Source of the DNA: Lyophyllum atratum
Lineage: Eukaryota > Basidiomycota > Agaricomycetes > Agaricales > Lyophyllaceae
Direction of reading: 5' to 3'
DNA: 64,000 nucleotides
NCBI GenBank assembly: GCA_014905825.1
Contig: JACGCN010000007.1
Coordinates: 372,001-436,000, forward strand
Both the position numbers and the translations under genes were made by a program. The notes beneath the pieces are model-generated. The model did no database searches and was not told the origin of the DNA. It worked only from the letters and a program-made list of their open reading frames with translations. Below are positions 1 to 64,000 of the stretch, in pieces. The stretch's first letter is position 1. Each line of letters opens with the position of its first letter.

Positions 1-2059
1 ACACTATGACTCAGCGCCGGCGTCACTGTCGCAGTCGAAGAAGTCGAAGGATCCGGCGTACTATCCAAATTCCTCTTCCCTTTCGTATCCTCCGCATAAT
101 TCTCATAAAAATTGATATCGTCCTTACCAGTCACATCCGCATCCAGCCCTCCACGCCTTCCCGGGCCGTCCCAGAAATGGAACGCCTGGCTGTGAACGCC
201 GTACGAGGCAGGCACGACTTCCAAGAGGTCCCCACGCGCGATCTCGATGGCGGGGATTTCGGAGGCGGGGAGACCAATGAGGTAGGCTAGCATGCAGCGG
301 ATGACAGAGGCGTGTCCGATGATAAGCAGGTCCTCTTGCTCCTTCTCCAGCTCAATCAAAACAGGGTCAAGGCGCACTAAACATCATGTCACGGTTAACA
401 TGCTGGTGTGCCGAGCTGAAGACGTACCGCTGAGGTCATGATAGCTCTCGGCACGGGGCGCACGGAAAGAATACGGATCCTTGAGGAATCGCTCCCAATC
501 CTCAGGATAATACTTCTTCGCCTGTTCCGGGGACAGACCATCCCAGATACCGGGGTTGATCTCCAACATCTGCGGCTTCTCCACGACCTTGACTTTCAGC
601 GCCGGGCTCGACACCTTCGAAACCATCGTCTGGCCCGAAACCATCGTCTGGCCCGACTCTGAGTCAAAAGAGGACGTCCTATTCGCCTCGGGATGGCCTT
701 CGGCGATGTTTGAGGCTTGTGCGGCGGCAAGGAAGGGCCACGCAGTGTGGTGCGCGCGACGGTGCGTGGACGTCCATATCTAATGGCTTATGTGATTAGA
801 CGATTACCGATGGCGAGGAGTATGGTACTTACCACGAGCTTTCGTTCCTCGGCATTGAGCCCTCGGTCCTTCAAGCTCTTCGCGCGTCGTTCCAGGACAA
901 ATTCCTTTAGGCGTTCCGCGTACTCCCAACCCGCAGGAGACAGGTCGGAATCAGCCTTGTACGAGTGCTCGATCAGGGATTGTCCCGACTGGCCACAAGT
1001 CAGCTGCGTATTCCCAAACCAGAGACAATCGACGGACCCTGGCGAAGTAAATCGTTCGAAAACGATTATGAATGTTCATCAAGAAAAACACAATTCTTGA
1101 CTACCAATGCAGGTTGTTCAGGGTTAAATCAACTCGGGAAGAGGGGTCATACTTGGAGGTATCCTTGGATATTCTGTCGAACTGATCTGTCAAGGCAATC
1201 TCGAGAGTAATCATGAATGACCTCACATTTAGCATGATCTTCTCGCCAACCTGTGGATAGGAATGCATAAGCCGCGAAGTCAAGGGAGTAATGTTCGTCT
1301 TGCATTGATTATCCGAATGAACGGCCAGGCTTTGTCCTCGATGGTCTCGTAGTACTTCTCATGATCGCGGATTCGCAAGTAGTAGTCCTCAACGGCCTTG
1401 TTTGGGTCCCATCCACGATACTGCATCGTGGAGTTAACTATATGATCCAAGCACGTGGTCCATGTACACTTACATCGGGCGAGGATATCTTGACACTCCG
1501 GATATTGTTTTCAATAATCTCCTTATTGTCACAGAGCGTTTCTGCAAGAAGGCCTAATCAGTATGTAGCTACTCCACGTACAACGCGACTTACCGAGCAT
1601 AACGACATGTATCCCAGCCTTATCGAACTTCTCCGCCAATGCTGTTCGTGCAGCCTTCGTACCATTGTTGGCATCGTAGATCACCACCTGCCCACCGCCT
1701 TCAAAGAAGTCCCATATCAACTTCTCGCACCCAGCTGCGACCTTCCTCCTTAGCTCCTGTGTCTCAGAACTCTTGTCTCCTGATGTAACCTGTCACGATC
1801 ATGTCGTCCATGGTGCAATGATCGAATGCTCACCAAGTGTAAAATAATCCGGAGGCACTTTCTTCGTCGCGCCAAGGATCTTTCGGCGGTAATCGCCCAA
1901 CGACACGACCTGAGTCTTGACTCCCATCCATCGTAGATAACGCTCAAGTGCTCGAGAGATATGGGTTTTTCCGCGCGCTGGTAATCCAACTGTCACTACC
2001 AGAATCTTTCCAGCGTGGAAAAGCAGCCCAGAGGCTGTCGTATACAGAGGCGCCACCAT
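1..2059 (-). CDS. 6-phosphofructo-2-kinase / fructose-2,6-bisphosphatase family (3' end outside window)
   Basis: Cytosolic enzyme family that makes (kinase) and in many species removes (phosphatase) fructose-2,6-bisphosphate, the allosteric activator of glycolytic phosphofructokinase. The N-terminus, read from the ATG at 2059, has the P-loop GLPARGKT at residues about 24-31, followed by HISRALERYLRWMGVKTQVV and GDYRR. The next exon has IWDFFEGGGQVVIYDANN (kinase domain). The histidine-phosphatase half is read over about 1100-60 with DSDLSPAGWEYAERLKEF, EINPGIWDGLSPEQAKKYYP and IIGHASVIRCMLAYL. Several introns of about 50-60 bp split it. If the intron at about 991-1040 is spliced as its GT and CAG suggest, the catalytic RHG motif reads RSG (IYFARSGQS), so the phosphatase half is probably inactive, as in yeast Pfk26. 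The frame is still open at base 1, so the C-terminus is missing here. A start upstream of 2059 is possible because an acceptor-like TTTCTAG precedes it. Confidence 0.88.
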
Positions 2060-2271
2060 TTGGTGCTAGAAATTGGAGAGAGAACCGAGTGAGTTCGGAA
2101 CATTGACCAGCAGATGTGATTACATAAGAGTCGAGATAAGATAAGATGCTACCGAGATTGGGACCGAGATGTAGTTGGTACAAAAGGACTGAATGCAGGA
2201 ATGAGAGTGGATGTATAGGTCGTAGGAATGGGCGTAATAGAGTCCGCTGTGGAAGGAAAACGCGATATATA

Positions 2272-3189
2272 TCAGAGACCTGACATGTCTGCCGCTGCAC
2301 GGTAGTCCTCCATCTCCTTGTCGAGCTGATCCCTCGTGAGGGGGGCAGGCTGGAGTTTCTTGATTCGTTTAGGGCCTTTTTTCTGGCGGACTCTCCGTGG
2401 TGGGACCGGTATACTGGCTGGCGTGTTTGCTGTAGCTGGTAGCCTTTGAGGTTGTGGGCGAGTATGCTGTCCGCGTGGTTGACTATAAAACGAGAACATG
2501 TTAGACCGTCCTTGGGCATTCAAAAGTATCCCGGCCCATGCGTTGAGCCGTATAGCTGCTACGTACGTTGGTGGAGGAATCCCATTGACAACCGGTTGAT
2601 TTGGCTTCGCCTTCCCGCCCAATCTGTCCAAAAGTGACGGTACAGGTGGTGGGCCCATTGGGTGTGGGGTCTCGTCCGTGATAATCTCGATTTTCAGTGG
2701 GCGCCCTTACGAACGAAGATCAGGTTAGCGTCACGAAAAAGTTAGCGCGCGTGTGGCGACGCACTTCCATCCACAATCTTGCCATCATACTTCGCTCGCG
2801 CCACCTCAGCATCCCCAAAACGTTGAAAAGTAACAACAGCCATCCCTTTCGATCGCCCTTGCGAGTTGTAGATCAGGAAGGATTCTTTCAGAGGCCCGAC
2901 CGTTTTGCGGAACAATTCCTGGTCAAGTCGGTTAGCGCTGTTATCAGACATAGCCCGGTTAAACGCGACTCACCTCGACCTCCGTTTCCCCAACGTCAAC
3001 CGGGAGCCTGGTCAAGAATATCTTGCTTCCCTGGTCCATGACTTGTTTGCCCTTCCCGCCAGAAGTTTGGGGTGGCACATTTGTTTTCCACGCCGGGGCT
3101 GCATGACCTGCTTGGTTTCCTAGAAGCTGTCGTTTCGGTCCATGAAAGGTATTCAATCGAGCATATGGCTGGCCGTTCATCTCATACAA
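2272..3189 (-). CDS. ALY/REF (Yra1-type) mRNA export adaptor
   Basis: Nuclear RNA-binding adaptor of the TREX complex that couples splicing and transcription to mRNA export through the DEAD-box helicase Sub2/UAP56 and the Mex67 receptor. Four exons can be joined. The RRM starts at about residue 54 (GSKIFLTRLPVDV) and continues after an intron with ELFRKTVGPLKESFLIYN, GRSKGMAVVTFQRFGDAEVA and, after another intron, GRPLKIEIITDE. A proline/arginine-rich linker follows, and the protein ends in LTRDQLDKEMEDYRA, the conserved C-terminal UAP56-binding motif. The stop is at 2272-2274. The usual N-terminal UAP56-binding motif (LDxSLDDII) is not visible after the chosen start MYEMNGQPYARLN; either it sits on an unseen upstream exon or it is lost. 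The accessory block begins only about 140 bp upstream, so the native promoter may be truncated. Confidence 0.88.
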
Positions 3190-3329
3190 GAATGACGAAG
3201 TAAGCTGAAGAGAAACTACAAGTTACAACTCCCTTGTGGAGAGGCCTTTGGTAAACAACTACAAAGCTATATTAAATGGCTTCGGTTCCGAATTCCGCCC
3301 ACATTTTGTTACCACTCCTCGTCACCAGA

Positions 3330-3351
3330 CCCTGGGGGAATGTTGCATCAA
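3330..3351 (+). repeat. Left copy of 22-bp end-associated direct repeat
   Basis: The block starting CCCTGGGGGAAYGTTGCATC is found here and again at 21437-21458 with a single difference (T/C at the Y). Both copies point the same way. It marks the switch from unique sequence to TGCATCA-rich sequence on the left side. Its G-run followed by TGTTG also resembles the polypurine tract and 5' end of a Copia LTR, so an LTR remnant is an alternative reading. Confidence 0.7.
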
Positions 3352-3362
3352 CTGCGCTACTA

Positions 3363-3410
3363 AGCGTCAATGAGTGGTGCATCATAGTCAGTCATGAGCA
3401 TTGACTGATG
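3363..3410 (+). repeat. Left arm of 48-bp imperfect inverted repeat
   Basis: This block matches the reverse complement of 21469-21516 at 42 of 48 positions. The arm is itself close to palindromic, centred on CATGAGCATTG, with TGGTGCATCAT on one side and ATGGTGCATCA on the other. It could therefore fold as a hairpin. It is the best candidate for a terminal or subterminal recognition unit of the surrounding element. Confidence 0.7.
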
Positions 3411-4812
3411 GTGCATCATACTATCGTTGTGCCGTCTTGAATACTAATGCATCATCAATAACTAATGTACTACCGTTGTGCCGTCTTGAATAGTAATGCA
3501 TCGTCGATAACTAATGCATTATAGCGCCAGGTCTTTAATGCATCACTCGTCCAGTCATGAAGTCGGCTTCCTGCCCTCAGACTGGTCATGCATCATGAGG
3601 TCGTTGATGCATCACTGGTTCAGTCTCGAGAGCGGCTCCTGCCCTTATACAGTTAATGCATCATCTAATGCATCACTGGTTCAGTCTCGAGAGCGGCTCC
3701 TGCCCCTAGACAGGTAATGCATCATGAGGTCGCTAATGCATCACTGGTTCAGTCTCGAGAGCGGCTCCTGCCCTCAGACAGGTAATGCATCATGAGGTCG
3801 CTAATGCATCACTGGTCCAATCTTGAAGTCGGCTCCTGCCCTCAGACAGGTAATGCATCATGTTCCTGCCCTCAGACAGGTAATGCATCATGAGGTCGAC
3901 GATGCATCAATAGTCCAACCTTGAAGTCGTCTTCCTTCCCTCAGATAGCTAGTGCATCAAAGGATATTGTGATGCATCGTCCGAACCTACAAGTCAGATA
4001 ATTCCTCTATCGAAGGCTAATGCATCATGAGGTCGTTATGCATCACTCTCCCAGTCATGAAGGCCACTCCTCCTCCCCCTCCTCCAGAAGGTGATGCATT
4101 ATCTTGAAGTTCGCTCCCGGCCGCTTAAATCCTCAGGTACCCCCTACTTCCTCTGACAGTACGATAATGCATTACCACTAGCTCTCCTTGTATCGACGCT
4201 TAATGCATCAGGATGCACATTTTCCTTGTGGCAGCGCCTTCGCGTCCCGCCTCTCAGGCTCAACCAGATCTGCGATCGACGGCGGGAGGGTGAGTGATGC
4301 ATTAACTTCCAGCCTCCTCTTGACGTATAGCTACGGTTCGTGTCTCGTCCTTCTTCCCGTGACAGATAAGCTGACAATCGACTGACAGTATCTGTCACGA
4401 CAATTTGGGTATTCATTCGCAATTCAGATTCCTTCCCCGCCCGTGGCATTCCCGCACCGGTCCTACAGTGATGCATCACCTACTCCCATTGCAGATATCC
4501 CGCCCTGGTTTTAGAGTGATGCATTACCTAGCCCCGTCGTAGATTCCCCACCCCAGCCCTATAGTGTGATGCATCACTTACTGCCTTTGTCAGATCTCCT
4601 GCTCCGCTCTTACCATGATGCATCACCTACTCCTGCTACAGATTTTCCACCCCAGTCCTATAGTGCCGATGTAGACGTCCCGCCCTGCTGTTACAATGAT
4701 GCATCACCCACTCCCATGGCAGATTCCCCACCCCGGTCCTATAGCGTGATGCATTACTTACCCCCGTTCCCGATCTCGAGCCCGGCTCTTAGAGTTGATG
4801 CATTACGCATTA
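3411..4812. repeat. Left satellite-like array of TRATGCATYA palindromes
   Basis: About thirty copies of TRATGCATYA or one-base variants occur in 1.4 kb. Two longer repeat types are visible. At about 3606-3890 a unit of roughly 60-68 bp repeats four times; it begins TRATGCATCACTGGTTCAGT, continues through CTCGAGAGCGGCTCCTGCCC and closes with CAGGTAATGCATCATGAGGT. At about 4469-4806 a different unit of roughly 50 bp repeats, beginning TGATGCATCACCTACTCCC and followed by GCAGAT..CCCGCCC. No convincing coding sequence is present. The array ends just before the stop of the KDZ gene. Confidence 0.85.
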
Positions 4813-4925
4813 TCATGTCGCTCGCGCTCCCTTATATGATTACATGACTCTGAAATGTGTGATTGACATGGTGCAAGTACCGAGTCTTATGGGTATGACA
4901 AAAGTAACACAAGAGATAAGAACCG

Positions 4926-7900
4926 TCAAGACACAGTGCCCGATGCTGCGGATGCTATGCGTTCGCGTGCTTGCTGGATGTAGCTTGGTACTGGTAGCCA
5001 CAGCGTCGTAAAGCGCACGGATAGAGCCTTGCGAATCGCCGCCTGGCGCTCAGCATATGCTAGCAGTCCTTGACCGTGTGGAGTACTACCAGCAGCACTA
5101 TTCTTCCAATACTCCCCCTTTGCCTTCCACCACTCCTCCTGCCACTTGAAGAAGCGGAGGACGCGTTGCATTTCCTCGGATAGAAGGGCGATCTCCTCGG
5201 AGAATTGCATGGCGCGAGCCCTGGACTTACACCATTCGATGCGAAGGGCTGATGCATGACTGATCAGCACATTCAGCAGGAGCCGTGAAACATCGCCACA
5301 TACAGTCCCGGAACACCTCGTCATCCACGCCGATGCCCGCTAATCCCCTCGTTGTCCATATCCACGACATAACAAATTTACCTTGCCCAACGCCTTCCTC
5401 TCCCGAAATCTCGCGAACATCCTCTTGGCGCAAAGGGAGCAGCTGGCCCTGCCAGCCCACCTTCATAAGCAGTACAGACAGAGCTGACAAGGCGGCGTGA
5501 GCAGCTCGGTACTCGTCCGCATAGGCGTCGATCCTGGCTTGTACCGTCGCAATGGCGTTCCGTGCTCGTGTGTTGGCATGCTGGCCGCGGACATTCTGGT
5601 CTTTGAACCTATATAGGTATGATCGAATCTGTAAGTTGTGACGGAGACCATCAAGCGCCTCATCCGCCTGGGCTGTGCGTAGCTCCCACTCGATGTCAGC
5701 TAGGCTAGTATCAAATGGAACCTTCGATCCGATCTGCGATGGGAGCCATAAGGAGTACTCATGGACCGGAACAGCCGTTTTCCTCGCTTGCGCTGCCTGT
5801 GCATCCATACGCCGTAACACTACTACCCTTGGAATGTAGAGCTGTTGTACTGAGGTCCAGGCGGCGATCTTACGTGAGAGAGCATTGTTTCGAAGCTGTA
5901 GTCGGGTCTTCTGCCGGTCTTGTGCGTGTTCCCATACCTTCGAGGTGTCCCCCTTGATAGAACGCCTGATCAGGCAAAGTCAGCACCAGTATATCATAAA
6001 GGAGAAAGAAGGCAAAGAATGGGGCTTCCTGATGCATCAGTCAGATGGCGATCAGGGGCGCATGAGATTCGGTGCATACTCGATAGGTGATGCATCAGTA
6101 ATGCATGGAGAATGTCATACACAACGTTGATGCATCGATGATGCATTGACCGTCGGTGATGCCAGTCCGAGCCAAAATAAGAGAATACTCACTGCTCTGC
6201 CTCTAGATCGAGCCCGGTCGCGACGAGAACACTCCGCGTGATGTTCACATCAAGTGCAACATCGTTGCCCGATGCCAAATCCGCAGCCTCGGAATCGGCC
6301 ATTTGACGGCGTACCACAGCTTGGGTGGGAACTAGACATGGACGTTAGCTACGTGTGGAGTCATAAAAACGATACGCACCCGCCACCTTAACATCATATG
6401 GTGTTGGCTGTTTCGGGTCCGGTTTCGGGTCCCTCTCCCATGCTTCTACTTCCTTCGTCCATTCCAGAACGGTTGCGGCTGGGAGCGAAGCGGTGAGCTC
6501 GTCGTGAGCGATCGTGTGAGAAGCCATGTCGTTCGCTGCAGCACGGAACTTGCGCAGGAAGGTGGGCCCTAGATATCGCAATTAGTTTGAGACGACGAAG
6601 AAAATAGAAAGCGGCGTACCCATTCCTACCACCTTCCGCCAGTTATAGTCGCCAAAGTGGGCGTCAAGTGTATCCCTCCGAGAGCCGGGACCCATCTCCT
6701 TCGTGCTTGCAGCTAGCGGGTTTACCTCGGCCCAACCACGCTCAGGCGCCTCCCCGTCAGTCCGGCCGACGCCGATGGTCAAGTTGAATGAGAACCGGTT
6801 GCGGCATCCAGAGACGTGCGCTGGCAGGTGGAACTTCGGCACGAGAAACTTGACGAACGTCTTGCCGTTGTACATAAAGAATTCATGGTCCATCTTGAAC
6901 ATCCGGTGTTGGAGGTTGATGGACCACTGGCAAGCGATGTCGTATGAGACATAAATGACCTTGACCTTCGAAGTGAAGAGGCTCCTATAGAAGAGGTAGT
7001 CCATGTTGCAATATCTGAAGGATAACATTAGTACGTATCCGTGACCAAGTAAGAATGACCCGGAATTACCGTTCGCCGAACTGAAGGTCTCCCACTGCGT
7101 TCGGTCGTTTCATGTTGTGACGGGCGCATTCGATAGTCCCGACACCAGTCGCAGCGTGAGATTGGCCGGGTTTGGCATTGGTGAGATTTACTGCGTCGTG
7201 CCGGGAACAATTAGATTTCTGTCAGAAAGGAATAGATTAGCCCTTATATAATAAATGAAGACCATAAGGAAGGGCGAACCGGCTCAGTCTCGTCCTTGTG
7301 GAGCTCCAGATGGACGTTATACCCCTTTTGTTCGACGAAATAAGCGGAGCCTTGACAGAGGTCGGGATCGACTCTGTCATTCGAGACGTGCTTGCGTTTC
7401 AGCCGAAAGTTGGCATCGATCCCGACGAAAAGGGCATATAAAAATCTGCGCGAGTCGTCAGTAACGGTAGCGTTCGCAGGAGGTAACGGCATACCTCATC
7501 TCGGGCGGAGCATCCTCCCAGCCCTCAGGTAGGTTCTTGTCTGGTTGGGGGCACGCTGGACAGAGCACGGCACAGTCGCCTTCCTTCGTCGCGGCCACTG
7601 AACCGTCGGGATCATGCCCTCGAGCGGAGCGCTTGTTCATCTTGAGATAGCGCCATTGACGGATACTGAGTAATAGGTTGGGATAGCGATCCTAGCAGCT
7701 GAGGGATGAATAACGTAACTTGATGGTAAAGCCAAAGTGAAACTCACAGGAGGTGGATCAGTACCCGTATTGTCTGTGAAGCGAGCCAAGCTCTGATAGT
7801 ACTCAAATGATGATACCTTGGAGGCATAAGATAGTAGCTCAAAGACTTCAAGCGCTCTGAATGTCGTCGCAGTCCTTGGGAATATAGTTGTGGCAGGGTA

Positions 7901-8775
7901 TAGCCGGTGACGAAGGAGTTGGACTGTGTGAAGCTGAGATGACTGACCACAGGCACAGAAGTCTAGGCCGACGCTATGTATACCGTGTGTGTCAATCACG
8001 GTGAAATTATCACCGGGAGCCTGTTCGGGGTTAGCACATCGTGTCCCATGGGCGTGGCCCAACTGTATCCGTAAGCCCAAGTCCTTTAACTTGCGTTTGA
8101 CGAAGAACACCCCATTCCATTCCTAGATGATGCATTAGGAGCCATGCTACATTTGTCACGAACGAGGACTCACTCTTATCCGATGCAGCGGATTGACGGC
8201 ATGCTCAGTAAGGATGCAGACTTTACACAGTAGCTCTCGGCCGTGGGTGCAATCTAGACATTCATACTTCGCCTTCCTCTCAGGCTCCTCCGACTTGGTA
8301 AGGCACACGATACATAGATCTGACACGCCATGGCCCCGTCCTTCCAGGGTGATCATCTCCTCAAGGTATCTCTCACGCTGAGGTAGCCAAAGGAGCAACG
8401 GTTCATCCTAGGACAGGTTAGTTGAATTAAAAATGAAAAATGTGAGCTTACCCCAGCTGTATGTTTTCGACGAGGGCGCTGTGGCTCAGTCTCCACTGAG
8501 ACATCATTGAGATGTTCGATATAAGCGGGATCAAAAAACTCATCGTCCTCGTCGAAGGGAACGGATGGGTCAAAGTCTTGCTGACAATCTGAATCGACGA
8601 GTGCGGATGGTATGTCTTCGGGATTTGCAGTTGTTGAAAGAAAAGATGTAGAGACGCGGACCTGTCCCCTGGAGGATGTGAAACAAGTGTTTTTGTGGCG
8701 AAGTTCCTCGATTTTCACGGTTCGTCGATTAAGATTCTTGTGAATGATCAACTTGATCTTTTTACCGCGAGCCAT
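4926..8775 (-). CDS. KDZ-family transposase with CxC2 cysteine cluster
   Basis: Transposase of the Kyakuja-Dileera-Zisupton superfamily, expected to act in the nucleus on the ends of its own element. The start MARGKKIKLIIHKN lies at 8775. A later exon carries the CxC2-type zinc cluster CIVCLTK..YECLDC..LLCKVCILTEH..PLHRI (about 8370-8170). Then come LGLRIQLGHAHGTRC, GIHSVGLDFCACG and FPRTATTFRALEVFELLSYA (about 8110-7750), RQWRYLKM..RGHDPDG and CAVLCPACPQPDKNLPEGWE (about 7650-7500), and FLYALFVGIDANFRLKRK. The catalytic region (about 7200-6600) has ATGVGTIECARHNMKRP, MDYLFYRSL, VSYDIACQW, KFHLPAHV and GRTDGEAPERGWAEVN with DTLDAHFGDYNWRK. A helical C-terminal region ends SAASGTVS at 4926. 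About ten exons can be joined without a stop or frameshift, so the gene may be intact. The 3' splice site at about 5256 falls directly after a GCATCAG of the repeat family. Confidence 0.87.
6025..6150. repeat. Cluster of TGATGCATCA motifs inside a KDZ intron
   Basis: Within the intron of the transposase gene at about 5970-6190 there are four to five copies: CTGATGCATCAG, GTGATGCATCAGTAATGCAT and TTGATGCATCGATGATGCAT. This is an internal copy of the terminal-array signal, located well away from the element ends. A single further copy (GATGATGCATTAGG, about 8126-8139) lies in another intron. Confidence 0.75.
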
Positions 8776-8968
8776 AGCGACAAGTGGAGGAGAGTGAAAA
8801 CTTTCCCGGCGTCATCTGAACACAACACGACCAAACAGATCACTCTCAACATCGAGGACGATCATCGGCCTCGACGACCTATCAAGACCTGCTCATCAGG
8901 AGCCTGCTTGTTCATGGTTCTATCTGCTACACTCTCCCCTTACTCTCTTCCAACAATTGACGGTGGTT
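8776..8968. promoter_or_regulatory. Shared promoter region of the divergent KDZ and small basic genes
   Basis: The 193 bp between the transposase ATG (minus) and the small-gene ATG (plus) must hold both promoters. No TATA box or TRATGCATYA motif stands out here. The short spacing suggests coordinated expression; that is an inference. Confidence 0.45.
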
Positions 8969-9710
8969 ATGGGTCGGCGTGCAGAGTACATCACACAGGC
9001 CGAGAGGAGCGCCGGTGCACAGCGGCGTAAGAAGGCATCTGCTGCAACATCACAGTAAGTTATCTGTTTCAACAAGCACTCAATCTTATATGACTTATGA
9101 GCATAGTGGTCAATTGCTGCGCAAAGCCCAGAACCAGCGAGCCTACGAAATTCGCAAAGCATTGGCGCCGCCGAAGCCGCCCAAAGTTACCCTCCCAAAT
9201 TTCTCAACCGTGTCACTTTCTGCTGAGCTCATTTCCCTCGCCGACTTTCCCACTCCCGTGTCATACCATTTTCGTCAAGCTGTCCGAAGCAGTGACGCCT
9301 TCCACGATACCGATTACTCTGACTCGGAGCTCGCCAAGTGGGACTGCCCACCGCCATACCTACACCCATATCCTGCTCCGCATCGCCCCGACCGTCTTGC
9401 CGATGCTCTTCACGGATACCGTCTCCGCGCCCAACAGGAGGAAGAAGATTCGCGCTTGCGCCGTTACGAGATCGAGCCGCTCGGTAGCTTCGCAAAGGGA
9501 GTTCATGCAGAACTCATGCGTCGACACGACCAGTGGAAGCGACTGCGACGAGCGATGGCAGGTATCAGCGAGGACAGCATTGACGGTCATTTGGGAATGG
9601 AGTTGTTACGATGGGAGGCTCGGTGCGTATGTCAACTACAGAAGGATCTGGCTTCCCTCCGGACGGGGTCAGACACATTCCTGGGTCTCTATGTAGATCG
9701 TTGGACCTAG
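8969..9710 (+). CDS. Small basic KDZ-linked protein of unknown function
   Basis: I do not recognise a named family. The start is the ATG at 8969 (MGRRAEYITQAERSAGAQRR). A 54-bp intron with GTAAGT and ATAG follows at about 9055-9108, joining to HGQLLRKAQNQRAYEIRKAL. The N-terminal 45 residues are rich in Arg, Lys, Ala and Gln in a pattern like a bZIP basic region (RKAQNQRAYEIRK), which suggests nucleic-acid binding. No leucine zipper is clear after it. The middle has acidic and proline-rich stretches (DTDYSDSELAKWDCPPPYLH) and the C-terminus is helical (GMELLRWEARCVCQLQKDLA). About 230 residues in all. It is transcribed divergently from the transposase with a 193-bp gap, so an accessory role in transposition or its regulation is plausible but unproven. 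Confidence 0.6.
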
Positions 9711-10632
9711 TTACTGTGATGTAGTGTAGTATACCTCAAACATTGGCTGGGTTCTCATGCCGCAAATGTTGTAATATGTCGATCCCTGTACAGCGTGTTG
9801 AAGATCGAGAATTCGGACATAAGTGGCTTCAGACTTGATACCGGTCATCTACTATGTCTGAGTGATTATTTAATAGGTCTATGATATTCAAAGAGGGTTC
9901 AGACAGGGCAGAAACAAGATTTTTTTAGGGAGTGGACATGAATATGTGTTGACCATGGGGTTGATATTGGTCTTGACACGGCATCTACTTCAGTCCGTTT
10001 CGTAAATCGAGGAGTCTTCGGGGTGCGCTGGAATTGGTGTCTATCACGGGGCATACATGTAGAGTACTCCTTGAGATAATTAATGCGCAGCCCAGTTACC
10101 TCTATCCCCTGGTATATCCAGGTTATGATTGTGCCATTTCTTTCAGTAGCTATTTATTCGATCTCTGATTGGCTCCCCACCTTGTCAGGTGCGGCCCGAA
10201 GGCTACTTTTAGCCATGACGTCTAAATTTCCCAAAATAAATCCTTCCGATCGTGATTCAGACGTGTTCTTTCCTTCCAATCCATCACTTCGGGCTGCTGC
10301 GATGCACACTGGCAGCCAGGACCGCGGCCTAAGTTTTTTTTGTCCTTGTCAGAAGGGCATTTTCGTCACACCAGGTTTTTTTCCAAGAAATTTTTTTATA
10401 TTATAGAGTAGATAGGTATGTGGTGGGGAGCGGGGGACAGGTTATGTACAAATTGGGTAGCAATGGGAGGGTGGGAATGTAGCGGGCAACAGTACGATAG
10501 CGAGAGTGTAACAAAGCAGTAGCAGTCAGCAAAGCACGGAGTCAGGGAAGTGTGACGCAGCAAAGAAGGTGGTATAGTGTACACGAGGCTGCAGATAAGT
10601 CCAAAAAAGAAGTCCAAAAAAATGTCACACGA
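9711..10632. other. Gene-free stretch between two convergent genes
   Basis: No coding sequence that I trust. Several T-runs (for example about 9919-9926 and 10332-10397) lie between the 3' ends of the small basic gene and the viroplasmin-domain gene, consistent with untranslated regions. The decamer TRATGCATYA is absent from this stretch. Confidence 0.5.
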
Positions 10633-11551
10633 CTAGTAAGGGATCTCGCCAGCGTTCCCACTGTTGAAGGCCTTGGCAAAGATCTTGACGGCCTCGGCCC
10701 TAGTTTTGGTGCGCGCAAAGCACGAACCTGGGACGCACACAACGAGAGGGGCTACCCTGTGCCTATATGACGAGTGCTCAGCCATATTACCTGAAAGCTT
10801 TTAAACGACTCACCAGCCAGCGAAGACACCAATCTCACGGCCTCTGGTCACATAGTACCAACGAGTGTTGGGATCATCATCTTGTGGAATTGATTTGTAA
10901 GGGTCGGTGGCAAAAAAAATGTAAGGATAGACTCACACTCATCTTCGCTGTCGCTAATAACCACGACTCGGCGAGGCGGCTCCAGATCACCAACCTGGGC
11001 TTCAGCGTCGTCGTCGTCGAGCGCAGCCTCCTGCGCAAAGGTGAGGGAGGGGGCTGAGGGCTCTGTGGCTTCGGGAATGGACTCTGTGGCTTCGGGAATG
11101 GAGTCCGAGGCTTTGGGAATGGGGTCCGGGACTGCTAGAGTACCGAAGAATTGTAACTAAGCGAAATAGAGTCATATTGACAAAATCAACTTACTCTTGG
11201 CAGCGGCTATCGCGACTTCTTCGTCTCCGGAGGGAACAGCGCTGTCAGCTGCGGGAGGGGGTAACAACTCGCTGGTGGGAGCGGCTACCGCGTCGTCTGC
11301 GCCTGCAGAAGAAACAGCACCGTCTGCAGCGGGAGCAGAAAGGGCCACAATGGAAGCGAGGTTGGTGGACGAGGCAGGATCAACGAGCAAGGTCAACCCT
11401 GGGAAAAAATCGGGATGAGTAAGGACCGCATAAACAATAGAGTCAGGGACTTACGGCCGCCGATGGCAAGGAGAGAGAGGAGCTCGGCAACATTGATTGT
11501 CAAGGAGGAAGGCGCCGTTGCTCCGTCCTGCTTGGCAAGGATATTGGTCAT
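10633..11551 (-). CDS. Disordered protein with C-terminal RNase H1-N / viroplasmin-like domain
   Basis: The start ATG is at 11551 (MTNILAKQDGATAPSSLTIN). Five exons can be joined: the first ends LLAIGG, the second is Ala/Pro/Ser-rich (STNLASIVALSAPAADGAVS), the third has a thrice-repeated SIPEA/PIPKA heptad-like motif (about 11055-11125) and ends in acidic VVVISDSEDE, and the last two give the folded domain. That domain reads TRWYYVTRGREIGVFAGWHR and then VAPLVVCVPGSCFARTKTRA, EAVKIFAKAF. It matches the YxVxxGrxxGvyxxWxxxxxxVxGxxgxxfkxfxsxxeA pattern of the RNase H1 N-terminal (Cauli_VI) domain, which binds RNA/DNA hybrids or dsRNA. No catalytic RNase H domain follows; the stop is at 10633. 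Its place between the transposase and the large cargo gene suggests it belongs to the element. Confidence 0.7.
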
Positions 11552-11835
11552 GATAAAAGCTTGTGAAGGAGTGGATGAAAGGGGAATGGGTCCCTGGTGG
11601 CGTTGATTCCCGGCTATTTATTCAACCAGGCGGGGGCTTGATGCAACTTTGATGGTATCGAGTGATGCAAGGTCGTGATTGGCTACCTATGCTAGTTCAG
11701 CAAATAAGGTTCGTCTCGGCATCATTTGCCGTGGCAGGAACAACACAAGTGGGGGAATTTTCGCTTGCATTGAGTTCCTGGAACTCGGCTCGATCGCGTT
11801 TACATTTTTAACTTTGCTTCCGCGTAAAATCTTAG
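11552..11835. promoter_or_regulatory. Divergent promoter region
   Basis: These 284 bp separate the ATG of the viroplasmin-domain gene (minus) from the ATG of the large cargo gene (plus), the second head-to-head pair in the element. The stretch contains TGATGCAA-like half motifs (about 11638 and 11661) but no full TRATGCATYA. Confidence 0.4.
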
Positions 11836-14800
11836 ATGCCGGGGCCCAAGTGGACGACAGACGCGCAGTATGAGTTCCTCAACTCGCGACTCAAGGACTA
11901 TTTGGACGTGAAAGAAGAAAAAGTTCCAGATTATACGAATTTCTGGGGTGCACTGTATACGGACTGGGCGGCGGAATACCCAGAGAACCTAGCTGTCTTC
12001 CCAGATAAATCAGTGTCTGATTTTACTCCGGAAGAGCATGACCAGCTCAAAGGAGCGATCAAAGCGCGACGCCAGGTTTGTTGATGCCGTACTTGTGGTC
12101 ACATCGCATATTAGCTGACAACTGCATTAATTAGCAACTACAAACATGGTACCGATGGAGGGGATCTGCCCGGGGTCGTGGCGCTGTAGCGCAATCGAAG
12201 GTGCTTGGTAACCTGTTCACGACCTCGCGCCTACCCCAGAAGGCCGAAATATATTCGAAACTCTACTACCAGTCGAAGATCGCAGATGTCGTCAAAGAGG
12301 AGGCCAAGAGACTGAATATCAAGGGCCGTGGTGAGATTCTCAAGCTCCGGAGCAGACTCACACGGGAGATGTGCGAGGCGGAAACAGATGAGGAAGTTCT
12401 GGCAAAAGTCGAAGAGCACTTGGCGGACCTCATTGCACAAAGGGGGTTGGCGCCAGAACCCCATCAAAGGTCAACTGATGAGTATATGGAGTAAGTCTAG
12501 CTTGTGGCGATAATAAGCTCCCTCTGATTCCGAATGGTTTTCACAGGGCAATCGAAGACTGCCCCAGGGTGCTCAATCGTTTCTTCAATGCACTCGCCGA
12601 GAAGACTGGATGGGCCTTCTCTGTCCTCATGGGCGGTCCTGACCCCTCGAGAGACGGTGATATCACGGTAGCTAGGTGAGTGTACAGCAAAAGCTTCGAC
12701 GGTGAAGTACTCAGACCTCGTCTGCCAGTTTTCATGCGGGCGAAGATGGCTTTGACAATAACTTCTCGGCGGCACACCCAAATTTTCACAAGGAGTACAT
12801 GCAGCCTTTTACCGACTACCTGTCTCAGGTCTATTGTAAGTAACCTCCGTATTCGTATGTATGGTTATTTTACTGACATACCTTACTAGCACCTGCTGTC
12901 CGACGTTCACGATCTTCGAATGCAGAAGTACAGGCAGACGATGGACGTATGGATGGTGTGGGAGTTGAGACGGAGATGGAGCTGTTCACGAAGTCTGATG
13001 TGGATATACTGCAGTCGACGGTTGATGCATTATTGACTTTAAAGTCATCAGGTGAGTCTTAATGCATTATGTACCGTCTTGCTTTATTCTAAAAGGTTCG
13101 GGTTACTGTGCTTCCAAAGGTGATGCATCAACTGGCTCTACCACAAGTGCCGCTCCAGTGACGCCGTCGCCTTCCCATCCAGCGTTGACGACAGCCGCCA
13201 CCTCCACCATCCCTTCTATTCCGGTAACAACTCCGCCTTCCAGTGCGGCATTAGCGACAACAGCCGTCTCCCCCGTCGCTTCCATTCCAGTGACGCCGCC
13301 TTCTGATCAAGATGGTACTGCTCCGCCAGAACCAGTCACGGACCCAATCCCCATCCATTCTACCTCCCTCACTGATCCTCCCTTGGGGCCATTGTCGCCC
13401 TCGGATCACCCGGCGTATCCTTTCTCTACCCCGCCTGCTCCCACGCCCAATGCCGCAACCGCCGACATCACCCAAGTTTACGGTGGGAACGACATGTCTT
13501 TTTTAAACCAAGATCAAGACCTCCTGTCTGCATTGCTCGACAGCCTTAGTGGGAATGGAGAGGGCGCCAGTGTTGGGCCAGATAATTTTCAGTTCACTCC
13601 TCAGTTCGACGCAGATTTCTCCTGGATGGTCCCGTTCAACATGCCTGGCTATGATGCATCAGGTCTGATCCCGCAGGCTTCGTCGACGCTCCCGGGCCTA
13701 TCTGGGGCCTTTGATCCCTATGCAGACATCACGATGTCAAACCTCGGAATCCCTACGCTTCCGGACCTGTCTCACAACACCGCCCTTCCTCTCCTTCCTC
13801 TTGGCCTTCCTCCTTCTCCTTGTCCTTCCCTTCCAGATCTCACGGCTCGTCCGAGTTCCCACAGTAATGCTTCTGAGACTCCGTCCAATCCCAAGCCTGT
13901 CATCACGAACGCTCCCCAGCTCGCCCCACTGACCGGGACCCCTCGTACCTCAGCAAATCACGCTCTTCCTAATGCATCAGCGACTTTGTCCAATCCCACG
14001 CCTGTCATCACGAGTGCTCCCCAGTTCGCCCTGCTGACCCCTAGTGCCTCAGGGAATCACGCTACCCCTGATGCATCATCATCGAAGCAGGCCCGCTCAC
14101 GGTCTGGGCGCCAAATCATTCCCTCGACTCGGGCTGAGGCGATGAACAAAATAGGCTCGGTCCAGACGCTGTCCCTCGACTCGGCAAACAAAGAGAACAT
14201 TCCGCCGGGCACGGGACAGGAGCGACCTGCCTGGGCCGTAGCCGCTGAAGCTCACTTAACGACACGCGATCTCGGAGATGGGTGGACAAAATGCGTGAGC
14301 GCTTGGAAGGCGTTCGAGGACGCGATGGGGCCGAATGCGAAGGGAGCGCTGCCGTCCGCGAAGACTCGCCCGGAGGAGTGGACGAAATGGGTTGCGAAGG
14401 GCCGTCAGGGTATCCGCGCGTATAACGCGACGCCGACGATCCAGGACCCGCTCGACTTTGGATACGCGGTCATGGCCTGGTGGAAGAGTATGCAGCCTGC
14501 CTTCCGCCAAAGCTCCGAGTTAATGCCGAAACCGGTCTATGACCCTCCGATGCTCGATGTGTCAAACGTCGATGAATGGGCGGCTCTGCGGAAGGGTGGA
14601 CCCAATGGACTAGTGTCAGTCCTGACGGTTTTGGTATGGTGGGGCCAGTGCCTGAAGTCGGGGTCCCAGTGGCAGGAGAATTCGGAGCCGTATTGGCGTG
14701 CGTGCGTCGATGATGTGCACCAATGCTTAGGGAAGCTGATGCCGTCAGCGTCGAGCCAGAAACGCACGCGCGGAGCTAAGGATGATGCATCAGGTTCATC

Positions 14801-14886
14801 TAAACGGTGAGCTCGTCCCGTCACTAATCTCCGCTCAAGCTGGACTGACATGGTACATCTACATCAGGCCCAGGAACGCGAAGTAG
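11836..14886 (+). CDS. Large KDZ-linked protein of unknown function with in-frame palindrome motifs
   Basis: No named family is recognised. Exons can be joined as: MPGPKWTTDAQYEFLNSRLK to KARRQ; QLQTWYRWRGSARG to STDEYME; AIEDCPRVLNRFFNALAEKT to ITVAR; then via FDNNFSAAHPNFHKEYMQPF to a long final part. The first 250 residues look folded and helical. The middle (about 13090-14100) is Ser/Thr/Pro-rich and disordered, with two tandem copies of about 30 residues centred on NPKPVITNAPQLAPLT and NPTPVITSAPQFALLT. The last 240 residues (KENIPPGTGQERPAWAVAAE to CLGKLMPS) look folded again. A final short intron at 14809-14867 would give the end SKRPRNAK at 14886; without it the stop is at 14810. Six TRATGCATYA copies lie in the coding sequence, all in the same frame. 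Similar WTxxAQxxFLxxR proteins are, from general knowledge, common hypothetical proteins in Agaricomycetes. Confidence 0.65.
13023..14792 (+). repeat. Six in-frame TRATGCATYA copies within coding sequence
   Basis: Copies at 13023-13032, 13121-13130, 13652-13661, 13970-13979, 14069-14078 and 14783-14792 are read as (D/N)-A-(S/L): VDALL, GDASTG, YDASGL, PNASAT, PDASSS, DDASGS. One more copy (13060-13069) is in the intron between the first two. The decamer is the same one that fills the terminal arrays. Confidence 0.85.
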
Positions 14887-15014
14887 ATATGTTTTTGTTG
14901 AGATCATTCTTGCCCCTTGACCGTTGGTAGAGTATTCTTGCCTATTTCGTATTGTCGTCATTTAATCTGGTTGATCTACCCCCCTTAATCTTGATCGTTG
15001 TACATATGGTATGT

Positions 15015-15123
15015 CTTGCTTTCCTCGACGTTTCTTGCTTTCTTGATGCACGAAGTTTTGTTTTCCTGCAATAAATTCTTGTTTTCTTGATACCGGTCTT
15101 GTTTTCTTGATTCACAAACCTTT
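15015..15123 (+). repeat. Pyrimidine-biased tandem repeat (left of Copia)
   Basis: Imperfect units of about 20-24 bp built on TTGTTTTCTTGATAC / TTGCTTTCTTGATGC repeat four to five times. The same units resume after the Copia insertion (20396-20470), so they form one array that the retrotransposon split. Confidence 0.75.
15119..15123. repeat. Left target-site duplication of Copia (CCTTT)
   Basis: CCTTT immediately precedes the left LTR and is repeated directly after the right LTR at 20391-20395, the 5-bp duplication expected of Copia integrases. Confidence 0.9.
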
Positions 15124-15524
15124 TGTTGAGATAAGGACATGCCCAGACCCGAGGCAAGGTCTTCGATACGATAAGTTTCCTTTTATGGACATTTTACTAT
15201 ATTTAGAAATCTCGCATATTCGTTACGCCACGGCGCAGAGCGTCGTGGTGCGTTTCTATTCAGTTTGCCGCTCGTTATTTACCAGTCTTTACCAGAACTT
15301 TATTTCACGATCATATATCTACCTAGTACACAGAAAAGGACACCCTTAGTCGTCTTACACATTGTGTCGGACTCTAAGGGTGAGCCAACTTTACTTACAT
15401 CCTATTTACTTCGTTACTGACTTATTACCTGTAGCTTACTTATTGTGATTCTCTACAGGTACATAATAAAGTCGTCTTACACATTGTGTCGGACTCTAAG
15501 GCTTACTTATTGTGATTCTCTACA
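15124..15524 (+). repeat. 5' LTR of Copia element
   Basis: The LTR is bounded by TG..CA. Near its 3' end it holds an internal partial duplication: the segment GTCGTCTTACACATTGTGTC followed by GGACTCTAAGG occurs twice (about 15350-15380 and 15471-15500), and GCTTACTTATTGTGATTCTC also occurs twice (15434 and 15501). Confidence 0.95.
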
Positions 15525-15545
15525 GGTTATTGGGCTCCCGCTCTG
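15525..15545 (+). promoter_or_regulatory. Putative primer-binding site
   Basis: Directly after the LTR is GGTTATTGGGCTCCCGC. It resembles the reverse complement of the anticodon arm of initiator tRNA-Met (GGGCCCAUAACC) rather than a tRNA 3' end, which is how Copia-type elements that use a half-tRNA primer look. The match is imperfect, so the primer identity is tentative. Confidence 0.4.
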
Positions 15546-15618
15546 CGCTTTCCTGCGAAATCACACGGCACACACCGACGGACTCACACTTTTATACACC
15601 ACATCCACATTACCCAAC

Positions 15619-18600
15619 ATGTCTGCTGGAAACAGTAATAACCCCCCTACATTCCCCGATGACGAGAAATTCGACGGGTCGAATTTCGTCGGCTTCAAAA
15701 CCCGGATCCAGATCGCCGTGAGGGTTCGCGGCGCCATGGGTTATCTAGCCGGAAACATACCATCTCCATCCAACCCCCCATCCTTGCAACTACCCCCTGA
15801 ACCGACCGACTGGACATCGTCTACCCCCTCACTGGCAGAGTGGGGAGTGCGCGATGCATGGGTACTTGCCCTGATCGCGTATAACACCAAGAACCCCGTC
15901 GGTCTTGGCGTTAAGCTGAATGGAACCGCTGCCGAAGCATGGGCATCGCTCACCGACATCTACGGCACTGTCTCCGAACTCGGAGCCGCCGACGCAGAAT
16001 CTGACCTGCGAGCGATTGCACTCCACGATGGCGAGGACTTCCTGGAGCACGTCAAAACCCTCCGCTCCAAGTGGACGTCGGCCACAGACAAAGGTGCCGT
16101 CGTCGACGACAAAGCTTTCCGTGCTATATTTCTTCGTTCACTCCCCGAGTCGTGGAATATCATCGTCTCCACCGTCTACTCCACCAAAACTTCTGCGGAG
16201 GCCATCTCAGCCTTGACTCTGCACTGGGAACGCTTGAAGCGTCAGGGTACCGCCACAAAAGGCGCCACCACCGCCCTACAGGCGAAGGTTCAGCAGAAGA
16301 ACAAGTCAAACTCGGACTTACTGTGCGCGAACAACAACTGCGGTCGGAGGGGACATATCATCGACAACTGTTACTGGCCGGGTGGAGGAAAGGAGGGTCA
16401 GTTCCCGGCGAACTTCAGGAATAGAGGGAAACAGGGTACCTCGGATACTAAAACACCAGCAGTCACTACTGCGAACGTCGCCGACGCCACCGGCGCTACA
16501 TCCCACATCACATACGCCCTAATCGCCCAGCCATTCGGCCCGTCCGTCATCACCCCGGAGGCCCTATACAACGCGATAGAGGGAAAGGAGATGGGCGTCT
16601 TAGACGCCTACCTTGACGGATCTCTAAACGTCTCAGACACACTCACCGTCCCAAACTCCCCTATTGCGCTCGCCGCGAACACGCGCGTCGTCCCTACCTA
16701 CGCGGATTCCGGTGCCAGTGACTATTGCTTCGTGAACCGCGAGGACTTCACGAACTACGAGCCCTTCGCGACACCTCGACAGGGGCAGGGGGCTAATAAA
16801 GACGTTACCTTCAGCATCGTTGGAAAGGGGACTGTCAAACGTACTGTCTGGCTAAACGGCGCATCATCCGACCTCGTCTTCAGCGCTCTTCACACCCCCG
16901 ACTTATCCGCAAACCTTGTATCGGTCGGGAAGCTCGACGCCGCGGGATGGACCATTACCTTTGCTGGGGGCAAAGCGACGTTCATCGACCCGAAGGGTCG
17001 CGCAGTTATGGTCGGGGTGGGATCGCACGGCATGTATAGACTTGAGACGTCCCCTCCACCGACTAGGGCGATGATCGCACGGTCCCTGGACGTCCCAGTT
17101 GATCTGGACGTTTGGCACCGCCGACTAGGGCATGCAGGGGTGACGGGCATTCGGAATATGGCTAGAAAGAAGTTAGTGGACGGGCTACACATTCTGGGGA
17201 AGCCTGAGGTGAAGGGATTATGCGAGGACTGTATTTACGGGAAACATACCTCTCGCCCGTACGATGGTCAGGTCACCCCCGAGTCCACACCCAACGAACG
17301 CTGCCACCTTGACCTTTGGGGTCCTGCGTCGCTCCCATCCCTTGGTGGCGCTTCCTACATGATGATCGTCGTGGATGGCGGTACCTCACACTCCTTCGGG
17401 TTCTACCTCTCCAGAAAGGACTCGGTGACTACGTTGACGGCGTTCAAAACCTACCATGTCACTTCTGAACGCCAGACCGGGCATAAGCTGCAGATCGCGC
17501 GTGTCGACGCTGGGAGGGAGTGGATAAACCAGGACTGGTTCGACTATTGCGGTCAACACGGGATCGTCCTGGAGATCAGCACCCCGTATGCTCACGCCCA
17601 AAATGGACTTGCTGAAAGGACCATACGCACCATCATCGAAGGCGTCAGATGCATGCTCGCCGACAGCGGCCTCCCCAAATACCTATGGGCTGAGGCCGCC
17701 GCCTGTATGATTTACCTCCGTAACCTCATCCCCTCCTCCCGTCACACCGATCTCGTACCGAAGGCAGTATGGACTGGGAAGCGTCAAGGCGTAGCGCACC
17801 TTCGACCTTTTGGTTGCATTGCATTCGCCAAGGTACCGACGGAACTGGTCACTTCTAAATTAAACCCGCGTTCGATCAAATACGTCATGATCGGCTACAC
17901 CGAGAACGGATACAAACTGTTCGATCAAGGTACACGCCAAGTCCTCACTAGCCGGGACGTCATCTTCGAGGAAGGATCTGGTCATCGGGCGATCACACTT
18001 CTGTCCGACGACGACCTCGTATCCGTAGAGGAACCCATCCCTAACACCGCCACACCTGGTGTCCTCCAACCCAGACAGCCCATTGCCCCACGTATTCGGA
18101 CCGACGGACCGTTGCACCCACCACCCACCCACGCCACCACCACCGCCGCACCTCCTCCAAATCCCGCCACCCCCGCACGTGACATCGACGCGCCCACTGC
18201 GCCTCGTCGCTCTGCGCGGCTTGCTACCACCGCCCAGCCCACCCCCGCCATCGTTGCCGCGCGTGAGACTCTTGCCATGGAGGACGCTGCCAGGGCTGCC
18301 GGTGAAGATTGGGCCACGGACACGGAGCTACCTCGCGCCTTCGTCGCGTCCGACATGCACGCGTTCCTAGCCTCCCTCGACGACGCAGTCGCCTCCGACA
18401 CCCACGTACCCCGACACTACGGGGAGGCGATACGGCGCCCCGATTTATGGGTGCCTGCGATGGAGGCGGAACTGGAGGTCCTTCGTAAACGAGAGGTTTT
18501 TACCTTGGTACCTGCGGAGTCCGTGCCAGCCGACAAGCGGGTTATCGACTGCATGTGGGTTTACGCCAACAAGTTCGACGCCGACGGAAACATCGTCAAA

Positions 18601-19968
18601 CGGAAGGCGCGGCTTGTCGCGAAGGGGTACACACAGGTGCATGGGGAGGACTTTGACGAGACTTACGCCGCTGTCGCGCGCCTGGAGTCGATGAGGATGA
18701 CCGCCGCCATTGCGGCGCAGCTGGGTCTCCACATTTGGCAGCTCGACTTCGTCTCCGCCTACCTCAACAGCGTGCTGGAACACGTTGTCTACATGAAGGT
18801 GCCGCCGGGTTTTCAGGGGGGGGAGGGAAAGGTCTGCTTACTCCAGAAATCCCTTTACGGCATGATGCAGGGAGGCCACGACTGGTGGCATACATTAAAC
18901 GGGGCGTACACTAGGTTGGGGTACAAACCGTCTCGCGCTGATAGCTGTGTTCGCTCCAAGAAAGAAGGGGAGGAGCGCACTATTACGAGCACGTGGGCGG
19001 ACGATGTGTTTGGGGTATCTTCGACGGTGGAAGGAGCGGCGAAGGCGAAGGGAGACTTAGGGAAGGAGTATGAGGCAAAGGATATGGGGGAGATGAAGTA
19101 TATTCTCGGCATGCGCGTTGACCGCGATGCTGAAACGGGTGCGATCTCTTTATCCCAGCGGGCTTACCTCGAGCGCGTTTTAGAGCGTTTCAAACATCTC
19201 GACTGCAATCCCCATCCTACTCCTCTCCCCTCCGGCATTCACCTCGACGACTCTCAGTCACCACGCACCGACGCCGACAAGCTCTTCATGAAAGACAAAC
19301 CCTACCGAGAGCTACTGGGATGCTACATGTGGGCGCAGTGCGCCTCGCGTCCCGACCTCTCCTACGCCGTCGGTCTCTTAGCGAGATTCCAGTCCAATCC
19401 CGGACCTACTCACTGGAAGGCCATGGTTCATGTACTGGGCTACATTAAGGGGACGCTGGATTATCGTCTTACCTATAGTCGGGTGGAAGGAGGTCTTAAG
19501 CCCGTTGGCTATGTCGACGCGGATTTCGGGGGAGACTACGACACCCGCCGCTCCACTGGCGGCTACGTCTTCATGATGGCAAACTGCGCTGTCTCCTGGG
19601 GATCCAAACGCCAACCCACCGTTGCTCTCTCTACTACCGAAGCGGAGTACATGGCTTTAACGCGCGGGGCGCAGCAGGCTCTCTGGATGCACAACTTCCT
19701 GGTGGAAGTCGATCTCCCCCAGTCACTACCCGCCACGTTATACGGCGACAACACATCGTCCATAGCCCTCACCAAGTCGACGAAGGGTCATACTCGGGCA
19801 AAGCACATCGACATCCGGCATCACTATATTCGGGAACGCGTACAGGAAGGCGACATCGAGATACTCCACGTTCCTTCCTCCGAGAACCCCGCCGACATGT
19901 TCACCAAGCCTCTCCCTCGCGTTCTCCACGAGCACTGTGTCGACCTGCTCAACCTTCGACCTCTTTAG
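15619..19968 (+). CDS. Copia Gag-Pol polyprotein
   Basis: A 1,449-residue polyprotein if the ATG at 15619 (MSAGNSNNPPTFPDDEKFDG) is used; the frame opens further upstream inside the LTR, but those codons precede any plausible start. In order: Gag (UBN2-like) to residue about 230; zinc knuckle CANNNCGRRGHIIDNC at about 236-251, spaced C-X4-C-X4-H-X4-C; aspartic protease YADSGASDYCF at about 362; pre-integrase zinc motif WHRRLGH..CEDCIYGK; integrase core with D at about 565 (HLDLWGP), VDAGREW and NGLAERTIRT; reverse transcriptase with RKARLVAKGYTQ, QLDFVSAYLNS and the catalytic box TWADDVFG at about 1126-1133; RNase H with VDADFGGDYDTRRSTGGYVF, STTEAEYMAL, YGDNTSSIAL and HIDIRHHYIRE. No stop or frameshift interrupts it. 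Confidence 0.97.
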   Translation: MSAGNSNNPPTFPDDEKFDGSNFVGFKTRIQIAVRVRGAMGYLAGNIPSPSNPPSLQLPPEPTDWTSSTPSLAEWGVRDAWVLALIAYNTKNPVGLGVKLNGTAAEAWASLTDIYGTVSELGAADAESDLRAIALHDGEDFLEHVKTLRSKWTSATDKGAVVDDKAFRAIFLRSLPESWNIIVSTVYSTKTSAEAISALTLHWERLKRQGTATKGATTALQAKVQQKNKSNSDLLCANNNCGRRGHIIDNCYWPGGGKEGQFPANFRNRGKQGTSDTKTPAVTTANVADATGATSHITYALIAQPFGPSVITPEALYNAIEGKEMGVLDAYLDGSLNVSDTLTVPNSPIALAANTRVVPTYADSGASDYCFVNREDFTNYEPFATPRQGQGANKDVTFSIVGKGTVKRTVWLNGASSDLVFSALHTPDLSANLVSVGKLDAAGWTITFAGGKATFIDPKGRAVMVGVGSHGMYRLETSPPPTRAMIARSLDVPVDLDVWHRRLGHAGVTGIRNMARKKLVDGLHILGKPEVKGLCEDCIYGKHTSRPYDGQVTPESTPNERCHLDLWGPASLPSLGGASYMMIVVDGGTSHSFGFYLSRKDSVTTLTAFKTYHVTSERQTGHKLQIARVDAGREWINQDWFDYCGQHGIVLEISTPYAHAQNGLAERTIRTIIEGVRCMLADSGLPKYLWAEAAACMIYLRNLIPSSRHTDLVPKAVWTGKRQGVAHLRPFGCIAFAKVPTELVTSKLNPRSIKYVMIGYTENGYKLFDQGTRQVLTSRDVIFEEGSGHRAITLLSDDDLVSVEEPIPNTATPGVLQPRQPIAPRIRTDGPLHPPPTHATTTAAPPPNPATPARDIDAPTAPRRSARLATTAQPTPAIVAARETLAMEDAARAAGEDWATDTELPRAFVASDMHAFLASLDDAVASDTHVPRHYGEAIRRPDLWVPAMEAELEVLRKREVFTLVPAESVPADKRVIDCMWVYANKFDADGNIVKRKARLVAKGYTQVHGEDFDETYAAVARLESMRMTAAIAAQLGLHIWQLDFVSAYLNSVLEHVVYMKVPPGFQGGEGKVCLLQKSLYGMMQGGHDWWHTLNGAYTRLGYKPSRADSCVRSKKEGEERTITSTWADDVFGVSSTVEGAAKAKGDLGKEYEAKDMGEMKYILGMRVDRDAETGAISLSQRAYLERVLERFKHLDCNPHPTPLPSGIHLDDSQSPRTDADKLFMKDKPYRELLGCYMWAQCASRPDLSYAVGLLARFQSNPGPTHWKAMVHVLGYIKGTLDYRLTYSRVEGGLKPVGYVDADFGGDYDTRRSTGGYVFMMANCAVSWGSKRQPTVALSTTEAEYMALTRGAQQALWMHNFLVEVDLPQSLPATLYGDNTSSIALTKSTKGHTRAKHIDIRHHYIRERVQEGDIEILHVPSSENPADMFTKPLPRVLHEHCVDLLNLRPL

Positions 19969-19980
19969 GATCTTAGCAGT

Positions 19981-19989
19981 CCGGGGGAG
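19981..19989 (+). promoter_or_regulatory. Polypurine tract of Copia element
   Basis: CCGGGGGAG lies immediately before the 3' LTR (TGTTGAG), the expected site for plus-strand DNA priming. Confidence 0.8.
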
Positions 19990-20390
19990 TGTTGAGATAA
20001 GGACATGCCCAGACCCGAGGCAAGGTCTTCGATACGATAAGTTTCCTTTTATGGACATTTTACTATATTTAGAAATCTCGCATATTCGTTACGCCACGGC
20101 GCAGAGCGTCGTGGTGCGTTTCTATTCAGTTTGCCGCTCGTTATTTACCAGTCTTTACCAGAACTTTATTTCACGATCATATATCTACCTAGTACACAGA
20201 AAAGGACACCCTTAGTCGTCTTACACATTGTGTCGGACTCTAAGGGTGAGCCAACTTTACTTACATCCTATTTACTTCGTTACTGACTTATTACCTGTAG
20301 CTTACTTATTGTGATTCTCTACAGGTACATAATAAAGTCGTCTTACACATTGTGTCGGACTCTAAGGCTTACTTATTGTGATTCTCTACA
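19990..20390 (+). repeat. 3' LTR of Copia element
   Basis: Same length (401 bp) and, by eye, same sequence as the 5' LTR, ending CTCTACA and followed by the target duplication CCTTT. Confidence 0.95.
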
Positions 20391-20395
20391 CCTTT

Positions 20396-20470
20396 GTTTT
20401 GCATGAACTTTTGTTTTCTTGCTACACAGTATTGTTTTCTTGGTACCATTCTTGTTTTCTTGATACACTT
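20396..20470 (+). repeat. Pyrimidine-biased tandem repeat (right of Copia)
   Basis: Continuation of the split array: TTTTGTTTTCTTGCTAC, TATTGTTTTCTTGGTAC, and TCTTGTTTTCTTGATAC in succession. Confidence 0.75.
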
Positions 20471-21436
20471 ACAATATGATATGTTTTAATGTGTAAGTCA
20501 GTGTCCGGATGAGGCAAAAGAAATGTCACGCGGTGGCACGGCCCATGCTGGATAATGCATGAGGTGATGCATTATCTGCAGTATCGATGATTCGTGACGC
20601 GCGTAAGGAGCGCTCGCCGCGACCACATCTAATGCATCATCGGTGAGTGGGTGTCCCGTGAGTAATGCATCACATATATATGCAGAAACGGAAGCCGTAA
20701 ATAATGCGTGAGCAGCCAACGCATTGGGTGATGCATCACACCTGTACGAAAAAAAGGAAGCCGAGATTCAAGAGGTAACGCATGAGCAGTGAACGCGCTG
20801 GCTTATGCATCATGCCTATACAAAATAAGGAAACCGTGGATAATGCATGAGCAGGTGTGATGCATCATACCCTTACGAGAAAAAGGAAGCCGAGAGGTAA
20901 TGGATGATGCCTGAGCAGTGAACGCGCTGGCTAATGCATCATCAGGTGAGTGGGTGTAATGCATCATACCTGTACGAAAAAAGAAAGTCGAGACCCGAGA
21001 GGTAATGCATGAGCAGTGAACACGCTGACTTATGCATCATCAGGTGAGTGGGTGAAAAGAAGCTGAGAGGTAATGCATGACGGTCAACGGGCTGTCTAAT
21101 GCATCATCAGTGAGTGGGCGTGAGGAATCCGCGAGCTAATGCATGAGCGTCTCTTCACTCATGCATCATCCGCGAGAGTGCTGATAATGCATCATCGGCA
21201 AATGGTTATCCCATCACTGAGGTATCATGCGTGTACGAGACATGAGAAGCTGCCTGATGCATCAATGGTCAATGCATCAATGGTCCGCGTGAGGTCAAGT
21301 GATGCATTATCTGTGCGCACGGGTCCCTACCACCAATCCTTTGCGCTTGCGTCTAGTCAATGTCTAGTCATCAAGTAATGCATCTATTCAACACTCAAAA
21401 CAAGGCTATGCGGTACATGGAGTGACTGCGTTCGGA

Positions 21437-21458
21437 CCCTGGGGGAACGTTGCATCAA
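21437..21458 (+). repeat. Right copy of 22-bp end-associated direct repeat
   Basis: Same orientation as 3330-3351, one mismatch. Here it lies inside (left of) the inverted-repeat arm, whereas on the left side it lies outside the arm. Confidence 0.7.
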
Positions 21459-21468
21459 TTACGAGCAT

Positions 21469-21516
21469 CATCAGCCAATGCTCATGACCGGCTATAATGC
21501 ACCACACATTAACGCT
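21469..21516 (-). repeat. Right arm of 48-bp imperfect inverted repeat
   Basis: Reverse complement of the block at 3363-3410, 42 of 48 positions identical. It contains CCAATGCTCATGACCGGC flanked by GCATCATC and TGCACCACA. Confidence 0.7.
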
Positions 21517-21799
21517 CACCACCAGTGTATCATGCATCAAAGTATCTGTATAGGCTGTCCTCGTCGACCTTCCCGATATCAAATGCGATTCCTCCTGATC
21601 AAGATCACTGCCAGACTTCTCAGAAATGGATGAGCGCAGCAGCTACAACGAGCGCTCTATATTCCTGCCACTTTCGTGGTCGACGAGTACACAATCACCC
21701 GTCCCTGGCCGTGCCGAATCTTGATTATGATACGCATTTGACAGTCCTGCCTTGAAATCTCACCACTCTTCGTCTGTTCTCCATCAACCTCACAAATGT

Positions 21800-22702
21800 A
21801 CTCACTCGCATCCAAGAACGACGCCAGCTTCTTCACGTGGAAAAAAGCACCCCGGAAGTCATGGCGTTATACTTTGTTCTACATCGGGATTGAGGTCACC
21901 GTCGGCGATACGGCCTGAGTCTTGACAGCTCTGTGCCTAAAACTTCTCATGTAGGCTGAATCATAACATTCGTAATCCGTGAACGAGGTGGAGGCCAAGC
22001 TTCGGGATACATTTCCTCATGGGACGTCGTCTCTACAATCTGTGACGCGTCTTGAAGGACTCATGCTCGGTCGCATTGGTCTCATGTGGCTCAATAAGCG
22101 CGTACGTACCTCGCTAGGTACCTTCACAAAGATATTCTGACCATACGCAACAGGTCGGCGAACATACCGTGATATTCGTATTATACTCCTTTATCGCAAT
22201 GATCTACCTGCTTGCCTGTCATTCGATCAAAATCGATCCCTTCATTTCCTGATCGCAGTCTCGAGATCACAGTCTGGTTCGTTCCATCTATCATCGGTAA
22301 CGCCGTCGTCGTATGTACACATCCCTCATTTTAGCTACATGTCACGTTATTCACTTTGACCCAGGTGTCTGTAAATTTGTAATCGGGTTGGTCCTTGGAC
22401 CCATAGTCCCCGTCATGCTGTCACATTCGTCGGAAGTGCTCCCCTGATGGCAATTGACCGTCTGTATAGGGTGGATCGGCGGTATCGGCATGGTCGGTTC
22501 AGCGGCCTTGCTATTCCTGACTGGACTTCTGTCTTCCCGGTTTGGGATTGCTTCCCTCCAGCCACTGTACGTGTGTACCCTTTTATGTGACGCTCAATCA
22601 CGTATACTGATGGAATGTGCCATCGATAGGATGGTGTCCATGATGGCTACGATGTTGCTGGATTGGGTGTTTGTGCCTAAAGGCGTTCAGCGCGTGAATT
22701 AG
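21800..22702 (+). pseudogene. Decayed C-terminal half of an MFS transporter gene
   Basis: This stretch aligns in order with the second half of the intact MFS gene at 23283-25488. Readable pieces are YTLFYIGIEVTVGD (about 21870-21915), IRERGGGQASGYISS (about 21976-22017), LEITVWFVPSIIGNAVV (about 22258-22312), a broken GWIGGIGMVGSAALLFLTGL (about 22466-22527) and DRMVSMMATMLLDWVFVPKG (about 22626-22685). Frames change between pieces and stops occur inside former exons. The N-terminal half is absent, and the KDZ-block array ends just upstream, so the insertion or a linked deletion may have removed it. Confidence 0.8.
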
Positions 22703-23282
22703 ACGAAACTGTTCGTGTACTTCCATTTCATTTGGGGTTCATTTTTCGACTTCCAAGGACATTCTGATGTTCATTGTTGATCAGAGGGCTTGTCCAAGGG
22801 GGGTTCGAGAACCATTTCCATTTACCGTTGTCCCATTCTCCAAGTCTGACAGGCTTGCAAGACGTTCAGCGTATCAAAAGTACAGTCAGAACAGACCTTG
22901 AGTTGATACCTCGACGAGGGAAGCCTTTGTTAACAATGCACAATAACAATCCATCAATAGTTCCGACCTTTCTCCGGACCGTGATTTCTCATATTAAGCA
23001 GTGGCCATCATGAGCCATCATGCCGTTCATTTGCGTCGCTCCCCTTCGGGTCCAATTTCAAATGCTCGGGACGATTCTCCTGAAGGGCTCAAGTTCTAGC
23101 GAATGCTTATCGATATCATTGTACATGGTGCCTTCAACCTGTGTTCCGACCGACCTCGTGGCGATTGGTATTCTCATTGTCTAGTCGACCCTACCTGGCA
23201 TTACTCTCGCAGGGACCCTTATCACGATGTGCCCATAAAATTGTTCTTCCCTCGACATCCCACCATCCAACTTGTCTCGTCG
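22703..23282. other. Intergenic stretch between MFS copies
   Basis: I see no gene here. It should hold the promoter of the intact MFS gene that follows. Confidence 0.4.
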
Positions 23283-25488
23283 ATGTATCCACCAGTACCA
23301 GGACCCACCCACCTAGACGCATATGCGATTACCTATCTTCAGCATGCATCACTTCAGAATCCTAACGTCTCTGCCTTGGTGACAGAGGACGACGAGGTTG
23401 CTGAGAGCTATGAACTGCACCCGAATCCGCAACTATCTGATCGAACCCGACGATTATCGCGAACCTCCACGACTCGTTCCATAGCAGTCTCGAAGGAAGA
23501 CATAGCTCTCGCGATTGCGCCTCCCATTCTTGAAAACGACCCCTCTGATCTCTCACACCTAAAGGCGACCTCCGTGTCTTCCCCTGAGGAGAAGCGCCTC
23601 AAAATTCACGGCATTATCCACTTCGTTGTACTTTGCTGTTGTATCTTCGCGCAGGGTTGGAACGATGGTTCCAACGGCCCCTTGCTTCCGGTGTTCCAGC
23701 GTGTATATCGCGTACGTACTTCACGCACTGAGTCGCGGTCGATCGCATGAACAAAATATTTTCCCAGCTAGATTATTTGATTGTTTCCTTGTATTTCGTG
23801 GCAAACTGCATAGTATGCGCCCTAGATTTTCCTTCGTGTCATCCCCTAAATTTCAGCAGGGATTCATACTAGGAGGCGCTCTGAATATCTGGCTCGATGA
23901 TAGGATTGGATTCGGAAAGGTGGGAGGCAAATGCACCTTAATCCACTGTGACTTACGTTCCGTTCTCAGATCATGGTTATTGGTACTCACTCTATCTTCT
24001 TCATTATACATCTTACATGTGTCTCTTACTCTATCTTCTCAGCCACAGCCTTCCAGCTTGTCGCCTATACAATTCAAGCGACCGGCCCTCCTTTCCCGCT
24101 CATGGTGACGGCCAACTTCCTGACGGGCTTCGGGCTATCCCTGCAGGTTCTCTTTCACCCTCTTCAATATCTATGGTTCTCACCTAATACGGTGACCTGA
24201 TATAGAACGCCCAAGCCAATGGATTCGTGAGCAGTTTGACCAATAACATGGAGACAAAACTCGGCATCCTCCATGCCACCTACGGTACCTTATAATCATG
24301 TCCGATAGGAAATAGAGCTGAACATCTTGTCAAGGTCTTGGTGCTTTTACAGCACCCTTCGTTGCAACCTACTTCTCCGGGCGGCCCCGTTGGTCTTTCC
24401 ATTATCTCGTTTCGGCATCGATGGCGGTCCTTAACATGCTGCTGCTCATCCTCGTGTTTCGCTTTAAGCGTATGGATGGTAAGGTGCCCGCATTCTCCAC
24501 CTCCAAGGCAAATTCCAATTCCTATCATTCCGTGTGCTTAGAAGTCCTAGCGGAAGGCGGTCAAGCGCCAACTGAATCAAGCTCTTCCGCTCCTCGGGAG
24601 AACGCATACCGCCAACTCTTTGGCTTAAAGAGCGTACACGTCTTCACCATCTTCGCATTGGTCTATATTGGTGTCGAAGTCACCGTTGGAGGTGCGGAAT
24701 TTTCCACCACGACCACAGATGAATGACTTACATACCATCTCCAGGTTGGATCGTGACGTTTATCATCCATGAAAGAGGCGGAGGCCACTCTTCGGGATAC
24801 ATCTCCTCAGGATTTTTTGGAGGTGAGATCTGGCCAGGATGCATTGCTCGACTTTCTAACGCGTCTTACAGGCCTCATGCTTGGCCGCATAGGACTCATG
24901 TGGCTCAATAAGCTCGTAAGCCCCTAAAGAATAATCCTTGAAATTTCATCATCATCTACTACAGGTCGGCGAACATAGAGTTGTAATCCTCTATTCCATC
25001 ATCGCAATATTGTAAATGCTTCCTCAATCTTCGAACCAAATAGAAATCCTTACCTCATCATTACAGACTCGAAATCACGATCTGGTTTGTACCATCCATA
25101 GTCGGTAATGCAGTCGCTGTACGTCCCCGACATCCTTGGCCTACCCCTCCCAATCTCATTTCGCCCAGGTTTCTGGAGTTGGGCTTGTTCTGGGACCAAT
25201 GTACCCCGTCATGGTGTCTCACGCATCCAAGGTCCTTCCTCGATGGCTGTTGACCGTCTGCATCGGGTGGATCACAGGCATCGGCATGGTAGGTGCGGCG
25301 GCCTTGCCATTTCTGACTGGACTCCTGTCCTCTCGCTTTGGGATCGGATCCCTTCAACCGCTGTATGTTATATCTAATCCCAGCTTGCGCATTCTGACAC
25401 AATGCATCCCGACAGGATGGTTTCGATGATGGGTGTGATGTTGCTCGTTTGGGCGTTTGTCCCGAAAGGCGTGAGGCGCGTGGATTAA
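23283..25488 (+). CDS. Major facilitator superfamily transporter (BSC6/FucP-like)
   Basis: Integral membrane transporter of unknown substrate; family relatives are annotated as general substrate or sugar transporters. The chosen start is MYPPVPGPTHLDAYAITYLQ at 23283, but a start further downstream is possible. After a long hydrophilic N-terminus (to about residue 110) come membrane segments in many small exons: IHFVVLCCCIFAQGWNDGSN, LDYLIVSLYFVANCI, GFILGGALNIWLDDRIGFGK, FQLVAYTIQATGPPFPLMVT, ANGFVSSLTNNMETKLGILH, a cytoplasmic loop, VFTIFALVYIGVEVTVGGWI, GLMLGRIGLMWLNKLVGEHR, LEITIWFVPSIVGNAVAVSG, GLVLGPMYPVMVSHASKVLP, CIGWITGIGMVGAAALPFLT and MVSMMGVMLLVWAFVPKGVR. Exons join without stops, so this copy looks functional, unlike its neighbours. 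Confidence 0.82.
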
Positions 25489-25635
25489 AATTCGAGTAAA
25501 TGAACAACGATTAGTATCTAGGTGAGTACCATGCTCATAGTTTCCTTGTATCAGAGAATATAGATCTCCCAAAGATTAGTTTCTATCGCCCACCAGCCAT
25601 ATGCAGAACCTTGTTCTATAAATAGAACTCGGAAT

Positions 25636-25735
25636 GTGATCGTATGGTTTCCATGATGGGCACGATGCTGCTATACTGGACAGTGGACGTGTGTTCTGAG
25701 AGCCCAGAGGCTTTCAGCGGGTCGATTAGATGGAA
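25636..25735 (+). pseudogene. Last-exon fragment of a third MFS copy
   Basis: The stretch reads like the final exon of the intact gene: DRMVSMMGTMLLYWTVDV, then a degraded counterpart of the FVPKGVRRVD end followed by GTCGATTAG. Only this exon is recognisable, so it is a relic of tandem duplication. Confidence 0.65.
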
Positions 25736-26079
25736 TCGTTCCCAAGTACATTTTTTTGACGGGTTGGACACGGGTTGGACCATTCGGTTTCGGTGCGTAC
25801 AGTCGTACATCCTTGAGTGCTGACTTAAATTTGCCAGCGAAATCGCAGGAAATTGCAGGAAATTGCCAGCGAAATTCCGAGGTCACTATTTCCTGATCCG
25901 AATGACTCGGAACAAATGTTTTCCGTCAACGATGTACTTACCTATTCCAGAACCGCTGCGGACGGCACCCTACGTTGGTCGCACGTTCGTCTTGCTCAAA
26001 GTCTCTTGCTTTTCGGGTTGGGGGCGCAAAGCTCAGCGCTCAGGCCTTCAGGGTTAAATAAATAAGCATGTACTATATG

Positions 26080-27244
26080 CTAATACCGTACATGTGTAAC
26101 GTCCAGCCCACCTCCGGGTAGATCCATCTGGAGCGTGGGGGCATGCGTCGTAATGGGTGCTGGTCCACTCCCATTCGTATGCTTGATCCCTTTCTCGCTA
26201 TCCCCCAGCAATAACGACCGACGCACGGTCCGCTGCTGCTCCGTCTTCAAGCCAATCTCCAGATCAATACTGCTATCCTCATCGGTGATCGGCGTCTCTG
26301 CGCCGTCCGCAGCCAACTCCTTCTGTCTGAGGTCATTCTGAGTCTTCATCTCTGCAGACATCTTGCGCGCGATCTGCAGACACACCCGTCCACCGTGTAG
26401 TTGTGCCATCATGAAGCACACATGCAGGATGAGGCCCAAGGCCTTGTAGGATGCGGGAAGCCGGGTCCAGACGTGATGGTAAAATACCCCAATAGCGATT
26501 TGTTCTAGAAATGTGCCCGTAAAAATACAACATGCGGTGCAGAGGAAAACTTTGTGGAGGAAGGAGGGTCGGTGACGTAGAATGCGGTACAGCATGACAG
26601 CCAGGTGAGGCCAGACTTCGAATATCATTTCGAACGTGCCTGTAGGCAGAGGAAAGAGGTGTTAAGGACATATGGTGAGCAGAAGGAGGAGCGTACCATA
26701 GATAAGGATAAGCTTGAACTCTGTTTCAGCTAGAAACCCTCGTTGCTCATGACCGAGGATGATGATAAGGCCCATAATATTTATTGTAATTGCGCCGACG
26801 TGGTGTATGGCGGACACGATGGATATATTGGCGCGGTATATTAGTTCGAAAATGTATATGGTTGGGACAGTGAGATAGCAGAATGCTATGCAAGGCGTGA
26901 GCGGAAAGCGACACTAAAATACAAGGCAATGGCGCACCAAGGAAATCGCCGATAGTGAGGGTATACCGTCCGTTCGTCTTTTTGATGTGGGCATCGAATG
27001 GTTGTTGTACCACCAACGCCTGCCAAATAGCGTAGGCCCCGCAACAGCAAAGAATTTTCAGAAAGAACGAGACGACGTGATTTGTGAGCGAGCGGCGGGC
27101 AACGATATCCATGCTGATGTACGCGGGACCAAAGACCTTGGGCATTACAAATGGTTCGAGAAGATAATGGACGATCATCCAGACAAGACATAGTTCAATG
27201 CCGACGACCGGGAGGGAGTATTCTAATAGGAGAGAAATGGGCAT
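26080..27244 (-). CDS. Multi-pass membrane protein, TLC-domain-like
   Basis: Three exons: MPISLLLEYSLPVVGIELCL to TIGDFLG; AFCYLTVPTIYIFELIYRAN to KLILIYG; TFEMIFEVWPHLAVMLYRIL to the stop. About seven hydrophobic segments are visible. The pattern SFFLKILCCCGAYAIW .. TIGDF .. YLTVPTIYIFELIYR .. SAIHHVGAI resembles the TLC (TRAM-LAG1-CLN8) fold, where a HH pair in a membrane helix follows an FEL(I/L)YR-like stretch. That points to lipid synthesis, transport or sensing in the ER, but the substrate is unknown. The C-terminal 100 residues are hydrophilic, with an acidic patch (ITDEDSSIDLEIGL), and cytosolic by prediction. The family call is an inference from motif shape. Confidence 0.65.
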
Positions 27245-29117
27245 TAGGAACGTCGCGGCGGGTAGATGGAATTGAGGTAATGTCGTTAAGCCGAGAAGGG
27301 AGGGGGGAACCTAGCGCCTGTAAAAGAGTGTGGGTAGTATAAATGGATGGAAAATAGGCGAACCTCAATTTGCTTTTCGCCTCTATTTATTCGGCCCTGC
27401 AATAGCACGTCCTCCGTCAGACGCCGCCCATTTGGATTCGATCAATCCTCGGGTGAGATGCTTGCGACTTATCGACGGTTGGCATCCGCAAATCCCCCGG
27501 CGTATGGCTGGATTTACGCTGGTAGTTCGATCGCAAATACTCTCCGCCGCAGCCAGCCGCAGGCTCCGCAGCGTCTTTCTTGCACCTCGAGTCTCGAGGT
27601 CGAGAGCTTCCCATCAAATCCTTAATCTAGATTCTATTCATAGAAATAAATTTAACAGGTCATGTGACCGCAATTGCGGCCTGCGGAGACATCAGACGCG
27701 CAGGCCGGTCAACCGTTACCGACGGCGTATACGCGAAAACCCTGCATCAAGAGCCACGTCCATACGTCGTTAAGTAAGTAGGACTCCCTCAAGTCAGTAT
27801 GAAGCCTATCGATTTAAATGCTGATTTGCCCCCTTTCTCTTACATGTTTGAATCACACATGGCTTTCGTCCACAATTCATACGCGCCCGCATCCCTATCA
27901 TAATGGTCAGAAAGGACAGGAAGACCGCCTTGGCGGGATTTAACACGGGCTTCTCCATCACTGCGGACCCTGCAACAAACGCTTCCAAGATCGCCATGCA
28001 TCGCGCCCACGATCTCCGGGGCCATCAGTTCCGAGTGCAAATCCCTGACTTGACAACGAATAGTAAATACGCACTGCCTGCTAGCAAAGAACCAGTATAA
28101 AGAATAATCCCGGCGGCTAGTTTGCGACGTCTCCTCGAACGGTCTTTGAGATCCTTGCTCACTGACATTTAGACCTTCCCGTAGAGGAGTAAGTCAAAGG
28201 TGGGACATAGCTATGATTCCCATTGCGGCTTATCCCGATGTTAATGCGTGTAGCTCGATCCATGACTGACGATGGAAGTTGCCGCACCTCAATTTACACC
28301 CATGTATGTCTGCTGGTCGCGCCTCTTTCTCGCCAGACAGTCTCAGTGTCTCACTCTCTGACCAGTTGAGCTCCGGGATACCAACGGCCTAATCCGACTT
28401 CCGTTTCTTTAGCCATCTTGGGCGACGTTCAATAGACTCTCATCGGTGCTGGTGAGTATTAATTGTGAATTTCTGCGTGCTGAGAATGTCCGGTGCGGAA
28501 GCGATCCGGTGATGCACAGCCCGGGATTATGGCGACCAACTCCATTGTTTCACGTTCCCTGCAGTCGACACAGGCTAGTCTCGAAAGGGTCACTATGCGC
28601 AGCAGCATCGCGAGTGGATTAGCAATCCCTAGCGCGTGCACGACACAACTAGAGGCGAAAATTAGATTCTTGTTTATCAGTCCACAATTTGGTCGACTTC
28701 GTGATCCGCTCCATTAATCGAGGGTACGATCCGGGGTGCTCGTCAAGGGCCCGGGCCCTCCGTCAGTTCTCTTCGCAAGTCGTTAAATCCTGATCGAATT
28801 GGCTTGACTCTGTGGACAGAAGATAGGTTTTGCGCTGGAATCGGCGGCCTTGGGTACATTTTCGGCGAAATTACTGGGGACCGGGCCGTCCTGATTGAAG
28901 ATGAAAACAATATCACGAGAGTCTCCATGCTTCTGCACCGCAGAAGTGAAAGTTTCGATATGTCGAAGGCGCTGCAGGTTTTTTCCAGCTTTTCATTGAC
29001 GCCTTCGAATGACCCTCCGGACCGCTGTATTACACCGACGAAGGTCAGGCGATTATAATGAAGAGAGACTATAAGTGCCTTCAAAACTTGTCGGACGTTC
29101 GCAAAACATCTCTCAGC
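27245..29117. other. Long stretch without a recognised gene
   Basis: Short open frames occur on both strands but none has recognisable motifs or convincing splice structure. The minus-strand frame at 28743-29195 (for example FDISKLSLLRCRSMETLVIL) reads somewhat protein-like and may be a relic, but I cannot name it. The last part should contain the promoter of the esterase gene. Confidence 0.4.
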
Positions 29118-30313
29118 ATGTTCTCTTCGCTTGCCATTGCCTTGCTCGTCGCGACCTTCACTGCTGCCGCTCCGGGTATGTCGCAGACCCATCATTCAGC
29201 TAACCAGGCTTACGCTTTTATACCGTAGGTGTTCTCACCATCGGAGATTCTACTGTTACGGCGTGAGTAATACTATGCCTAAAAATGAACTCGACGCTCA
29301 CCGGTGTTTGTAGTGGTGCTGGTTGGGGCACGGCCTTTGTGAGTATCCCCTCCGACATACATATCCTTATGAAGTCGTGAACTGTCGGTTTCAGTGCGCA
29401 GATACCACGAGTCTAGCGAGATGTATCAATCTGTCTGTCAGCGGCGTACGTATCACAAATACCTGACCTTGACGAGCATCCTTGCTTAAGATTGCTCTCC
29501 ATAGACGACCACCATTTCTTGGCAGGGCCAGCCGCAATACACGACGATGCTCACACAGTGCAAGAACGCGGGCACGTATGCGATCATCCAGTGAGTTTCT
29601 CGCAAGGGTATCCGCGATTGAGAGCTACTGATCGAATGTCCTGGTAGATTCGGCCACAACGATCGTGGGTCAAGCCTGTTTTTGCGTTGTCGAAGCCCGT
29701 CTTCACTATTCCCTTCAGAAAAAGTCATGGACACTGCAACTTTTGCAACTAACCTGGAATCACTCACCAACAAGATTAAAGTGCGTCGGATACCGTAACC
29801 TTGCAGACAGAAACTTAGTATAATGCAGGCCGCTGGTTGTACTCCAATTCTGGTGACATCCTTGTGCCGCCGCACATTCTCTGGTAGTACCTTGACGGAT
29901 ATCCTGGGCCCCTACAGCGCCCAAACCATCGCCGTTGCGAAGAAACTCAATGCACCTGTTAGTAGAACACGATAGTCGTTTCAAGGACCTTTCTGATGTC
30001 TCCCTCGATTCGCTAGCTGCTCCCATTGCTAGCCGACTGTATGACCTATGTGCAGAAGTTAGGCAAAACCAATGCCTATACGTTCAATCTAGACTACCCA
30101 AATAATACAGACACGACCCACCTCAACGCGTCAGTAATGACTTGCTCGTATATCAGGTTGTGAATGCTAATAGTCGTCCCCCACTACAGAGTGGGCGCGC
30201 GCTATTTCGGCAGAATCGTCGCAGACGAGGTCAAGAAAATCGTGCCCGCTCTGGCAGCAAACATCGGGGCTGATGCCGCTCTGTCGGCGAAGATTGCTGC
30301 GGGAACGTTGTGA
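29118..30313 (+). CDS. Secreted SGNH esterase, rhamnogalacturonan acetylesterase-like (CE12)
   Basis: Probably removes acetyl groups from pectic rhamnogalacturonan outside the cell. The start MFSSLAIALLVATFTAAAPG gives a short signal peptide. The nucleophile block is VLTIGDSTVTAG (GDS), block III is IIQFGHND, and the C-terminal catalytic pair is DTTHLNAVGARYFG (Asp and His). Intermediate exons give TTTISWQGQP, AAGCTPILVTSLCRRTF and FNLDYPNNTD. There are about ten introns of about 50 bp, some exons being very short, and exons join without a stop to KIAAGTL at 30313. Length of about 240 residues fits the family. Rhamnogalacturonan versus other acetyl substrates cannot be decided from sequence alone. 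Confidence 0.8.
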
Positions 30314-30919
30314 GCGTTCAGGAGTATCGAGGTCTACCTTTCAGGGTATTGGCGATTCAGCAATATTATCGAGCATTTCTATCTTGATCTCCTGCATATG
30401 TTGCATAAGAATCTTGTCCAAGTGCGTCAATCTGGCCAGGAAGGAAAGGCTAGAGGCTTACAGGCAGTCTTCAGTATTGAGGGCAGTATGTTGCTATTTC
30501 TCCCAGCTTTGGAATATCCCATAGCAAATGCAGCCTCAATATATTGATATCGACAGTATGTTTCTTTGACTTTTCTAGTCGTATATGTATGATAGTTCTA
30601 CCAAAATATTGATTATTGAAGATCACTAGTTGAAAGCATCGGATAATCCCTACCTGGATTCCAACCAGACCGCCCAGCTGGTGCCGCAGTAGTAAGTAGA
30701 CGGGCTTAGAACAACTAGCAGGCAAGGAAACAGGGTGCCAAGTTGGCGAACATGACAGAACGTCCAACGTCGCGCTTTGGCAGCAAGAAGGTGATGACGT
30801 AAGCCAACGCGTTTTGTTGAACTTGTTCTTGTCCTGTACTTTCGAGTACGGTGGCCCCTTGCACTGAACGCCTTCGAGGCTTCCTACACCTGTACCATCA
30901 CGCAGTGTAAGCTATAAAA
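30314..30919. other. Intergenic stretch
   Basis: No gene recognised; 3' region of the esterase and 5' region of the ELYS gene, both on the plus strand. Confidence 0.4.
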
Positions 30920-33464
30920 ATGGTATGTTTTCTGTTCGAAGCAAGGGTCAAGTTGCTGATTATTTGCGTGGAGGACGAGCAACTTGCTCGCACACCACAG
31001 TATCTCCAATACTTCGACGTCTCGAGCACTGGTTTCGCATGGCGCGAACCTCGGCCAGACGAGATTGTGCGCAGACGAGCAGACATGGACGACAAGTTCA
31101 TCTTTGACATCCTTCTAGCGTCAGGAGGCGTCGAGCAACCCGACGCGCTCTACCCGCCGAGGAACGTGGAAGATCTCGAGCTGTTACTGCTTGCTATCGA
31201 GGATTCGACATATGATATACTGAAGCAGGAGTGCTTGGTGTACTATTTGCTCAAGTGGCATCAAGACGGGAGAGAGGAGAGATTCCAGATTGAGCGGTGT
31301 ATACCACCCCAGTTCACGAGTCTTGCGGACGCGTACTGGCATCTTGACACTGGCATAAACGTTCCGGTGTGTTGTTTGCTATATCTCCTTGTTTAAAGTA
31401 CTAAGGTGTTTCTAGCGCGCTGTGTCCATACTCTCGGACAATCGTCTGAATAGAGAATTCGTGTCCAAGATTCTTCATGCCATATCCATTTCCCCGAACC
31501 CTTCACCCCTCATCGTTCAATATGTTCGTACCGCGAAGCCTCTGCTTACGACACCTCAGGATGTGTGGACATATACGCTCGCTTTAGCGGATATCAGCTT
31601 CCTAGAAGCTTGGCGCTTCCAACGGACGTTCAACGAGACGGAGGAATTACGGAAGCAGCTCCTCGAAAAATTACTCGAATGGTGTATCTCTCGTACGTCT
31701 TCGTCTTCGTCAGTTACGCGCTCTTTTTGACAGCCTTAAACAGCCGAGCCGCGCCCTCAAGGCCTTTCCGCTCTTCTTTGCTTCCCACTATCCCCCTTCG
31801 AAGAGGACTTCCTACACAAATATGCCCTCGAACCGCCAAAATCCCTCTCCAGACCGTCCATCGCGATTTTACGAGACCTCATTTGTGTTCGTCTGATCCA
31901 ATCCGGCAAGTACGCCGATGCCGTCAAAGTTGACCACCAATTCGCATCGTCCACCCTTAACGAATCCAAAAGCAGCTCCCAAGAGCGGCGTAAGATGGTG
32001 CAGGATCTTTACGCTGCCCTGCCCCAGGCCGAACGCACTATGCTTGACGCAGAACTCCAGAGACTCACGCAGGGCCAACAGACGAAACCCACCATCAATG
32101 GCGTCCCTTCTAAACCTAAGACAACGACTACCACCACGACCGGCGCCAACAAGGCAACTGATGTTAGCATGTCCCAATCATGGGAAGAAATCCAACGACC
32201 TCTCCCGTCGCAATTGCTAGGCGACGCCCATACCGGTGCTTCCTCAGCCTCGCCATTCCGCGACACCCACCCACCTGTGATACCCCTCTCCGAACGTTCC
32301 GGCGCCCCCCGCTTCGGTGGGCCCATCCTCGGCGCCTCAACGTCCACTTCCACATCCACCGCGGCCCCCATCCTCCCCATTTCCAAGCTCACTACAAACG
32401 GCACCGGGATCGGCCACAGCGCCCTCTCGTCATCGCAAAGTTTTACCCTGTCCTCGTCCACTGCGCGCCCCCGCGCCTCCCTTGGCCGCACCAACCCCCC
32501 GCAGTTCTTCCCTGGTACAAGTACAAAGGGCACAAGTCAGTTCACCACGTCACAGTCCCAGCCGTCGGCGTTTGCGTTCAGCCCAGCCTCGCGCAAACCG
32601 AACGCTTTCTACAAGCCCCCGCCTGGTAAACCGCAGGGCGTCAAGCGGCCCTTTGACGTCGTATCGGACGAGCCTCCGCCTGGGCGGAGCATGGATGTAG
32701 ACAGCATCGCTGGCGAAGAGGAACACATGGAAGTGGAGTATCAAGCGGAGAACCACACCGACGAGGACGCGCGAAGCGACGTCGAGGAGAACGGGACACA
32801 GGACGAGCGCCAGGGCGCCGACCTCGGCTTCTCAGTCTTCGGAAACGGCCCTGGGCCCAGAGACGCGGAGCACCCGAAACCGGCCCCAAAGTCGAGGAGC
32901 AGTCGTTCTGCTGCTGCTGCTGCACCTCGCCCACAGAAGGCGGGCAGACGCGTACCCCCCGGTGCTTTCATGTCAGAAGACGAAGACGGGGAGGACGAGC
33001 TGGCTCTCCTACCTACCCCCGCCCCACCCCCCTCGCGCACCCGAACCTCTGCGCGCCAGGGCCCCGCCAAAGCCGCCGGGCCGTCACGGAGCAAACGTGT
33101 CAAACGTGTGCGGACCGAAGATCTGGGCCGGAGTTTGCCTGGGTCTCTTATGGACGAGGAGGAGGATGGAGATGGGGTTGAGGAAGCAGAGGAGGAGGAG
33201 GCTGACTATGTTGCGCCTCTGAGGCAGGCGTCGCCGCCGCGTAGGGCTGGGAGGAGAGTACGGTCGACGACGCCTGTTTCGGATATGGGCGATGACGAGG
33301 GGATGCAAACGAGGAGACGATCGACGAGGCTTTCTACGACGGGTAGCATTGGAGCGGGAATGGAACCGTCACCACCGAAGAAGGCTGCGGGGGCAGGAGC
33401 TGGGAAGGGGAGAAAAAGTGCAAGGACGCCTGCTGGTGGGGCGGCGAAGAAGAAACGTCAGTGA
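30920..33464 (+). CDS. ELYS-domain nuclear pore assembly protein
   Basis: Homologue of the ELYS/MEL-28 C-terminal helical domain, which in fungi is a small nucleoporin linking the Nup107-160 (Y) complex to chromatin. The start is the ATG at 30920 followed directly by an intron (GTATGT to GTGGAG), giving MDEQLARTPQYLQYFDVSST. The domain runs through NVEDLELLLLAIEDSTYDIL, KQECLVYYLLKWHQDGREER, LADAYWHLDTGINVP, RAVSILSDNRLNREFVSKIL and VQYVRTAKPLLTTPQDVWTY. After a further intron it continues FEEDFLHKYALEPPKSLSRP and LICVRLIQSGKYADAVKVDH. The last 450 residues are disordered: Ser/Thr/Pro-rich, then alternating acidic (VEEAEEEEADYV) and basic (RAGRRVRSTT, AAKKKRQ) stretches likely to bind chromatin and carry nuclear localisation signals. 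Confidence 0.82.
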
Positions 33465-33832
33465 TTGGAGTGTGGGTAGATTGAGGCTCTGGTTAGTTGG
33501 TTGAGAGAGCGTGTGTGTCATGCTGCTCATTGCGGTGGTATATATCAGCTATCTAAATAATGTCTCCTCATGCACTGTCATGATCTCTACATAGTGATGC
33601 TCGATGCCCTCTATGCCTTAACTCATGACTAATTCTACCTCGGAGTCATCGACAACAAGGACTTGACCAGAGTTCTCATAGGACAAGAATTCAACATGGC
33701 TTAGAATGACCTTGGGAGGAGAGTGGACGTGCGCAGTGCCATGACGGGGTAGCAATAGATCTGATCTACAATAACTCAACAATAACTGGAAATAATCGCA
33801 GGACATATTCCCTAATCTCCAGAAAACCAACA
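33465..33832. other. Intergenic stretch between convergent genes
   Basis: 3' regions of the ELYS and ATP10 genes. Nothing else seen. Confidence 0.45.
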
Positions 33833-34976
33833 TTAAACCGGTAGAGGGGACGGTGCATCCGCAGAGTCACCACTCTGCTGCTCCTCGCTCCCCTTCTGCT
33901 TCTTCTTCCCCGCATGCATCCCCGTCGTCTTCTCCGCCCTCTTCAACAGCACCCCCGTACACGTCTCCAGCGACATCGCCTCCTCCGGCGTCGCGTCCGC
34001 ACACCCTCCCCACCGGATCTTCAGATTCTCGTCGATCAAATACACGTACCCCACCTTGCTGTTCGTCATCCCCAGCGGGTCCCGGACGTACTCCACATTC
34101 TGGCTGGAGACGAGGTATGTGGGCTGGAGGTGCGCGGGGACGACGCCGCGGAGGGAGTTAATATAGAGCTTGACGAGGAGGGATTTGAGGAGGTTCTCTT
34201 GAAGGTTGACTTGGATGTATTGGAAGAGCGGGTGGGCGGCGTAGCGGGTGATGGTTGGATCCACGAAACCTTTCACGTGGACCTGTGTGGATTGTTTAGT
34301 ATTGACGGATGAGGGCGCAGCGAGAAACGGACGTACTTCTGACATTCTGGTGCCGAGCATGGCGAGAACGGTTATGCGGCCGTAGCACATTGTCGTGGTA
34401 TTCTTTTCTTCGCTCGTATCGATGCTCTTGCCCTTCATATTGGGCAGATATAGTGCTTTCTGGTCGATCATGTCAGGTTCATATCCTCGTGGCGACTAAA
34501 GTATGGAGGTACGCACGTCTTCGCGAATGAGAGCCTTGTTAGCGATCCAAGTTTTTCCGCCATGTTTCCTGGTCATGTTCATGTCATAATAGTAGCCCTT
34601 CCCCACTTCCTTGATCCTGGACAAACCGAGTCAGGATGTACTTCAGCATAGACCTGGAAACAACGCACAGATGCCGTCTTTGTGCCATTCTTGCGCCACT
34701 GTCCGTGATCAATTCTTTCATTTTTTGTGTCTGAGTTTTCAAGAGAGTTGTAGGGCGTTCCGTCACGCCCAAAGGCCTCGCAAGAGGCCCCAGTTCTCCT
34801 GGCTTGACGTCTGGACCTTCAATTTCGCGCTGAAGACGCGCCTGACTGTCGGAACTCGGTTCATCTTGATTTCGCCGACTAGTAGAGCAAAAGGAACGTC
34901 GAATATAAAGGAGGTGCTCCTGGTATCGCGAGACACTTCGGACAGGCCACGAAGCAAGAAAAGACATGATAACCAA
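33833..34976 (-). CDS. ATP10: Mitochondrial F1Fo ATP synthase assembly factor ATP10
   Basis: Inner-membrane chaperone needed to incorporate Fo subunit 6 (Atp6). The N-terminus (MVIMSFLASWPVRSVSRYQE, then RRSFCSTSRRNQ) is basic, serine-rich and lacks acids, as a mitochondrial targeting sequence should. An alternative start is the second Met at 34967. Downstream exons give TERPTTLLKTQTQKMKELIT, VGKGYYYDMNMTRKHGGKTW, KALYLPNMKGKSID, QYIQVNLQENLLKSLLVKLY and the diagnostic block LGMTNSKVGYVYLIDENLKI followed by RWGGCADATPEE. The C-terminal tail is hydrophilic (KKKQKGSEEQQSGDS). The exons join without stops. Confidence 0.9.
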
Positions 34977-35179
34977 CGTTATTTTCAGGCCTAAAACGGT
35001 TTACCTTGAATTACGTAATATCTATGCCACAGGCACGATCATCACGTGGAAAAATAAACAGATGCACATAAATTGTCGCGTCCGTGCAAAGTTTGTTTAT
35101 TCATCTCTCTTGCTCCTCAACCACTACCATCGGCCACCTCCCCCGTTGTAAATCTTGTACAAAGTAATCCATTATCATA

Positions 35180-35930
<751 letters not shown>

Positions 35931-36841
35931 ACGAACCCTCTCCCGCTCTCTATCTATTTGTGCCCGTTTTTATTATCATTAGTCTTATTGTATTCTGTAG
36001 TGTGCGTCGTGTAAGTTCTTTTGAGGCGTCCATGTCTTGACTCCTGTGAGAAGTTGTGAGACTTTGTTGAAGGCTGTAAATAAGTGTCAAGAACGCGTGC
36101 TCCCTTCTCAACGTTAGGGCGCGTTTTGCTCGTGACCACGTTAGGCCTGGTGTGCAACGTTGATCAGAACCTGTTCTCTCGTCGCTAGGACACATGACGA
36201 TGATGATTCGGAGCTACATCTTGGGTACATCCACCGACACAGCTATAGATTATAGATCACGAAGGGAACAAAGCGCGACGCGTCCAACACGATACCACGG
36301 GCGTATACAAGCCCATTGGCTGGGCGGTATAGTATCTATTCTGTAGTACGCCAATTATTTTACCTTCTTGATCTGTACATGTCCTTCCAGGATCATTATG
36401 AGATGAACGTACTTTCCAAGACACGAGGAGGGAGTTCATGGCAGGCTTGACTTAGCAATCCATCATAACACTGTCTTCAGGATAACACTAATGGATTGTC
36501 CGAGGGTCTGATCAAGGGGATGTACCATGAGACTTGGATTGACTTGCTTGGTCAAAAACAGCCCAGCGATAGTCATGCCCTTTGAGTCGAGAACCATGTG
36601 GCGTGATCCATCATCGTTCACACTGACAGTCACACAAGTCCCCCACTTCTGCCGTTCCTTCGACTACTAGACGGAATTCGGATACCGAGAGAAGAGATAT
36701 ACGAGCGCATCACTGGCGACCTCCTGTTGATTCACGAAGATAACAGGAGGTAGCAAAGCCGGTTGGAGAGATGTGCCAGTGTTTCGCGTTCGCGGACATT
36801 CCTCGGTGGATGGCGTTTAAGGAGTGGTGACCAGGCTAAGG
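35931..36841. other. Intergenic stretch
   Basis: No gene recognised. Short frames on both strands lack motifs. Confidence 0.4.
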
Positions 36842-38110
36842 TCAAGATCTCGTCACTGTGCCGACTCCCCACAGTGCAGGGCCATCCAAGTCATCGGAAC
36901 CACTGGAAGTTGTAGCGCCCAGAACGGCGTTTCGGTCAAGGGTACTGAGGAGTTCCTCAGCCTTCACCCCGTCATCGGCCTTGACAACATGAAGGATATT
37001 CTCCTGGCCGGGCAAAGGTATCGCCGCAAATAAGGATTCACCGTCGAAGCGATATTCCTTTCCAAGAAGAAGCACCATCCACACGTATATGTACGGCTTC
37101 CGCGCAGAGAGTTCCTCTATCTTGTCAGGACTTTCGAAGAGCTGCTTCCAACAAAATCCAGATCCGGGTGCGATGCGAATGGTCCTCGATTTATATTCAG
37201 GCATTTTCTCTAAGTAGAAAGACGTTAGCACGTCATGTAGACACCTCTCGTGCGCGTGAACACTCACGAAGGAAAATTCAGGCAGTTCGAGATTCTCAGT
37301 TGTGAACGAGATTGGGATAGTTTTATCAAAGTTTCATACAAACCGCAACGGTCGAGATTTCATCTATGTACAACTGTTGGTTTTTGTGGGCTTTCGTCAA
37401 CTCAAATTAGATGCTGCAGCCAAACAGCCTCCCAGGAAATTCTTGCTTCCAACTTGCTTCCCCGCTCCATATCACTTACAATCAAGGGCAGATGACGGGA
37501 AGGGCGTCGAGTACGATGCTCTCTTACTTGAAATTATAGCTATCACACCTCTCAATCTCCGGCGAAGGTGTGTCGTCATGTACATGTGTCGATTAGCGTA
37601 TCTTCCCTCCTGTACGTTATGATGACATACGCTGACATGCGCTGGCGAAAAGATGAAGTTCTGTAGCACGGAAGGAACCTCATCCCGGCCTTGCCTGATC
37701 GTACTGAGGTCATATTTCCCAGCATTGCAGGCATCGATCACCCATTCACGGGCAGTCTTGACCTTCAGTTTGTCGATCTGAGATCGACGAACTCAAGAAG
37801 CTCTTAACCCGAAGCTTCCTAGGAAAGTAATGCAGGTATACATAATTTCATGGAAAGCCCTCTGAACTCTATGCTCTCTGTGAAAGGTAGAACGTAGGTG
37901 CACACTGCCTTGAGGAAAAGGGTATGTCATCCCAACAATTTGAATGTTTAACTTCCTCCCTTCCACCACGAGTTTTCCAGACTCTGTCATCACGATTTGA
38001 CGTCGACAGATTGTGCATTTGGTGCAGTTCGGCGCAGCTGTCAAAAGGCAGGACATGCATAGGCCCTCTTCCAAAGCTGCCGTGCGCGCACGAGATGAGA
38101 GCACTTTCAT
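36842..38110 (-). CDS. Doubtful hypothetical gene
   Basis: I do not recognise this. Three minus-strand stretches look somewhat protein-like: about 38110-37910 with a cysteine cluster (CMSCLLTAAPNCTKCTICRR), about 37790-37610 with KVKTAREWVIDACNAGKYDL and DEVPSVLQNFIFSPAHV, and 37267-36842 with CWKQLFESPDKIEELSARKP, YIYVWMVLLLGKEYRFDGES and VKAEELLSTLDRNAVLGATT. Whether they are exons of one gene, or relics, cannot be decided; splice sites between them are ambiguous. Confidence 0.3.
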
Positions 38111-38634
38111 GGGCGGCTCCGAAATTTCTGGGGATTCCCTACTTACTTCTTGGATTCTCTCGGAGACCGTCTGTGTGTCTATCTCGAATTCGGAAGGTTT
38201 TGCAGTGCTTCAACGGATATCGCATCGTTCTCGCGAGGCGGCAGGTCCCAGGGGTAGTGCGAGCGCTACCCGCAGGTTCTTCCCTCACTCTCCGGCGACC
38301 ATGATATCATGGTGATATCATGCTTGGCTTCTCGATGATCGTGGTGTATACTGAGGGCCGCACTGCCATTCATTTACGTCGTTCTATCGTATCAATGTCT
38401 TGTGCGCATACGAGATCCGCAGGGATGGACAGCTGTCCATCAGACGCATCGTCTTCCATGTACTTCAAGAAGTCATTGTGGAGACTGTTCCGTCCCTTCA
38501 TGCCGCACTGCCCACTCCACTTCGACACCCTTCAAACGTTTTCCCAAGTCTCATGGCGTAGCTTCCAGCTCCATTTTCGTCAACTCGACTATCAATGAAT
38601 GTCCTTTTTGGATAACCCCTCCTTGTCTCGCACG

Positions 38635-38642
38635 TATAAAAG
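38635..38642 (+). promoter_or_regulatory. TATA box of the hydrophobin gene
   Basis: TATAAAAG lies 71 bp upstream of the hydrophobin ATG, a spacing normal for strongly expressed fungal genes. Confidence 0.65.
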
Positions 38643-38712
38643 GGCCAGCATTCGCAAGGTACATCCTCACCGAACACCACTACTCGTCGTTCAGTAAACC
38701 TCCTCTACCAAC

Positions 38713-39174
38713 ATGCAATTCAAGTCCTCCCTCCTCGTCTTCGCCACTCTCACCACCCTTGCAGCTGCCACACCGACTCGTCGGACCGAACCCGCACCTG
38801 CCAGCCAGTGCAACACCGGCTCCCTCCAGTGCTGCAACACCCTCCAGAGCGCCACAAGCGACCCTGCCGCCGGACTCCTCGCCCTCTTGGGCATCGTCGT
38901 CCAGGACGTCACCGCCCAAGTCGGTGTCACCTGCTCGCCCATCAGCGTCCTTGGCGTAGGAGGCAACTCTTGGTCAGTCCGCAACTAGCCCGTGTTTTGT
39001 GCCAACGACTGATGAAGTCGATCATGATAGCACTGCTCAACCCGTCTGCTGCACGGGCAACACCTTCCGTAAGACGATCTTGACGGCTACATCCCTCTCT
39101 ATACTCCTTTCTAACTTGTCCCTGCAGATGGCGTCGTTACGCTCGGATGCAGCCCTGTCAATTTGAGCTTGTAG
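38713..39174 (+). CDS. Class I hydrophobin (SC3-like)
   Basis: Small secreted amphipathic protein that assembles at the hydrophilic/hydrophobic interface of hyphae. The start [20 protein letters not shown] is a signal peptide. All eight cysteines of the class I pattern are present once two introns are removed: SQC, LQCC, VTC, GGNSC (the Cys codon TG|C is split by the first intron), QPVCC and LGC. The loop [20 protein letters not shown] between Cys3 and Cys4 and the end GCSPVNLSL match Agaricomycete hydrophobins. The second intron splits the codon after GNTF, giving FHGVVTLG. Length about 112 residues. Confidence 0.95.
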
Positions 39175-39649
39175 GAGGAAGACGAGTCGGTACTTCAGGC
39201 ATCTGTCATGGTGCTCTAGTAATGTTACGGTTATGATGCGATTACGGACAATTTGATGCCTTTATGTTCGAAGATTGGGGAGAGCTTAAGTCTACCCGAG
39301 TACAAGAGTCTGCTCGATGCTTCGAGTCATTGCCTGTTATTGGAAGGCTCTATTTCGACGTCTACACGCCTTGTTCGCTGGTAAACTAGGTATGCATAAC
39401 AAAAAATACAAATTCAAGATGCAGAGAGAGATTTGGAGATTCAAGATGAAGCGATGCAGGAGAACAGAACGATTGGCAAGAAAATCGGATGGTAGTGGTA
39501 CTAACTAGTATTACACTAGGGCGGGTTGGTCTAATTCCATGTGCAGAGCATGTGTGAGGACGAGAGTGTGTGACGGGGATGTGATGAGGGATCATGGGTT
39601 GTGTGAAAAGGTGGCCATGTCCGTGGTTATGGGTGTGTCATGGTTCTGA
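39175..39649. other. Intergenic stretch between convergent genes
   Basis: 3' regions of the hydrophobin and carrier genes; no further feature seen. Confidence 0.45.
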
Positions 39650-40895
39650 TTATTGGGCATTCCGTAAACTGAGATGACGCATGAGTAGCTCATATCTGTT
39701 GAACCATTAGTAGGGAGGCTAGATTTTCTTTGAACAGGAAGGACGCACGTCAACATGGTGACCGCACTGTTCGGCACAGTACGAAGAAGATTAATCGACA
39801 ACCCTCTATACAGGCCCGTCCATCCCTCTTTCCGTATGAGTTTCCTGGTGGTATAAATGATACCCCCCCGCGTATGATGTTTGACCATGCCGTCTGACGA
39901 CATATCTTCTGCCAGCGGCAGGCGCTGAGTCTGCAGACGTGTTCTTATGACTTCGTGCGGGTAAGTTGCGATGGATGCTGTCATCTTCGAAATAGCCGAG
40001 CACAGGAGGATCGTCTTACTCGTTAGTGGTTTATCAGAGTCGCCCTCTGCGTTGTTACCACTTAGGGCAAGGCGGTGGGAAAGTATTAAAGGGGTACTCA
40101 CGAGCTATAACCTTCAGTTGCTCGTACAGTGGGAATTGGACCGCGACGTGAGCGATGCCTAACAGGCTTGGTACGAGGCCGCGGTAAAACGCGCGGATCC
40201 CCTCGGTTCGGTATATAGTGAGGGCCGCATCGAGCGTATGTCGGTACCTGACCTCATCTCTGGTTTGTGTCTGGTTGGCCCATGAGCGCGAGCATGCAAC
40301 AAGATGAATATAACGCACCATAAATCGGGTCTTAATGACCCATAACGGATTCGTGCATATCGTGCTCGCAGCACCAGCCGACATGGCGGACAAGATGTGC
40401 AACGACCATGGATGCTCCCGCACGGTCGGCTGGTACCCCTTGACTTGGGCGGCGGGGTAAAGCCGATCCCGCTCGCCAGGTGACCCGGCCATCGGTGGCT
40501 CTCCAAAGTAACCCTTGATGCCGTCGTACACCGCGAAGTAGATGGCCCAGGTCGGCAAGTAGCCCAGAATCGTTGGTCCCAGACCGCGATAAAGCCCTCG
40601 GAATCCGTCATCTCGCAGGATTGTTTTTACAGTCTCTAGTAGGAAATTAGAACATAATGACAGCACAAGACGTCTTGGGACACACCGATAACGCCTTGGT
40701 ATCCCCGTTGCCCCTGAATCGCCCGCTGTGCCTGTAATTTGGTCTTCACCACATCCAGCGGGCACGTTGCAATGCTTGCAACCAAGCCACCCCCCGCGCC
40801 CGCTGAAATGGTCGTATTAGTATCCCGCCGTCGTTCGGTCGTGTGCTACTCACCGATCATGCTGTTTGCTGACCATTTGGGCTGGGATATACCCA
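39650..40895 (-). CDS. Mitochondrial carrier (SLC25), NAD+/pyrimidine-nucleotide type
   Basis: Inner-membrane solute carrier with the three-fold repeat. Each repeat has a PxxxxK/R signature: CPLDVVKTKLQAQ, NPLWVIKTRFM and YPHEVIRTRLQTQR. The first two repeats also carry FRGLYRGLGPTILGYLPTWA and IRAFYRGLVPSLLGIAHVAV, the third WTGLYRGLSINLLRTVPNSA. The start is MGISQPKWSANSMIG at 40895; the last small exon reads YELLMRHLSLRNAQ and stops at 39650. The motif PTWAIYFAVYDGIKGYF with a tryptophan in the contact position is characteristic of the subfamily that includes yeast Yia6/Yea6 (NAD+), Rim2 (pyrimidine nucleotides) and folate/FAD carriers; NAD+ is my best guess. Confidence 0.85.
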
Positions 40896-42058
40896 TATCT
40901 TTGCCCCGCCAATGCGCGGGGTTGCTGAGGGCGCTCCTACTGTCTCTGCTCGCCTGATGCTGGGGTCGTTGGGCGTTGGGAAACAAAAATCGTCAAGGAT
41001 TTGTCCTACTCCGAATGCGGTCCCGGTTTTTGCCGAACGCCACTTGTCGTATAAGGTGGCTCCAATGATTATCTTATCTAGAGTACCAAGACCGATAATG
41101 GCGGGAACTGACTTGAAGGACATGATCATCAGATTCATTCATTCGCAGCTAACTAGTCAAGCAGCAGCTATGTACTACGGTGCGACTGAGTGAAGGCATT
41201 TGGTGGCACGCTTGAGCTCCCCCTCGTTCAAAACTCAAACATCCGCACATTCATTATTTCTCTATTAAGCTTAAGTAGCCTGCAACGTTGTATACGCAAT
41301 ACGCAGAAACCGTCGAAACGTGCGGTGACTGACCCTCTGAGTACCAGCTGTGATAGCCCAGACTACCCAAACTGAATGCTTTCAGTAAGAGTGTGAGGCA
41401 ATTTTAGAGTAAATGGACTGGCATTACATACTTGTGGAAGGAGAAAGGACAACCTCTCCTCATATACTAGGCAAGGGGACATGAAATAAGAGTCGACCTC
41501 ACGCCAGTTGAAGAGCGTGTTTGGTGTGGATGCACAACTTGACAGTTGAATAAATGGTTTGAATGATACTGCGCACAGGATCATTATGCCTTATGCTTGA
41601 AGATCGTTGCCAGATGAGAAATATCTTGAGTCTACTACCAGAGCACGAGGTTATGCGGCCGCAGCAGCCTCAGTATCGGGACATGACAAAAATTCTGATA
41701 ATAGATCTATTGGCATTTCCTCTATTAACTTGTTGACTCTCACTTTGTCAATTGCTACACTTCTCTGTCCATTGACTTGTGAAATCGGTAGATGTGTGAC
41801 TTTGCTACATTATTTGGTTTCTTGTCCAGTAGACGATAATAACCTATTGGCGTACTGTAACTACGTGAGGAATAACGAGGAACAGAGACAACAAAACACA
41901 TTGATATACGAGAAATGAAAATATGCGTGTCTAAATCAGAAAAATCCGGTGTTGTTTACAGTGCTTGAAAATTATGGCGTTTCTTTTCATGAATCATGCC
42001 AGCTAGGGCGGTCTAAGATAATAATCGAGAGCGACGGGCGTGATGACGAGAAGGGTGA
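40896..42058. other. Long stretch without a recognised gene
   Basis: Short open frames at 41190-41375 and 41607-41918 (plus) have no recognisable motif and an AT-rich, low-complexity composition. No repeat or RNA gene is evident. Confidence 0.4.
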
Positions 42059-44373
42059 TCATAGCTTGACTTTGCTGTTGACCCGAATTGCTTCGCCCCT
42101 GTAGTAGATCCATACCGGGAACGGAATGCCGAGAAGAATAGCGAGACCAGCCAACAACTAAACAGCGAAGTGAAATGATTAGGAAGGAGTGCGGGGGAAA
42201 AGGATATGAGGTCTTACGGAGTTTCCACCACCGAGGCCTAGGGCATCGAACATCTGCTGCCCAAACAGTGGGAAGGCAAAGCCAAGCATTGATCGGAAGA
42301 CCTGTGGCGTCATTAGTTACATCCCGCAGAACAGAAGCGCAGAAAACGAGGCATACCGAAGCTGCTGCTGTGGCGCTCGCGGCGTAGCGGAAGGCGTCGA
42401 CTAAGTATAGCTGAATGGGAAGGCTACACGTGGGCTCTGGAATTAGTTCAGGTGCAACGAGGCGAAGGCTATGTACGTACAAGGAAGACATCATCCCTGA
42501 GCGTTTTGTGAGCACTTGTTGTCATTGATTCCAAGATAGGACAGCTCACCGAATCCGAAGATGCCAGAACCAATGATGGGCATTATCCAGTGGATCTTTG
42601 CTTGTGCAGACCATCCGTACCAGCTACAACGCGCAATAAGAGTTTAGTAAGGTTGGCACACACTGCAACGAGAATGGACGCACAAGAGTCCTATGGGAAC
42701 GAAGAAAGACCCAAAGAACAGTGCAGGGATACGCATTTCCGGTTTGCCCTTGCCGCCATTCTTGTCCGCCAGCTATAGAGCTCAAGTCAGACAATGGCTT
42801 TGCGGAAATATTCAGAGAGCACACGCACGTATTTGTAAACCTGGTCAGCGGTCTTGGCACCGAACAAGGTGGCCAGGAAGAAACCGATCCCGAGCCCCAC
42901 GTAAGCGAGTCCTCCAATACCTGGTCCAAAGCCGTATGTTACCCTAAAGAACTCTGTGGCGCGTGTCAGGATATCTGTTGAACGACGAAGCACGTTAGAA
43001 GGCTTACGGGCGAAGGTGGCGAACATAAGATAGTAGATTCCTATCCAATTTTTACGTCAGGGTATTCATGGGAAAGCAAATTATGTGAAAGAGCGAACCG
43101 TATAGGCTGGAGAATAAAAAATATTAGCAGTCGAAGTTCCAGCGATGAAAAAGTGGACGTACAATGCCATGTAAAGGCTGAGGATGAAACAAATAAAGCT
43201 TCGGGAAAGCATGACTATGGGTCTGGTGAGGTTCTCCCATAGGAAAGCCAGCTTGTTTTCGTGGACGTCGGCGACTTTAGCGATCCTGGCAAGTGCTTCG
43301 ACGTCACCCGAGCGCTGGGCCCTTCTTAGGCGGATGACAGGACCGTAGGTTTCCTTGAGCAGGGGAATACCGATAGCAGCTGCTACTGCACAGAGTACTG
43401 GAGTGGGGGACGAGGCGTTGAGTTGATAGATCATCGAATAATCATCAGTCTGCTTACTGGCAATGACGATGAACACCCATTTGATTCCCACCGTTTGTGC
43501 AATAAAACCTCCGGCAATGGGGCCAATAACAGGACCTGGTTGGAATATCAATTAGACCACGCGATTTATCGTCGACGATGTGTGCGTACCGATCAAAGGA
43601 CCGAGACTGTAGACGGCCATAGCTGAAGCGCGGTCGCGTTCTGAGAATAGATCACCGATAGATCCGCCACCACATGCAACGGGAGCACTTCCGGAGAAAC
43701 CAGCTGATGGGAAATGTGGACGACGGTGAGCAGCCCGGTCTCCATGAAATGGCGGGGAAAACACGTACCCAAAAAACGGAAGCCAATCAAGGCGCCGGTG
43801 TTTGGAGAAAATGCACATCCAAGCGTGAATGCTAGGGAAAAGAGGTTGCCGATGTGAAGCACCCATGTTCGGCCGTACATTTCAGAGAGGGGAGCCAGGA
43901 TCAGTGGCTGTGGAGGGCATCATCAGATGAGCGCTACAAGATGAACATATATGGCAAGGACTCACACCAAGAGCGAACGAGAGCAGGTAGATACTAAGCG
44001 TGAGTGCGATGATTGTCGTACTCGTAATACCATATCTCAGAGCCACCTCTTCTAGACCAGGAGCCATCATCGAACTTGCCAGCGGCGAGACGAATGTGTA
44101 AAGTGATACCTGGAAATATTTTTAGAGGAAAGAGTAGAATAGATGGGTGTATAAACGCACAATCGATACAGCCGTCCACTTTTTCCCAAATGACCAATTC
44201 CTCGCATTCTCAGGATCGTTCTCCCAATCATCCTCCACGTTCTCAACGGCCTCCTCTACCTTGTCTTCTGGGAGGGCAGACTCGCCGTGTCCTGGAGACA
44301 TGGGACGCTCTCCATCAGGCGGCGCCACCTTTTCGTGCTGGACGGTAACAGACGACGTGGTGGAGGCAGCCAT
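42059..44373 (-). CDS. MFS multidrug/toxin exporter, DHA1 type (copy A)
   Basis: Plasma-membrane proton antiporter family with twelve membrane segments, likely exporting small toxic compounds. The hydrophilic N-terminus ends in DDWENDPENARNWSFGKKWT, the typical DxxNPxNW-K box before TM1. Then SPLASSMMAPGLEEVALRYG, TLSIYLLSFALGPLILAPLS, EMYGRTWVLHIGNLFSLAFT (the RxGR-like loop), AGFSGSAPVACGGGSIGDLF, RASAMAVYSLGPLIGPVIGP (motif C), GGFIAQTVGIKWVFIVIA, ENLTRPIVMLSRSFICFILS, FGPGIGGLAYVGLGIGFFLA, WIMPIIGSGIFGFG, YLVDAFRYAASATAAASVFR and AGLAILLGIPFPVWIYYRGE, with the stop at 42059. Many short introns. A close paralogue lies at 48264-50738 in the opposite orientation. Confidence 0.9.
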
Positions 44374-45419
44374 GTTGGTGTCGTCGTGCGGCAGAATGGA
44401 GGTTCGCTTGAAATTCTAACCGACGTCTCTCGCTTTTAAGAGCGAGAGCGACGGATCACTAAAATCATATATGATCATAACATGACCTTTGACGTTATGC
44501 ATTATTGGTCAACCCCAGCCGGCCCGGTGACATAGAGGAGAGAGACATCGTCCATATGCGGGGCATCGCCTTCCTATTTTTAGGATATGGAAGCAAAAAT
44601 GACATGGGGAGTCGACTTGAAACTGTTCCTTGACTTTCCGGTAGTCGACGCAGTCGATCCAAGCCTATCTGGGGCTCGCATTTCGGTGGTTGACATTGCT
44701 CGCACCGCGGCCTCTTGTCAGCGGACAACCGGGCCTATGATCTGATATGGTGTTTGTTAGCTCAGGACGGTGTGAGACCTTGGCGTGCTTGACATGTGCC
44801 TTGTCTATTTTTACAATCATCTCGCGTGGTGCTGCCTGAAAGGGGCCACGGCCCACGGGTTGACATCAGCGATGAGTCGTCAACTGGTCCCTCCCTCCAC
44901 TGTTAACTCACGAAAGTTCTGGAAGTGGAGGTCTATGCCTTCTGTAGGTATAGAAGTTACACGACGATGCCTTGAGTTCATCGGAGTACTCGTGCCATGT
45001 TGCATCCTCCTCGAGGCTCAAAGTAGATTCCTTGTCAGCCTTGTCAAATGGCGGCCAGATTATCGCGAGATGACTCCCATGATTCAGATTAGCGGCGGGT
45101 GGTGATTGTTCCACGATCTATGTAAGTTACACGTTTTAGAAGGTTCGTCTATTGATAGTGTTCGAGTCCTCGGTGTTGGTGAGTGATAGTTGTCGATGGC
45201 GCCGTTCTGGAGATGTCTAACACAAAGTCCACGCGAGAGCAGGATGTAAGTATCGGCTATCGACTCGCCAACACGTCGCGGACGGCTTTCGTCACCGCTA
45301 CCACATCGACACGAAGTTCCTGTGTTTCAGGCGGCTGGACCACCACAGGTAGGTTCTCTGAAGTAAACTTTCTATAAAAACAACCGGGATTGTCAATATC
45401 CGGCAGGTTGTCTTCGTCA
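44374..45419. other. Stretch without a recognised gene
   Basis: Upstream region of MFS copy A and downstream region of the GT61 gene. Several unremarkable open frames; none supported. Confidence 0.4.
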
Positions 45420-47124
45420 TCACATCGATTGCACTAACCGGTTATGCCACCAAGCGATGTAGTGCAGGCCGCGGGAATGAGCAATAAGCTCTTCATCGCG
45501 TGCATATGTGTCAGTTGGAAAGAACTCCATGAGCGTGGCTTGTGGAGACGGCTTCATGAAGACGCTGTCTAGAAGGTCGCTGCTATAAGGCCCGAGCACG
45601 ACCTGCGAAGATAAAAGCTTAACACCACGAGGCGTAGTTTGTGAGATCGCAGACCAACACACCGTTGACTTCACGATGGCACTCATCCGCTCCGTCCACC
45701 CTGTTTCGTCAAACTGGCTCGAAATGACATGCACCTCGTACCCATAATCATGCCCCATCTTGTTCAATGCACGCACAAGTGACTGATGGTCATCTTCTCG
45801 CACTTTCAGGCCTGTGTGCTCTGACTGCCGGTGAATGTACGTAACGGTTTTCTTTGTCTTCCTATTGGCCTCTTCCCCGAAGTAAGTGCTCAATGTCCGC
45901 CGGACGGGCTCGAACCAATGTTTAGAACCTATGAGGTCGAAGGCCGGAGAAAAGACTGGTTGTCCCGGTTTTACAGACGCTTCCGCAGCTTCACGATCGG
46001 CGACGACAATGCGTTCAATGACGAAAGGCACGGGGAGCTTATGGTAGTCTTCCCAGTCTTCCAGGTACATGACGGTGAGTTGGGGGAAAGCGGCTTTGAG
46101 GAGAAAGGGGTGGAAGCCAATGTCGACGCGTCTCCGACGAATCGTATGGAAATGTGGAAGAGGGTTTGGGTCAGTAAAGACGCGAACTTGGGGAAAGAAG
46201 ATACGATGCGGCGGAGGAAGTGTGGTTAGCCCAGACGCGTCGATGTGAGTATCAAGAGAGCTGTACGTCCGCCACAGGGAGACAAGGGTCGAATTGTCTT
46301 GTGGGCTTGTATGAGACTAGCTGTACGATAGACCATAAAGTAACACGTACGAGGAGTAGTATCTGCTGACATCCATGTTACACCGCGTAGTCTGAACTAA
46401 AGGTCATTTCATGCCATTTCATACATTGTCAGTATACGTACATTGCACCATAGCGCCCCAGCTCTTTCCTTGCGTCTTCTGTTGAAATAAATTCCCAGGT
46501 ATTCTGTCCCGGACCAAATGCTGTGATGATTGATGATATTGCCGGGAAAGAGTCGCGGTCATCCGTGACAAGGTATACAGTGCCGTTGAAGATGAAGACA
46601 TTATCCAAAATACTAAATCCTATACACAAGGTACACAAAATAAGGTACGTCTGAGAGATACGAAAACAAGCACAGCACGCACCAGAAATATGTCGAACGA
46701 GCTTCGACTGGGGTATAGCATCCTCCCACCGCACAAACCCATCATTCACCGTCGTCTCTCCAAACCGCTTCCCACGAAGGTCCCCAACCTCCTTCGTCCC
46801 AGCCCACATCGCACCATGCTTCCCAACACCCAACTGCTGGCTTCTCTCCTCGCCATCACCAGCAAGTTGCCCCGCCTCCCAAGCCCATTTCCCAAATATC
46901 TCATCCTCCAGCGCATCCCTCCACCCAGCAGGCTTTCGTCCGTCCGGTGCGATGACCTTGGAGCTGCCAAGACCGAGCGAACTTAAGACCGCGCCATGTG
47001 CTACCTCGGGGTCGAATCCGAAGAGCCGTATCGAGTTGTCGACGTTATAGGACAGGAGAAAGGCCGTCAGGGCAAATACAATAAGCCTTAGTTCTCGTTT
47101 ATCTGGCGGGGCAGTCCATCTCAT
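45420..47124 (-). CDS. GT61-family glycosyltransferase, type II membrane protein
   Basis: Secretory-pathway glycosyltransferase of the DUF563/GT61 family (O-GlcNAc or xylosyl transfer in known members). The start MRWTAPPDKRELRLIVFALT leads into a single hydrophobic anchor, so the catalytic part faces the Golgi lumen. Later exons give ILDNVFIFNGTVYLVTDDRD, PHRIFFPQVRVFTDPNPLPH, LEDWEDYHKLPVPFVIERIV, FEPVRRTLSTYFGEE and KTVTYIHRQSEHTGLKVRED. The C-terminal core, after one more intron, is TGWTERMSAIVKSTV, VVLGPYSSDLLDSVFMKPSP, TLMEFFPTDTYARDE and GLHYIAWWHN, which matches the GT61 pattern (xxxxxVHGxxLxNxxFxxPxxxxxEFFP..GxxYxxW) although the usual GxHGAgLtN is replaced by GPYSSDLLD. The stop is at 45420. 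Confidence 0.82.
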
Positions 47125-48263
47125 GGCAAGGAAACGGAACGGAAAAATCTGACTTGGCTGTCCAGAGGTAGAATTGACAGCGAAGCCAGCCTGGGCGTTG
47201 ACTGGGATAGATCCTTCAAAGGGAACTTCGGTGCCTTTGGCTTGTGAACCAAACAGAGGTACATACGTTTTCTACGACGTCGACGGACTTGACAGCGACG
47301 GGCATATTTGATGGCGGTTGTTCGACGGCGGTGACTGCTGCCCCGGCCCCCCGACAACCATCTTGGTTTGATTCTGGTTTGATTGGCTCCATATCGGCTT
47401 TTCATCCCTGCTGAGGCTATATCATGCTGGGCTGCCACGAGTTACCCCAACTAAACCTTCACCCACGGTGACCCACGAGTACAGTTCCGGTGTAATTCGG
47501 TAATCAACACGCGCCCAGTGCTTCAAACCACCGTACGAGATGCCTATATACCACAGTCCTTGAGGTAAGCACAGAATTTACTAAGTAGCAGCGAAAACAG
47601 GCTGCGCGAGGCACATCAGTCAAAGCAGGTCGTGCGACGAGTTGGAAGAAACATACCACATCTTAAAGTTGCTTGATCACCGTTCACGTTCCCATTGGCT
47701 TGTATCAGCCACGTATGGAAGACCTCAACCGGAGATGCCCAAGGAGATAGATATCTCCTGCTATGCACATCGATCTGTCCAAAAGTGGGTCATATTGGGT
47801 CAGCTGGCAAGTTCAGCTGGTCAACAGGGTCCTCCGCGGAGCACGATTCTAAGAAAAATGACACTATAGTGGCGGCAGTCATGTCGAGCTTTCCCGGGGA
47901 GTTAGCGCATGGCGAAGCAATATACAATCTTATGCGATGTGGGGTCACTTTACGCAACCGCGGCGACGCGCAGGCTATTGGGGGGTAAGATAACTACCTC
48001 CGCAATCTTTTTGACTTCCTTTGATAACCCTTTCAGGTTTTTGACACCTGCAGACTCGTGGAGGTCGGCTACACTAACATAGCTCTCGCGGTCATGATAG
48101 AAGACTGATGCGCTCGGTTCTTGCACTCCTGGAGCCTCGAGGATGTTGTCATAATAGGCGGATGACCTGACAAATGATAGAAGGAGACTCGCCTCCAAGC
48201 TTCTCCCTTAAACCCTCAGGCTCTCGAGGAAGGACAGCAACCCAAAGTCGAACGTTGGCCCGG
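47125..48263. other. Stretch without a recognised gene, between divergent genes
   Basis: This region separates the GT61 gene (minus) and MFS copy B (plus), so both promoters are here. A minus-strand basic frame at 47121-47438 could be an upstream exon of GT61 but has no motif to support it. Confidence 0.4.
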
Positions 48264-50738
48264 ATGTCTCAAGGCGACCAGCATCAGATGCCGTCAACGC
48301 TTCCCACACGCCCTGAATCCTCCTCCAGCCATGGCGAAACAGAAAAGGATGCCGATGTTCTAGTAGAACAGCAAGCTCCCTCTCTTAGCCATGGCGATTC
48401 GACGACCGTAACGACAGAAGGAAAGCTCGAGAAGGGCCTCGACGATGACTGGGAGACCGACCCTGACAATCCACGGAACTGGTCGTCTGCGCGAAAATGG
48501 GTCATTGCTTCAATCGTACGTCGCTATTCCTAGTTCTCCGTTTCTAATCCTACGATATAAATGACGAATGCGGATCGCGCAGGTTTCGATGTATGCCTTC
48601 ATCTCGCCATTAGCAAGCTCCATGATGGCACCTGGCTTGCCGGAGGTCGCGAAAACATATCAAATCACGAACTCAACGATACTCGCCATGACCTTGAGCA
48701 TATTCTTGCTTTCATTCGCTTTTGGCGTAGGTGCATCGTCCTGGCGTTAGCTCCTTTCCTGACCATGTCGATCTTTAGCCATTGTTCCTTGCTCCATTGT
48801 CGGAGATGTATGGTCGAACATATGTGCGTATACTGACCTTCTTCGTTGACTGAAGTTTATAACTAAGACTATTCGGGATACAGCTGTACAACATATGTAA
48901 TGTGCTCTCCATCGCATTCAGCATTGGATGCGCCTATTCGCCGACCGTTGGCGCTCTCATAGCGTTCCGTTTCCTTGGTACGCACTTTTTCACTCGGTAT
49001 TATCGAATCCTGGATCATAAGGGATGCAGCCGGACTGTCAGGGAGCGCGGCTATAACATGTGGCGGAGGATCTATCAGCGATATGTATTCAGAGCGCCAA
49101 AGGGCCTACGCCATGAGCATGTTTTCACTCGGCCCTCTGTTTGGTATGTTTCATCCTTGCCATGTCCCGTCAAGCCCTACTCCAAAACTCATATTTCCCT
49201 GTCCTTGGCAGGTCCCGCTATTGGTCCTGTTGCCGGCGGCTATATTGCCCAGACAATCGGAATTAAATGGGTCTTCATCGTCATTGCGAGTAAGCACCAA
49301 GTCCTTGTCATAACCATGAACCCTTCTGACTGGTGGGTTCTACGAAAGTCGTATGTGCTGTTGCATCGATTTTTGGGATTCCGTTCCTTCGAGAAACCTA
49401 TGCTCCCGTTCTTCGACATCGCAAGGCCATTGCATCGGGGGATCCTGAAAAAATACGGCAAACGAAAGCTGCCCTTGTGCAAGGCACAGAAGGGGAGCTT
49501 GCATTCCTGTGGATGAACCTCACCCGACCTGCAACGATTTTCTTCACGAGCTTTACGTGTTTCATCCTAAGCCTTTACCTGGCATTGTAAGCTCTTTCCG
49601 ACTCTTTGCCACTATGCGTTGCCATTCAACATTGTTTCCCATTAGCATGGCTGGTAACCTTTTTTATATTGGTAAATAATGAAATCTTACTGATCTGCCT
49701 CGCTTCAAGGTATCTACTACCTGATGTTTGTCACCTTTTCATGTACGTCTATCGCCTAACCTTAGAGGTGGTGCCAGAAAACTGACTAAATACTCCTAAA
49801 TACTAGCGTTCTTTGCGAAGACGTATGGGTTCGGGCCTGGTGTCGGAGGACTCGCCTACCTGGGATTAGGCGTTGGGTTCCTGCTAGCCACGTTTGCCGG
49901 AGCCAAATTCTCCGACTTGTCATACAGATACGTGCGTGCTCCATCCCGTCAACCTTTAAAATTAAATTTGACATCCCTGGCCCTTTCTTCGTAGCTCGCG
50001 GATAAGAGAGGTAAGGGGACACCGGAGATGCGCATGCCCGCGCTATTTGTGGGATCCTTTATCGTCCCCATCGGACTTTTGTACGTCGCCTATGCTCGGC
50101 ATTCCGACAACTGAAATGAACGATGTCATGTACAGCTGGTATGGCTGGTCCGCCGAAGCTAAATTGCATTGGATGATGCCCATCGTCGGATCTGGTATTT
50201 TTGCGTTTGGTACGTTCGACGCATCTCCGCCACTTCATTTGACGTCAACGAGAACTAACGCCACTGATTTTATTGAATTCTGTGACTAGGGGTTATGATG
50301 ACGTGGTACGTACCATTCATCTGCGGTACTTGAGCTTCTAGTGAAAAGAAAGTCTGATCTCGCGCTGTTAGGCTCCCCATCTTGCTATATCTCGTCGACG
50401 CCTTCGAATACGCTGCCAGTGCAACTGCTGCTGCCTATGTACGTCGTTCGCTTTGCAATTTACCACCGCTGACCCCCCTCGCTTCACAGGTATTGCGGTC
50501 CCTCCTCGGATTCGTCTTTCCACTATTTGGCAAACAGATGTTCGACCGCCTAGGGTTAGGAGGTGGAAATTCGGTAGGTCTACTCTGCGCCCTGATGAGG
50601 GTTGAACAGATTTATGATCAGGCTTGCTTACAATCTGTATAGCTGTTGGCGGGACTGGTGATTGTACTAGGGATCCCCTTCCCTGTGTGGATATACTACC
50701 GGGGCGAAGCTATTCGTCTCAAGAGCAAGTTACGCTAA
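48264..50738 (+). CDS. MFS multidrug/toxin exporter, DHA1 type (copy B)
   Basis: Close paralogue of the gene at 42059-44373 with the same exon plan. I chose MSQGDQHQMPSTLPTRPESS at 48264; an in-frame ATG at 48174 would add 30 residues. The hydrophilic N-terminus ends in DDDWETDPDNPRNWSSARKW. Then VSMYAFISPLASSMMAPGLP, TLSIFLLSFAFGPLFLAPLS, EMYGRTYLYNMCNVLSIAFS, AGLSGSAAITCGGGSISDMY, AYAMSMFSLGPLFGPAIGPV, GGYIAQTIGIKWVFIVIA, MNLTRPATIFFTSFTCFILS, GVGGLAYLGLGVGFLLATFA, WMMPIVGSGIFAFG, YLVDAFEYAASATAAAYVLR, LGFVFPLFGKQMFDRLGLGG and AGLVIVLGIPFPVWIYYRGE. The exons join without stops; TAA ends the gene at 50738. Confidence 0.88.
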
Positions 50739-51351
50739 CGCTAATTACTTATAGAGATGTCCCCACGAATTTTTGACGCTAATCATATCGATGAATTCTT
50801 GTTCTGCAGCTACATATAGATCAAAGATACTCAGTTTAACGAGAGCTTGTGTTGCCCTGCGACAAAGCGCTGCAAGGAGACGCTCGTCCTGTTGAACATC
50901 AACCGCTGGAACAGGATCAGCAACCATACGAGACTCCGTCGAATGGCAACCAATATCATTCACGCCCCGCGCCTACGGTGAAGTTATAAGCTCACCCGGC
51001 TTGGGCGCCCTAATCATATCCAGAAATCTGTCAACACATAGCTTCACCGTCTGTCACGTTGGACGAGTGTAATCAAGGCACTCAGGTCTATTTGCTTGAA
51101 AATATCGTCGGAAATCGAGGCTACTTGCATTTCCAAGGACATCTCGCATGGTCACTTCAAGCTGAGGTGAGCTTTACATGGGCAAGACCTATTTCCCGCA
51201 GCCAATTCCGATTCAGCTTTGCGAGTCGGAGGTTGAGTTAGAAATTAGATCCATGATGTCAACTGCTTAATACTGTCCTCGGCACTTTTATACATCGTCC
51301 TTCCCTTCTTTTTTCGGTGATCCAGCATCTTGTGACAGCCTGCAGCACGAG
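50739..51351. other. Intergenic stretch
   Basis: No gene recognised; 3' region of MFS copy B. Confidence 0.4.
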
Positions 51352-51605
51352 ATGCTTATTCAAGATGCATCGATGTTGATGCCGCTAGTCGAGAAATGGA
51401 ACAATGAGCGCGACGTTGCTCAAGCTACGATGGCACGATCTCTGCCAGCGTCCTTCCCACTCATTCTCTACACCGAGACGCTCCTTAAAGACATCACCAC
51501 TTACCTCTTCTACCCCATGCCATTCCTACTACGGAGGCTGAACGCGTCCCCAACATCTACCCTGACTACAGCTCTCCCTACCACTCGCTGCTGCCCCAGG
51601 AACAG

Positions 51606-52136
51606 ATGAACATCGATCTCGCCATGCGGGACAAGGAATACCCCCCCTTGGACAACTGCCATCTCCACAACGACATTGGCGACAAGGTCCTATACCTAGT
51701 GACATTCCTGGACGCGCCAGTGCCCCGGCATCGTCACTGGGCTCTTCAGTGGCCCCTGGAGCGCAAGCCCCTTTTCGCAGACACGCATCCGGCGGTCCGT
51801 GTGCTGGAGACTATCCAGAGCACGAGAGATTACGAGAGCCCGTTCTTGATCAACGCCGGCCCGCGCACCACTTCGGCCACGCCCGAAGGGGGCCAGGCCG
51901 TGTTCCCCATAGCCAGTCTGACGCTCCTACAACGCCAGGAGCTGGAGCAGATCGCGTGGAACGTCGGGGTGGTCAAGCCTGATGGCGAATTTAACTGTCA
52001 AAATTGGGCCGCGGCGGTGCTCGCGGTCGCCGCCGCCAGAGGGATTCTGGAAGAGGAGAATGTGCGGAGGATTCTGATTGAGGCCCTTAAGGACAAACCC
52101 AATGGTCCGCTGTTTTTCTCATTGTGCGTTTGTTGA
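51606..52136 (+). CDS. Hypothetical Agaricomycete protein
   Basis: Not a named family to me. The open frame MNIDLAMRDKEYPPLDNCHL runs to 52136 with good codon use. It contains DKVLYLVTFLDAPVPRHRHW, PTSATPEG-like linker, LTLLQRQELEQIAWNVGVVK, GEFNCQNWAAAVLAVAAARG and EENVRRILIEALKDKPNGPL. The FNCQNWAAAVL stretch resembles the NCQxWvxxvL motif of small fungal proteins with a papain-like or DUF core. The true N-terminus is probably further upstream: the frame continues 5' as IPTTEAERVPNIYPDYSSPY, and a separate frame from 51352 (MLIQDASMLMPLVEKWNNER) may be a first exon. Confidence 0.55.
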   Translation: MNIDLAMRDKEYPPLDNCHLHNDIGDKVLYLVTFLDAPVPRHRHWALQWPLERKPLFADTHPAVRVLETIQSTRDYESPFLINAGPRTTSATPEGGQAVFPIASLTLLQRQELEQIAWNVGVVKPDGEFNCQNWAAAVLAVAAARGILEEENVRRILIEALKDKPNGPLFFSLCVC

Positions 52137-52689
52137 CAAGCGTCTGATACGCCAGAATTGTTTCTTGTCTTCACTAGGATCTTTGCCTGCTGTACCATTG
52201 GTGGCAGATGTATAGTACTGCAGTGAATGTCGATGGGGTTTTGATGATGTTTTGCCTCGTTATTTAGCTCCATCTCCACCTGGAAACAATCAAGCATACC
52301 TTTCCAACGAAGGCTATCTGCTTGTTCAACATTAAATGCATACCGTGCAAAATTCAAAGCTCAGATAACGAGCTGTGCAACGGCATCAGGCTGGTCAAAG
52401 GACTTGAGTATGCCTGGTTGCCTCCATTTCTTCAAATAAATGAAGACAGATCATATAAGGGCAGGGAAATGAGGTGTACAATTTTTATACCATCTTCTTC
52501 AGCGACAAAGCGAGCATCAGACTACACTCCCCAAAGCCCGCTCTGAAGAATCTGCATTATACGGAGGCGGGATCCCTGACAACGCCACACTCCGATCGTC
52601 ACCTTCAAAAGCCTGAGGTCTTGCATTATCATAGATCAATTTGAATGCGCCTGGGTCATTCCTTTACTTGCACATTACTCGGCTCCATT

Positions 52690-52697
52690 GAAAGTGA
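52690..52697. repeat. Left 8-bp target-site duplication of hAT element
   Basis: GAAAGTGA directly precedes the terminal inverted repeat and is repeated perfectly at 53850-53857. Confidence 0.92.
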
Positions 52698-53849
52698 TAG
52701 GGCTGCACACCGTCCGTATTACGGCCACGGCCGTATAAAACACGGTCATATACGGTATACGGCCCACCGTATACCGTCCGTATAGCATAGCAACGACCTG
52801 CCTGACGGTACGGTACGGTGACGGGTACGGCCGTATTACGGTCATACGGCTGTACGGCTCGACATATGTCTTTACTGACTGTACAGATGAGTGAAGAAAA
52901 ATATAATATACCTATTTACATCATGGTGGAAGACATCTCGAAGATATCCGAGCGTCATATCTCTGTCCAGACCTCTCGAAACTCGAACAGCTTTACAACA
53001 GCAAAAGCAGAACTTGATAAATACATATTACAGACGTGACTACGGATTTAATGACAGCCGACTACCTCATGAACGTCTCCCACTATTCCTGCCTTCATCG
53101 ACGCAGTGATCACCTCGTCGTATGTTTGACAAATCCACCTGGGACACGCAAGACTGATTCTCTGCCAACCCACGGCTCCGGACCCCAGGAGCGGCAGTGT
53201 TGGCAGCTGGGACGGTCACCCATCCTCCTCACCCTACCCACCCAGGCGACTGTCGACGTGATATCCCCAGTCTCGCGCTTCTCCTTCCAACCACGGCGTC
53301 TTGGACCAGTACGAACTCCTCCCGACCCTCATCGAACGTCTTCTCCTCGGGGGTGGGCGTGGCGATTCGCATTCTACGGGCTCGGATTAGATGGAATGCT
53401 ACCGAGCGCGTTTAGGCGTTCACGCACCATTTGAAGTTTGCGGGAAATCTCATACTGTATGTGGAGCGAAGACGCACGAGCCATAGTCCTATGCAGAGTT
53501 AGCATGCTTCGAGTGATGCTGCTGTTGGGGGCTATGCACTATGACTCGGACTTTGAGTTCGGGGCACAAGGGCTGGGGAATCCCAGGACCTGGGGGAGCT
53601 CGCAGTCGACAAGAGATACATGCTGTGCAGCCGGATATAGATGATGAGCTAAGTCTCACGGTAAAAACGATCACGTGCATAGACGGACCGTGTATACGGT
53701 ATACGGCCGTATTTTCGACGGTAAATACGGCACTCAGCCGTCCGTCTACCGTCTCCGTCAGTTTGCCACAAGATCCTTGACGGTACGGCGACGGTAGCCG
53801 TATCACGGTGCCGTATAACCGTGTTTATACGGCACGGTGTGCAGCCCTA
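52698..53849. mobile_element. Non-autonomous hAT-type DNA transposon
   Basis: 1,152 bp bounded by perfect 16-bp terminal inverted repeats TAGGGCTGCACACCGT and an 8-bp target duplication, the hallmarks of the hAT superfamily. Both subterminal 160-bp zones are packed with direct and inverted copies of ACGGCCGTATAC / CGGTATACGG, presumably transposase-binding sites. The 800-bp interior has no recognisable transposase (no BED finger, no C-terminal dimerisation motif). It must be mobilised in trans by a hAT transposase encoded elsewhere. Confidence 0.9.
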
Positions 53850-53857
53850 GAAAGTGA
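53850..53857. repeat. Right 8-bp target-site duplication of hAT element
   Basis: GAAAGTGA, identical to 52690-52697. Confidence 0.92.
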
Positions 53858-54662
53858 GCGCTGGAGCTTGAGAGCAAGCTCTTGGGCTAGGCAATTGTGG
53901 CTTTCTCTAAAGGCCTAAGACGCGATGTCCTCTGATCTCCTTCCTGATTAAAAGGGCTTGGCTGAAGAGGAAGGAATTCTAGGATTAGGAGAGCTGGAGA
54001 TTCAGGAGCTGAAATGTTGGAAACATCAGAGACGATACTGGCCATGGTTGTGGTGGTATAGCGGATGCAGGGGTAAACGCCGTCAAAGCTCTCCCTCAGA
54101 GAGCACGTTTAGACGAACAACAGAGTGGGCTTTGGCATAGTGACTCCTGGGATTGAATCCTCATTTGAAGGCCTAGTCGAAACCTCCCAGACGAGGACAT
54201 ATACAATTTTTTGTTGACTGTTCAGACGTGACCAAGGCTATTCAGCATGCAGTACAGGTATAAGGGCAAAATGCGGATCGCACTGAATTGCCGTATTCCC
54301 ATGTTTCGAAGATAATTTCAGTTCAGATAAATTCAAGACCTCCTCCGAGCAAGGCGCCCAATGGAATCAAGCGTGTTCGGTTGAATGACAATCGATTCAA
54401 GCCTCGGTGACAAGTTCAGCGGATTCGTTTTTGTCGATGTCGCGGAGACCTCGGCTGTGAGGCGGCGTGCTCGCGGTTCACAAGAGATGCAATAAGTTGA
54501 ATAACCACAGACTCGTCACTGAGGAAATCCCAATGTCGGACGCGGGGTATTTGTCTTTGCTGTGCAGCGACGTGTCTTTGTTTGCGCATGTATTCCCAGG
54601 ACGTGGCCTCGCCATCTTGCCAGAATTGTGACCACCTGTAATCTCTCCTCTGTTCTATCTCA
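53858..54662. other. Intergenic stretch
   Basis: No gene recognised; includes the promoter of the Sec24 gene. Confidence 0.4.
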
Positions 54663-57600
54663 ATGGCGTCTCCCGCCGCACAACTACCTGCTGGCTGGAC
54701 TGCTGAATGGTATGCACTATCTAGGCTTCCCGCTCAGTAATCGCCTAATATTGATTCTAGGGACGCAACCCACCAACGATACCTTTTCATAGGTCAGTTT
54801 TGATGATATAACAGTGACTTTAGGCTCACTTGGATTAGAATCTGCTTCTGGACACACGCAATGGGAAGCTCCTCAAGGAGCGCCAGCGGCTCCAGAGACT
54901 TCGGGATCGCCACCGCCAGCCCATCATGCAACCGGAAAACGGCGCCAGTACGCGGCTGGACAAACTCAGGCGTATTATGGTGGTGACGGTCTCGCCGAGC
55001 CTACTTTCAATCAAGGGGGACCGCAGCAGCAGCAACCGGTTGCAGGGGGTCAGCTTTTCACACCAGGTCTAGTGGGCGAGCACCAATTCCAAGCCCAGCA
55101 AGGCCAACCTCCAGGGCCCGGTCAACCCGCGTACTTTCAACCCAGCCAAGAACAGGAGTACATCAACGGACCCGCCGCCTACGGACAACAACCCCAGTCT
55201 GGATACGGGCAGGCTCCCGTTGATGCGCTCGCCGGACAGTTTGGTCAAATGGGCATGGGCGGAGGCCAGAAGCAGTTCCAGCTTTACACCACGAATCTGC
55301 TCACTTCGCCCCCGGAACCGCGTGAACTGTACCGCCCGCCGCCTGAGATCCGACTCCCGCCCAATTCGTGCATTTCGCCCTCCCCGCTAGCCAATGCCGA
55401 CCCGTCGTACAAGCGCTCCACCCTGAACGCCATCCCGACCACGTCGTCGCTTCTCGGAAAGGCGAAGGTTCCGCTAGCGCTCGTTATCACGCCTTATAAG
55501 TCTCTCAAAGAAGGCGACGCCCCCGTGCCTCTGGTCACCGATACGGTTATTGCGCGTTGCCGGCGGTGCAGGACGTACATCAATCCATATGTTCAATTTA
55601 TTGATGGTGGCAATCGGTAAGTTTATAGCTGAGGTCTTTCAATACTCTCCATCTCATTATTTATAGCTGGCGATGCTGCATGTGTAACATGTCGAATGAG
55701 GTACCTCAACTCTTCGACTGGGACCAAGTTCGCAACCAGCCCGGCGACCGATGGGCGCGTGCAGAGCTCAACCACTCTGTTATCGAATTCGTCGCGCCCA
55801 CAGAATACATGGTTCGCCCTCCGCAACCCGCCGTATACGTGTTCTTGATCGACGTTAGTCACTCGGCTGTTCAATCTGGTGAGGCGAGATCATCCATCAC
55901 TTCGAGGTCCCTTTTCTGATAAGATTACAGGTATGGTCGCGACTGCTACCCGCACGATTCTAGAGAGCCTGGACCGCATCCCCGACGAAGACGAGAGGAC
56001 GAAAGTCGCGATCATCTGCTACGACGTTTCATTGTACTTCTTCTCCTTACCCGTAGGTGCTGCTTTGCTCTCCGCTGCCAAAATGCCTAAGCATGCTTCA
56101 GCCCGGAAGCACGGATTCTACTATGCTCGTCGTATCCGACATCGACGATGTCTTCCTGCCCAAACCCAATGACCTCCTGGTCAACCTCGCCGAAGCACGC
56201 GGAGCTCTGGAATCCCTTCTTGGAAGGATCAACGACATGTTCCAGGAAAACAGCATCGTTGGGAGCGCGATGGGTCCTGCATTGCAGGCTGGTTTCAAGC
56301 TGATGGTAGGTATCCTCTTTCCTTGAACCTCCTCGATCTCAACCGGTTCTCGACAGGCTCCCATTGGAGGCAAGATTGTGGTGCTCGCTTCTTCTTTGCC
56401 CAGCGTTGGGGCGGGTGCTTTGAAAAACAGGGAAGATCCCAAAGTCCTCGGAACGGCGAAGGTGCGCATTCTCTGATCATCTCAGCGCAGGAAGAGTGCT
56501 AATATGTCACCTATGCAGGAATCGGGTCTCCTGCAAGCGGCTTCACCATTCTACAAGACATTCGCTATCGAGTGCTCGAGAGCACATGTCTCAGTCGACA
56601 TGTTCCTGTTCAGCGCCGGATACACCGACGTCGCATCTCTCGGTACGTATTGCTGCACCTGCCCAACAATCTAGCACCGTAATGACATTTTTTCCAGCGT
56701 GCCTCCCTCATTACACATCCGGCCAAACATACTACTATCCCGCATTCAACGCAGGGCGCTCCGAGGACGCGCTCAAGTTCGCCCACGAGTTCGGGGAGGT
56801 GCTGGCGATGCCCATCATGCTGGAAGCCGTCATGCGTGTGCGTGCCTCGCGCGGTAAGTCACTTCCAGCTGTCTTTTCTTCGTGGTGTCTAGGTGCTCAT
56901 AATGGTTGGTGTCTGTAGGCCTGCGCATGGCATCGTTCCACGGCAACTTCTTCGTGCGTTCTACGGACCTGCTCGCCATGCCCGCTGTCCCACAGGACCA
57001 GTCATATGCCATCGAGATCCAGATCGAGGAGACTATCACTTCGCCGTTCGTCGTGTTCCAGACCGCGGTCCTGCATACCACTTGCTATGGTGCGTCCCGC
57101 TTCCATTCTTCCTTTTGTAATAATCCGCTTACCCGCTTTCTCGTATGCCAATAGGCGAACGTCGTATCCGTGTGATCACACTTGCTCTGCCCACCACCTC
57201 CAACCTCTCGGAAGTCTTCGCTTCAGCGGATCAGGTGGCCATCGGCACGCTCCTAGCGAACAAGGCTGTTGAGCGCGCTCTGACGCATAAGCTGGAAGAC
57301 AGCAGAGACTACATCTTCCAGAAGCTCGTCGACATCCTGGTCTCCTACAAGGCTAGCATGACCTCGGGCGGCGCGGGCGCCAGCGCCCAGTTGGCGATTT
57401 CCGACAATATGAAGATGTTGCCCGTGTTGGTACTTGGTCTGTTGAAGAACGTGAGTTTCTGCGCGTCTTCGACCTCTGGGCTTGTAGGTTCTGATTTTGG
57501 TTATAGGTTGGTGTCCGCCAGAGTGCACAGATCCCGCCTGATATCAGGGCATACTCCCAGTGCCTATTGACCTCGTTGCCCTCAGAGTTGCTTATTCCCT

Positions 57601-58204
57601 ACATCTATCCTACCTTCTATTCTTTGCACAACATGCCCCCCGAGGTGAGTTGCATCATGGGTTTATTTTTAGACTTGGGATTCACGTGATTTATGATTTT
57701 GCTAGGCTGGAACTGTTGGGGAAGAGGGTGTCATCCTGCCTCCTGCTCTGCCTCTTACGTCTGAACGGCTGGAGAGGCATGGTCTGTTCTTGATTGAGGA
57801 TGGCCAGACAATTTTCCTCTATGTCGGTCGGGATGCCGTCCCTCAACTCGTCATGGACGTCTTCAACCTCCCCAGCTACGAAGTCCTCCGCGGTGGCAAG
57901 GTATGCATTCTTCATCATCTTTGTATTTTGCATTTGCTTATGAATACTCGACAAATAGACCACGCTTCCCGTCCTCGATAACCCTTTCTCCCAACGCGTC
58001 AACGCCGTCATCCAGAAGACCCGCGAGATGCGCCACGGCGTGTACTACCCGCACCTCTACATCGTCAAAGACGACGGCGAGCCGCCGCTCCGCCTCTGGG
58101 CACTCTCCGCGCTCATCCAGGACCGCGCGGACGTGCTGCCCAGCTACCAGCAGTTCGTCTCGTCCTTGAAGGACAAGGTGAATGGTATCGGTGGTGGCTA
58201 CTAG
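54663..58204 (+). CDS. SEC24: COPII coat subunit Sec24 with N-terminal WW domain
   Basis: Cargo-binding subunit of the COPII vesicle coat at ER exit sites. The start [20 protein letters not shown] leads, after two small introns, to [19 protein letters not shown]: together a WW domain (LPxGW..Y..T.W..P). A Gln/Gly/Pro-rich disordered region follows. Conserved Sec24 parts are then in order: [20 protein letters not shown]; the zinc finger [20 protein letters not shown] with CCMCN; the trunk [39 protein letters not shown] and [17 protein letters not shown]; the beta-sandwich [27 protein letters not shown] and [20 protein letters not shown]; the helical domain ([40 protein letters not shown]); and the gelsolin-like domain ([40 protein letters not shown]). 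The stop is at 58204. About a dozen introns. Confidence 0.92.
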
Positions 58205-59039
58205 TACTAGAGTATGAGGGAGAGAGGGGGCGTTCATTTGCTTGTATCCACAAAAAAAAACAGACGAGGGCGGTGGCGGATAAGGGTGGGGTGGGGTGTG
58301 CTGTAGAATAATCCGCTGCTGGTTTTTTGTCGAGAATGATTTAGGGCCCGAAATACATACCATACGTTTTGTCCGACTTTTTCTTCTTACTTTTCTCTTT
58401 TCTTCGATTTGTAAAATTCATACATATACACTCTGCGTCAATTGATGTTTGGGACGCCACTACTGCTGGACCTTGGCTTCGAGTTAGGGGTGTACTTGGG
58501 GTGTACTTGGGGTGTACTATGAGGAGCTGGAGATTGGTGATTCTTGTTATGGACGGCCATCGGCAATGTGAGGCCCTCGATCTTGCAGGTTAATACCTCT
58601 GAGGGTTCGGCTGACATCAGGATGAGTCATGATTGGAGGGCGCAGAAGTAAGCATGCTTTGCCTTAGACAGTACAAGTCTCGCTGGACATCGACACGAGA
58701 AGATGTAACGCGCAAGGACCTTGCGGAGAACTCTCAAAGTGACCTCTTCTAATCTGATCCAGTTTCAAAATCCTCAGCACAACTTGTTAACCTTGCGTTC
58801 ACCCAACTTTACCACCAGGACAGATTTCTTATGTCACCTCATCGTCCATCACCCCCGTCTCAGTGTCAAAATTTGCATAGAATGGAGGTGATGCCAACTC
58901 GTTAAATCATTTCAATCAGTCCTGAGATATCCAATTGTAAATTGCGTCCTAAACTGAGTGTTGCTCCAGTAGCGCAAAATACAGGGTCACGAAGTAATAA
59001 TCCATAAAACCCAATTAGTATAGGAACGAGGAAGGACTC
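58205..59039. other. Intergenic stretch between convergent genes
   Basis: 3' regions of the Sec24 and peroxidase genes. A short tandem run of GGGGTGTACTT (three units) is at about 58486-58520. No gene recognised. Confidence 0.45.
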
Positions 59040-61120
59040 TCAGGTCGTACTGCAAGACGTCGAGATCCTGAGGGCCCGAACGTTGCACGCTCCGCCCATA
59101 ATCGGACCTGTGTGTGTCACGCCCCCAAACACTGCAGAGTACTCGAAATTTAGGTACTGGCAGAACAGACTCACATCTCCAGGCACTAGCGCAGTGTAAA
59201 ACGCGTATTGCGGGACGGGGCTGATGTAGGGAGCTGTTCCGAGGGAAGCAGGGACGGTGGTGAGCACGGCCTTGAAGAGGGTTGTATCCCTGAACATGGA
59301 CTCGACAGAGACGCTGCTAGGCTGTGTCGTTCCATCAATACGGACCTGTTAGTCCGTTCAGTAAAAGCCGTCAGCTACAATACGCCGCAAAGAGAGATAG
59401 GTCAAACAACATACCGCAGTTGTGACCCGAGCTATATTTGGACCTGAGATAAGAGCACACGAGTACGCGGGTACGTACACGATCAAATCGTCAACGGGAT
59501 AATTTCCACCACCGTTGTTCTGTGTTACGACCGTCGCTCCATTCCCGACCTCGTCGACAGTAAACCAGAAGGATGAGAACGAGACTGTAGCGGAGACGGT
59601 GACTGAGAAGGAGTACGACTGCAGGGTGTTGCCGTTGCGTAGGCCGGCGTTCGTAGTGACGCCGATAGGCGAGGCACAGCACGCGCCAGAGGCACAGCTA
59701 CTACTGCGGCGATCAGCCCATTTCAAAGTTACGACACGATTGCTATTGATGACGGAAGGTCCAAAAATCTAAAAAAAATAGGTGTGACAATCAAGGCAAG
59801 TTTGCGTTGCGCACATGATAATCTCCCTTACATCTGCAGTGACTTTGAGATTGAGAGTACCTGCTGCGGTTAGGCTCAACAGGTAGTCGCGCGGTTTGAA
59901 TGGGATGGGAACGACGGGATCGCGCAAGGTGACGCCAGTGGGGACTGTATTGATCATACGCCCGATAAGATTGCCACAGGTAGAGCTAAAAGTCGAAGCT
60001 GATGAAGCAAAGCTGAAGGCATATCAGTTGACCTGTTCCCATCATGGATAGAGTGAGAGCTGACCTCCTCATTGTGGCATTACCATCACTGGCAAAAATG
60101 CGCGTCTCGGAATCTGTTGCGGCGGGCCCTTTCACAAGCGGATTAATGTTGGGCCCATTGATGTAATTTGTGGCGCTGAAAAAATATGAAGGACGATATA
60201 CTGGCGCGTAAAGCAATGTTAACGCACATGTGATTATCGAATAGACGAGTATCGTCGAACGGTGCGATACCAGATCCAGTGTTGATCGCCGGAAAGTCGA
60301 CAGCAGTTACTGCACAACTGACTTGTTATCAAGTTATGCAAAGAGCAGCAACGGACGCATACCGCCACCCAAGGTGTGACCACATGCCACCAAGCCTATC
60401 ATCTCTGTAGCTGTAAATCCCTGACGCTGGAATGCTGCAATATGCGAAGCTAGAGTCCCTTCGGGTACCGGGACACCTGCAGGTCCCGCTGCTGACGCCA
60501 TAATTCGCCCTGGCTTGAAAGGTATGCTAGGTCCGCCGCACTGGCTTACAGCTAGAATCGCGCCAGCAGCGATAAGATCAGGCACTACATAAGTGAAAGA
60601 ATGAAGTTAACAGGTGAGAACAAAGGAGATACTTTGGCACCCGACGAACTGGAGGTATACTTGGAGATATGATTAACAAATTGACCACGAGTGGCGGTCA
60701 GTCCAGCACCAACGTTCTGGCAGTAGAGAAGAAGTGTCTTGTTAATACCTAGTCAACTGCGAGAAACGATGACAAACCTCCGCGCGATCGAGCTCAATTA
60801 TAGAACCGTCAAGTCCACCTACTCCGTTGTTGAAGGTCGCCATGTCGTGGTATGCCTATATATCCATAAGTCAACTGTATTCAGTCGGACAAGCACAGAA
60901 CGCTTACTGTGCGAAGCCATTGTGCTTGTATCGAAGCAGTTGTACCATCGGGGTTTGTCGTCGTAGGCCCACATATCCTCGGGATTCCCGCAAAGCCAGT
61001 CAGCTCGCGCCATAAGAACTCTTCTATATAATCATAGGCGAGATTTGGCCAAGTGTATGCAGCATTTGCGAGGTGAATGTGGATGTAGAAGGTGAGAATA
61101 ACGAAGACGTTGAGGTACAT
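59040..61120 (-). CDS. Secreted heme peroxidase with long C-terminal domain
   Basis: Extracellular peroxidase of the plant/fungal superfamily. The start MYLNVFVILTFYIHIHLANA is a signal peptide. The distal heme pocket LRTAYHDMATFNNGVGGLDG (catalytic Arg and His) is assembled across an intron at about 60850-60910. The proximal-histidine region is FTATEMIGLVACGHTLGGVT, followed by VDFPAINTGSGIAPFDDTRL and FDNHVATNYINGPNINPLVK. After the peroxidase core a segment of about 250 residues is rich in beta-type sequence and Cys (WADRRSSSCASGACCASP, SFSVTVSATVSFSSFWFTVD, VDDLIVYVPAYSCALISGPN, ARALRISTSCSTT-like end), longer than in ligninolytic class II enzymes. There is no sign of Mn-binding or exposed-Trp motifs that I can place, so lignin oxidation should not be assumed. 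Many short introns; no stops when joined. Confidence 0.82.
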
Positions 61121-61171
61121 CTTCGGGTAGAGAGGGGAAGAGGTTAGAGGAATCCGACATGAAAAGCACGG

Positions 61172-61179
61172 CCTTTATA
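61172..61179 (-). promoter_or_regulatory. TATA box of the peroxidase gene
   Basis: On the minus strand TATAAAGG lies about 52 bp upstream of the peroxidase ATG. Confidence 0.55.
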
Positions 61180-61439
61180 GTATCATCGCTAGGCAGGCAC
61201 CATTTCGAGATAGCTTTAAGCCCAAGCAGGAGGATAGGGACAACAAATATCAATGTACCGCAATATCACTAGGCGCGCAGGCTCAGTTCATTGAAAAGTT
61301 ATAATGGAGACACCTCTCCGCGTCCTGCGGCGAGCGTTCCTGAAACAAGTAGTATATCAGAAGATGGATTTGCCGGCCGTGGAAAGTATCGCGCTGGTGC
61401 AGTTCACGATCCTTCCGCAGTGGGCAACGATTATTCAGG

Positions 61440-62320
61440 TCGATGAAAAGAACGTGAGAAGATGCCGACTTTGCGAGGGACGATAAATGGCACATTGAGG
61501 AAAAGTCGATATTCATTGCATCGCTCCATCTGGGTGACCGACGCCAGTAAGTTACCGCGGAGGCTCTACCAGCTTGGAGACAAAGATACCGACAGCCCCG
61601 ACTCTGAAGGGTCACCGTGGAATCGATAGGCAATTCCCGAAGATATTTTGGGTAGTCACACGCAGGAAAAGGATTACCGACATGAATCGTTGGTGGAAGG
61701 AGGGCACTGGCGTCGCTGCTATTAGATGTATCCGCTTCGGGTGGCCAGTTCTCTTTAATGAGTCGAGAGACATTGCTGGGAAAGACTTGGCGGTCATTTA
61801 TCGTGGGGGGAGCAGGGTACTCGCGATCCGAGCAGGCCGACTTGCAACACCAAACCCAACCGGGTTTGAGCTGGGAAGTACAGTACGAATGCCATCCCGT
61901 CCTCTCCATAGCCTGCCTTAATTCAGACGATTAGTAATCAAGGGTTGAAAGCGAGAGTCACTAGCACCGACATTGCGGAAGATGAGTGACATAGTAAGGC
62001 GAGGAGAAAGTCGACGCTGGTTGCGCTGCTCCATTTCGATGGTCACCGCTAGTAAGCCTTTAGGATCCCTGCAGGTTCGTGGGCGAGATCTTGGGCTGCC
62101 CTGATTATGGAGACTGGTCATGTTAGCCTATCTATGGGGAATCCTCGGGACTGTTTCGGGTGATTACACGCTGAAAGAGCAATGCCGATGTTAGTTGCTG
62201 GCCCTCGAATGAATGTATTGATTTCACGGCCAGTAGGAGTTTCAGGATGATATGGGCACCTCCTTGCAATGAGCCGGATCGAGAAACGTTGGGGAGCGAA
62301 GCTCGGCGGCATTCATCATA
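61440..62320. repeat. Decayed tandem duplication
   Basis: Two stretches resemble each other in order: about 61440-61700 and about 61970-62200. Shared landmarks are GAGGA(A/G)AAAGTCGA, CTCCATYT-GRTG-ACCG, CCAGTAAG / GCTAGTAAG, and CGATAGGCAATTCCCGAAGA versus TATGGGGAATCCTCGGGAC, each followed by TTT(T/C)GGGT..TTACACGC-type sequence. Frames through them are broken and I cannot name a coding ancestor. Confidence 0.45.
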
Positions 62321-63417
62321 AGATTTTCAGCGATAACCGCCCCTTGCCGCAATTTGAGTCAGGCGGATCGTTACGCCGAATCAAGATCATCAGCAGCACA
62401 GTGCAGAATAGACGCGTCAAGACAGGAGCGTGTAGAGCACTATGAGTCACCACATGCAGAGCAAACAGGAACACTCGGAAGACGAAGGTTGGGACTTGGT
62501 GGCACCAAGTGAAAGAGGTGTTAAAGAAGCGCCAAGATCACACCAATTGATTATCTTCATCTTATTCATCTTATCTCCAGAGTGATCTAGACTTTAGATC
62601 TACAAGGGTGCCGACATTGCAATTCATACTAGCCTCCGCCTTGAGGAATCGTAGATGCCCACTTCGCAATGTAACGGTCGCGCCTGTGTAAAGAAAAAGA
62701 ATTCGTGGCTTTTGTGCATCTCCCTACGGAGGACTCCGAGTCATGTAATAGATGGTATGTGTCCGAAGGCGCTAACATGAACCAGCATCCTCCTAGCCGG
62801 TCAAGAGAACTTCCTACCCGATACAGGAAAGGTCCCAAAGGACGACTATCCATCCCCCAAACATAGTGATAACGATGTGTTGTATTCCTGGTAGATGCAA
62901 AGTGAAAGGGCGCTCAACTCGATGACAGTGTGTTCCGTGTGTGCGAAGGATTAGTTTCGTCGATGGTCGCCTGTTTACATGAGTAGAGTCCAGGGTAACA
63001 CTAGATGTTCCACAGAATCCAATTGGGGAGCGTATCCGTATAGTAAACTCCTCCAGTTTTAGGGACCAGTGAGTGTGGCGTAACTAGAAAACGGGTCATC
63101 AAATGTCCCGTCTGGTCCGATGACGGTTGACCCGAGATTTTCCGCGTCAAATTTTCAACAGGGCCTACGACCCTCGCATAAACCAAATCCGCGTAAACAG
63201 GCAACTATCTGGCTATATAGTACATCAACTACTACATGACTTGAACGCGAAAGACACTGTACAGAATATAATACTCATTTAATTTACGTGCATGTGGATC
63301 CCGAGCCGTTGTGCTATTCTGAACTACTACTACGCTATCCAATTCCATCAAAGGCGGTGGCCTTGGTTCCTTAAATATCCAATCCTAGATTCCAGGACAC
63401 CCACCAGTGGCGCGAGG
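62321..63417. other. Stretch without a recognised gene
   Basis: Nothing with supportable coding, RNA or repeat character; the last 60-120 bp are the 3' region of the bHLH gene. Confidence 0.4.
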
Positions 63418-64000
63418 TCAATCCTCCCCCGGATCGTCATCCTCCTCATCCTCCCCCAACGTCGGCATCATCCCGCCCCCACCCACCGGCCCCTCCCCCA
63501 TACCCAACGCCCCACCCCCAAGCACCTCCACCGCATCCAAATCCCTCTCCAAATCCACCTCCTCCTCCCCCTCCCCCATCGGCATCCCAATCCTCATCCT
63601 CCGCACCTCCCTACGCAGCCTATCAATCTCCTCATCCCTCCTTTCCACCCGTGCCTTCAGCACCCTGATAAACTCGTTCCCGCACATCAGCAGCTGCAGC
63701 TTGCTCACGCCCTTGTTCGGGCCCTCTCCCCCGGCTTTTGGGGGACCCCGGGGCGGGAGGGCACCGGGCAGGATCTCGTCGGCGGGGAACTTGTCGTCGG
63801 TGGGGAGGGGGATGGGCGGGAGGAGCATGCGGAGGTCGTCGAATGTCGTTTTGAGCGAGTCGCGCCTTTTCTGCTCGGCGGCCTTGTGTGAGGTCTTGCG
63901 CACCTGGACGACCGGCGTCGGGAGGAGCGCGGGGGAGGAGAGGGACATGGGTTGGAGACCGGTGCCTGCTGCGGGGAGGTCAGTGCTGTTTGTGCACCCG
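63418..64000 (-). CDS. bHLH transcription factor (5' part outside window)
   Basis: DNA-binding regulator. Basic region plus helix 1: RKTSHKAAEQKRRDSLKTTF, then DDLRMLLPPIPLP, a loop of about 40 residues, and helix 2: KGVSKLQLLMCGNEFIRVLK, running into a leucine-zipper-like coil (RVERRDEEIDRLRREVRRMR). The H..E..R pattern of the basic region (SHKAAEQKRR) predicts E-box binding. The C-terminus is glycine-rich and then acidic (EDEEDDDPGED), stop at 63418. Upstream of the first Met shown (63948), the frame stays open as AGTGLQP back to an intron acceptor CCCCGCAG at about 63975, so earlier exons lie to the right of the window. The long acidic and glycine-rich tail is encoded by very GC-biased DNA. 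Confidence 0.85.
   Translation of the reverse strand, partial: GCTNSTDLPAAGTGLQPMSLSSPALLPTPVVQVRKTSHKAAEQKRRDSLKTTFDDLRMLLPPIPLPTDDKFPADEILPGALPPRGPPKAGGEGPNKGVSKLQLLMCGNEFIRVLKARVERRDEEIDRLRREVRRMRIGMPMGEGEEEVDLERDLDAVEVLGGGALGMGEGPVGGGGMMPTLGEDEEDDDPGED

Follow-up and report, generated by a model that had tools for sequence, protein, structure and literature searches.

The window analyzed here, a 64,000-bp stretch of the Lyophyllum atratum genome, contains a transposon, E1, of 18,235 bp (positions 3323–21557, forward strand, including a nested Copia retrotransposon), whose limits were set by its target-site duplication (TSD), its 5′-CA..TG-3′ termini (CACCAG...GGCTG), an empty site and alignment with a related element, E2. 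The TSD, TCCTCGT, is present at 3316–3322 on the left and at 21558–21564 on the right, and a query made of the joined E1 flanks aligns with C2:373873-374069 (197 bases, 99%), where a single TCCTCGT is present; the whole E1 block therefore moved as one unit. This second copy of the region in the assembly, which lacks E1, is presumably the other haplotype. The block at 3330–21542 drawn in the original prediction came within about 15 bp of these limits. The two termini share only CA, and an imperfect 52-bp inverted repeat (left arm 3363–3414, forward strand; right arm 21465–21516, reverse strand; 87%) lies about 40 bp farther in. Eighteen bp inside each end (+18) is a predicted terminal recognition site, TGTTGCATCA at 3341–3350 on the left and TGATGCATGA, read inward, at 21530–21539 on the right. 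A direct repeat, ACCCTGGGGGAAYGTTGCATCA, was considered as the element boundaries (3329 and 21436) and rejected, as the TSD and empty site put the right end at 21557; this left terminal sequence (3329–3350) recurs in the same orientation at 21436–21457, some 100 bp short of the right end, and with three or fewer mismatches it is found in the genome only at those two E1 places and at the E2 left end. E1 and a second relative, E3, are both inserted in TCCTCGTC (window 3316–3323 and C46:513747-513756), which hints at a target preference from two cases only.

As judged from its ends, TSD and CxC2 domain, E1 is a Kyakuja-type KDZ transposon; mushroom genomes commonly carry KDZ elements, and the Kyakuja group reportedly goes back to Iyer et al. 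2014. E1 does not have the combination of 8-bp TSD and terminal inverted repeats (TIRs) that marks Zisupton-type elements, since TSDs are 7 bp long in all ten elements delimited in this study (below), one of them matching at 6/7 positions, and it has a CACCA end and a 7-bp TSD where the CACTA/En-Spm class has CACTA TIRs and 2–3-bp TSDs. The KDZ transposase gene is on the reverse strand (4926–8811, limits approximate) and was recognized from exon frames with PF18758 and PF18803. Its catalytic-domain exon frame (6582–7109) matches the KDZ domain PF18758 with E = 3.1e-38 and 132 bits (cut-off 26.6), and the exon frame of the CxC2 cysteine cluster (7637–8122; PF18803, E = 3.5e-42) is a candidate DNA-binding part, whose structure model (pLDDT 48) was too poor to use. 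The forward strand carries a small, basic, helix-rich companion gene, P0001 (8969–9710, 229 aa), a large companion gene, P0006 (11836–14807, 902 aa), and, at about 15117–20410, the nested Copia, which is not part of the original element and is probably very recent because its LTRs are 100% identical over at least 397 bp. No match to Tet_JBP was found in E1. The element genes are under purifying selection: between E1 and E2, dN/dS values measured on stop-to-stop frames (two of which hit one stop each in the relative) are 0.12 for the KDZ core, 0.20 for the C-terminal exon, 0.21 for CxC2 and 0.39 for the N-terminal exon of the transposase, 0.19 for the small companion, and 0.41, 0.36 and 0.28 for three frames of the large companion, the last being its last exon.

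The palindromic decamer TRATGCATYA had been said to pervade this block and not the rest of the window, and exact counts bear this out: all 45 copies in the window lie at 3445–21309, whereas 100 dinucleotide shuffles of the window averaged 0.26 copies and never exceeded 3. If one mismatch is allowed there are 72 sites (shuffled mean 7.33), 33 of them in a left subterminal array (3341–4805), 23 in a right array (20553–21539), 13 between the arrays and 3 outside the element. The “about 30” left and “about 25” right copies originally reported agree with these one-mismatch counts but not with the exact ones, which are 24 (3445–4805) and 11 (20565–21309). The cluster expected at 6025–6150 is present as two exact and two one-mismatch copies (6030–6148) in a probable intron of the KDZ gene, which appears as a gap between exon alignments with E3; single copies expected near 8130 and 13060 were found at 8128 and 13060, with another at 13023; and the six copies said to be in coding sequence are all in the open reading frame at 13056–14810 (13060, over the start, 13121, 13652, 13970, 14069 and 14783). 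Among 188 ATGCAT sites in the six arrays of the three related elements, each side has a flanking T in 91% and A or G in 90%, and at positions beyond these flanks no single base exceeds 43%, so the site is a 10-bp palindrome.

In the whole genome (64.76 Mb) the exact decamer occurs 385 times, and a control, the pattern read backwards (which contains CpG), 122 times. Three elements totalling 52.7 kb hold 149 of the 385: E1, E2 (C119:1567899-1588115) and E3 (C46:499487-513746), each with a KDZ gene. The remaining 236 are spread over ~64.7 Mb at 3.6 per Mb, where equal base frequencies predict 3.8 per Mb, although this background is still about twice that of the reversed control. There are 89 close decamer pairs genome-wide and one for the control, and all 89 fall in these three copies of one KDZ family (24 in E1, 28 in E2 and 37 in E3). 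The decamer is thus neither equally frequent in KDZ-free DNA nor a general satellite. The expectation that its density would peak at other KDZ loci holds for E2 and E3, which belong to the same family, but not beyond them: other KDZ families examined in the same genome have at most single copies, and a single decamer serving all KDZ loci was rejected when no exact copy was found in stretches of up to ~1.5 kb on either side of 30 KDZ matches (L008–L037), other families having other motifs.

E1 and E2 are ~76–88% alike over the larger gene blocks, and E3 is more distant, with dS between E1 and E3 of 1.27–1.81 in the estimable frames and saturation in the others. Apart from a 76-bp piece at a single terminus, the spacers of the E1 and E3 arrays do not align, and we conclude from this divergence that the decamer persisted while its surroundings were replaced. 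Comparison of E1 with E2, where array repeats make the array alignments uncertain, gave left-array identities of 86% in sites and 62% outside them when started from E1 (74% and 64% from E2); of the 24 E1 sites, 12 have stayed in place. Two pieces of the right array gave 98% in sites against 78% outside (5 of 7 sites kept) and 90% against 86% (1 of 3 kept). All three decamers of window 4931–9800 are kept in E2; only two of the seven from 9800–15116, the large-companion region, are kept, and these seven are treated as incidental. A 7.4-kb insertion (L045:224-7654; C119:1580223-1587653) breaks the E2 right array; it contains an open frame of 1467 aa and looks Helitron-like. That the arrays are simply neutral, satellite-like tandem repeats, grown by slippage in the non-coding ends, would suit the tandem nature of parts of them and their fast turnover between E1 and E2; persistence of the decamer between spacers that no longer align, the irregular spacing of its copies and the placement of palindromes at the ends (below) all speak against such an origin, which we consider very improbable.

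The same genome contains related KDZ transposons with other palindromes; we write TGATGCATCA for the word of the decamer family and TGATATATCA and GTTTGCAAAC for those of two other families. TGATATATCA is the decamer word with AT in place of GC at its center, and three further KDZ loci (20 kb each; core 59–62% identical to that of E1) have 11, 18 and 9 copies of it, where 0.02 is expected. The two codes hardly mix: TRATNNATYA words with center GC number 45, 49 and 55 in E1, E2 and E3 (0, 2 and 1 with other centers), and 1, 0 and 1 in the three AT-code loci. Genome-wide, TGATATATCA pairs number 46 forward and 38 reverse (control 0), and merging pairs gave 13 clusters, of which 10 are no more than 20 kb from a KDZ/CxC2 place, zones that make up 3.7% of the genome; the clusters are not independent, because some are probably allelic. 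The three without a KDZ gene near are C61:722k, whose KDZ partner seems to be separated from it by a 31-kb insertion, and C72:464k and C141:1120k, which are possible non-autonomous or decayed copies. A pair at C1:3182k had been suspected of belonging to a further AT-code array, but it stands alone. One AT-code element, K29, has a Tet_JBP-like frame (L051:203-835; C13:837402-838034; E = 1.1e-4, below the cut-off) that is 80% identical in K27.

GTTTGCAAAC was found at the KDZ locus C65, and its 20 pairs genome-wide (control 0) sit at both ends of each of four KDZ elements, all four clusters being no more than 20 kb from KDZ/CxC2 places. Two GTTTGCAAAC elements in C65:131.5-159.0k lie in opposite orientation ~0.7 kb apart and have different target duplications. 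The three codes map to three KDZ clades; at C117, sister to C65, no clear palindrome array was seen in 6.9 kb near one end. Pairs of TGATNNATCA were found at 103 forward places (control 0), and among the matches listed (the first 50 of these) five GT/AC-center places, with pairs of TGATGTATCA, TGATACATCA and TGATATATCA, have no KDZ match near (C2:1015k, C24:1555k, C62:214k, C64:135k and C77:301k). The presence of three codes in one host bears on whether the arrays bind a transcription factor of the host, perhaps of homeodomain or bZIP-like type, that the element uses for its own expression. TRAT..ATYA resembles the half-sites of homeodomain factors, and some copies are intronic or intergenic, as such a role would allow; a host factor predicts neither three codes for three KDZ clades nor sites at +18 of both cut points, and the decamer is near its random rate outside the three elements, so we regard this explanation as improbable.

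The outermost palindrome has a regular position. Of the 66 KDZ/CxC2 places, ten elements were delimited by TSDs: E1–E3, K27, K31, K29, C65a, C65b, C13:879-892k and C77:599-626k. The 7-bp TSDs are complete in all but E2, where 6 of 7 positions match, and each element has one end that begins CACC and another that begins CAG. Ends were set by the TSD and not by the offset of the palindrome; the near end of C65a was first spotted by offset and then confirmed by its TSD. At all 20 ends, across the three code families, the ten bases from +18 are the family word, intact or degenerate. Eighteen of these 20 decamers reach a palindromy of 8/10 or more, 11 of them being perfect, and the first 28 bases of the 20 ends have their only peak of palindromy at +18 (mean 8.8/10, as against 0.6–3.9 at offsets 0–17); decamers that are at least 8/10 palindromic make up a background of 1.4% inside six elements. 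The GC-family sites at +18 are degenerate, none of the six being perfect, and the CACC ends of E2 (6/10) and E3 (4/10) are the weakest. By itself, a 7-bp duplication next to CA..TG proves little: in the search for the AT-code elements, 0.4–0.9 chance matches are expected per search zone, and K29 had two 7-bp TSD candidates and K31 an extra one of 8 bp; those with CACC/CAGG ends, as in the other families, were kept and one was dropped in each case. Because chance duplications are expected, the AT-family ends, which also rest on the common CACC/CAGG, are less firm. Firmer ends are those of E1, which has an empty site, and of the four GTTTGCAAAC elements, whose TSDs all differ and lie where the flanks break off. 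Element-specific silencing had also been suggested, and would make the decamer a target of methylation or small RNAs. Fungi do silence repeats, and dense repeats confined to the element would suit a tag; the motif has no CpG, however, and silencing accounts neither for the +18 palindrome that both ends carry nor for the change of code between families, and we hold it to be extremely unlikely.

The explanation that we favor, and consider highly probable, is that the decamer serves one Kyakuja-type KDZ family as its own end-recognition site and is read by a dimeric protein that the element encodes. Such a protein would bind the palindrome that starts 18 bp inside each CA-terminus, and the subterminal arrays, with tens of sites per end in the decamer family, would recruit it and hold it cooperatively; the two ends would then be paired and cut, leaving the 7-bp target duplication, and in sister families the same layout with another palindrome would keep the proteins off each other's ends. 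The layout, the +18 spacing, the family-specific codes, the insertion of E1 as a unit and the purifying selection are observed; binding, dimerization, the identity of the reader and the lack of cross-reaction are what we infer here. Weighing against this explanation are the degenerate +18 sites of the GC family, the partial conservation of decamers between E1 and E2, the lack of a clear array at C117, the palindrome clusters with no KDZ gene near, the small share of KDZ places that were delimited, and the less firm AT-family ends. The suggestion that the decamer is an element-encoded protein's binding site is the best reading for this family, and decamer density peaks at both other copies as well; a code common to all KDZ elements is not supported.

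The transposase itself, through its CxC2/N-terminal region, is the most economical choice of reader, and we propose it tentatively, at somewhat less than an even chance. Among the proteins compared, no other than KDZ with CxC2 occurs in each of the three code families. In the AT family nothing matches the N-terminal exon of the E1 transposase, whose best match outside E1–E3 is 38 residues in C117 (E = 0.006), and the N-terminal exons of the AT-code elements match one another (33–61%); this pattern would suit a specificity-determining part, although overall divergence alone may explain it.

The main rival is a variant of the favored explanation in which a separate accessory protein, the large or the small companion, reads the palindromes and KDZ only cuts the CA-termini; we regard this as a real possibility, though less likely than not. 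In this genome E1–E3 alone have the small companion at full length, its dN/dS is low (above), its N-terminus is basic and helical, and its structure model is all-helical (mean pLDDT 61, a low confidence). The large companion has weak relatives outside E1–E3 at 11 places (the N-terminal third in 8 and the C-terminal end in 3), each ~5–11 kb from a KDZ gene in a comparison of match lists, and weak similarity is also seen in AT-code elements, so that this gene seems to accompany Kyakuja elements often. A division of labor of this kind has a precedent in the TNPA and TNPD of En/Spm, in the portions of PMC2613891 available to us. Against an accessory reader, no counterpart of the small companion common to the three AT-code elements was found, the GTTTGCAAAC elements gave no match to the large companion, and no DNA-binding domain was recognized, either by Pfam in the companions or by a fold search of the small one, which gave no match at E <0.001. 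The small companion, which the original prediction had named as a possible reader, is a candidate for the decamer code, but not for a general reader, because it is confined to the three decamer elements. At C141:1366732-1368065 a CxC2 frame without a KDZ match lies beside a 29-residue match to the small companion's N-terminus (C141:1367979).

Returning to recognition of the ends by a dimeric element protein, we suggest, as a proposal about equally likely to prove right or wrong, that Kyakuja elements dispense with conventional TIRs because a palindromic dock 18 bp from the cut, together with the array, takes their place, and that the families of this genome have drifted apart into mutually blind codes (TGAT-GC-ATCA, TGAT-AT-ATCA and GTTTGCAAAC) by way of the transposase's DNA-binding part. 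We found nothing on how KDZ ends are recognized, and no description of a +18 site or family code among the titles and abstract openings listed for the KDZ, Zisupton/Dileera and Kyakuja literature; the accessible parts of PMC12730594, PMC12810828, PMC8290104 and PMC7641404 mention no such code, and the Marasmius paper (PMC8290104) reports having characterized KDZ/Plavaka TIR motifs in a supplementary figure. The +18 palindrome offers a sequence signature by which both complete copies and non-autonomous ones could be found. It makes the identity of the end-reading protein a simple matter of oligonucleotide binding, and the families provide naturally related recognition codes, including two that are alike except for the central two bases.

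Several known systems share parts of this arrangement. hAT elements have short TIRs and 8-bp TSDs. In the accounts of Hermes and Ac/Ds partly available to us, zinc domains of the transposase bind several subterminal copies, though that transposase is unrelated. Cryptococcus KDZ1-3 likewise have a KDZ transposase and are ~9–11 kb long, but have CxC1 rather than CxC2, TIRs of 139–241 bp and TSDs of 4–8 bp, and the available parts of their description (PMC12810828) mention no subterminal motif code. Kyakuja elements, as far as the accessible portion of Kojima 2025 (PMC12730594) describes them, have CA..TG ends, 7-bp TSDs and no TIRs; E1 is like them in KDZ with CxC2, 7-bp TSDs and 5′-CA..TG-3′ termini; at its very ends only CA is shared, but the imperfect inverted repeat lies a little farther in. 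It differs from that description in its +18 palindrome, its subterminal arrays and the family codes of its genome, and it has no Tet_JBP match. The closest parallel in layout is with CACTA/En-Spm elements, which, according to the portions of PMC2613891 at hand, have reiterated subterminal motifs (there bound by TNPA), an accessory gene product, and a conserved transposase and termini, with motifs that diverge between subfamilies of one genome. E1 differs from these in its transposase superfamily, its 7-bp rather than 3-bp TSD, the lack of a CACTA TIR, its short palindromes and its +18 site. The decamers are therefore best read, by analogy, as putative family-specific sites of dimer type comparable to the CACTA subterminal repeats; recognition of subterminal repeats as such is known, and what appears to be new, in light of the papers searched, is its Kyakuja setting, the palindromes at +18 and the presence of several codes in one genome.
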